A program made the translations under genes and the position numbers. Positions 1 to 36,778 of a stretch of 36,778 nt of DNA are shown piece after piece. The stretch comes from Planctomycetota bacterium (GTDB taxonomy: Bacteria; Planctomycetota; Planctomycetia; Planctomycetales; Planctomycetaceae). Location: positions 1-36,778 of the forward strand of contig JAJXXL010000016.1 in the NCBI GenBank assembly GCA_021781115.1. Direction: 5' to 3'. Each line of letters starts with the position of its first letter. Position 1 is the first letter of the stretch. The notes under the pieces are model-generated. The model did not search any database. It worked only from the letters and a program-made list of their open reading frames with translations, and had not been told where the DNA came from.

Positions 1-362
1 CAAAGCCCGGTAGCGGCGGAACAAAGGCGGGGCGGTCGGCGCGGCGACGGCACGCGAAGCGTGCCGGCAACGGGCGGCAGATTCGTCATGACGCGGCGGC
101 ACTGCAGGGGCATCACATTTTCAGTCTGGGCCGCCGCCCAGGCAGGAAATGATCCGCCCCCGCAGTGCATCCCGAAAAATGAAAACTGAAAACTTCTCTT
201 GCCACTTGCCCATCTTGCCGCAAATTGCGAAATCGGTTATAGGTTCGCCGCGGTGTGCGTGAACGCGGGCTTGCGCTGTCGACGGGGCGCTCGTCGGCTC
301 AAGCACGGCGCAGGCAACCGCCGCACGCTGCAAACAAATCCTGGCAACGATGGCAAATCCCC
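1..362. other. Gene-free leader region at window start
   Basis: No convincing coding region is seen. It contains a perfect inverted repeat at 48-66 (arms CGGCACGC and GCGTGCCG around GAA) with no following T-run, so it is not a convincing terminator. A candidate sigma70-type promoter lies at 215-243. Any gene to the left of the window must end before base 1 or begin outside it. Confidence 0.5.
215..243 (+). promoter_or_regulatory. Candidate promoter of the YbhN-like gene
   Basis: TTGCCG (215-220) and TATAGG (238-243) are separated by 17 bases. This fits a sigma70-type -35/-10 pair and would place transcription start near base 250, about 110 bases before the ATG at 363. It rests on the sequence match alone; the -10 differs from consensus at two positions. 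Confidence 0.3.
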
Positions 363-1403
363 ATGAGCGCCTTCAGTAAAGTTTGGACCTGGCTCAAGTG
401 GCCACTGGCCCTGGCGTGCCTGACGTATCTGTATGCCCGGCATTCCTCCGCCCTGAACGAACTGGCCGAGCGGCCCAAGGATTGGCGGTTTCTGGTGCTT
501 GGCTTTGTGCTGTGCCTGAGCGCGGCGCTCATGACTTTTTATCGCTGGTATTTGCTCGTGTGGGCCCAGGGGTTTTCGTTCCGTATCCGCGATGCGGTGC
601 GGCTGGGGTTTCTAGGAATGCTGTTCAATTACGTCGGCCCCGGTTCGGTAGGCGGCGACCTGTTCAAGGCGGTCATCCTGGCGCGAGAACAAACGTCGCG
701 GCGAACCGTCGCCGCGGCCACCGTCGTGCTGGACCGCATTCTGGGCCTGCTGGCCCTGTTCATGGTCGGCGCGGTGTCGACGCTGTTTTACAGGCATCTG
801 CGGCAATCAGTCGAACTGCGCACGGCGGCGCTGTTTTTGTGGGTCGGCAGCCTCGGCGGGCTGATCGGGCTGGGGTTGATGCTCAGCCCCAGCGTCACGC
901 GCTGGCGCGGGGTGCGCATCGTCGAACGCTTGCCCCTGGTCGGCCACGCCCTGGGCGAACTGCTGCATGGCGTCGAGCTGTACCAGACGAAAAAAAAGGC
1001 GATCCTGCTATCGGTACTGGTCAGCCTGGTGGCGCATATCGGCATGATCGGCGGGTTCTATTGCTGCGCCCTGGCGATGCGGCAGGCCTGGATTCCTGAC
1101 CTCGGCGCGCACTATTACTTTATGCCGATCGCCGAACTGTTCGGTGTGCTGATTCCTGTGCCGGGCGGCGTGGGTACGCTCGAAGGGGCCATTGCCCAAT
1201 CCTATCGCAGCATTGCCGCAGTCAGTTCGATTCCCGGCGATCAGGCATTCGCCGCCGGCCTGGCGGCCGCCCTGGCGTTTCGCGTTGTCACCGTGGCGAT
1301 TGCAGCGGTCGGGCTGGCGTATTATGTAACCGCCCGCAAAGAAATCAGCCAGGCGCTCGAAGACGCCGCCCATGTCAGCGATGCGCCCCTGCCTGCGGCA
1401 TAA
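363..1403 (+). CDS. YbhN/UPF0104-family integral membrane protein
   Basis: This 346-residue protein is almost wholly hydrophobic, with about eight predicted membrane segments. It belongs to the lysylphosphatidylglycerol-synthetase transmembrane (UPF0104, YbhN) family. The family signature is visible near the C-terminal third as PVPGGVGTLEGA, and the N-terminal half has the NYVGPGSVGGDLFKA stretch typical of these proteins. The flippase-like domain occurs alone here; the cytosolic aminoacyl-transfer domain of full MprF is absent, so lysyl-PG synthesis should not be assumed. A lipid or lipid-linked substrate is an inference from the family. The ATG at 363 was chosen because the reading frame upstream is polar, arginine-rich and unlike the family. 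The gene converges on the SET-domain gene with 60 bases between them. Confidence 0.82.
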   Translation: MSAFSKVWTWLKWPLALACLTYLYARHSSALNELAERPKDWRFLVLGFVLCLSAALMTFYRWYLLVWAQGFSFRIRDAVRLGFLGMLFNYVGPGSVGGDLFKAVILAREQTSRRTVAAATVVLDRILGLLALFMVGAVSTLFYRHLRQSVELRTAALFLWVGSLGGLIGLGLMLSPSVTRWRGVRIVERLPLVGHALGELLHGVELYQTKKKAILLSVLVSLVAHIGMIGGFYCCALAMRQAWIPDLGAHYYFMPIAELFGVLIPVPGGVGTLEGAIAQSYRSIAAVSSIPGDQAFAAGLAAALAFRVVTVAIAAVGLAYYVTARKEISQALEDAAHVSDAPLPAA

Positions 1404-1463
1404 TGCACCTGCCGTTTTCGTTTGCCCGCGATGCCGCGGCGTTCGGCCTGGTGCTGCGGGCCG

Positions 1464-1928
1464 CTATGCCTCCCACGCCTCCAGCAGAAACCGCTGCACG
1501 AGACCCAACAGCGCATACCGCAGCCGCAGTTCGGCGGGCAATAAGTGGTAGGCCGAAATCAGGCCGCGGCAGTGCACCGCGCCGCAGCGACAAGGCATCG
1601 TCCACCCGTCGCCGATCGTCGTCGAATAATCGAAACGCAGCTCGGTTTCGGCCGCAATATCGGCCAGCGCCACCAGACGCACGTCGTCTTTGATCCCCAC
1701 ATTGGGGGCGCACGAATGATTGATCAGCCGCCCCGGCTCGGCGAGGTCGAGGTACCGGTCAATTCCCACCTGCAGCGCATTGGCCGCCAAGGCCCCTTTC
1801 GCCCGCACCTGGCGCAGAGTCAGCAGCGGCCCCGACAACGTCAGGATTTCTGCTCCTGCCGAAATGGGCCCCGCCGCAAACAGGCCGCGCCCGATGTCGC
1901 ATTTGGCAACGAAGACCGCAGGCGTCAT
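1464..1928 (-). CDS. SET-domain protein, putative lysine methyltransferase
   Basis: This compact 154-residue protein consists of a SET domain only. The visible motifs are GRGLFAAG near the N-terminus (SAM-binding loop), INHSCAPN in the middle (the NHSC box of the pseudoknot), LRFDYST, and a post-SET-like CRCGAVHCRG. SET proteins transfer a methyl group from SAM to lysine; the bacterial substrate cannot be read from sequence. The start ATG at 1928 overlaps the stop of the upstream alkaline phosphatase gene (ATGA), which implies translational coupling and a shared transcript. An upstream extension in the same frame is arginine-rich and overlaps the phosphatase, so it was rejected. The order and orientation say the two genes are co-expressed, not that the proteins interact. 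Confidence 0.82.
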   Translation of the reverse strand: MTPAVFVAKCDIGRGLFAAGPISAGAEILTLSGPLLTLRQVRAKGALAANALQVGIDRYLDLAEPGRLINHSCAPNVGIKDDVRLVALADIAAETELRFDYSTTIGDGWTMPCRCGAVHCRGLISAYHLLPAELRLRYALLGLVQRFLLEAWEA

Positions 1929-3607
1929 TCGCCAGCCGCCGCCGGTTGGCCTGCGATCAGTTCGGGTCGATCGATGACCAGGAAATGGCCGTGGTCCGCG
2001 GTGACGATCAGTACGGTCTCTTGCCAATTGCTGTTTTTTTCAACCCAATCGGTAATGACTTTGACCGCCGCATCGCCGCTGTTGACCGCGCCGATCGAGT
2101 TGTCGAGGTTGTTGTCGTGGTTGGCCCAATCGACGTCACCCGCTTCGACCATCAGCCAGAACCCGCGCGAAGCCGCCCCCAACCGTATGAGCGCGGCGGC
2201 CGTCATGTCTGCCAGTGTCGGGTTTTCTTCGAGATCAGCCCGTGAATACACCTCGGCCCGCTTCGACTTGCCGGGCGCGGGGTCGTAGCCGCCATCGGCA
2301 GTTTGAAACGGCAAATGCCCCTTGATGACCCCGACGCCATAAAAGCCGAACAATCGCTTGTTCTGCCGGGCCGATTCGCGTGCCACCGCCAGCAACCGAT
2401 CTTTGCCTTTGACGCCCGCAGTCCGTTGAGCCACAACGTATTTTCCCCCGTGCGACGCATCGATTTGTTGCAGGTCGGCTGCCGCCAAAAACTGATTGCC
2501 CGGCTCGAAGTTCGCGCCCTGGGCCTTGTCCTGCCGCACATCGACTCCGTACCCGCCGCCAATGACAACTTCCAGCCCTGGCAGCGGTAGCTTGGGATGC
2601 GAAATCGAGGGCAGGCCGAGCAAATCGCGCGACAGATCCTGGTAGTCGTCGCGATCGACATTGTGGGCATACGCACAGGCTGGCGTGGCGTGGCTGAAGG
2701 GCACGCTTGTGACCACCCCGGCCAAAAAACCGCGGGCTTGGGCGTCGTGCGCTACGGTCGTCAATTGCCCACCCCCCTGATCGACGTCGATCGCATTGTT
2801 GAATGTCTTGACGCCGGTCGTCATGGCGGTGGCCGTACTGGCCGAGTCAGGAAAAGCATGTTCGCCCACAGCCAGCGGGTTGAACCGCGAATTCGACCGG
2901 GCGATCAGGTAATTCGCATCGTCGCCGGGTGTCCAGGGGGTTGCCCCGCCTTTGACCGCATTGTAGCCGCCAAACAGTTTGCCGCCGGGGTTAAGCACCC
3001 GCTGGTCATCGACGTCGGTCAGCGTGCCTTCATTGTGCGGGCTGGTCACCATGAAACCGAATTGCGTCGTTTCCCCTGCGGTGTAATTCTGAAAATGCGT
3101 TCCCGCCCCGCGCCCGGCGGTGTAGGACACGCGGCCCTGATTGTAAATTGCGGCGGCCCGCGTGGTTTGCCAGTCCATACCATCGAAAACCACGAGAATC
3201 ACGTGCTTTTTCCCGCCCGCCAGGGCCGCGCGTTGCAATGCGGCCAGATCGGTTTGATCCATGTAGTCGGCCCCGGGGTTCACGGTGTTCGTAGGCAGCC
3301 GGCCGTAAATTCTGCGGACTAAATCGGCATTGCGGTAGGCGCTGTTTTTGCCCGTGTAACTCTCGAGGTCAATGCCTGGCGCCTTGCCGCGCGTGCCAAA
3401 CGCATACACGGGAATCAGACGATTCGTATGGTTAGACCAGTCGCTGTAGACGCCCGGCCGGGTGCCCCAATGCGCTGCGGGCGATTCGCCCGCTTCAATC
3501 GCCGCCGTTTGCAGTTCACGCAGTCGATCAGCCCCGCCGACAACGCCCGCAGCCAGCACGACCCAGCCGCAAATGCAGCCCGACGCCCAGATGTTCACTC
3601 GCAACAT
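1925..3607 (-). CDS. Exported alkaline phosphatase (PhoA superfamily)
   Basis: This 560-residue protein hydrolyses phosphomonoesters in the periplasm or outside the cell, judging from the family. An N-terminal signal peptide (residues 1 to about 25, ending GVVGGA) precedes the catalytic core. Visible active-site elements in order are VVFDGMDW (Asp142, metal ligand), the nucleophile box PDSASTATAMTTGVKT (Ser255), VTSVPFSHATPA, a late MVEAGDVDWANHDNN segment (metal-binding Asp and His) and VTADHGHF near the C-terminus. The ATG at 3607 is preceded by GAGGAG nine bases upstream and starts exactly at the signal peptide; the longer frame lacks these. It is the first gene of a two-gene unit with the SET-domain gene. 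No PHO-box-like repeat was identified upstream. Confidence 0.9.
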   Translation of the reverse strand: MLRVNIWASGCICGWVVLAAGVVGGADRLRELQTAAIEAGESPAAHWGTRPGVYSDWSNHTNRLIPVYAFGTRGKAPGIDLESYTGKNSAYRNADLVRRIYGRLPTNTVNPGADYMDQTDLAALQRAALAGGKKHVILVVFDGMDWQTTRAAAIYNQGRVSYTAGRGAGTHFQNYTAGETTQFGFMVTSPHNEGTLTDVDDQRVLNPGGKLFGGYNAVKGGATPWTPGDDANYLIARSNSRFNPLAVGEHAFPDSASTATAMTTGVKTFNNAIDVDQGGGQLTTVAHDAQARGFLAGVVTSVPFSHATPACAYAHNVDRDDYQDLSRDLLGLPSISHPKLPLPGLEVVIGGGYGVDVRQDKAQGANFEPGNQFLAAADLQQIDASHGGKYVVAQRTAGVKGKDRLLAVARESARQNKRLFGFYGVGVIKGHLPFQTADGGYDPAPGKSKRAEVYSRADLEENPTLADMTAAALIRLGAASRGFWLMVEAGDVDWANHDNNLDNSIGAVNSGDAAVKVITDWVEKNSNWQETVLIVTADHGHFLVIDRPELIAGQPAAAGE

Positions 3608-4059
3608 TCCGCAGCGCTCCTCAAAACTCCAGTAGCGAACAACAGCCGGGCGCAGCCGCCGACAATCTCCGGCTGACCGTGTGGTTTGTTTATCGTAGCC
3701 GATCGGCCCGGCTCGTACCACGAATCGCCCATTGCGACTGAGCACACCATGCCGAACGATCCTGAAGTCTCGCCAATCATGCGACGCAGAAAAGCCCATC
3801 GGATTCGTCAGAGCATCTCATTGGCAGCACCTGACGCCAATCCGATCGCCCCCTTGGAACAATGGGGTAATCAGCCAGACTTTTCCGGTTTTTCTCAATT
3901 TGCAGTCAGAACCGTGCCGATCTGTCGATAGGCCAGGTTGATCGCTCGAATCATCATTTCGACACCGGCAAGCCTGCCGCCGGCAACGCCGCGATTTTCG
4001 GTCGCGCCGCGTTGTCGAACGGCATTTCAATACTCGTGGGCGCTCGGCCCTGACGAACC
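3608..4059. other. Divergent intergenic region, no gene seen
   Basis: This 452-base spacer separates the minus-strand alkaline phosphatase from the plus-strand metallopeptidase, so promoters for both should lie here. No hexamer pair close to consensus was found in either direction. Short open frames are present but lack a ribosome binding site and protein-like composition. A small hairpin-capable stretch occurs near 3966-3987. Confidence 0.4.
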
Positions 4060-5613
4060 ATGCGCAATTGGTGGCCGCTTTGTTGCGGCATATTGTTGAC
4101 GGCCGTGGCGATTCATCGCGAGGCGCGCCGCACAGCGGCGGTAGCAGAACCAGCAAATGCTCAATTGACCGATGCGAAGTCAAGGTTTGCCCTGCCGATT
4201 GAAGGCGGCGTTCCTTATGCCATCGGTGTCGCAACGGGTCTTGCCACGCTGAACCTCGAGTTCACAGACACCGCGGAATACCTGCTGATCGCCAGCAGCC
4301 TGGGTGACGCGGCGCGAACGTTCGACCTGGAACTGAAATCCGCCGAACTCGATGCCGGCCCGGTCAGCAATCTGCACGCCGTGGGCCGGCTGGAGTTGCG
4401 GCCGCTTCCGACCGTGCGGCCAAACCCCGCGCCAGCGGGCACGCGCCCTGTTCGGCACGCCGCGTCAGTCAATTCCGAGTCGAGTGCCAGGCGTGATTTT
4501 TTTGTTCCCGTTGGCGGCCGACTCGAAGTCGCGGCCAATTATGCCTGCGTCCACGCCCAGAGAATCGCTGAAGGCCGGCAGGTGCGCGTGTACCATGATC
4601 CGGTGCAACCCACCCATGAACTCGACGACGGCGCCATCGCGGAACTGATCCGTTTGCTCGATGAGGAGATTTTGCCCAAAAGTGCCGAACTGCTCGGGTT
4701 GCATGAAGACATCGACCAGGATGGAAAACTGGCCGTGCTGCTCACGCCGCGGCTGGGCCGGCTGGGCGGCAACACCCCGCTCGGAGGGTTTGTACGCGGC
4801 AGCGATTTCCAACCCGGGCTGCCCGCCCCGTTCAGCAATCATTGCGACTTGATGTACCTCAATTCCGACCTGCGACCCACGACGCGGCTGAAAGCGCTGT
4901 TGGCCCATGAATACACACACGCCGTCTGCTTCAGCCGGCGGGCATTGGCGGCACAGGGCGGCGCATGGCTTGACGAGGAAGACTGGCTGAACGAGGCGAT
5001 CGCCCATGTGGCCGAAAGCCTGCACGCCGCCGATTGGTCGAATCGCGACTACCGCATTGCCCGATTCCTCGACGCCCCCCAGGCAGCGCCGCTCGTCGTA
5101 CCCGACTATTATCGCTCGGGACGGTGGCGTGACGACGGCTGCCGCGGCGCCACGTGCCTGTTTCTGCATTGGTGCGTCGAACAATCAGGCGCCGGGTTGC
5201 TTGGCAACCTGGTGGAATCGCCGACAACGGGGGTGCGCAACGTCGAACGTGCAACCGGGGCCGCGTTCGCCGACCTGTTTCGACAATGGACGATCGCCCT
5301 CTGGCAATCGGGGCGGGCGGGAAACCACCCCAGGCGTTCTGGCGGCGCGTTGCCCCGCAACGCCGCATTCGGATTGAACCTGCGCGGCCGGCTCGGCACA
5401 GCCAACCTCTGTGGCCCACGCCCAATATTCTGGACCGTCGATCAGCCGCCACCGCCGGTGCGAATTTCAGGCACCGCAACGGCATTCCTGGTACTGCGCG
5501 CGCCCGCGTACCAGGGAATTCGCCGAATTCAAATCCAAGTCGAACCGGGTTGCGAACTCCAACTGACGCTGATGGCGACGAACGTCAGCCATTCCATCGC
5601 CGATTGTCGATAG
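4060..5613 (+). CDS. Exported zinc metallopeptidase, M30-like
   Basis: This 517-residue protein has a short hydrophobic N-terminus (residues 5-18), suggesting export. The core contains HEYTH (His283, Glu284, His287) inside LLAHEYTHAVCF, followed about 25 residues later by DWLNEAIAHVAESL, whose Glu312 is a plausible third zinc ligand. HExxH followed by a downstream NE-x-x-AH element is the arrangement of hyicolysin-like (M30) and related gluzincin peptidases. Residues 40-120 contain a segment resembling beta-rich prepeptidase-type domains, and the last 100 residues are also predicted to be beta-rich. The ATG at 4060 has no clear Shine-Dalgarno sequence. The family assignment is from motifs only; the zinc-peptidase call is firmer than the M30 label. 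Confidence 0.75.
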   Translation: MRNWWPLCCGILLTAVAIHREARRTAAVAEPANAQLTDAKSRFALPIEGGVPYAIGVATGLATLNLEFTDTAEYLLIASSLGDAARTFDLELKSAELDAGPVSNLHAVGRLELRPLPTVRPNPAPAGTRPVRHAASVNSESSARRDFFVPVGGRLEVAANYACVHAQRIAEGRQVRVYHDPVQPTHELDDGAIAELIRLLDEEILPKSAELLGLHEDIDQDGKLAVLLTPRLGRLGGNTPLGGFVRGSDFQPGLPAPFSNHCDLMYLNSDLRPTTRLKALLAHEYTHAVCFSRRALAAQGGAWLDEEDWLNEAIAHVAESLHAADWSNRDYRIARFLDAPQAAPLVVPDYYRSGRWRDDGCRGATCLFLHWCVEQSGAGLLGNLVESPTTGVRNVERATGAAFADLFRQWTIALWQSGRAGNHPRRSGGALPRNAAFGLNLRGRLGTANLCGPRPIFWTVDQPPPPVRISGTATAFLVLRAPAYQGIRRIQIQVEPGCELQLTLMATNVSHSIADCR

Positions 5614-5637
5614 ACCCCAGCGCGGTGCGACGCGCAA

Positions 5638-6240
5638 TTATTCATCCTTCTCTTCGTCGGCTGCGGGCTTTTTCTTCGCCTTCGATTTGTCGGCCTTGGG
5701 GTCGGGCTTTGAAAGCTCTTCGCCGGTAAACACCGCCCGGCTTGCGTAAAGGCTGCGCAAACGTGATACGGGGTACATCTTGATCACCTTGCCCGCATAG
5801 GTCAGCCGGTTTTCCTGATCACGCCCCAGTTTTTCGGCAACTTCGTCCGTAGCGAGATCGCAGTACAGTGCAGCGAACGTTTCAGGATCGACCCCGCGCC
5901 CCGATTCGAGATCCTTCAGCGTTTCGACGCGTCCCGAAAGAATGGCAAATGTGTTCAGCCCTTTCGTGGCCGGGTTGTAAAGCTGTTCTTGCTTGAGAGC
6001 TTCCATTGCGGCATTCAGGGCCGCGGCGGCGGCTTTGATCTTGCCTTCGGTTTCGTCAGACAGTTGGGGCCCCTCGGCCTTGGCCTCGGCATTAGCCTTG
6101 CCAGCGTTCTTCGCCTTGGCCGGCGCGTCGTCCTCGGCTTGTGCCAACAGCGGCGCCGGCGCAAACGCCCCCGAAGCTCCCAAAATGAAACCGAGACCCA
6201 ACAAGCCGAGACCGGCAATACCTGCAAAAAACAATCGCAT
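5638..6240 (-). CDS. Exported protein of unknown function, charged tail
   Basis: No family was recognised. The 200-residue protein has a clear signal peptide (residues 1 to about 34, hydrophobic GIAGLGLLGLGFILGASGAF, ending LLAQA), an Ala/Lys/Glu-rich linker, a helical region of about 110 residues, and a highly charged Lys/Asp/Glu tail (from about residue 178). The start at 6240 is supported by TTGGAG eight bases upstream and by the signal peptide; a longer in-frame extension to 6432 has neither. It converges on the metallopeptidase gene with 24 bases between them. The conserved-looking helical core suggests a periplasmic helper or structural role, but this is a guess. Confidence 0.7.
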   Translation of the reverse strand: MRLFFAGIAGLGLLGLGFILGASGAFAPAPLLAQAEDDAPAKAKNAGKANAEAKAEGPQLSDETEGKIKAAAAALNAAMEALKQEQLYNPATKGLNTFAILSGRVETLKDLESGRGVDPETFAALYCDLATDEVAEKLGRDQENRLTYAGKVIKMYPVSRLRSLYASRAVFTGEELSKPDPKADKSKAKKKPAADEEKDE

Positions 6241-6519
6241 GATGCAACTCCAATACAACGGATCAGGTAACAATCGGCCAGTGGACCGCTTGAAATCGTC
6301 GCTGGGCCACATAGTGGCGGGTTGCCGCCCGCCTTGCAAGACCACTTTCCCGCGCCGGTCTTCAAAAAAAGACACCCATAATTTGTCCTCGTCGGGCCGT
6401 CCGATTCCATTCCCCGTGGCAGGCCCCACCAAATCCCCCCAAGCCCGCTCCCACCCTAACTAACCACATCGACACATATGCACCTGTCGATATATCGGTG
6501 CCTTCGTGTTGTTGCCCTA

Positions 6520-6598
6520 TCCGTGTCTTCCGAGATATCCGTGGTTTTCCTGCGTCGTGCCGTCGAAAACGGACCACGGGTTTCTCGGAGTGCACGGA
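6520..6598. repeat. Inverted CACGGA-type repeat pair
   Basis: The left arm (6520-6547) read on the minus strand and the right arm (6573-6598) read on the plus strand share ACCACGG, then TCTCGGA, then CACGGA with the same spacing. The arms are about 25 bases apart, so the RNA could fold into a long imperfect hairpin. Short repeats of this style are frequent between genes in several environmental phyla, including Planctomycetota; that comparison is from memory. Confidence 0.55.
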
Positions 6599-6900
6599 CA
6601 GAATTCAACGGCCCGCCACGGGACCAAGATTGGCCGCGATGCGCGCACAGGTATTGGGGCAGAACGCTCGTTCGTTGGAGCAGGCCCTGTTCATCCGGGC
6701 AATCTGAACCACCTGATGGGCCTTTGGCTTTTTAGTATGGGAGGTGGCTGCGTCGAGAACCATCGTCAGGACGAACTCATAACTTGGTAATGACTTGCGA
6801 AACGGCTGACGACCATCCTGACCTTGTCCCAAGTTGTGCCCGGCCATTTCCAGGATCTCACCACGCCCCTCAATAATCGGAATCCACCCGTTGGGGGCAG

Positions 6901-7020
6901 CGTCATGTATAACCCGAATGCCATCCGTCTGTTACGCTACGGCTGACGATGCCTGGCGCCAAAGGACGCCAGCCGCAACATGGCCCGGGCCATTCCGCCC
7001 ACGCAACTCGGGCGAACCGA
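6901..7020 (+). repeat. 120-base direct repeat, copy A
   Basis: This copy aligns without gaps to copy B at 7146-7265, with 16 differences in 120 positions by eye (about 87% identity). The most conserved block is the 3' half, around GGCGCCAAAGGACGCC and ATGGCCCGGGCC. Both copies begin CGTCATGTATAAC. The block GGCG..CGCC can form a short hairpin. On the minus strand both copies could encode a similar peptide (MARAMLRLASFGA), but copy A has a stop in that frame. Confidence 0.8.
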
Positions 7021-7145
7021 ACAACGGCTCTCACCGGAAGCACGACACGACGGCACAGTTCTTATTTACTGTGTCTTCTGTGCTCTTTTGTGGCCACTCT
7101 TCCCCGTAACCCCGACGTCCTGCGAGCGTCGGGTGCACGCGGCAT

Positions 7146-7265
7146 CGTCATGTATAACACGAATGCCTTCAGTCTGTTACAGCGCGGCTGACGATGCTCG
7201 GCGCCAAAGGACGCCAGCCGCAACATGGCCCGGGCCATGCTGCCCACGCAACTGCAGCAGACCGA
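7146..7265 (+). repeat. 120-base direct repeat, copy B
   Basis: This is the second copy of the repeat at 6901-7020, starting 245 bases further on. The sequence just upstream (7067-7097) is a CACAGA-type element, not a match to the upstream flank of copy A. The sharp loss of similarity beyond about 120 bases suggests a discrete repeat unit. Whether further copies exist elsewhere in the genome cannot be seen here. Confidence 0.8.
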
Positions 7266-7391
7266 CCGCCGCGCATACTTGATTGCCATGCGCTCGCGAT
7301 CGACATCAAAGCTGCAAGCAATTGCAAGTTTGCCATTGGCAGGTTGGGCAACCTGCTGCGGCGTTGTGGTTGTTGTTGAAAACAACGCGGA

Positions 7392-7616
7392 TCACGCGGC
7401 GCGGTCGCGGCGGACGGGTGCGGTCGCGGAATCGGAACTCGCATTTTGTCGGCGGAATGCCAGTTCTGACTGGCGATCGAGGTCGTGTTTGAGGGTTGAA
7501 TTTGTCAGCCGGCCCAAATGGTAGCTCACATACAGAATTGCCATTGAAAACACGAAGCCGCCAAAGCAAATCGCCAATGCAACCTGGTCATCAGATGCGT
7601 TCTTGAACAGTTCCAT
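7392..7616 (-). CDS. Small single-pass membrane protein (74 residues)
   Basis: No family was recognised. The protein has a short acidic N-terminus (MELFKNASDD), one strong membrane segment (about residues 11-34, ALAICFGGFVFSMAILYVSY) and a polar, basic C-terminal tail containing two short NSTLKHDLDRQ-like helical stretches. The ATG at 7616 is preceded by GGAGAG six bases upstream, a good ribosome binding site, so this is probably a real gene although short. A palindrome (7640-7654) lies just upstream of that site. It is flanked by the repeat region and the lptF-like gene on the opposite strand. Size and topology recall small stress or complex-assembly membrane proteins, but no homology was seen. 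Confidence 0.65.
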   Translation of the reverse strand: MELFKNASDDQVALAICFGGFVFSMAILYVSYHLGRLTNSTLKHDLDRQSELAFRRQNASSDSATAPVRRDRAA

Positions 7617-7639
7617 GATCGTCTCTCCGTTCGCAAATT

Positions 7640-7654
7640 CATCCCGTCGGGATG
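7640..7654. promoter_or_regulatory. Palindrome upstream of small membrane protein gene
   Basis: CATCCCG and CGGGATG flank a single central base, giving a 15-base inverted repeat. It sits 24 bases upstream of the start codon of the minus-strand 74-residue protein gene, just above its ribosome binding site. It could be an operator or a leader hairpin. No protein in the window is linked to it by evidence. Confidence 0.35.
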
Positions 7655-8034
7655 CAAAACTACCATCACAGTCGATGGGGCAAAATACGCAGCCAAGTTC
7701 AAATGGGCGAATACGGAACCATCGTCCGAAACAGAGCCGATGCGGTACTCCGATCTCGCCATTCCCGGTTGCGTTACGTCGGCGCGTGGGTACGCCTGAC
7801 CCGTCGAGCCTGCTATTGTTTCGGATCAAACAGCAAACCGGCTGAAGCCGGGTGCCTCGAGTGCACGGAATGCCGACCATTGTGCCGGAGCAGGGGCGGC
7901 AAATCCGCTGTAACGCATCCGGCCCGATGCCCCCGGCCCGTCACACTCGACGGTCGCCACAGGATCAACCGCCCGACTGCGTTTGGCGGCTTGACCTTGA
8001 CCGCGAAACACCGTTTGCAATATACGATTGCCTC
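7655..8034. other. Divergent spacer between small membrane protein and lptF-like gene
   Basis: This 380-base spacer carries no gene that can be supported. Frames extending the lptF-like gene upstream are open but contain no membrane-protein-like sequence before the ATG at 8035. The right end contains the candidate promoter described at 7997-8026. Confidence 0.4.
7997..8026 (+). promoter_or_regulatory. Candidate promoter giving a leaderless lptF-like mRNA
   Basis: TTGACC (7997-8002) and TATACG (8021-8026) are 18 bases apart. The ATG of the permease gene is at 8035, nine bases after the -10, so transcription would begin at or within a base or two of the start codon. No Shine-Dalgarno sequence precedes the ATG, which fits a leaderless message. 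A tandem TTGACC copy lies at 7991-7996. Confidence 0.4.
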
Positions 8035-9213
8035 ATGCGGATCCTGCAACGGTACGTTTTGATGGACTTGCTGCGCGTGTTCAGCCTGCTTTTACTGGGG
8101 CTGACCATCATGCTGGTGTTTGTCGGCGTGATCGGGGAAGCCACGAAAAGCGGGTTGGGGCCGGCGCAGATCATTCGAATCCTGCCGTACATCATACCCA
8201 GCCTGTTGCCGTATACCATTCCCGCGACGCTGCTGCTCACCGTGTGCGTCGTCTATGGGCGCATGTCGGGCGACCAGGAAATCACCGCGACGAAAGCCGC
8301 CGGCATCAATGTCATGGCGGTGTTGTGGCCGGCCTTCGTGCTGGGGGCTGTGCTCAGCCTGAGCACGCTGCTGCTGACCGACCAGATCATTCCCTGGTCG
8401 CGGTTCAACATTCAGAAGATCATCACGCTGGCGATGGAAGACATTTTCATGGAAATGCTTCGCACGCGGAACCAGGTCAACGACATCGATCATGGCATTG
8501 CCATTACTGTCATCGGCGTCGACGGCAAGAAGCTCATCACGCCGACATTCCGGTACACGCCCGTGGGGGGCAACGCGCTGACGATTCAGGCCCAGGAGGC
8601 CACAGTCAAGTTCGACATCGTCAAACTTGAAGCTGTCTTGCAATTGTATCGCGGGCATATCGAAACGCCGGGCGGCGGCACGACCTGGTTTGAACGCGAA
8701 ACGCTGACGTTTCCGCTGCCCACGCAGGTCGAAGAACCACGGGCCCGCGACATCACAATTCAAGCCATTCGCGAAGAATTGGCCGGGGTCGCCAAAAAAC
8801 GCAACGACCTGGAACACCGGCAAATCACCACGATTGCATTTGCCCTGACCGAGGGCGATTTCGACCGGTTGTCCATTCCCGAGTTTCAAAACTACGCGCC
8901 CGAAATGGAACGGCTCAATGCGCGGTATAATCGGCTCGTCACCGAGATTCACAGCCGCATTGCCCTGGCGTGCAGTTCCTTTTTTTTCATCTTTCTGGGC
9001 AGTCCGTTTGCCATCCTGCAGGCCCGCCGGCAATTCCTGACGAATTTCATGATCTGCTTCATGCCGATCATTCTCGTGTACTACCCGGTCGTGCTGCTCA
9101 CGATGGATCTGGGCAAAAACGACGCGATCAACCCGGCGTGGGGCGTGTGGACGGGGAATGTGCTGTTGTGCGCCGCGGGTGTTGTTGTACTTCGCAAAGT
9201 GCTCAGGCATTGA
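8035..9213 (+). CDS. LptF/LptG (YjgP/YjgQ) family permease
   Basis: This 392-residue protein has the LptF/LptG layout: an N-terminal segment with three membrane helices (residues about 12-34, 50-72, 93-116), a central periplasmic beta-rich domain (about 120-300), and a C-terminal set of three helices. Family marks include ILPYIIPSLLPYTIPATLLL, an RMSGDQEITATKAAGI coupling segment and the late LGSPFAI element. In characterised bacteria these proteins form the permease of the LptB2FG machine that extracts lipopolysaccharide from the inner membrane. Only one permease gene is here. An LptB-like ATPase gene lies 26 kb away at 34916, so a functional pairing is possible but unproven. The start is set by the first membrane helix and by the adjacent promoter. 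Confidence 0.85.
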   Translation: MRILQRYVLMDLLRVFSLLLLGLTIMLVFVGVIGEATKSGLGPAQIIRILPYIIPSLLPYTIPATLLLTVCVVYGRMSGDQEITATKAAGINVMAVLWPAFVLGAVLSLSTLLLTDQIIPWSRFNIQKIITLAMEDIFMEMLRTRNQVNDIDHGIAITVIGVDGKKLITPTFRYTPVGGNALTIQAQEATVKFDIVKLEAVLQLYRGHIETPGGGTTWFERETLTFPLPTQVEEPRARDITIQAIREELAGVAKKRNDLEHRQITTIAFALTEGDFDRLSIPEFQNYAPEMERLNARYNRLVTEIHSRIALACSSFFFIFLGSPFAILQARRQFLTNFMICFMPIILVYYPVVLLTMDLGKNDAINPAWGVWTGNVLLCAAGVVVLRKVLRH

Positions 9214-9588
9214 AACCCCGGCCTGCCTCTGGACGAAACCGCCTGCCGCGCCTATTATTCAAGACACTCTGCCGGGCGGCTCGCGACGGGCGGCCCTGGT
9301 GCGGCAATGGCGGCCGCTTTCACGCAGCGCATCGGGTAAGGTGCGTCGGGTTTGCCTGCCACGAGGGCGGGCGAAAATCGCGGCGTGTACCATGCGGCCC
9401 ACGGGAAAAAGATCGAAGGTAGGGTTCGATTCGTCTTCCCACAATTTGACCGCGTGTCTACACTGCGCCTGCCCGATTGCGAACCGTGCCGGATCGCGAG
9501 TTCGCGCGTTCGCTTCGGTCCCCCGCACTGGCCGGTAGAACCAGGTTCATCCGCGATTTTCTCCCACCCCCTCCGCTGGAGTTTGTGC
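9214..9588. other. Intergenic spacer, no gene seen
   Basis: This 375-base spacer lies between the permease and cyclophilin genes, both on the plus strand. A TTGACC at 9446-9451 stands out as a possible -35, but no good -10 lies 16-18 bases after it. The cyclophilin frame is open through part of this stretch, but that portion lacks a signal peptide and looks non-coding. Confidence 0.4.
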
Positions 9589-10845
9589 ATGCCGTTTTCA
9601 CGTTGGATTTCATTCGTCCTGCTCGCGGTTGCGTGCGTCCCGATCAGCGCGATGACGGCGATTGCCGCCGACGCGCCGGCCAAGTCGCCCCCGGCCAAAG
9701 ATGCCGCGGTTGCAACCACGGCCGCATCGCAGCTTTCCGATAAAGAGCTGTTCAAGCAATGGGGCGAGCTGATTGCCCGGCGCGATGCGATGTTGGCCGA
9801 CGCGATGAAGATTCAACAGGCGTTTCGGGCGGCCAAGCCGCAGGAACAGGCCGAAATGTACGCCAAGCTGGAAAAGATGCAGGCCGAGTTCGGCAACACA
9901 ATTCAACCGAATGTGTTTCGGCTGGCCCCCGAGGTTTACAAACGCAAACCGGCCGATATGGACGCCGCCGGCGTGGTGGTGGGTTTGCTGATGGAGAAGA
10001 ACAAATACAACGACGTCATCAAGCTGGTCGACCCGATGATTGCCAACCCGAAGTTCAGCGACCCGATGATTCTGAACCTGGCCGGCAACGCACACTTTGC
10101 CGTGCATGATTTCGACAAGGCCCACACCATTCTGGAGCGGGCGAAAAAGATCGCCCCCGACTCGGTAACGCCCATGAGCGAGGCGTTTCTGGAAAACTGC
10201 GTGATTTATGCCGATTTGTGGAAGAGAGAGCAGGCAATTCGCGCCGACGAAGCGAAAGCCGATGACCTCCCCCGCGTGCAGTTCAAGACCACAAAGGGCA
10301 TCATTGTGCTCGAGTTGTTCGAAAACGAAGCGCCCAACACGGTCGCGAATTTCATCAGCCTCGTCGAGGCGAAGAAATACGACGGCACCAAGTTTCACCG
10401 CGTCATCCCCGGGTTTATGGCCCAAGGGGGCGACCCCAACTCACTCGACGCCGACCCGGCAAACGACGGTCAGGGAGGCCCCGGCTACCACATCGACTGC
10501 GAGTGCTACGCCGACAACGCCCGCAAACACTTTCAAGGCTCGCTGAGCATGGCCCATGCGGGCAAAGACACGGGGGGCTCGCAATTCTTTCTGACCCACC
10601 TGCCCACGCCGCACCTGAATTCCAGCACCGAGCCGCAGGAGCGCGGCCACACCGTGTTCGGGCGCATCATCAAGGGCCTTGACGTGGCCTTGTCGCTCGA
10701 AATCGGCGACAAGATTGAAACCGCCACAGTGCTGCGCAAGCGCGACCACGCGTACAAGCCGGTCACCACCGACGCACCAGGCAAGATTTCTTTTCCGCCG
10801 GTCAAGAAACGCACCGGCAAAGCGCCGCCCGCCAACGGCACCTGA
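9589..10845 (+). CDS. Exported cyclophilin-type peptidyl-prolyl isomerase
   Basis: This 418-residue protein starts with a signal peptide (residues 1-27, ending AIAADA). It has a helical, TPR-like region (about 45-225) and a C-terminal cyclophilin domain (about 228-395). Diagnostic cyclophilin elements are [15 protein letters not shown] (catalytic Arg), GSLSMAHAG and SQFFLTH. The enzyme isomerises Xaa-Pro bonds; export implies help in folding envelope or secreted proteins. The helical N-terminal half contains paired-helix stretches such as [21 protein letters not shown], typical of tetratricopeptide units, perhaps for client or partner binding. The ATG at 9589 follows CTGGAG and begins the signal peptide. 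Forty bases separate it from phosphoketolase, so co-transcription is possible. Confidence 0.88.
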
Positions 10846-10885
10846 CGCCCGGCGGCGCGGCCGACGTGAATCGACAGGAGTTTTC

Positions 10886-13345
10886 ATGACACCCATGCAT
10901 ACCACCCCGAAAATGAAACCTGCCGATCACGCCCACCCGGCTGCCGCGCCACTGGCCGCTGAAGAACTCCGCCGCATGCATGCCTATTGGCGGGCTTCAA
11001 ATTACTTGGCGGTCGGTCAGATCTACCTGCTCGACAACCCGTTGCTGACAGAGCCGCTCCGCCGCGAGCATATCAAGCCGCGGTTGCTGGGGCACTGGGG
11101 AACGTCGCCCGGTTTGAACCTGATTTACGTGCATTTGAACCGGGTGATTCGCCGCGACGACCTGAACCTGATTTACATCATCGGCCCCGGCCACGGCGGG
11201 CCGGCGATCGTGGGGCATGCCTGGCTCGAAGGCACGTACAGCGAAGTTTACCCCAATATCGGGCAGGACGTCGAAGGGATGCGGCGGCTGTTCAAGCAGT
11301 TCAGCTTTCCCGGCGGCATTCCCAGCCATGTGGCGCCCGAAACGCCGGGCTCGATTCACGAGGGGGGCGAACTGGGTTACGCGCTGTCGCATGCGTTTGG
11401 CGCGGCATTTGACAACCCTGATCTGATCGTGGCGTGCGTGGTGGGCGACGGCGAAGCCGAAACCGGCCCACTCGCCACCGGCTGGCACAGCAACAAGTTT
11501 CTAAACCCCGAGCGCGATGGCGCGGTACTGCCGATTTTGCACCTGAATGGGTTCAAGATCGCCAACCCTTGTTTTCTGGCGCGCATTCCGCATGACGAGT
11601 TGGCGAAGCTGTTCGAGGGTTACGGTTATGCCCCCTTGTTCGTGGAAGGCGACGACCCCCAACAGGTGCATCAAGACATGGCCGCCGCCCTGGACCACGC
11701 AGTTGCGAAGATCCAGGCGATCTGGCACGAGGCCCGCACGCAGGGGTTTCAGGGGCGGCCCGCCTGGCCGATGATCGTACTCCGTACGCCCAAAGGCTGG
11801 ACCTGCCCGGCGACGATCGACGGCAAAAAATGCGAAGGCTACTGGCGCAGCCACCAGGTGCCCATGAGCGACATGGCCACCCCCGAACATATCGCCATTC
11901 TTGAACATTGGATGAAAAGCTACAAGCCCGAAGAGTTGTTCGACGCCGGCGGGCGGTTGTTGCCCGAGCTGACGGCGCTGGCGCCGCACGGCCAGCGGCG
12001 GATGAGCGCTAACCCGCACGCTAATGGCGGGCTGTTGCTCAAAGACCTGCGACTGCCCGACTTCACCACGTTTGCCGTGCCCGCCCCGCAACCGGGCGCC
12101 GCCACCGCCGAGGCCACGCGGATCCAGGGCAAATACCTGGCCGAGGTGATGCGGCTGAATCTCGACCGGCACAATTTTCGGCTGTTCAGCCCTGACGAAA
12201 ACAATTCCAATCGCTGGCAGGATGTGCTCGACGTCACCAACCGCTGTTACGTCGCCGAGATCCGTCCCGACGACGACCACCTGGCCCCCGACGGCCGCGT
12301 GATGGAAGTGCTGTCAGAACACCAGTGCCAGGGGTGGCTCGAAGGCTACCTGCTGACGGGGCGACATGGCTTCTTTTCGTGCTACGAGGCTTTCATTCAC
12401 ATCATCGACTCGATGTTCAACCAGCACGCGAAGTGGCTCAAGGTCTGCCGCGAAATTCCCTGGCGGCGGCCCGTGGCGTCGCTGAACTACCTGTTGTCGT
12501 CGCACGTGTGGCGGCAGGACCACAACGGGTTCAGCCACCAGGACCCCGGGTTCATCGACCATGTCGTCAACAAGAAGGCCGAAATCGTGCGGGTGTACTT
12601 GCCGCCCGACGCGAACTGCCTGCTAAGCGTTACCGACCATTGTCTGCGCAGCCGGAACTACGTCAACGTCGTCGTCGCCGGAAAACAGCCGGCCCCCGTG
12701 TGGCTCACGATGGACGAGGCGGTCAATCATTGTACGGCGGGCATTGGGATCTGGAGTTGGGCCAGCAACGATCAGGGGGGCGAGCCGGACGTGGTCATGG
12801 CCTGTTGCGGCGACGTGCCCACGCTCGAAACCCTGGCCGCGGTCGACTGGCTGCGCACCCACCTTCCCGAACTGCGGATCCGTGTCGTGAACGTGGTGAA
12901 CCTGATGAAACTCCAGCCCTCGACCGAACACCCCAACGGCCTCTCGCATCAGGATTTCGACGTCTTGTTCACCACCGACAAACCCATTATCTTCGCGTTT
13001 CACGGCTACCCCTGGCTCATCCACCGCCTGACGTACCGCCGCACGAACCATCGCAACCTGCATGTGCGAGGCTACAAAGAAGAGGGCACGACGACCACGC
13101 CGTTCGACATGACAGTGCTCAATGACCTCGACCGGTTTCACCTGGCCGAAGACGTGATCGACCGCCTGCCGCAACTCGGCTCGCGGGCGGCGTACGCCAA
13201 ACAGGCCATTCGCGACCGGCTCACCGAGCACCGGCACTACATTGAACGGCACGGCGACGACCTGCCGGCAATTCGCGACTGGCAATGGAGCCGCTCGGGC
13301 GCAGCGGCGACGCGCCTCGCGTCGACTGAGGGAGACAACGTGTAA
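10886..13345 (+). CDS. xfp: Xylulose-5-P/fructose-6-P phosphoketolase
   Basis: This 819-residue thiamine diphosphate enzyme cleaves xylulose 5-phosphate (and usually fructose 6-phosphate) with phosphate, giving acetyl phosphate plus glyceraldehyde 3-phosphate (or erythrose 4-phosphate). Conserved family blocks are all present: [66 protein letters not shown] and the cofactor-binding [20 protein letters not shown]. The length matches the family. The ATG at 10886 follows ACAGGAG by five bases. The stop lies four bases before the acetate kinase start, so the two are almost certainly one operon in which the acetyl phosphate made here is used for ATP. Whether fructose 6-phosphate is accepted cannot be told from sequence. 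Confidence 0.96.
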
Positions 13346-13349
13346 CCGT

Positions 13350-14540
13350 ATGGCTGGTGCGATTCTCGTGCTCAATGCCGGTTCGTCGAGCCTCAAGTTT
13401 TCGGTGTTTCTTGAGAGTGAACCGTTAACGCCCCTGGTGCACGGTGAATTCGACCAGTTGGCCACGCGGCCGCAGTTTGCCGCCCGCAATGCCGCTGGAA
13501 TCACACTCGACAGCCACACCTGGCCTGAGGGCGTCACACTCAGCCCGGGCGAAGCAGCCCGGCTACTATTCGCCGATGGGCTCGACCACCTGCTGACAGG
13601 ACATCGATTGCGTGCGGCGGGCCACCGGGTGGTTCACGGCGGCAGCGACTTTGCCCGGCCGGTGCGCATCGATGAGGCCGTATTACATCGGCTCGGCGCG
13701 CTCGTTCCCCTGGCGCCGCTGCATCAGCCGCACAACATCGCCGTGATTCGCGAAACGGCCCGGCACGCCCCCCAGTTGCCGCAAGTCGCCTGTTTCGATA
13801 CGTCATTTCACCGCACGCAACCCAAAACCGCGCGCACCATTGCGCTGCCGGCTGCACTTCGAAACGCAGGCATCGAACGCTATGGGTTTCACGGCCTGTC
13901 GTATGAATACATCGCGCGGGCCCTGCCGCCGCTTGATGCCGGGGCCGCGGCGGGACGCACGGTCGTGGCACACCTGGGCAACGGAGCCAGCCTGTGCGCG
14001 CTCGCGGGCGGCCGCAGTGTTGCCACGACAATGGGGTTTTCGACGCTCGACGGGCTGATCATGGGCACACGTTGCGGCGGCATTGACCCCGGCGCGCTGT
14101 TGTACCTGATCGATCACTGCGGATTCGACGCCCGGCGTCTCGAGCACGTGTTGTATCATGAATCGGGGTTGCTGGGCGTGTCGGAAATCTCAAGCGACAT
14201 GCGCACCCTGCTGGCCAGCGACGCCCCCGCCGCGGCCGCCGCAGTCGAACTGTTTGTGTACCGGGTGGTGCGTGAAATTGGCTCGCTCGCCGCCGCCCTG
14301 CACGGCCTCGATGCGCTCGTGTTTACCGGGGGAATCGGCGAGCACGCTGCACCGGTTCGTGCCCGGGTCTGCCAGGAACTGGCGTGGCTGGGGCTGGAAT
14401 TCGACGCGGTGGCCAATGCCGGGGGGTACGGGCAGATCAGTCGGCCGTCGAGCCGCATCAGCGCATGGGTCGTACCAACGAATGAAGAACTGATGATCGC
14501 GACGCATACGCGCGACCTGCTCGGGCCATCGGGCGCGTGA
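13350..14540 (+). CDS. ackA: Acetate kinase
   Basis: This 396-residue cytoplasmic enzyme interconverts acetyl phosphate plus ADP and acetate plus ATP. ASKHA-fold motifs are clear: LNAGSSSLKFSVF at the N-terminus, HRVVHGG, CFDTSFH, RYGFHGLSYEYIA, HLGNGASLCA, GLIMGTRCGGIDPG and FTGGIGEHA. The usual length is about 400. The ATG at 13350 lies four bases after the phosphoketolase stop, and GGGAG at the end of that gene could serve as its ribosome binding site with long spacing. Placement directly after xfp indicates a phosphoketolase-acetate kinase bypass. No phosphotransacetylase gene is in the window. Confidence 0.96.
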   Translation: MAGAILVLNAGSSSLKFSVFLESEPLTPLVHGEFDQLATRPQFAARNAAGITLDSHTWPEGVTLSPGEAARLLFADGLDHLLTGHRLRAAGHRVVHGGSDFARPVRIDEAVLHRLGALVPLAPLHQPHNIAVIRETARHAPQLPQVACFDTSFHRTQPKTARTIALPAALRNAGIERYGFHGLSYEYIARALPPLDAGAAAGRTVVAHLGNGASLCALAGGRSVATTMGFSTLDGLIMGTRCGGIDPGALLYLIDHCGFDARRLEHVLYHESGLLGVSEISSDMRTLLASDAPAAAAAVELFVYRVVREIGSLAAALHGLDALVFTGGIGEHAAPVRARVCQELAWLGLEFDAVANAGGYGQISRPSSRISAWVVPTNEELMIATHTRDLLGPSGA

Positions 14541-14707
14541 TGGCAATCGACGACTTGTTGTGATACAACGCACGCGGCTTGGTTTCGGGCGGGCGAAATC
14601 CTGAATTGCGCCCCCCTCGCACCGGGGTGCCGATCCGTTGCGGGGAGGTCGGCGTTCCGTCCTTGATGCGTGCACCGAGTCGGTGGCTGTTTTGAAAGGG
14701 CGCCCTC

Positions 14708-16054
14708 ATGGACTGCGAATTTCGTAAACGAAACCTTGATCGGCCGGCGCAATGGGCGCGCATCCGGGCAGGCCGTGTCGCGGCCGGCATGCTTTCAGCC
14801 GGCTGTCTGCTGGCGGCACTGGCGAGCTGCGGCGACGCGGGTTCGGCGGCACTGCCGCCCGACCCGACAGTGGTCATCGTCAGCCCGCCGCTGGAACGCG
14901 AGTTTACTGAGTTCGTCGATTTCACGGGGCGGACTGATGCGGTCGAATCGGTCGAGATCCGTTCGCGGGTGACGGGTTTTCTGGAAAAAGTGGCATTTGA
15001 GCCGGGTACGGAAGTAAAACAGGGCGAACTGCTGTTTGAAATCGACGCCCGCGAATTCAAGGCCGACCTGCAAGCGGCCGACGCGCAAACGGCCACCGCG
15101 CTGGCCCAGCAACTTAAAGCCCGCGCCGACCTCGACCGGCAAAAGGTGCTCCGCGAAAAAGGCGTGAATACCCCCCAGGATCTCGACGAGGCGGTGGCGA
15201 CGATGGCCGACGCCGACGCCAAGGTCGAAACGGCACGGGCCCAGCGTACACAAGCCCTGCTCAAAATCGAGTTCTCGCAAATTAATGCGCCGATTGCCGG
15301 GCGAATCAGCCGCGCGTATCTGACGAAAGGCAATCTCGTAACCGCCGATACATCGCTGCTCACGACCATCGTCTCGCTCGACCCGATTTACGCCGACTAC
15401 GACGTTGATGAACGCACGATGCTCGAATTGCGCCGCCGAATTCGCGAGGGGCTCCTGCCCGTACGCGCCAAGGAACAAGTGCCCATTCTGCTGGGCGTCG
15501 CCAATGAGCAGGGCTTTCCGCACCGCGGCACGCTCGATTTTGTCGACAATCGCGTCGATTCACAAACGGGCACAATTCGCGTGCGGGGCGTGTTCGCTAA
15601 CCCTGAAATCGTGCCCGGCCAGCGGCCACTCGCGCCTGGGCTGTTTGCCCGAATCCGCCTGCCACTGGGCGAACCGCAATCAAAGCTCATGGTTACCGAA
15701 CGAGCGCTCGGCTCCGATCAGGGCCAGAAGTTTCTGTTCGTGGTCGATGACAAACACGTCGTTCAGTTCCGCCCCGTGCGTGTCGGGGCGCTCGAAGGCG
15801 GCCTGCGTGTCATTGAAGACGGTTTGCAAAAAGGCGAACAGGTCATTATCGACGGCTTGCAGCGCGTGCGCCGCGGCGCAATTGTTGCTCCCCAACCGGG
15901 CGACATGCTCGACCGCCCCGGCGCCACGCCCCCCACCGCTTCCGCGAAGCCCGGCGAATCGGGCCCCGTCGTTACCGGGCCTCAGCCGGGCGGTGCCGCC
16001 CAGCCCCCCGCCGGGGGGCACCCCATCGCCACGCCGTCCCTTCCAAACCGCTGA
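14708..16054 (+). CDS. RND efflux periplasmic adaptor (MexE/AcrA-like lipoprotein)
   Basis: This 448-residue adaptor bridges an inner-membrane RND pump to an outer-membrane channel. A lipobox (LAALASCGD) near residue 41 predicts lipid anchoring after cleavage. Next come a barrel-sandwich half (VEIRSRVTGFLEKVAFEPGT), a coiled-coil hairpin (about residues 100-185), the second lipoyl half (INAPIAGRISRAYLTKGNLV) and beta-barrel and membrane-proximal domains. The Pro/Gly-rich tail after about residue 400 is probably disordered. The ATG at 14708 has AAAGGG seven bases upstream. A second ATG at 14789 would start immediately before the lipoprotein signal and is a serious alternative. The pump gene begins nine bases after the stop. 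Confidence 0.9.
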   Translation: MDCEFRKRNLDRPAQWARIRAGRVAAGMLSAGCLLAALASCGDAGSAALPPDPTVVIVSPPLEREFTEFVDFTGRTDAVESVEIRSRVTGFLEKVAFEPGTEVKQGELLFEIDAREFKADLQAADAQTATALAQQLKARADLDRQKVLREKGVNTPQDLDEAVATMADADAKVETARAQRTQALLKIEFSQINAPIAGRISRAYLTKGNLVTADTSLLTTIVSLDPIYADYDVDERTMLELRRRIREGLLPVRAKEQVPILLGVANEQGFPHRGTLDFVDNRVDSQTGTIRVRGVFANPEIVPGQRPLAPGLFARIRLPLGEPQSKLMVTERALGSDQGQKFLFVVDDKHVVQFRPVRVGALEGGLRVIEDGLQKGEQVIIDGLQRVRRGAIVAPQPGDMLDRPGATPPTASAKPGESGPVVTGPQPGGAAQPPAGGHPIATPSLPNR

Positions 16055-16063
16055 GCACGCGAC

Positions 16064-19000
16064 ATGATTTCACGATTCTTCATCGACCGCCCGGTGCTGG
16101 GGGTCGTCATTTCGGTCATCATCGTTCTGGGCGGAGTCGCCGCGCTCAAATTGCTGCCGATCGCCCAGTACCCCGACATCACCCCGCCCACGGTTGAGGT
16201 CTCGTGTTCCTTTCCCGGTGCGAACGCGGTCGTCGTCGCCGAGACGATCGCCGCCAACATCGAACAGGAAGTCAATGGCGTCGAAAACATGCTGTACATG
16301 TCGTCACAATCGACCAACGACGGCGGGTACAAACTGACCGTGACGTTCAAGCTCGGTACGAACCTCGACATGGCGCAGGTGCTCGTGCAGAACCGGGTCA
16401 ACCTGGCGCTGCCCCGTTTGCCTGACGTCGTCAAGACCACGGGGGTCAGCACAAAAAAGAAATCACCCAGCGTGCTGCTCGTTGTGAACATGTATTCGGA
16501 AAGGGACGCGGCGACCGGGCAGCCCCTGTTCGACCAGTTGTATCTGAGCAATTACGCGACCATTCAGATTCGCGACGAACTTGCCCGCCTCGATGGCGTG
16601 GGCGACGTTTCCTTCTTTGGCCAGCAAGACTACAGCCTGCGCGCCTGGCTGAACCCCGAACAAATGGCGTCGTACGGCCTGACGGCCAGCGACCTCGTCA
16701 ACGTGCTCAAGGAACAAAATGTGCAGGTCGCGGCGGGCCGGCTGGGTCAGCCGCCCGTTCCTGCCGGGCAGGATTTTCAATATACGCTCAGCACGCTGGG
16801 GCGACTGATCGAACCCGATCAGTTCCGGCAAATCGTCGTCAAAACGGGCGATTCGGGGCAGGTCGTGCGGTTGCACGATGTGGCGCGTGTCGAACTCGGC
16901 GCCAAAAACCTCGATACGCAATGTATGCTCGACGGGCAGCCGTCGATCGGCCTGCCGATTTTTCAATTGCCCGGCGCCAATGCGCTGGCCACCGCCGACC
17001 GTGTGCGGGCCAAGATGCAGGAATTGGAAAAGCGGTTTCCGCCGGGGGTGAAATTCACGATCGCCTACGACACGACGCCGTTCATCAGGCAATCGGTCGA
17101 TGAAGTGTTTCATACGTTGCGAGACGCTGTCATTCTCGTGGCCATCGTCGTGCTGCTGTTTTTGCAGGACTGGAAGGCGATGATCCTGCCAATGATTGAC
17201 GTGCCGGTTTCGCTCATCGGCACGCTGGGCGTCATGTACATGCTGGGGTTCACGCTGAACAACCTCACGCTGTTCGGGCTGGTGCTGGCCATCGGCATCG
17301 TCGTCGATGACGCCATTGTCGTGCTCGAGAATGTCGAACGCTGGATGGCGACCGGCCTTGATTCTCGCACGGCCACAATCAAGGCGATGGAGGAAATCAC
17401 CGGGGCAATTATCGCCATTACGCTGGTGCTGTGCGCGGTGTTCATTCCCAGTGCCCTGATCGGGGGCATCAGCGGGCAATTCTACCGGCAATTCGCGCTC
17501 ACCATTTCGGCTTCGATGGTCATTTCAGCCCTCAACGCCATGACCATGACCCCCTCGCGGGCCGTGCTGATCTTTGCAAACCGCGGCGCCGCCGGACACG
17601 CGCATGGGGCACACGAAGCTCTGCCCTGGTGGGGCTGCGCTGCCTTGGCCGGCTGGATTTGTATTGGGGTGGGCTACGAGCGGGCCGTAGCCTCGCTGGG
17701 TGCGGCGGTGCGATCGACCGGGCTCGAATGGGGTGTCTGGGTGGTTCTGGCCTGCGCGGGTGCACTGTTCGGCGCCTGGGTCGCGGCGCCGCTGAACCGC
17801 CTGCTGGGCCGCTTTTTCGCCGCGTTCAATCGCGGCTTTGACCGTATCGCTGCCGTCTATGGCCGCATCGTCGCCCGGTCGCTGCGACTATGCGTGGTGG
17901 TGCTGATCGTATTTGGCGGCCTGCTGGGGCTGACCTGGCTGGGGTTCACGCGCATTCCCACCGGGTTTATTCCCGCACAGGACAAAGGTTACCTCGTCGT
18001 CGACGTGCAATTGCCCGATTCGGCCTCGCTCGAGCGCACGCATGCCGTAATTAATCGCGTCGAACAAATGGCCCGCCAGGCCGCAGGCGTGGCCCACACG
18101 GTTGCCATTTCGGGCCAATCGACGGTTTTGAATGCCGTCGGCTCCAACCTGGGTTCGATGTTCGTCATCCTCGACGACTTCGGCGGCCGCCACGGCCATG
18201 CGCTGCACGCCAGCGCCATTGCCGCAAAGCTGCAGCAGCAGTTTCGCCGCGAAATGCTCGAAGCCCAAGTGGCGGTCTACGGCGCGCCCGCCGTCGACGG
18301 GCTGGGCAACGCCGGCGGCTTCAAGCTGATGATTCAGGATCGCGGCGACAGCGGGCTGGATGTTCTGCAAGGCCAGTCGGAAAACCTGGTCGAAAAAGGC
18401 CGGCGGGCACCCGGCATCGCCGGACTGTTTGGCAGCTTTCGGGCCAACACGCCGCAATTATTCATCGACATCGACCGTACCAAATGCAAGACATTGCACA
18501 TTCCCCTCGATGACGCGTTCAACACGTTGCAGGTGTTTCTGGGGGGGTATTACGTCAACGACTTCAACCGCTTTGGCCGGACCTGGCAGGTGAATTTGCA
18601 GGCCGATGCCGTGTATCGCCTGAAGGCCGAAGACATCCGCCAGCTTAAGGTGCGCAGCGCCGACGGTTCGATGATTCCCTTCGGCGCAATCGCCGCCGTC
18701 CGCGACGTTGGCGGGCCGTCGATGATTACCCGGTATAAAATGTTTACGGCGGCGCCGATCAACGGGGCTGCGCGGCCCGGCGTCAGCTCGGGCACGGCCA
18801 TTGCGCTCATGAACCAGCTCACGGCCCGCGAGTTGCCCGACACAATGACCAGCGAATGGACCGAGTTGACGCTATTGCAGCTCGAGGAAGGAAGCTCGGC
18901 CCTGCTGGCATTCGCGGGTGCGGTCGTGCTGGTGTTCTTCGTCCTCGCAGGCCAGTTCGAAAGTTACGCCGCCCCGCTCGCGATTATGCTGGTCGTGCCG

Positions 19001-19399
19001 ATGTGCCTGCTGTCTTCGCTGGCCGGCCTCGTTGTCGCCCGGCTCGACATCAACATCTTTGTGCAGATCGGGTTCATTGTACTCGTCGGTCTGGCGGCCA
19101 AAAACGCGATTCTAATCGTCGAATTCGCGAAACAGCGGCAGGCGGCGGGCAAAACCCCGTTCGACGCCGCGGTCGACGCGGCGCATTCGCGGCTGCGACC
19201 GATCATCATGACCTCGTTCGCGTTCATTCTCGGCGTCTTGCCGCTCGTGCTTTCGCATGGGGCCGGAGCCGAAATGCGGTTCACGCTCGGTGTGGCGGTC
19301 TTTTCTGGCATGCTGGGAGTGACGATTTTCGGCATCTTTCTGACGCCGGTGTTCTACTACGTCGTTCAGCGCGTGTCGTCTGCACGAGCGCGGGCCTGA
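16064..19399 (+). CDS. RND multidrug efflux pump, HAE1 family (MexF/AcrB-like)
   Basis: This 1111-residue inner-membrane proton-driven pump starts with the family-typical MISRFFIDRPVLGVVISVII. Two repeats of one helix, a large periplasmic loop and five further helices are evident. Proton-relay residues are conserved: paired Asp near residue 415 (GIVVDDAIVVLENVERW) and Lys near 1012 (GLAAKNAILIVEFAK). FIPAQDKGYL and the second-half porter domains are also standard. The protein is about 60-70 residues longer than AcrB because of an insert around residues 509-585 carrying two extra hydrophobic stretches. Its adaptor gene is immediately upstream. No outer-membrane factor gene lies in the window. 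The substrate is unknown. Confidence 0.93.
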   Translation: MISRFFIDRPVLGVVISVIIVLGGVAALKLLPIAQYPDITPPTVEVSCSFPGANAVVVAETIAANIEQEVNGVENMLYMSSQSTNDGGYKLTVTFKLGTNLDMAQVLVQNRVNLALPRLPDVVKTTGVSTKKKSPSVLLVVNMYSERDAATGQPLFDQLYLSNYATIQIRDELARLDGVGDVSFFGQQDYSLRAWLNPEQMASYGLTASDLVNVLKEQNVQVAAGRLGQPPVPAGQDFQYTLSTLGRLIEPDQFRQIVVKTGDSGQVVRLHDVARVELGAKNLDTQCMLDGQPSIGLPIFQLPGANALATADRVRAKMQELEKRFPPGVKFTIAYDTTPFIRQSVDEVFHTLRDAVILVAIVVLLFLQDWKAMILPMIDVPVSLIGTLGVMYMLGFTLNNLTLFGLVLAIGIVVDDAIVVLENVERWMATGLDSRTATIKAMEEITGAIIAITLVLCAVFIPSALIGGISGQFYRQFALTISASMVISALNAMTMTPSRAVLIFANRGAAGHAHGAHEALPWWGCAALAGWICIGVGYERAVASLGAAVRSTGLEWGVWVVLACAGALFGAWVAAPLNRLLGRFFAAFNRGFDRIAAVYGRIVARSLRLCVVVLIVFGGLLGLTWLGFTRIPTGFIPAQDKGYLVVDVQLPDSASLERTHAVINRVEQMARQAAGVAHTVAISGQSTVLNAVGSNLGSMFVILDDFGGRHGHALHASAIAAKLQQQFRREMLEAQVAVYGAPAVDGLGNAGGFKLMIQDRGDSGLDVLQGQSENLVEKGRRAPGIAGLFGSFRANTPQLFIDIDRTKCKTLHIPLDDAFNTLQVFLGGYYVNDFNRFGRTWQVNLQADAVYRLKAEDIRQLKVRSADGSMIPFGAIAAVRDVGGPSMITRYKMFTAAPINGAARPGVSSGTAIALMNQLTARELPDTMTSEWTELTLLQLEEGSSALLAFAGAVVLVFFVLAGQFESYAAPLAIMLVVPMCLLSSLAGLVVARLDINIFVQIGFIVLVGLAAKNAILIVEFAKQRQAAGKTPFDAAVDAAHSRLRPIIMTSFAFILGVLPLVLSHGAGAEMRFTLGVAVFSGMLGVTIFGIFLTPVFYYVVQRVSSARARA

Positions 19400-19438
19400 C
19401 ACGGACTTGCCCGCTCAGACCGGGTGCCGCCGCCAACG

Positions 19439-20608
19439 TCAGCGCTCGACCTCTGCCGCCGATTCGGCGGAAATCTGTCGCACCGCCGCGGGGGCACCTT
19501 CGGCCAGCGGTTCGGGCCGCGTGCTGCGCGTGGCCGCGGGCGGCGGCGCCGCGCTGATGTCGATAAATACGTCCATCTGCTGGCCAACGTAGACCGGCTT
19601 CTTGCCCGGTTTGAGTGCGTATATCACCTGGAGCACGCGGGTGTCGACCCGCTCGGTGTTGTCGCCAGTGAGCGATTTTTTGGGAATCACATACGGCTCG
19701 ACGCGCACGAACGACAACTCATAGACATCGCGCTGGTCGCCCCGAACCATCGCCCGCGCCGGCACGCCCGGCACGAACCGCGGAATGTCGTGTTCGTCGA
19801 CATCGACCCGCACATGCAGCTCGCGCACGTCGCCCAGCACAATCAGTGCCTGGCTGGCGGGCGTGGCGACATACTCGCCGGGCCGAACGTTGACCTGCAA
19901 CACCTCGCCGGCCACGAGGGCCCGCACGCTGAGCCGTTCGAGTTCGGTGCGAGTTTGCTCGACCTCGGCCCGCGCCTGCACCACTGCCGCCCGCGAAACG
20001 ATCTTGTCGGGTTCCCACGAGCCGGCCATCAGCAGGTCGTGGTCGGCCTGAGCCCGGGACAACTGTTCCTTGGCTGTTTGAAACGTCTGTTCGAGCGTCA
20101 CGAAGTCGTCATCGGTTATTACCTTGCCAGCGAGCAGGCGGCGGCCGCGGTTCAAATGGTCTGTCGCGGCATCGAGGTTGGCCCGCGCTTCGCGCACCTT
20201 CGCCAGGCTCGCCGGAATTTCCTCGGGGCGGGGCATGTTTTCCAGGCGTTTTAATTGTGTCTCCGCCGCAGCCAGCATCGCCTCGCGCACCTGCAAGTCC
20301 GCCCGCGTCTGGCGATCATCGACGCGAAACAGCAGGTCGCCCGCCGCCACCCGTTGCCCCACCTTGACCGCCACCTCGGTCACGACGGCAGCAATGTGCG
20401 TGCCCACCGAGATGTTTTCTGTGCGCGGTTCGGCGATTCCTGATGCGGCGACCGTATCGCCAAACGGCGAACTGGGCGGTGTCACCGGGGGCTGCGCCAG
20501 CGGGGCTTGCCGTTGGGCGCTGAACACCTGCCAGCACGCCAGGCCGAACGCCCCGGTTGCCAGCAGCGATATGAACGCCGCCCTGAACGCCTTCCACAGC
20601 TTGATCAT
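19439..20608 (-). CDS. HlyD-family periplasmic adaptor of ABC exporter
   Basis: This 389-residue membrane fusion protein has one N-terminal membrane anchor (residues about 9-28). It continues with a lipoyl half (ISVGTHIAAVVTEVAVKVGQ), a long alpha-helical coiled-coil hairpin (about 100-215) and a second half with LRVDVDEHDIPRF and barrel strands. It should link the inner-membrane ABC permease to an outer-membrane exit duct, as in DevB or YbhG. The C-terminal 35 residues are Ala/Pro/Glu-rich. The ATG at 20608 lacks a strong Shine-Dalgarno sequence. It is the last gene of the TetR-permease-ATPase-adaptor unit, 49 bases after the ATPase gene. Confidence 0.88.
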   Translation of the reverse strand: MIKLWKAFRAAFISLLATGAFGLACWQVFSAQRQAPLAQPPVTPPSSPFGDTVAASGIAEPRTENISVGTHIAAVVTEVAVKVGQRVAAGDLLFRVDDRQTRADLQVREAMLAAAETQLKRLENMPRPEEIPASLAKVREARANLDAATDHLNRGRRLLAGKVITDDDFVTLEQTFQTAKEQLSRAQADHDLLMAGSWEPDKIVSRAAVVQARAEVEQTRTELERLSVRALVAGEVLQVNVRPGEYVATPASQALIVLGDVRELHVRVDVDEHDIPRFVPGVPARAMVRGDQRDVYELSFVRVEPYVIPKKSLTGDNTERVDTRVLQVIYALKPGKKPVYVGQQMDVFIDISAAPPPAATRSTRPEPLAEGAPAAVRQISAESAAEVER

Positions 20609-20657
20609 TATGGCACCACGTAAAATGCAAACCGCAATTCTTTACAGACCCGCCAGG

Positions 20658-21392
20658 CTACGTCGGTTGCTGAACAGCGACCGATTCGATGCGGCCGTCG
20701 CTCATGCTGATGATTCGATTGCCAAAGCGGTACACGCGCTGATCGTGCGTTACCACGATGACGGCCCGGTCGCGATGCACTGCCACCTGCCGGATCAGCT
20801 CCATGACGAGTTGCCCCGAATGCGCATCGAGCGCGGCGGTAGGTTCGTCGCACACCAGCAACCGCGGCTCATGAACAATTGCCCGCGCGATTGCCACCCG
20901 CTGCTGCTGGCCGCCCGAAAGCTCCGATGGCATCGAGTGGGCTCGACCGGCCAGCCCCATCGCTTCCAGCAGGCTGCTGGCCTTGGCGACAGCCCGCGCC
21001 CGGTTCCAGCCGGCAATCAGCAACGGCAAAGCCGCGTTTTCGGCCGCGTTGAGCGCGGGCAACAGGTTGAACTGCTGAAACACGAACCCGATGTTTTTTC
21101 CGCGAAAGCTGATCTTGGGCCCCGACCGCATTTCGGTCAGGCGTTCGCCCAGCACCGTGACCTCGCCCCGCGTCGGGTCGAGCAACCCGGCAATGATCGA
21201 AATCAGCGTCGTTTTGCCGCAGCCGCTCGGCCCCACCAGAAGTGTCAATTCGCCCGACGGAATTTCCAGATCGACGCCGCACAGTGCCTGAACGCGCGTT
21301 TCGCCCTCGCCGAAGTCTTTATCCAGCCCGCGGCACTCCACGGCAGTGGCGGCCGGCGCTGGCGCGTTCTGTAAGGCGACTGCGATAGACAC
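20658..21392 (-). CDS. ABC exporter ATPase (DevA/LolD/MacB-type)
   Basis: This 244-residue nucleotide-binding protein powers the exporter. Walker A is GPSGCGKTT (residues 54-62), followed by the Q-loop (VFQQFNLLPAL), signature LSGGQQQRVAIARA, Walker B LLVCDEPTAALD and switch THD. The LSGGQQQR plus FNLLPALN pattern is that of the MacB/LolD/DevA group, matching the FtsX-like permease next door. The start is a GTG at 21392 with no obvious ribosome binding site; the first 15 residues are Ala-rich and may not all be translated. A 103-base gap separates it from the permease gene. Confidence 0.92.
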   Translation of the reverse strand: MSIAVALQNAPAPAATAVECRGLDKDFGEGETRVQALCGVDLEIPSGELTLLVGPSGCGKTTLISIIAGLLDPTRGEVTVLGERLTEMRSGPKISFRGKNIGFVFQQFNLLPALNAAENAALPLLIAGWNRARAVAKASSLLEAMGLAGRAHSMPSELSGGQQQRVAIARAIVHEPRLLVCDEPTAALDAHSGQLVMELIRQVAVHRDRAVIVVTHDQRVYRFGNRIISMSDGRIESVAVQQPT

Positions 21393-21495
21393 GTTTCACG
21401 TACTCGACTGTTGATGACTTTGCTGGTTCTCCGGCGCCGGCACGGCCTGAACCCGGCTTCTGACCGGGCCGCAACGAATCTCCGGGCGCTACGGC

Positions 21496-22638
21496 TTATT
21501 TGAACACGACCGCCGGCTCGAGGATGAGCACACGACGAATGCTGATCAGGCTGGCCAGCAAGGAAATGGCGAGCACCGCCACGGCTGACCCGGCCAGAAT
21601 CTGCCAAGGCATGAAAAACGCGGGGGGAATCGTTTTGGCGGCGGCCTTCATTCCCATGCCGAATAACACCGCCAGGCCCATGCCCAACCCATATCCCTGC
21701 AACCCCACGACGCCAGCTTGCAGCAGGATCATGCGCACCAGCCGCAGGTTGCCAACGCCCATCGCCTTGAGCGAGCCGAACTGTTTAAGGTTTTCGACCG
21801 TGAATAGATAAAACGTCTGACCGGCGATGGCGCTGCCCACGAAAAAACCCAGCGCCACCGTGATGCCGAAATTAATGGGAATGCCCGTTCGCCGCAGAAA
21901 ATAATTGATTGTTTTCCAGATGAACTCCTCGCGAGAAAGTGCCTGCAAGCCGGTTTGTGCATGAATTCGGCGGCAAACCTCGGCAATCGGCAGGCCGGGG
22001 TATCCCTGGGCCAATACGAACGACAGCACCTTGCGTTCGCGAGGCGTGAATTGCACAGCCTGGCTGTACCGGGCATACACGATCGGAAAGGTTTGAAACG
22101 TGGGCGACGCCTTGCACAGCCCGACAATGACCGCCCGGTGGTCGTTCATCTCCATCACGCGGCCTGGGCGAAACGTCTCGTTCGGCCACAGATATCGGAA
22201 GCCCGTTTCATCCATGATGACCGCATCGGGGGCACGCAAATCGGCCAGCGTCCCGTGCGTGATTTCCTGCGGCGCCCCCACAAGCGTGGCGTCGTAAAGC
22301 CCCAGCAGGATCACCTGCTGAAAGTTGCCGTTGTCGAGCCGGGCACGCGTCAGCCCCTTGTAAAATCGCACGCCCCATGCGACGCCCGGCACGCCCCGTA
22401 CCCGGTGCAGGTCGTTTTCCGACAGCGGTTTCAAATCATCGACAAATTGCACATTCGGGTCCATGACCCAGATGTCGGCCCCCTGAATGTCGCGAATCTG
22501 GCTCGTCGTGTTGAGCATCAGGCCGCAAAAGATCGACGCCTGCTGCCCCATGAGCAGTGCTGCGAAGGTAATGCCAAACACGATGCCCAGGTATTTGCTC
22601 CGATCGCCTGTCAGCATTTTGAGCGCAACCCAGTTCAC
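21496..22638 (-). CDS. ABC exporter permease, FtsX/DevC-like
   Basis: This 380-residue membrane protein has one N-terminal helix (about residues 16-38), a large periplasmic domain (about 40-250) and three C-terminal helices. That is the MacB/FtsX topology seen in DevC. The segment LKQFGSLKAMGVGNLRLVRMILLQAGVVG, in parts, is the conserved coupling region of these permeases. It starts with GTG at 22638, and the GTGA overlap with the stop of the TetR gene predicts translational coupling. It works with the ATPase and adaptor downstream as a tripartite exporter; substrate unknown. Confidence 0.9.
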   Translation of the reverse strand: MNWVALKMLTGDRSKYLGIVFGITFAALLMGQQASIFCGLMLNTTSQIRDIQGADIWVMDPNVQFVDDLKPLSENDLHRVRGVPGVAWGVRFYKGLTRARLDNGNFQQVILLGLYDATLVGAPQEITHGTLADLRAPDAVIMDETGFRYLWPNETFRPGRVMEMNDHRAVIVGLCKASPTFQTFPIVYARYSQAVQFTPRERKVLSFVLAQGYPGLPIAEVCRRIHAQTGLQALSREEFIWKTINYFLRRTGIPINFGITVALGFFVGSAIAGQTFYLFTVENLKQFGSLKAMGVGNLRLVRMILLQAGVVGLQGYGLGMGLAVLFGMGMKAAAKTIPPAFFMPWQILAGSAVAVLAISLLASLISIRRVLILEPAVVFK

Positions 22639-23282
22639 GCTTGCACCTCAGATCGAAATGACGGCGGGGTCGAACACCCCAGCGCGGCCAGGCTGAACTG
22701 CGTGATATGTTGGGCCAGCCGGGCGGTCTGAAACTGGCGGTAGCCTGCTGGGCCCACGAGCACCTCGGCAATGGGCCTGTGGACCTTGTAAAACAGGCAC
22801 TGACCGACAATGCTGAACGCTGTCATCGAACGTTCGACCTCCGACGTTTCGACAGGCAGCAACTCGTCAAGAATTGCCCCCAGAATCTGTGCCATCGGGC
22901 GAATGTACGCTTCGACCAGCGCCGCGCACGCCGACGTCGGCTCGGCCAGTTCGCGCATCATGAGTCGCGCATGCCACGCCGGCCGGCTGTCGTCAAGAAT
23001 GTGCGAGAGCATGCCGAAAATGAAGTCCCGCAGTTTTTCGGCAGCCGGTGTGCCGGGTGGCCAGATGCGCGGCGGCCCGTTTGCCCCGCTGCAATGAGCG
23101 GCCTGAACTGCGGCGATATACAACCGCTCTTTGTCGCCGAAGTAATAATTGACGGCCGCCAGATTTGCCCCAACGCGGCCACAGATCTCGCGCACAGTCG
23201 CTGATCGAAACCCTCGTTCAGCAAATACCTCTCCCGCGGCGGTGAGAAGTTTTTGACGAGGATCATCTGTCAAATCGTCCAT
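22635..23282 (-). CDS. TetR-family regulator with CecR-like C-terminus
   Basis: This 215-residue repressor has an N-terminal helix-turn-helix (about residues 12-57: LLTAAGEVFAERGFRSATVR, then VGANLAAVNYYFGDKERLY) and a ligand-binding helical C-terminal domain. The AxVNYYFGxKExLY form and the FIFGMLSHILDD region recall the CecR/YbiH (DUF1956) group, whose E. coli member sits beside a similar HlyD-ABC exporter. The ATG at 23282 was preferred over a TTG at 23342 because it begins next to the conserved core. The gene overlaps the permease gene by GTGA and is the first gene of the exporter unit. A 24-base palindrome 68 bases upstream is the probable binding site. Confidence 0.9.
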   Translation of the reverse strand: MDDLTDDPRQKLLTAAGEVFAERGFRSATVREICGRVGANLAAVNYYFGDKERLYIAAVQAAHCSGANGPPRIWPPGTPAAEKLRDFIFGMLSHILDDSRPAWHARLMMRELAEPTSACAALVEAYIRPMAQILGAILDELLPVETSEVERSMTAFSIVGQCLFYKVHRPIAEVLVGPAGYRQFQTARLAQHITQFSLAALGCSTPPSFRSEVQA

Positions 23283-23350
23283 GAAACGTGGCCGGCAAGA
23301 GATGTCGAGCAGCGGTAAAATTGACCCGTCGAGCCAATTCAAAACTGCTA

Positions 23351-23374
23351 ATTAAATCAAACGTTTGTTTTAAT
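23351..23374. promoter_or_regulatory. Candidate TetR operator (24-base palindrome)
   Basis: The arms ATTAAA-T-CAAAC and GTTTG-T-TTTAAT mirror each other around ACGT's centre, with one mismatched pair among twelve. It is by far the strongest palindrome in the window. It lies between the TetR start codon and the EF-G-like gene, where an autoregulated TetR operator is expected. A TATAAT hexamer at 23381-23386 on the plus strand lies only seven bases from its edge, so binding could also affect rightward transcription. Confidence 0.75.
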
Positions 23375-23380
23375 CACTTG

Positions 23381-23386
23381 TATAAT
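23381..23386 (+). promoter_or_regulatory. Candidate -10 element upstream of EF-G-like gene
   Basis: A perfect TATAAT, preceded directly by TTG, lies 160 bases before the EF-G-like start codon. No recognisable -35 occurs 16-18 bases upstream because the palindromic operator occupies that position. It may be the rightward promoter, perhaps under control of the TetR protein, but this is inference. Confidence 0.35.
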
Positions 23387-23545
23387 CCGTTCGGCGGCAA
23401 GTCAACCCAAAATATTTCGGCCCGGTTTTTCGTGGCAATAATGCATGGCGCGGAATAAGATGCAGGTTCACGCAATCTTCTCGACGACGCACGCTGGCAG
23501 TTCAGTTCTGAACAATCCATCACGGTGAAGGAGACGGCGAATACA

Positions 23546-25663
23546 ATGAGCAACTCTCATGTCGACGACATTCGTAACGTGGCGCTGGTGGGGCACGGAG
23601 CGGCAGGAAAAACCACGTTGACCGACCTTCTGCTGTTTCGGGCGGGAATCGGTTCCCGCGCTGGTTCCGTCGATGACGGAACCAGCGTCCTCGATTGCGA
23701 CGAAGAAGAGAAGCACCACAAGTTCTCCATTTCCTCGCACCTCGCGCATTTCCAACACGATGGCAAGTCGATCAACGTCATTGACACGCCCGGCTATCCC
23801 GATTTCATCGGTCAGGTCATTTGTTCGCTGCGCGGCGTCGAAACGGCCGTCGTGGTCATCAACGCCGCGGCAGGAATTGAGGTCAACACGCGAAAAACCT
23901 TTGCTCTGGCCGGCGATGCCGGCCTGGGGCGAATGATCCTGCTGAATAAACTTGACCTCGAAAATGTGCGGTTCGCCGAACTGATCACGTCGATTCAGGA
24001 AACATTTGGCAACAAGTGCGTGCTCATGAACGTGCCCGATGGCTTGGCGGCGCAGTTCACGAAAGTCATCAGCACGTTGAACATTCCTGATGTCATCCCG
24101 CCGGGCATGCCGATCAAGCCCGCCGAAATCAATCAATCGCTGATGGACGCCATCGTCGAATGCGACGAGGCCCTGATGGAGCGTTACCTCGAAGGCGAAA
24201 AATTCAGCGATGAAGAGATTTTTCACGCCATCGAACACGCCATGGCCGCCGGAACGCTGATTCCCATTTTTTGCATCAGCGCCAAAACGGGTGTCGGAGT
24301 CGCCGAATTCATGGACGCTTTGGCCCACGACACCCTGACGCCCGCCGACCTCGCCCGGCAGGCCGTGCTGGCCACGGGCGAAACCGTGCCGGTGCCCCCC
24401 GCCGAAGACGGCCACCTCGTGGCCCAGGTCTTCAAAACCCGAATCGACCCGTTCGTTTCGAAAATGAGTTACCTGCGGATTTTTTCAGGCCGGCTGGTTA
24501 AAGACGGTTCGGTGCATTGCGTGCGCACGGGCAAGAACATGAAAGTGGGCAACGTCCTCCGCGTGCAGGGCGGCCAACAGGAACCGGTCGATAAAGCGGT
24601 GGCCGGCGACATCGTGGCGATCGTCAAGATGGACGACCTGCATGTCGGCGACACGCTGACCGACGGCAAAAACGGCCAGTTGCAAATGCCCCCCTTCCGG
24701 TTCCCCACGCCCATGATCGCCTTGGGCGTCGAACCCAAGAGTCGCAACGACCAGCAAAAGATTTCGGGCGCGTTGCACAAAATCGCCGAAGAAGATCAGA
24801 CGTTTCAGACAATTCACGACGCGCAAACGCACGAACTCGTGATGCGCGGCATGAGCGAACTGCACCTCAAGATCGTCGAAGAGCGCCTGCACAAACGCGA
24901 CAAGGTCGACATCCTCACGCATATTCCCAAGGTGCCCTATCGCGAAACCGTCGCCGGGGCCGCCGAAGGCATGTACCGCCACAAAAAGCAAACGGGCGGC
25001 GCCGGCCAGTTCGGCGAAGTGCACATGCGCATTTCCGCCCTTCCCCAAGGGCTGAACATGCAGGAATACTGCACTCGCGAGCGGTTTGAAAGCATGCGCG
25101 AGTTTCATTACCACCCCGAGTCGAACTATGTATTCATCGATCGCATTTCGGGCGGGTCGATTCCCAACCAGTACATTCCCGCCGTCGAAAAGGGTATTCT
25201 CGACCGCATGGAAAAAGGCGTGCTCGCGGGCTACCGCGTGCAGGATGTGGCGGTCGAACTGTTTTTCGGCAAGTACCACGCCGTCGACAGCAACGAAAAC
25301 GCCTTTCGCACCGCCGGCAGCATGTGCTTCAAACAAATTTTCAATGAAGCCCGCCCCGTGCTGCTGGAACCGATCGTCAAAATGGAAATCGTCGTGCCCG
25401 GCGACAAATTTGGCGACATTACCAGCGACCTGAACAGCCGCCGCGGCCGGGTCGAAGGCATGGACACCGCCCCCGGCGGTTTTCAGGTCATTACCGCCAA
25501 GGCGCCCTTGGCCGAAGTCACCACCTACGCCCGCTCGCTGTCGAGCATGACCGGCGGCCAGGGGTCGTTTACGCTCGAATTCAGCCACTACGAACCGATG
25601 CCGCCCAACGAACAGACAAAAGTCGTGGCAGCCGCGACCAAAGCCAAAGACGACGACGAATAA
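23546..25663 (+). CDS. Elongation factor G-like GTPase
   Basis: This 705-residue translational GTPase resembles EF-G over its full length (G domain, domain II, and domains III-V with GGAGQFGEVHMRI and GSIPNQYIPAVEKGI). Its nucleotide box is GHGAAGKTT (residues 16-24) and NKLD is at 134-137. The switch II box reads DTPGYPDF (80-87), with Tyr84 where canonical EF-G has the catalytic His of DTPGHVDF. This matches the divergent EF-G-like (FusA2-type) group rather than the housekeeping factor, whose gene normally sits in the str operon. The role of such paralogues is not settled. The ATG at 23546 follows AAGGAG with a 12-base gap; a GTG at 23525 precedes that site and is less likely. Confidence 0.9.
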   Translation: MSNSHVDDIRNVALVGHGAAGKTTLTDLLLFRAGIGSRAGSVDDGTSVLDCDEEEKHHKFSISSHLAHFQHDGKSINVIDTPGYPDFIGQVICSLRGVETAVVVINAAAGIEVNTRKTFALAGDAGLGRMILLNKLDLENVRFAELITSIQETFGNKCVLMNVPDGLAAQFTKVISTLNIPDVIPPGMPIKPAEINQSLMDAIVECDEALMERYLEGEKFSDEEIFHAIEHAMAAGTLIPIFCISAKTGVGVAEFMDALAHDTLTPADLARQAVLATGETVPVPPAEDGHLVAQVFKTRIDPFVSKMSYLRIFSGRLVKDGSVHCVRTGKNMKVGNVLRVQGGQQEPVDKAVAGDIVAIVKMDDLHVGDTLTDGKNGQLQMPPFRFPTPMIALGVEPKSRNDQQKISGALHKIAEEDQTFQTIHDAQTHELVMRGMSELHLKIVEERLHKRDKVDILTHIPKVPYRETVAGAAEGMYRHKKQTGGAGQFGEVHMRISALPQGLNMQEYCTRERFESMREFHYHPESNYVFIDRISGGSIPNQYIPAVEKGILDRMEKGVLAGYRVQDVAVELFFGKYHAVDSNENAFRTAGSMCFKQIFNEARPVLLEPIVKMEIVVPGDKFGDITSDLNSRRGRVEGMDTAPGGFQVITAKAPLAEVTTYARSLSSMTGGQGSFTLEFSHYEPMPPNEQTKVVAAATKAKDDDE

Positions 25664-25702
25664 CCGCGCCCGGCGCGTCAATCGTTTTATTCCGCCACTT
25701 CT

Positions 25703-25738
25703 GCCCGAATCGGGCCTGAAAAATCGGCGGGCCGATTT
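25703..25738. terminator. Two adjacent hairpins after EF-G-like gene
   Basis: GCCCG-AAT-CGGGC (25703-25715) is followed by AAATCGGC-GG-GCCGATTT (25721-25738). They lie 40-75 bases after the stop codon. The second is a perfect palindrome with A/T-rich outer arms, able to act in either direction, but no long T-run follows it. A terminator or transcript-stabilising structure is plausible. Confidence 0.4.
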
Positions 25739-25838
25739 GACTTGGCGTGCCGGGCGGGCATAACCAATGTAAGCGATCGCTCGCGCTCCGTGTGTCGTTC
25801 TATTCGATGAACCACATTCCCCCTGTGGAGCGTGAACC

Positions 25839-26594
25839 ATGCGCGCCTGCCCCGCTTGCGCCCTTGCCGCGGCATTATTTGTTTTCGCTGTCAGCCCCGC
25901 CCCGTGCCCGACCAGCGCCCAAGATCAGGAAGTTGCACGTGCGGCCTCATCGACCGCCGCCCGTCCCCTCAGCCCGTTTTACTATTTCGCCAAAAACTAC
26001 CAGGGCCGTACCTGGAGCTACCCTGACGACCTGTACCGCCATCTTCGCGACGACCTCGCGCATCATGGTTTCAGCGATGTCGAGCTTCGTGGTTTGTCGC
26101 CGGCGCAACTTGAGCGATTGCACAGCGCCCACCACGAAGAAGTCGTGCACCCCGGCCAGAAACCGCCCGAAACCGGCCCGGCGGTTTCGACCCCGCATGA
26201 CGATGCCATGGCCTACCGCTACCGCGGCAGCATGTGGGCGCTCGATGGCAATTTCGCCGAAGCCGTCGCCGATTACCACGCCGCGCTGGAGCTTGAACCC
26301 GGCAATTCGCACGTGCTGAGCAGCCTGGCCTGGCTGCACGCCACCTGCCCGGCTCGTGAATTTCGCAACGGAGCCCTTGCCGTCGATTGCGCCACGAAAG
26401 CCTGCACGCTGACGCAGTTCAAGGCGTGGAATCAGTTGGGCACGCTCGCCGCGGCCCACGCCGAGGCTGGCGATTTCGCTGCCGCCGTGAAATGGGCAAG
26501 GCAATCGCTCGAACTCGCTCCCGAATCCGAAAAGCCCGGCTGTGCCCGCCGCCTGAACCTGTACGAAACGGGCCTGCCCTTCCGCAAGCCGTAG
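25839..26594 (+). CDS. Exported tetratricopeptide-repeat protein
   Basis: This 251-residue protein has a signal peptide (residues 1 to about 28, ending TSAQ) and a low-similarity middle region. At least one clear TPR unit begins AMAYRYRGSMWALDGNFAEA and ends DYHAALELEPGNS (about residues 124-155). Further helix pairs follow at about 160-185 and 194-230 (WNQLGTLAAAHAEAGDFAAA). Such repeats mediate protein-protein contacts in the periplasm; the partner is unknown. The ATG at 25839 is preceded by GTGGAG eight bases upstream. It converges with the methyltransferase gene, leaving 30 bases between stops. Confidence 0.78.
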   Translation: MRACPACALAAALFVFAVSPAPCPTSAQDQEVARAASSTAARPLSPFYYFAKNYQGRTWSYPDDLYRHLRDDLAHHGFSDVELRGLSPAQLERLHSAHHEEVVHPGQKPPETGPAVSTPHDDAMAYRYRGSMWALDGNFAEAVADYHAALELEPGNSHVLSSLAWLHATCPAREFRNGALAVDCATKACTLTQFKAWNQLGTLAAAHAEAGDFAAAVKWARQSLELAPESEKPGCARRLNLYETGLPFRKP

Positions 26595-26624
26595 CCCGAT
26601 TGCAGACTTGCCCATTGGAGCCGG

Positions 26625-27269
26625 TCAACCATTGGCCTCATTCGCCGCCGACACATTGGTCGGCATCGCCGAAACTTTCGGTGCCGGGCCATTGCGATCC
26701 AACACGCGATATTGACAGTGCGGCGCAGCGCTTTCCGTTGCTGGTCGTTGTGCCGCCGCACAGAGATTGAACCCCTCTCGCAGAATGTTGACATTGTCAA
26801 ACGCAGCGGCAATCAGGTGCCTGGCCAGCGTATCGGCAGTAAATGCGGTCTGATGCGCCATGAATGGATTGCCGCGCGCCAGGCTTGCCCGGTGGCCATA
26901 CAGCATATCAATCGCGGAAATGGGCCCCGCAGGCGAAAAATACAACGCGCCTTCAAGATCGCCCGTGGCGACAAACTGCGCCACGCGTTGAATGTCGGGC
27001 ACGGCGATCACGACAATACCGCTCGGTTTCAAAACACGTCGGAATTCGCTCAGGGCGCGCGGCACGTCATGCGCGTACAGGTGCTCAAGATTGTGCGACG
27101 ACCAAATACCGTCCATGCTGGCCGTCGCGACATCGGCCATATTGCAGATGTCGGCGACATAATCGGGCGCCACGCTGGCGTCGATATCAAGTCGAATTTC
27201 CTGCCAGTCATCACCACGGAACGGTTCGGGCAGCGTTTTGCCCCGCTGCATACCACAGCCGACGTGCAA
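26625..27269 (-). CDS. Class I SAM methyltransferase with interrupted 5' end
   Basis: This 214-residue protein has a Rossmann-fold methyltransferase core: HVGCGM at the very N-terminus (motif I), IRLDIDASV, MDGIWSSHNLEHLYAHDV (motif IV region), FRRVLKPSGIVVIAVPD and a late FDNVNILREGF strand. The known relatives act on small molecules or sugars; the substrate is unknown. The TTG at 27269 is the only start close to the core and has no ribosome binding site. Twelve codons upstream, an ATG at 27305 has AGGAG six bases before it and runs in the same frame, but an in-frame TAA at 27273-27275 separates it from the core. The gene may be a recent nonsense mutant, may use TTG re-initiation, or may carry a base error. 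Confidence 0.7.
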   Translation of the reverse strand: MHVGCGMQRGKTLPEPFRGDDWQEIRLDIDASVAPDYVADICNMADVATASMDGIWSSHNLEHLYAHDVPRALSEFRRVLKPSGIVVIAVPDIQRVAQFVATGDLEGALYFSPAGPISAIDMLYGHRASLARGNPFMAHQTAFTADTLARHLIAAAFDNVNILREGFNLCAAAQRPATESAAPHCQYRVLDRNGPAPKVSAMPTNVSAANEANG

Positions 27270-27272
27270 TAC

Positions 27273-27305
27273 TTACTTAAGTACGCCGGGTTCAGGCGGC
27301 GCCAT
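27273..27305 (-). other. Ten-codon frame ending in TAA ahead of methyltransferase
   Basis: An ATG with AGGAG six bases upstream reads MAPPEPGVLK and then meets TAA, followed by GTA TTG and the methyltransferase frame. If the TAA were TAT or TAC, the product would read VLKYVLHVGCG, a normal entry into motif I. It is therefore probably the broken 5' end of the methyltransferase gene, or less likely a small regulatory upstream frame. Confidence 0.55.
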
Positions 27306-27934
27306 ATCATGCTCCTGATTTTAAGTTCCGGTTTCGGCCCGAAAATTGGCAACTGCCATCAGGAACGCTGTTCAGAACAATGCAGCGCAAATATGCCGAA
27401 AGACGGGAAGATGAGCGGGTTGGCAAGTCCAACAAGCATGGCTGGGCATGGCCCCCATTGTGCAGACCAAATGAGGCAGTTTTAAGCAAAACTGGCTGAA
27501 AACCAGCGTTCCGCGGCGAACGCGGCTTGCGGCGCGGGCGAGCGCAGTGCGACGGTCGATTGCCGCTGCCCGCCCCCCCTGCCTTCCTTTTCGCGGCGGT
27601 CTTGCCGCCCCAGAGACCATGGCGCGGCTGCGGCCCGGATCGCAAGTTTTGAAACGCCGGCTTGCCACGTCCGGCGCAAAAGCGCCCGCGCGGGCGGCCT
27701 TTGCCAGTAACTGGCCAATGTTGCCTGGCACCGGCAATGCGAACGGTCTGTGCAACCCGGCCAAATCAGGCCAGCGTGCGCCCGCTTTTCCGTCTCTGTT
27801 CATCAGCCTGGCGTTCGGCTAAAATTCACGTGCAGTGCAACGTCGGCCTAATCCATAATCCCTTTCGTGCGCAGGCCGTGCGACGCCCGCGCTGCGTGCT
27901 TTGAACTGCCATCAGAAAGTGGAGGGTTTGCCGG
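27306..27934. other. Intergenic region before rimO, no gene seen
   Basis: About 630 bases separate the leftward methyltransferase from the rightward rimO. The middle is very GC-rich with several short GC stems (for example near 27590-27605), none followed by a T-run. The open frames are Ala/Arg/Pro-rich, lack ribosome binding sites and look like chance frames. No tRNA or repeat was recognised. Confidence 0.4.
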
Positions 27935-29398
27935 GTGATGCAGCCGTTGCCGATCATTGATTCATTCCCCCTGAACAGCGATGTTCACCAAGTCGCAAGT
28001 CCTGACGACCCCGCAGCGGCCATGACGCCCAAGGGAACCTATCATTTCGTGAGCCTGGGGTGCCCCAAGAACCTGATTGACAGCGAGCGCATGCTCGGTT
28101 CGTTGTCGCTCGATGGCTACCTGCTGGTTTCTGAACCGGCCGGCGCTGATTTTGTCATTATCAATACCTGCGGGTTCATTGAAAGTTCGCGGCAAGAATC
28201 GAAATCGGTGATTCGCGAAATGCTGCAACTTAAGCGCGAGGGCAAAACCCGAGGGGTGATTGTGGCGGGGTGCCTGCCCGAACGACTGGGTGGAGCGTTG
28301 CTCGATGAAATGCCAGAAATCGACCACCTTGTGGGCGTATTCGGGCGAGAAGAAATCACGCGCGTGGCCGATCGCCTGCTGGGGGGTGCCGTCGAACAGC
28401 GCACCGTATTCAAACCCGCGCCGATTCGCGCGCTTGACGACCGCGCCCGCCTGCGCATTACCCCCAAGCATTACGCATACCTCAAGATTTCCGAAGGCTG
28501 TGACCGCACCTGCACGTTTTGCGCAATCCCCAAAATGCGCGGTAAACATGCCACGAAGCCGATGGAACTCGTGCTCGCCGAAGCCCGCGAACTCGCCAGC
28601 GACGGCGTACGCGAGTTGATCATCGTCGCCCAGGACACAACGTACTACGGGCTCGACCTGTACGGCGAAGTGCGGCTCGTCGAATTGCTTCGCGAACTCG
28701 AACATGTCGAAGGGCTCGACTGGATCCGCCTGCTGTACCTGTACCCCGTGCATTTCAGTGACGAACTGATCGCGCTCATTGCCAATTCCAGCAAGATCAT
28801 TCCCTACCTCGACATGCCTTTGCAGCATGTCAATGACGCCGTGCTCAGACGCATGCAACGCCGCGTCAGCCGCGCCCAAACCGTCGAGCTGGTTGGCAAG
28901 CTGCGTCGCGACGTCCCGAACCTGGTGCTGCGAACGACGTTTATCGTCGGCTTTCCCGGCGAAACCGACGCCCAGTTCCAGGAATTGAAACAGTTCGTCG
29001 CCGACGCCCGCTTTCAGCGCATGGGCGTATTCACCTATTCTCTCGAACCCGGCACGCCCGCAGTGAAGCTCGACGGCCACCTGCCCGAAGACGTGAAACT
29101 CGCTCGGCGAAATGAACTCATGGAACTCCAACAGCAAATCGCCTTCGATTTCGGCGATTCGCTGGTGGGGTATGAACTCGATGTCCTGATCGACGCCCCC
29201 GCTGGCGACGACCTCTGGCTGGGGCGGTGCTATGCCGACGCCCCTGAAATTGATGGCGTCGTTTACGTTCGCGGCGGTGGTTTGCAGGTGGGCGACCTGG
29301 TTCCCGTCGAAATCGAAGCCCGGCGAGGTTATGATCTGGTTGGCATGTGTGTGGTCGACGAAGCGGCGCCGAGCGAAGCGGCGGTGGACGAAACGTGA
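27935..29398 (+). CDS. rimO: Ribosomal protein S12 methylthiotransferase RimO
   Basis: This 487-residue radical-SAM enzyme adds a methylthio group to an Asp of ribosomal protein S12. The N-terminal methylthiotransferase domain has its three cluster cysteines (SLGCPKN C43, INTCGF C79, VAGCLPER C113). The radical-SAM domain has the CxxxCxxC motif CDRTCTFC (C189, C193, C196) and LDMPLQHVND. A C-terminal TRAM-like domain follows (about residues 395-470). RimO rather than MiaB is favoured by LGCPKNLIDSE, IRLLYLYP and the AIPKMRGK context. GGAGGG lies eight bases before GTG at 27935; ATG at 27938 is an equal alternative. About 30 N-terminal residues precede the usual family start. Confidence 0.92.
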   Translation: MMQPLPIIDSFPLNSDVHQVASPDDPAAAMTPKGTYHFVSLGCPKNLIDSERMLGSLSLDGYLLVSEPAGADFVIINTCGFIESSRQESKSVIREMLQLKREGKTRGVIVAGCLPERLGGALLDEMPEIDHLVGVFGREEITRVADRLLGGAVEQRTVFKPAPIRALDDRARLRITPKHYAYLKISEGCDRTCTFCAIPKMRGKHATKPMELVLAEARELASDGVRELIIVAQDTTYYGLDLYGEVRLVELLRELEHVEGLDWIRLLYLYPVHFSDELIALIANSSKIIPYLDMPLQHVNDAVLRRMQRRVSRAQTVELVGKLRRDVPNLVLRTTFIVGFPGETDAQFQELKQFVADARFQRMGVFTYSLEPGTPAVKLDGHLPEDVKLARRNELMELQQQIAFDFGDSLVGYELDVLIDAPAGDDLWLGRCYADAPEIDGVVYVRGGGLQVGDLVPVEIEARRGYDLVGMCVVDEAAPSEAAVDET

Positions 29399-29525
29399 AC
29401 GTTGTGCGATGATTCGGCCTGAAGCCGGTGGCCCGTTGCAGAGTTTTCCCGGTGGACCGCACGGGGTGATTGGGCGCGGCTGAGTCGCCGCCACCCCCGC
29501 CAGCCCACGCGAATGAGGCGTCATC

Positions 29526-30209
29526 ATGCCCACGACGGACGACCGTCATGACATTCAGGTCGGCGTGGCCGAACACGATCAGGCGACCGCCGTGATGCGG
29601 TGCTCGTCGCCGCTCAACCTTCCCAACGCCATCACGCTCAGCCGGCTGCTGCTGGCCGGGGTGCTGTTCACCCTGATCGATCGCGGCGCGCACTGGGGCG
29701 CATCGACCGTCGTGTTTATCGTTGCCGCAGCGACCGATGCCCTCGATGGTTACATTGCCCGCCGCTACGGGCTGGTCACAGTGTTCGGACGAATTCTCGA
29801 CCCGTTCGTTGACAAGGTCATCGTGTGCGGCGCCTTCGTGTTTCTGCTGGCCTGGCCGCAATCCGGCGTCAACGCCTGGATGGTCATCATCGTCATCGGA
29901 CGTGAAATGTTCGTCACCAGCCTGCGAAGCCTGCTCGAACAAGAAGGCCAGGATTTTTCGGCCACACTTTCAGGCAAGCTCAAAATGGTTCTCCAATGCG
30001 TGGCGGTTGCCACGGCGCTGCTGTCGCTCGCCCCCGAAATCGCCGATGCACCATGGGCCCCGCAGTTTGCCGTGTTCCGCAACGTCATGCTGTGGAGTGC
30101 CGTTGCCGCGACGGTGGCCAGCGGCGTCGTGTATGTTCTGCGCGCCATCAAACTGTTTGGCCGCGGTCGCGCCGCACATCCTGACGCCAACGCCCACATG
30201 CGGCCCTGA
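29526..30209 (+). CDS. pgsA: CDP-diacylglycerol-glycerol-3-P phosphatidyltransferase
   Basis: This 227-residue membrane enzyme makes phosphatidylglycerol phosphate from CDP-diacylglycerol and glycerol 3-phosphate. The CDP-alcohol phosphotransferase signature D..DG..AR........G...D...D is intact (Asp71, Asp74, Gly75, Ala78, Arg79, Gly88, Asp92, Asp96). NLPNAITLSRLLLAG at the start of the membrane region, and GREMFVTSLRS, are typical of PgsA. The family is shared with other CDP-alcohol transferases, so the exact acceptor is inferred. About 28 polar residues precede the core. The ATG at 29526 follows GAGGCG. It lies 127 bases after rimO on the same strand. Confidence 0.88.
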   Translation: MPTTDDRHDIQVGVAEHDQATAVMRCSSPLNLPNAITLSRLLLAGVLFTLIDRGAHWGASTVVFIVAAATDALDGYIARRYGLVTVFGRILDPFVDKVIVCGAFVFLLAWPQSGVNAWMVIIVIGREMFVTSLRSLLEQEGQDFSATLSGKLKMVLQCVAVATALLSLAPEIADAPWAPQFAVFRNVMLWSAVAATVASGVVYVLRAIKLFGRGRAAHPDANAHMRP

Positions 30210-30246
30210 CCCTGTTTCGTGTTCATTGCGGCTTGCACCGATTAAG

Positions 30247-31062
30247 ATGCCCGCGACGCCAAACCTCACGAAGGTTCGCCCACAGCCGCAAGCGCCCAAC
30301 GCCGCCGGGCGACACAAGCTGCTGCTGGTGCTGATCGTCGTGCTGGCAGCCAGCGCCCCGCACAACCGGCTGCAGGCCGACGACGCCCCGGCCGCGCCGC
30401 GCCGTCATGCGCAGTTGTTCGTCGTGCTGATCGGCGGCATGAATTCAGACCCCACTCCCGGTCAGATATCCGGTACGGCCCTGAAGAACGAGGGCAACAG
30501 CGGAATGTATCAATTGTGCCGCGAGCTGCAACACGCCCCCTGGTGCACGGCCGAGTACTTCAATTGGAACGGCACCCGCGCCGGAGAAATTGCGAGGCCG
30601 AACTCGCCCGGCGCGGCCGGCATTGCCGCCGCCATCGCGGCGCACATTCAGGCGCAACCGAACGATCGCACGGCCATCGTGGGCAACAGTTGGGGCGGGC
30701 ATACCGCCGTCGAAACCGCCCGCGAGTTGCTGCACCGCGACGCACCGCTGGCGCTCGACAGGCTGGTCCTCATTGATGCTTCATCGACCGGCCGGGTCGG
30801 CGGCCCGATCAACACGCTGCCGGTCAATGTCAATCAAACGGTCAATTATTTCACGCATAACGTGTTTGTCTGGGGCCGCAACCTGGGCGGGCGCACGATC
30901 GAGCACGTCGACCTGGGCGACCCCCAGGCCGGGTTTCGGCAATCGGGTGGCCCGGCCTACGACGCGGCGTTTGACTTCGCCGCCCATGTTTCGGCCGAAT
31001 GGGACACGCGAATTCATGCCGACGTCAAACGCCGGCTGGCCGCGATCCTGCACCCCGAATGA
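30247..31062 (+). CDS. Exported alpha/beta-hydrolase-like protein
   Basis: This 271-residue protein has a basic N-terminus and hydrophobic segment (HKLLLVLIVVLAASAP, about residues 23-38), consistent with a signal peptide or anchor. The hydrolase fold is indicated by an early strand LFVVLIGGMNS and a nucleophile elbow GNSWGG (GxSxG) in AIVGNSWGGHTAVETA, followed by LVLIDASS. The catalytic acid and histidine are not certain. The substrate could be a lipid or ester; this is open. The ATG at 30247 was chosen because it lies just after pgsA (37-base gap) and directly before the signal segment; no strong ribosome binding site is seen. Confidence 0.72.
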   Translation: MPATPNLTKVRPQPQAPNAAGRHKLLLVLIVVLAASAPHNRLQADDAPAAPRRHAQLFVVLIGGMNSDPTPGQISGTALKNEGNSGMYQLCRELQHAPWCTAEYFNWNGTRAGEIARPNSPGAAGIAAAIAAHIQAQPNDRTAIVGNSWGGHTAVETARELLHRDAPLALDRLVLIDASSTGRVGGPINTLPVNVNQTVNYFTHNVFVWGRNLGGRTIEHVDLGDPQAGFRQSGGPAYDAAFDFAAHVSAEWDTRIHADVKRRLAAILHPE

Positions 31063-31140
31063 TCTTGCGCCGCGCCTGCGGCCGGCCCATTTGGAACCGG
31101 TTGTCGGCCCGCTGCTGACCGCCTTTGAAGCCTGAATTTC

Positions 31141-32778
31141 ATGACGCGATCACCAGACAACCCGACCAGCAACGCCCGTGCAGGTGGCGCGTTGCGCGGC
31201 GTGCTGGAGTTTTGCGTGTGCCTGACGATTGCAGTCACACTGGTGCGCACGTTTGCTGCCGAGGGTTACGTGATTGAAACCGGCTCGATGGCCCCCTGCC
31301 TGCTGGGCAATCATCGCTGGGCCGAATGCACGAGTTGCGGCGAAAAATATTGCGTCGATGAATCGCGCGCGGCTGAGCCGGCCGTCTGCCCGAATTGCGG
31401 GCTGCGCGGGATCGATGTCGGGCAGAATCTTCGCAACGATGGCGATCAACTGCTGGTCTTTCGCGCCGGCTACGAGTACCGGGTTCCACGTCGGTGGGAA
31501 GTGGTCGTCTTTCGCAACCCCGGCCAGCCCACGCAGGCCTACGTCAAGCGCATCGCGGGGCTACCCGGCGATGCGATCCAGATTATCGACGGCGATGTCT
31601 ACGTCGCCGGCCAGATCCAGACGAAGTCGCTGGCCACGCAACGCGGCATGCGCATACCCGTGTACGATCATGACCATCGCCCGCCCGACGACGACCCCGA
31701 ATGGCGCCCGCGCTGGATCCCCGACGGAACCGGGCCCCAATCGCCCGCGCATTGGCGCACCGCTGGCGGCGCGTTCGTGTACGACGACCTCGAGGCGCAG
31801 CCCCCTGCCGAGGCCGCACGGCCGCCTCTGTCGTGGCTCCGCTACCGGCACTGGGTCCGCCGCGGCGGAACCCACGCCACTTCCGTGTGCCTGCCCCTCC
31901 CACCACCTCAGGTCGAAGAGTTCGCCTCGCCCGGCGAACCGCTGACCTGGCGGAGCAATTCGAATGAACTGGTCTGCCACGGCGCGATGCCGGCCGAGTT
32001 GTACAGCCGCCTGCGGTCGGCCGGCACGACCGACGGCTGGCAAAAAACGGTCGATCAGCTTTTTGAGGGCTCGCACATTGCCCCGATCACCGATGGCTAC
32101 GGCTACAACCGCGCCCGCGATGGCGCGGGGGCCAATGAAGTTCGCGACCTGATGATCTGTTTCAACCTGTCGATCATTGCGGGCCAGGGAGAATTCGCCT
32201 TGGCCCTCTCCGACGGAGCCGCCACGTTTGAATGCCTGTTCGATGTTTCCCGCCGGCAGATACGTCTCAAGGATGTCGCTTCCGAAAAGGTCGTGCGTAC
32301 CGCGCGGCTGCCGGCAAATCTGTTTCCCGGCCCGGCCCTCGTCGAATTCTCGCTCATGGATCACCAAGTTGCTCTCGCCGTCGCAGGCCAGGAACTGTTT
32401 GAGCCCTGGAATTCCGCCGCCCCCCAGGGACGGGGGCCCACCCCCTGGGCCCCCGTGCGAATTGGCGCCCGCGGGCTGAACCTGCGGGTCGACGGGGTGC
32501 GCCTGTTTCGCGACGTTTACTATACCGGCGGGCCGGGCCGCCGCGGTTGCTCGTCGCCCGTCGTATTGCAGCCGGGCGAGTTTTTTGCCCTGGGCGACAA
32601 CAGCCCCGTCTCGCGCGACAGCCGCAGTTGGCCTGAGGGAAAGGTGCTCACCCGTGAACTGCTGCTGGGAAAACCGTTTCTGGTGCACCTGCCCTCGCGC
32701 CGCCACCGGCTACGCTTCGGGCGCTGGCAGGGCGACATCCGCATTCCTGATCTTTCACGCATTCGCTATATTCACTGA
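31141..32778 (+). CDS. Signal peptidase I paralogue with inserts (1)
   Basis: This 545-residue protein has a single N-terminal membrane segment (about residues 20-40) and the S26A signal peptidase catalytic elements: Ser49 in IETGSMAP, Lys136 in YVKRIAGLPGD, and the C-box FFALGDNSPVSRDS (Gly485-Asp486-Asn487). It is about twice the usual bacterial length. Directly after the catalytic Ser box lies a CxxC...CxxC element (Cys63, 66, 83, 86). Between the Lys box and C-box lies an insert of about 340 residues, whose part at about 318-462 reads as alternating beta strands like a LamG or concanavalin-type sandwich, ending IGARGLNLRVDGVRLFRDVYY. It should cleave signal peptides at the outer face of the membrane. 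The next gene is a paralogue. Confidence 0.85.
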   Translation: MTRSPDNPTSNARAGGALRGVLEFCVCLTIAVTLVRTFAAEGYVIETGSMAPCLLGNHRWAECTSCGEKYCVDESRAAEPAVCPNCGLRGIDVGQNLRNDGDQLLVFRAGYEYRVPRRWEVVVFRNPGQPTQAYVKRIAGLPGDAIQIIDGDVYVAGQIQTKSLATQRGMRIPVYDHDHRPPDDDPEWRPRWIPDGTGPQSPAHWRTAGGAFVYDDLEAQPPAEAARPPLSWLRYRHWVRRGGTHATSVCLPLPPPQVEEFASPGEPLTWRSNSNELVCHGAMPAELYSRLRSAGTTDGWQKTVDQLFEGSHIAPITDGYGYNRARDGAGANEVRDLMICFNLSIIAGQGEFALALSDGAATFECLFDVSRRQIRLKDVASEKVVRTARLPANLFPGPALVEFSLMDHQVALAVAGQELFEPWNSAAPQGRGPTPWAPVRIGARGLNLRVDGVRLFRDVYYTGGPGRRGCSSPVVLQPGEFFALGDNSPVSRDSRSWPEGKVLTRELLLGKPFLVHLPSRRHRLRFGRWQGDIRIPDLSRIRYIH

Positions 32779-32920
32779 CTGACGAACGCCACGTGGCCCG
32801 CGACGGCCGATGTGCCGCCGACCTGCCGATGAAGCCAACCAGCGCACGCTTTTCGAACAACTTTTTTTTCTGACGGATTGTCGTCATTCCGCTTTCCGAA
32901 ACTCTGCCGCGTTTTCAACC

Positions 32921-34816
32921 ATGCCCAAACCCGTGACTCCTTCGGCTGCCAGCCGGGCTGCCTCGACGGCGGCAACAACTGTCTCTCCCGCAACTTCTGT
33001 CGCAGAGCCGGGCAACAATCCCTCGCCGCCATCGACTAGCCGCCGCCCCGACAATTTTCGCGATATTGTCGAATCGGTCGTGGTGGCGTTCGTGCTGGCA
33101 TTTTTGTTTCGCACGTTTGAAGCCGAGGCGTTCGTCATTCCCACCGGGTCGATGGCCCCCACGTTGCACGGCGCACATCGCGACGTCGATTGCAACCAGT
33201 GCGGCGTGCATTTCGAGGTCAGCGCCAGCGAGGAAATTCGCGGCGGGGTTTTGAACCCGGCCGAACGCACGATCTTTGCCGTCTGCCCCAACTGCCGGTT
33301 TCCCAACGACACGCTCCGCAAGGAAATTTTTCGGGGCGATCGCATACTCGTCAACAAGTTTCCCTATGACCTCGGCTCGCCCGACCGCTGGGACGTGGTC
33401 GTGTTCAAATACCCTGAAGAACCGGGCACGAATTACATCAAGCGGCTGGTCGGCTTGCCGGGCGAAGAACTGAAAATCGAGTGGGGCAACGTATACGTGC
33501 GCAAGCTGGCCAGCCAGGATCCATTCAGAATTCCTCGCAAGCCGCCCGATAAGCAACGCGTGCTCCAACAACTTGTCTACGACGACGACCACCCCCCGCA
33601 CAACCTGATCGCCACCGGCTGGCCCGAACGCTGGGCTGCCGAGCCGGGCGCCCGCTGGACTGGCGACCCGGCCAAACGCAGCTACCTCGCCGAGCCTGAA
33701 CCGGTCGACGACGACAGCGAACATTGGCTGCGCTACCGCCACCTGGTGCCCACCGTGGCCGACTGGGCCTTCGCCGCCAACGCGGCGCCCGCTGGCGAAA
33801 AAGCCCCCCAACCCGAGCTGATTACCGATTTCTACGGCTACAACAGCAACATTACGGCCCGCGAACAATGGCGCGGCCGCGACGAACTTCCCGAACTGCG
33901 TGCCAGCTCGCTGGGCCTGCAATGGGTCGGCGACCTGACCATTTCGACGACGGTCGAGGTATTCGAGGCCCGTGGCGAACTGATTTGTGAACTCGTCAAG
34001 GGCGATCGCCGCTACCGTTGCCGCATCGACCTGAAAACCGGGACTGCCGGGTTGTCGTATATCGACAACCAGTTGAACAAGACCGATCAGGAAATTCCGC
34101 TGGGCGATGCCGCGACGACCATGACCCGTTCGGGCTCGTACCGTCTGTCGTTTGCCAACGTCGACGATCGGCTCTGCCTGTGGGTCAACGACAGCCTGGC
34201 AAAAACCGTCGAATTCGACCCCGGTTCACGATACGCCCCACCCGCCCCGCCGATCTCCCCCACCGACCGCGACCTGGCCCCGGTGGGTTTTGCCGTGCGC
34301 GGCGCGCGCGTGCGGCTGTCGCATCTACTGCTCGAACGGGACGTGTTTTACCGCTACGCCGTCCCCGGAGAACGCTCAGACGACGACGCTTTCGGCAAAG
34401 GCCCCGAAGAATTCCACCGCCTGTTGCAACATCCCGAAAGCTGGTTCGAACTCAATCGCGAACGCAAAAACGCCAAGACGTATGCTCTAAACGATGGGGC
34501 CAATGACACTGAAGATGAGTTCATGGTGCTCGGCGACAACAGCCCCCGCAGCAGCGATAGCCGGTTGTGGAACCATTCGCACGCCGTCGCACGCCGCCTC
34601 CTGATTGGCAAGGCGTTTTACATCTATTGGCCCCACGCCGTGCCGTTTCTGAACCACGGCAACGGTTGGGCCGTCATGTCATACCCCGGTGTGGCTGGCG
34701 AACCGCTGAACGACGACGACCGGCGCGGCGAACATCGCGACCGCTTTCCGCCCCCCGTACCCAGCCTGAGCATTCCCTTTTACCCGCAGGTGCAACGCAT
34801 GCATCGCATTCGCTGA
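32921..34816 (+). CDS. Signal peptidase I paralogue with inserts (2)
   Basis: This 631-residue protein has a disordered Ser/Ala/Pro N-terminus (residues 1-42), one membrane segment (about 50-70) and the catalytic elements Ser77 in IPTGSMAP, Lys174 in YIKRLVGLPGEE, and C-box MVLGDNSPRSSDSR (Asp539-Asn540). The same CxxC...CxxC ribbon (Cys91, 94, 122, 125) follows the Ser box. An insert contains a beta-rich domain at about 303-479 ending VGFAVRGARVRLSHLLLERD. It shares the architecture of the upstream gene, so the pair arose by duplication, but similarity is low outside motifs. Here the Ser box, FRGDRILVNKFPYD and Lys box follow the E. coli LepB pattern closely, so this may be the housekeeping copy. 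ATG 32921 was chosen because the upstream frame is not protein-like. Confidence 0.87.
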   Translation: MPKPVTPSAASRAASTAATTVSPATSVAEPGNNPSPPSTSRRPDNFRDIVESVVVAFVLAFLFRTFEAEAFVIPTGSMAPTLHGAHRDVDCNQCGVHFEVSASEEIRGGVLNPAERTIFAVCPNCRFPNDTLRKEIFRGDRILVNKFPYDLGSPDRWDVVVFKYPEEPGTNYIKRLVGLPGEELKIEWGNVYVRKLASQDPFRIPRKPPDKQRVLQQLVYDDDHPPHNLIATGWPERWAAEPGARWTGDPAKRSYLAEPEPVDDDSEHWLRYRHLVPTVADWAFAANAAPAGEKAPQPELITDFYGYNSNITAREQWRGRDELPELRASSLGLQWVGDLTISTTVEVFEARGELICELVKGDRRYRCRIDLKTGTAGLSYIDNQLNKTDQEIPLGDAATTMTRSGSYRLSFANVDDRLCLWVNDSLAKTVEFDPGSRYAPPAPPISPTDRDLAPVGFAVRGARVRLSHLLLERDVFYRYAVPGERSDDDAFGKGPEEFHRLLQHPESWFELNRERKNAKTYALNDGANDTEDEFMVLGDNSPRSSDSRLWNHSHAVARRLLIGKAFYIYWPHAVPFLNHGNGWAVMSYPGVAGEPLNDDDRRGEHRDRFPPPVPSLSIPFYPQVQRMHRIR

Positions 34817-34915
34817 CCGTTTGCGCCGCAACGACACCCGCGCCGCCCACACAGTGGTCGGCCCGGTTCCCGCGGCGGCGACCGCACGCAAACCCCACTT
34901 CACGGAGGATCCGGC

Positions 34916-35674
34916 ATGCCCCGGTTGCAATGCCTTGGTTTGAAAAAAGTCTATGGCGGGCGAACCGTCGTCAACGACGTCAACTTCGATGTCGAGCGCG
35001 GTGAAATCGTGGGCCTGCTCGGGCCCAATGGGGCCGGAAAAACCACCAGCTTTCGCATGACCTGCGGCATGGTCACCCCCACCGCCGGAACGGTATTGCT
35101 CGACGGCGTCGACGTCACCGACTGGCCCATGTACCGCCGCGCCCAGCAGGGCATGGGCTACCTCGCCCAGGAATCGAGCGTGTTCGTCAAACTCACCGTC
35201 GAACAGAACATCCTGGCCATTCTCGAAATGCTGCACGTCGGCCGCCGCGAACGTCGCCACGTCACCGATGATCTCCTCGACCAGTTCGGCCTGACGAAAC
35301 TCCGCCGTTCGGTGGCATCGACGCTGTCGGGCGGCGAACGGAGGCGGCTGGAGATCGCCCGTTGCCTGGCCAGTGAACCGACGCTGATCCTGCTCGACGA
35401 ACCGTTTACTGGAATTGACCCAGTGACGATTCACAGCATTCAAGACATCATTCGCAGCCTGCGTGACAGCGGCATTGCCATCTTGCTGACCGACCACCGC
35501 GAAATGGAAACGCTGACGATTACCGATCGCAGCTATATCATTTGCGCCGGGCGCGTTCTCGTCACCGGCGATTCGGAAACCGTGCTGAACAATGAAGATG
35601 CCCAACAGGCGTATTTCGGCAAGCGGCGGTACCACGACGCCATGCGCGAAACCGGCGCTCCTGACGCCGCCTGA
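34916..35674 (+). CDS. lptB: LptB-like ABC transporter ATPase
   Basis: This 252-residue ATPase has Walker A GPNGAGKTT, a Q-loop (YLAQESSVFVKLTVEQN), signature LSGGERRRLEIARCLA, Walker B LILLDEPFTGIDP and switch His in LTDHR. Sequence details (GYLAQESSVFxxLTVxxN, LSGGERRRxEIARxLA, DEPFxGIDPxxxxDI-type, ITDRSYIICAG) are those of LptB, which energises lipopolysaccharide extraction with LptF and LptG. The ATG at 34916 follows CGGAGG by seven bases. It lies 99 bases after the second signal peptidase gene. Its likely membrane partners are LptF/G proteins such as the one encoded at 8035; this pairing is inferred. Confidence 0.9.
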   Translation: MPRLQCLGLKKVYGGRTVVNDVNFDVERGEIVGLLGPNGAGKTTSFRMTCGMVTPTAGTVLLDGVDVTDWPMYRRAQQGMGYLAQESSVFVKLTVEQNILAILEMLHVGRRERRHVTDDLLDQFGLTKLRRSVASTLSGGERRRLEIARCLASEPTLILLDEPFTGIDPVTIHSIQDIIRSLRDSGIAILLTDHREMETLTITDRSYIICAGRVLVTGDSETVLNNEDAQQAYFGKRRYHDAMRETGAPDAA

Positions 35675-35988
35675 TTCACGTTCGCCCAATTGTCTGAGGC
35701 GACTTAAAATCATGACAAATGTGTAAGTTCTGATCGAATTGCGAACAGTCGCCGAGCGACGAACCGCCGTGCAGAGCCTTTCTGCGCTGTCGTTTGACAT
35801 AATTCGATTGGCGATTCGCCGCCGATGAATTAACGCATAACCATTAATGCCAATAGGTTACTGCATTGCATTGCATCAGGTCCGCAGGCCGCATCCCTTG
35901 GGGTTTTGCAGAGTTTGCCGAGTTTACGGGTTGTTCGGCGGCCTTAAAAATGGTTCAAGCAATTCGTCTCTTTCACTGAGGATGCCAC
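35675..35988. other. A/T-richer spacer after lptB, no gene seen
   Basis: About 310 bases lack a supportable gene. A weak TCGCC/GGCGA hairpin near 35690-35710 is followed by a short A/T stretch and could end the lptB transcript. TTGACA at 35794-35799 is a perfect -35 but has no -10 at normal spacing. A short tandem repeat of TGCAT occurs at 35862-35876. Confidence 0.35.
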
Positions 35989-36017
35989 TTGACCCTCAAA
36001 TCCGCGACCCATAGAAT
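35989..36017 (+). promoter_or_regulatory. Candidate sigma70-type promoter of csrA
   Basis: TTGACC (35989-35994) and TAGAAT (36012-36017) are separated by exactly 17 bases, each one base from consensus apart from the final -35 base and one -10 position. Transcription would start near 36024, leaving a leader of about 130 bases before the csrA ATG. Confidence 0.6.
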
Positions 36018-36023
36018 GGTGTA

Positions 36024-36153
36024 ATTGTGCATAGTGGAGATACTGTGCATGGTGAGGTTTTGGGCGAGCGTGTGGACGCAAGCCTTGGCCATCGGGCCGT
36101 CGGAATGCCTTGGTTTGAGGCAAAAGCCTGACCCAACGGGAGAGTCATCGGCA
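36024..36153 (+). promoter_or_regulatory. csrA leader with repeated GGA motifs
   Basis: The predicted leader contains GGA at 36036, 36074, 36102 and 36139, the last being part of the Shine-Dalgarno sequence (GGGAGAG). A small hairpin (TGCCT/AGGCA) lies at 36106-36122. CsrA binds GGA motifs in leaders and often represses its own translation in other bacteria, so feedback control is a reasonable inference. Confidence 0.4.
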
Positions 36154-36360
36154 ATGTTGGTTCTTTCGCGCAAGAAGAACGAAAGCATCGTGATTGACGA
36201 TTCGATCGTCATCACTGTGGTGGAAATTCGGGGGGACAAAGTCCGTCTGGGCATTCAGGCCCCGAAGGAAGTTCCCGTTCACCGCAGCGAGGTCCATGCC
36301 GCCATTCACTCTGAACAAGCCAAGGAAGGGCCGCCCACGGTCTTTCCTGCCGAGGCCTAG
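36154..36360 (+). CDS. csrA: Carbon storage regulator CsrA
   Basis: This 68-residue RNA-binding protein starts MLVLSRKKNESIVIDDSIVI in the exact CsrA pattern, followed by VRLGIQAPKEVPVHRSEV, which contains the conserved GIxAPxxVxVHRxE core. As a dimer it binds GGA-containing leaders and alters translation or stability of many mRNAs. The length is normal; residues after about 52 form a short variable tail. The ATG at 36154 follows GGGAGAG by ten bases. It is monocistronic, with its own promoter at 35989-36017 and a strong intrinsic terminator at 36441-36475. In other bacteria it can be antagonised by FliW or small RNAs; neither was seen here. Confidence 0.95.
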   Translation: MLVLSRKKNESIVIDDSIVITVVEIRGDKVRLGIQAPKEVPVHRSEVHAAIHSEQAKEGPPTVFPAEA

Positions 36361-36416
36361 TTCGGTGGCGTTTCTGGCCGGTCGAATCGCATCCATCGCG
36401 AGGTTCTTCGCAGTAT

Positions 36417-36734
36417 TCATGGTGTTCCTTTAACGGTGTCGCCTTGCGATTCACGTCGTAAGGCTTCGTTTTTTTCGGGCATCTTCCTTTGACGGGTCGC
36501 CCTCACACGCCCGCCTTCCCGTGCCGATTGGCGCCTGTTACGTCCTGCGCCGGCAGTCTGCACAGTCACGGCCGCAGTCACGCGGCTTACGCATTCGCCA
36601 CCCCCTGATGATTCTCCGCAGATTTGATTCATGGCCGCGTCAACCGGGCCAGGTTCTAAAACGCGAATCATGCCGAGCCACGACCGGAATGGCGTGGTTT
36701 CCAGCGTCACCTGGGCAAAGCCGTACCGATTCAT
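36417..36734 (-). CDS. Doubtful hypothetical protein
   Basis: A 105-codon open frame converges on csrA. In favour: its ATG at 36734 (or GTG at 36737) has AAGGAG eleven bases upstream and the first 40 residues (MNRYGFAQVTLETTPFRSW onward) look protein-like. Against: no family was recognised, the C-terminal half is Arg/Gly/Ser-rich and disordered, and the 3' part runs across the csrA terminator. If real, it may end earlier by mutation or overlap the terminator. Treat as unproven. Confidence 0.25.
   Translation of the reverse strand: MNRYGFAQVTLETTPFRSWLGMIRVLEPGPVDAAMNQICGESSGGGECVSRVTAAVTVQTAGAGRNRRQSAREGGRVRATRQRKMPEKNEALRRESQGDTVKGTP
36441..36475 (+). terminator. Intrinsic terminator of csrA
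   Basis: GCCTTGCGA (36441-36449) pairs with TCGTAAGGC (36456-36464) through nine positions including one G-U pair, with a six-base loop. TTCG and seven Ts follow directly. It lies 81 bases after the csrA stop. This is the best terminator in the window. Confidence 0.85.
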
Positions 36735-36778
36735 CACGGTCGGCGCTCCTTGTTCGACCGACGGCCGGCATACCGTTG

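Follow-up and report, generated by a model that had tools for sequence, protein, structure and literature searches.

The two adjacent genes analyzed here encode proteins that carry the catalytic elements of a bacterial signal peptidase, with a long stretch of beta strands between the catalytic Lys and the C-box. What is this stretch, and what would it do inside an enzyme that cleaves signal peptides? Signal peptidase I belongs to the essential core enzymes and is a target for antibiotics. The window, by which we mean the whole 36,778-nucleotide stretch of Planctomycetota DNA that was analyzed (contig JAJXXL010000016.1), had received an initial annotation from its sequence, which described two diverged paralogues with a lectin-like module and raised a wall- or glycan-binding function. 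All coordinates of the peptidases, their parts and lptB given below are on the forward strand.

Identity of the peptidases and predicted fold of their inserts

Signal peptidase A (545 aa) is encoded at 31141..32778 and signal peptidase B (631 aa) at 32921..34816. Both open reading frames agree with the lengths first given for them, except that an upstream ATG at 32810 would extend B to 668 aa. The type I signal peptidase (S26A/LepB) model TIGR02227 matched A with 80.5 bits and B with 104.2 bits, both above the cut-off of 47, while the Pfam S26 match was split into three separate stretches in each protein. The two are related to each other with a BLASTP E value of 1e-40. AlphaFold2 models, built from input alignments of 36 sequences for A and 76 for B, had mean pLDDT values of 85.1 and 85.7, respectively. 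In A, the parts are a single N-terminal transmembrane helix, the S26 catalytic core, a zinc-ribbon-like insert and a concanavalin A (ConA)-like sandwich. The N-terminal segments at residues 13-41 of A (31177..31263) and 45-67 of B (33053..33121) are helical in the models and presumably membrane-spanning.

The catalytic residues are Ser49 in box B, GSMAP (31285..31287), and Lys136 in box D (31546..31548) in A, and Ser77 (33149..33151) and Lys174 (33440..33442) in B. The C-box is LGDNSPVSRDSRSW in A (residues 484-497, with GDN at 485-487; 32590..32631) and LGDNSPRSSDSR in B (residues 537-548, with GDN at 538-540; 34529..34564). Boxes B-E are intact in both proteins. Ser, Lys, and the GDN, D, S and R of the A C-box are invariant in 36 relatives, and Ser, Lys, and the GDNS, S, D and R of the B C-box in 76 relatives, confirming that these elements have been kept. 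No S26 match other than A and B was found in this 95%-complete genome, and in most sampled genomes of the class the matches listed were long S26 enzymes of the A/B kind. A and B are probably the housekeeping type I signal peptidases (LepB). One family of B paralogues (f3) was considered as a set of pseudo-proteases because a regular expression detected neither GSMAP nor KRxxG in them; this was rejected, since the alignment reads GSMAE and KRAMG at these positions and the dyad is therefore intact.

The models of both proteins contain an all-beta insert between Lys and the C-box. Its sandwich strands (residues 337-457 in A and 339-473 in B) have pLDDT values mostly of 96-98, and residues 331-480 of B mostly of 87-98. 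The beta-rich region that had been proposed was thus modeled confidently in both paralogues, and the sequences do contain the YGYN motif and the RDVxY strand that had been described. In Foldseek searches against the PDB, the catalytic core matched E. coli LepB and the inserts matched CBM66, levanase modules, galectins and glucanases. CBM66 aligned to B over about 240 columns with a TM score of 0.72 by target length. E. coli LepB aligned to the A and B models only with long gaps (TM 0.36-0.44), while the insert matched ConA-like folds; a domain II of the E. coli type is not obligatory in the family. TM scores by target length were about 0.44-0.72, a moderate agreement with any single fold that would be expected of a divergent member. 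In both paralogues, the insert is predicted to be a ConA-like beta-sandwich, in line with the LamG-like sandwich first suggested from motifs. It models as structured rather than disordered, with the same fold in A and B by AlphaFold2, Foldseek and hhalign. The possibility that it is merely an enlarged LepB domain II was borne out in part: the domain II slot is occupied, but by what models as a lectin-like fold.

The location of the insert was correct in the initial annotation and its start was not, because the block begins about 65-110 residues earlier. The CBM66 alignment over about 240 columns of B indicates that the domain includes the strands at about residues 238-272, ahead of the YGYN loop that had been taken as its start; these strands and those at residues 192-235 of A, with a conserved W...WLRYRH segment, are all part of one homologous block. 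The sandwich accordingly extends over residues about 192-462 of A (31714..32526), as delimited by AlphaFold2, Foldseek, the alignment and hhalign to B, and about 238-477 of B (33632..34351), where the AlphaFold2 model resembles ConA, galectin and CBM66 folds. The narrower insert as first delimited gave an hhalign probability of 99.8% between A and B, and the extended one (RKP...VYD through RDxYY) a profile-profile probability of 99.9%, showing that the two inserts are homologous over the whole block. Within the block of A, residues about 242-311 (31864-32073) form a further insert of about 70 residues, which the alignment places only in A of the window's family and not in A of other families.

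The insert is less conserved than the catalytic core. Its members score below Pfam cut-offs, so that it falls in no Pfam family, and a sequence search of PDB chains gave no convincing match to either insert; profile matches to ankyrin and ESA1 chains were taken as chance. The predicted fold is that of CBM66 (PDB 4b1m) and galectin (3vv1), whereas identity to them is only about 8-17%, the galectin signature is absent and the insert is nested inside a protease.

In A and B alike, a second insert, which the initial annotation had missed, follows the catalytic Ser and precedes the next strand: CTSC...CPNC at residues 63-86 of A (31327..31398) and CNQC...CPNC at residues 91-125 of B (33191..33295). 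The four Cys are invariant in the 36 relatives of A and the 76 relatives of B. This CxxC...CPNC element, which has the two CxxC knuckles of a zinc ribbon, was found in 52 of 52 sequences of the class and in 12 of 41 sequences beyond it, whereas all 31 standard enzymes lack it. The Pfam zinc-ribbon match was below its cut-off, and we infer zinc binding. Because it lies beside the nucleophile, the second insert is likelier than any other part to influence the access of substrates. In two loci outside the class (L093 and L095), Cys-rich inserts (CLECH..., CPYCGR) lie just before the catalytic Lys, a site unlike that of the window's loop.

Compared with E. coli LepB (PDB 1b12; TIGR02227; PF10502), A and B share the Ser/Lys dyad, boxes B-E, the N-terminal anchor and, in relatives, the lepA neighborhood. 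They differ in having one transmembrane helix rather than two, an extra zinc-ribbon-like loop after Ser, and a cap from Lys to the C-box that models as a ConA-like sandwich rather than as LepB domain II.

Distribution across Planctomycetota

To describe the distribution of the domain, a profile (A10) built from 51 phylum-wide sequences was used in searches that covered 246 Planctomycetota genomes. Matches were present in 240 of the 246 genomes, and in 132 of the 134 genomes with a completeness of 90% or more and a contamination of 5% or less; part of these matches were read as S26 proteins, and some of the weakest may be other ConA-like proteins. A B-only insert profile matched 163 of the 246 genomes, and relatives of B were found in all 99 sampled genomes of the class. 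In a scan of genome contigs, an alignment query gave matches and a single-sequence query gave none. In 298/298 complete open frames read, the domain separated the N half of an S26 enzyme from its C half; the other 27 matches were truncated by the end of a locus or by a break in the frame. In 31 S26 enzymes without the domain, the corresponding gap was only 24-111 residues. A plasmid search returned the standard S26 core only. The architecture occurs almost throughout the phylum and is not peculiar to this genome. These results indicate that a core secretion enzyme has been rebuilt phylum-wide, and the architecture can serve as a marker for the group. A search of an open-access library yielded no description of this architecture, which is weak evidence that none has been published.

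A deeper search of eight genomes with profile A10 gave weak matches away from the expected S26 positions (E 2e-6 or worse). Several of the matching proteins that were examined carry 3keto-disac_hyd (PF06439) or Laminin_G_3 (PF13385) domains (E about 1e-6 to 1e-3 for PF06439/LamG proteins). This is a weak but independent line of sequence support for assigning the insert to ConA-like folds, and a hint of its source. These planctomycete domains are among the nearest non-S26 sequence relatives of the insert, although they are free of a peptidase in the proteins examined and the insert itself remains below Pfam cut-offs.

Open frames of 750-1270 aa in GC-rich loci, which would represent long N-terminal fusions, were rejected for most cases. 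Their N-termini resemble lepA or other upstream genes read out of frame, and in three of the four tested Pfam detected only S26. One lectin-bearing signal peptidase (L213:769-3039) has an N-terminal PadR-like match in the same frame, below the cut-off (E 9e-5); in this frame a regulator may truly be fused to a signal peptidase.

The architecture might extend to related phyla, because the chlamydial signal peptidase I CT020 is both divergent and, at about 630 aa, similar in size to A and B. Its sequence is reported to be strongly diverged from those of non-chlamydial enzymes (PMC1403754).

Proposed role of the sandwich

ConA-like folds are frequently used in protein contacts. The size of domain II differs among signal peptidases and the domain contains no conserved motifs (PMC4049620). 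Because the insert sits in the domain II slot, we infer that it is a replacement cap. The best overall explanation, to which we assign a probability of roughly 0.6, is that A and B are LepB enzymes with a ConA-like sandwich cap that acts as a docking or substrate-positioning module. A and B would be Ser/Lys proteases that are anchored in the inner membrane and cleave signal peptides at its outer face. In Planctomycetota, the variable, non-catalytic domain II between Lys and the C-box would have been replaced by a sandwich of about 240 residues of the LamG, 3-keto-disaccharide hydrolase or galectin type, itself non-catalytic. In the window's class and in part of the remaining phylum, a zinc-ribbon-like loop would have been added beside the catalytic Ser. 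Judging from the chain order, the sandwich would most likely sit above the substrate cleft or next to it as a rigid cap for docking; by binding either a partner protein or the mature domain of a preprotein as it emerges, it would position substrates in the planctomycete periplasm. An ancient A/B duplication would then have produced two such caps. Taken separately, the architecture is close to certain, whereas the odds for the docking role itself appear about even.

Conservation within the insert bears on this role. Only D415, R473, D474 and Y477, and mostly D338, are near-invariant phylum-wide, and they lie at strand ends and hairpins. Their near-invariance suggests that D415, R473, D474 and Y477 are a constrained contact or a structural anchor. 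The galectin signature HxNPR was found in none of 298 sequences. The scarcity of invariant residues, their location at strand ends and the lack of a galectin signature favor a structural anchor with a docking surface over a conserved sugar site, and the wall- or glycan-binding function that had been raised did not gain support from these data, although the insert may contain a diverged sugar site.

A true lectin module would bind glycans, such as peptidoglycan, LPS or glycosylated preproteins, and would tether the peptidase or select glycosylated substrates. The top fold matches are indeed carbohydrate-binding (CBM66, galectins, levanase modules), the profile reaches weakly to the carbohydrate-related PF06439/LamG proteins, and lptB adjoins the peptidase genes. 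We nevertheless consider this explanation unlikely, given that the 298 sequences lack the galectin signature, that few residues are conserved phylum-wide and that a ConA-like fold often serves protein contacts. Still more doubtful is a version in which the sandwich is a lectin-fold receptor that reads a glycan or partner mark on secreted proteins, two such receptors sort cargo in Planctomycetia, and the zinc-ribbon loop gates the active site.

Lower conservation of the insert than of the core fits a passive element equally, namely a structural spacer or stabilizer without a specific partner, in which an enlarged domain II was fixed by descent. The occupied domain II slot, which elsewhere varies in size and is motif-free (PMC4049620), is consistent with this. 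The domain, D and RDxxY residues included, is retained in 240 of 246 genomes, counting the weakest matches, even though some S26 enzymes of the phylum have a gap of only 24-111 residues at this place. This argues against a mere spacer, which we regard as improbable to the same degree as the lectin module. If the non-catalytic cap has been exchanged for a lectin fold nearly phylum-wide, and a metal-binding-like loop has been added near the active site, the enzyme with which planctomycetes process their secreted proteins would be of a different build. This would also allow a specific test of how export is handled by their unusual cell envelope.

Paralogue history and gene neighborhood

In a tree of catalytic cores with FastTree support values, standard and lectin-bearing enzymes separated (29 of 30 together, support 0.91). 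In this tree, A grouped together with two outside sequences (support 0.95), and 25 of 26 B sequences grouped at 0.86; in another core tree, A and B fell into separate clades with support of 0.80 and 0.77. The separate clades indicate that the duplication is older than the class radiation. The two copies have diverged deeply, as had been proposed, and may plausibly serve different client sets.

A and B are often in tandem in the class and are unlinked in some genomes, such as G041 and G081. That both paralogues predate the class radiation, often remain in tandem and both keep the catalytic dyad would also fit an obligate pair, a heterodimer formed via the sandwiches in place of two enzymes with separate clients. 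The unlinked genomes and the single match in many other genomes of the phylum speak against such a pair, which we consider very improbable.

Directly downstream of B is the gene for LptB, the LPS export ATPase (34916..35674; TIGR04406, 312.8 bits against a cut-off of 240); lptB and then csrA follow the peptidases (34916-36360). lptB was also downstream in two relatives checked (L106 and L113). This adjacency links the locus to envelope biogenesis.

lepA-lepB is a classical operon. In many relatives, a gene with the LepA C-terminal motif is directly upstream of the lectin-bearing lepB, and lepA was confirmed in two loci by TIGR01393. The gene upstream of the window's A differs from lepA. This open reading frame (29722-31062), at the usual place of lepA, had no Pfam match; its second half contains a GNSWGGH motif, and from its sequence the product looks like an alpha/beta hydrolase.
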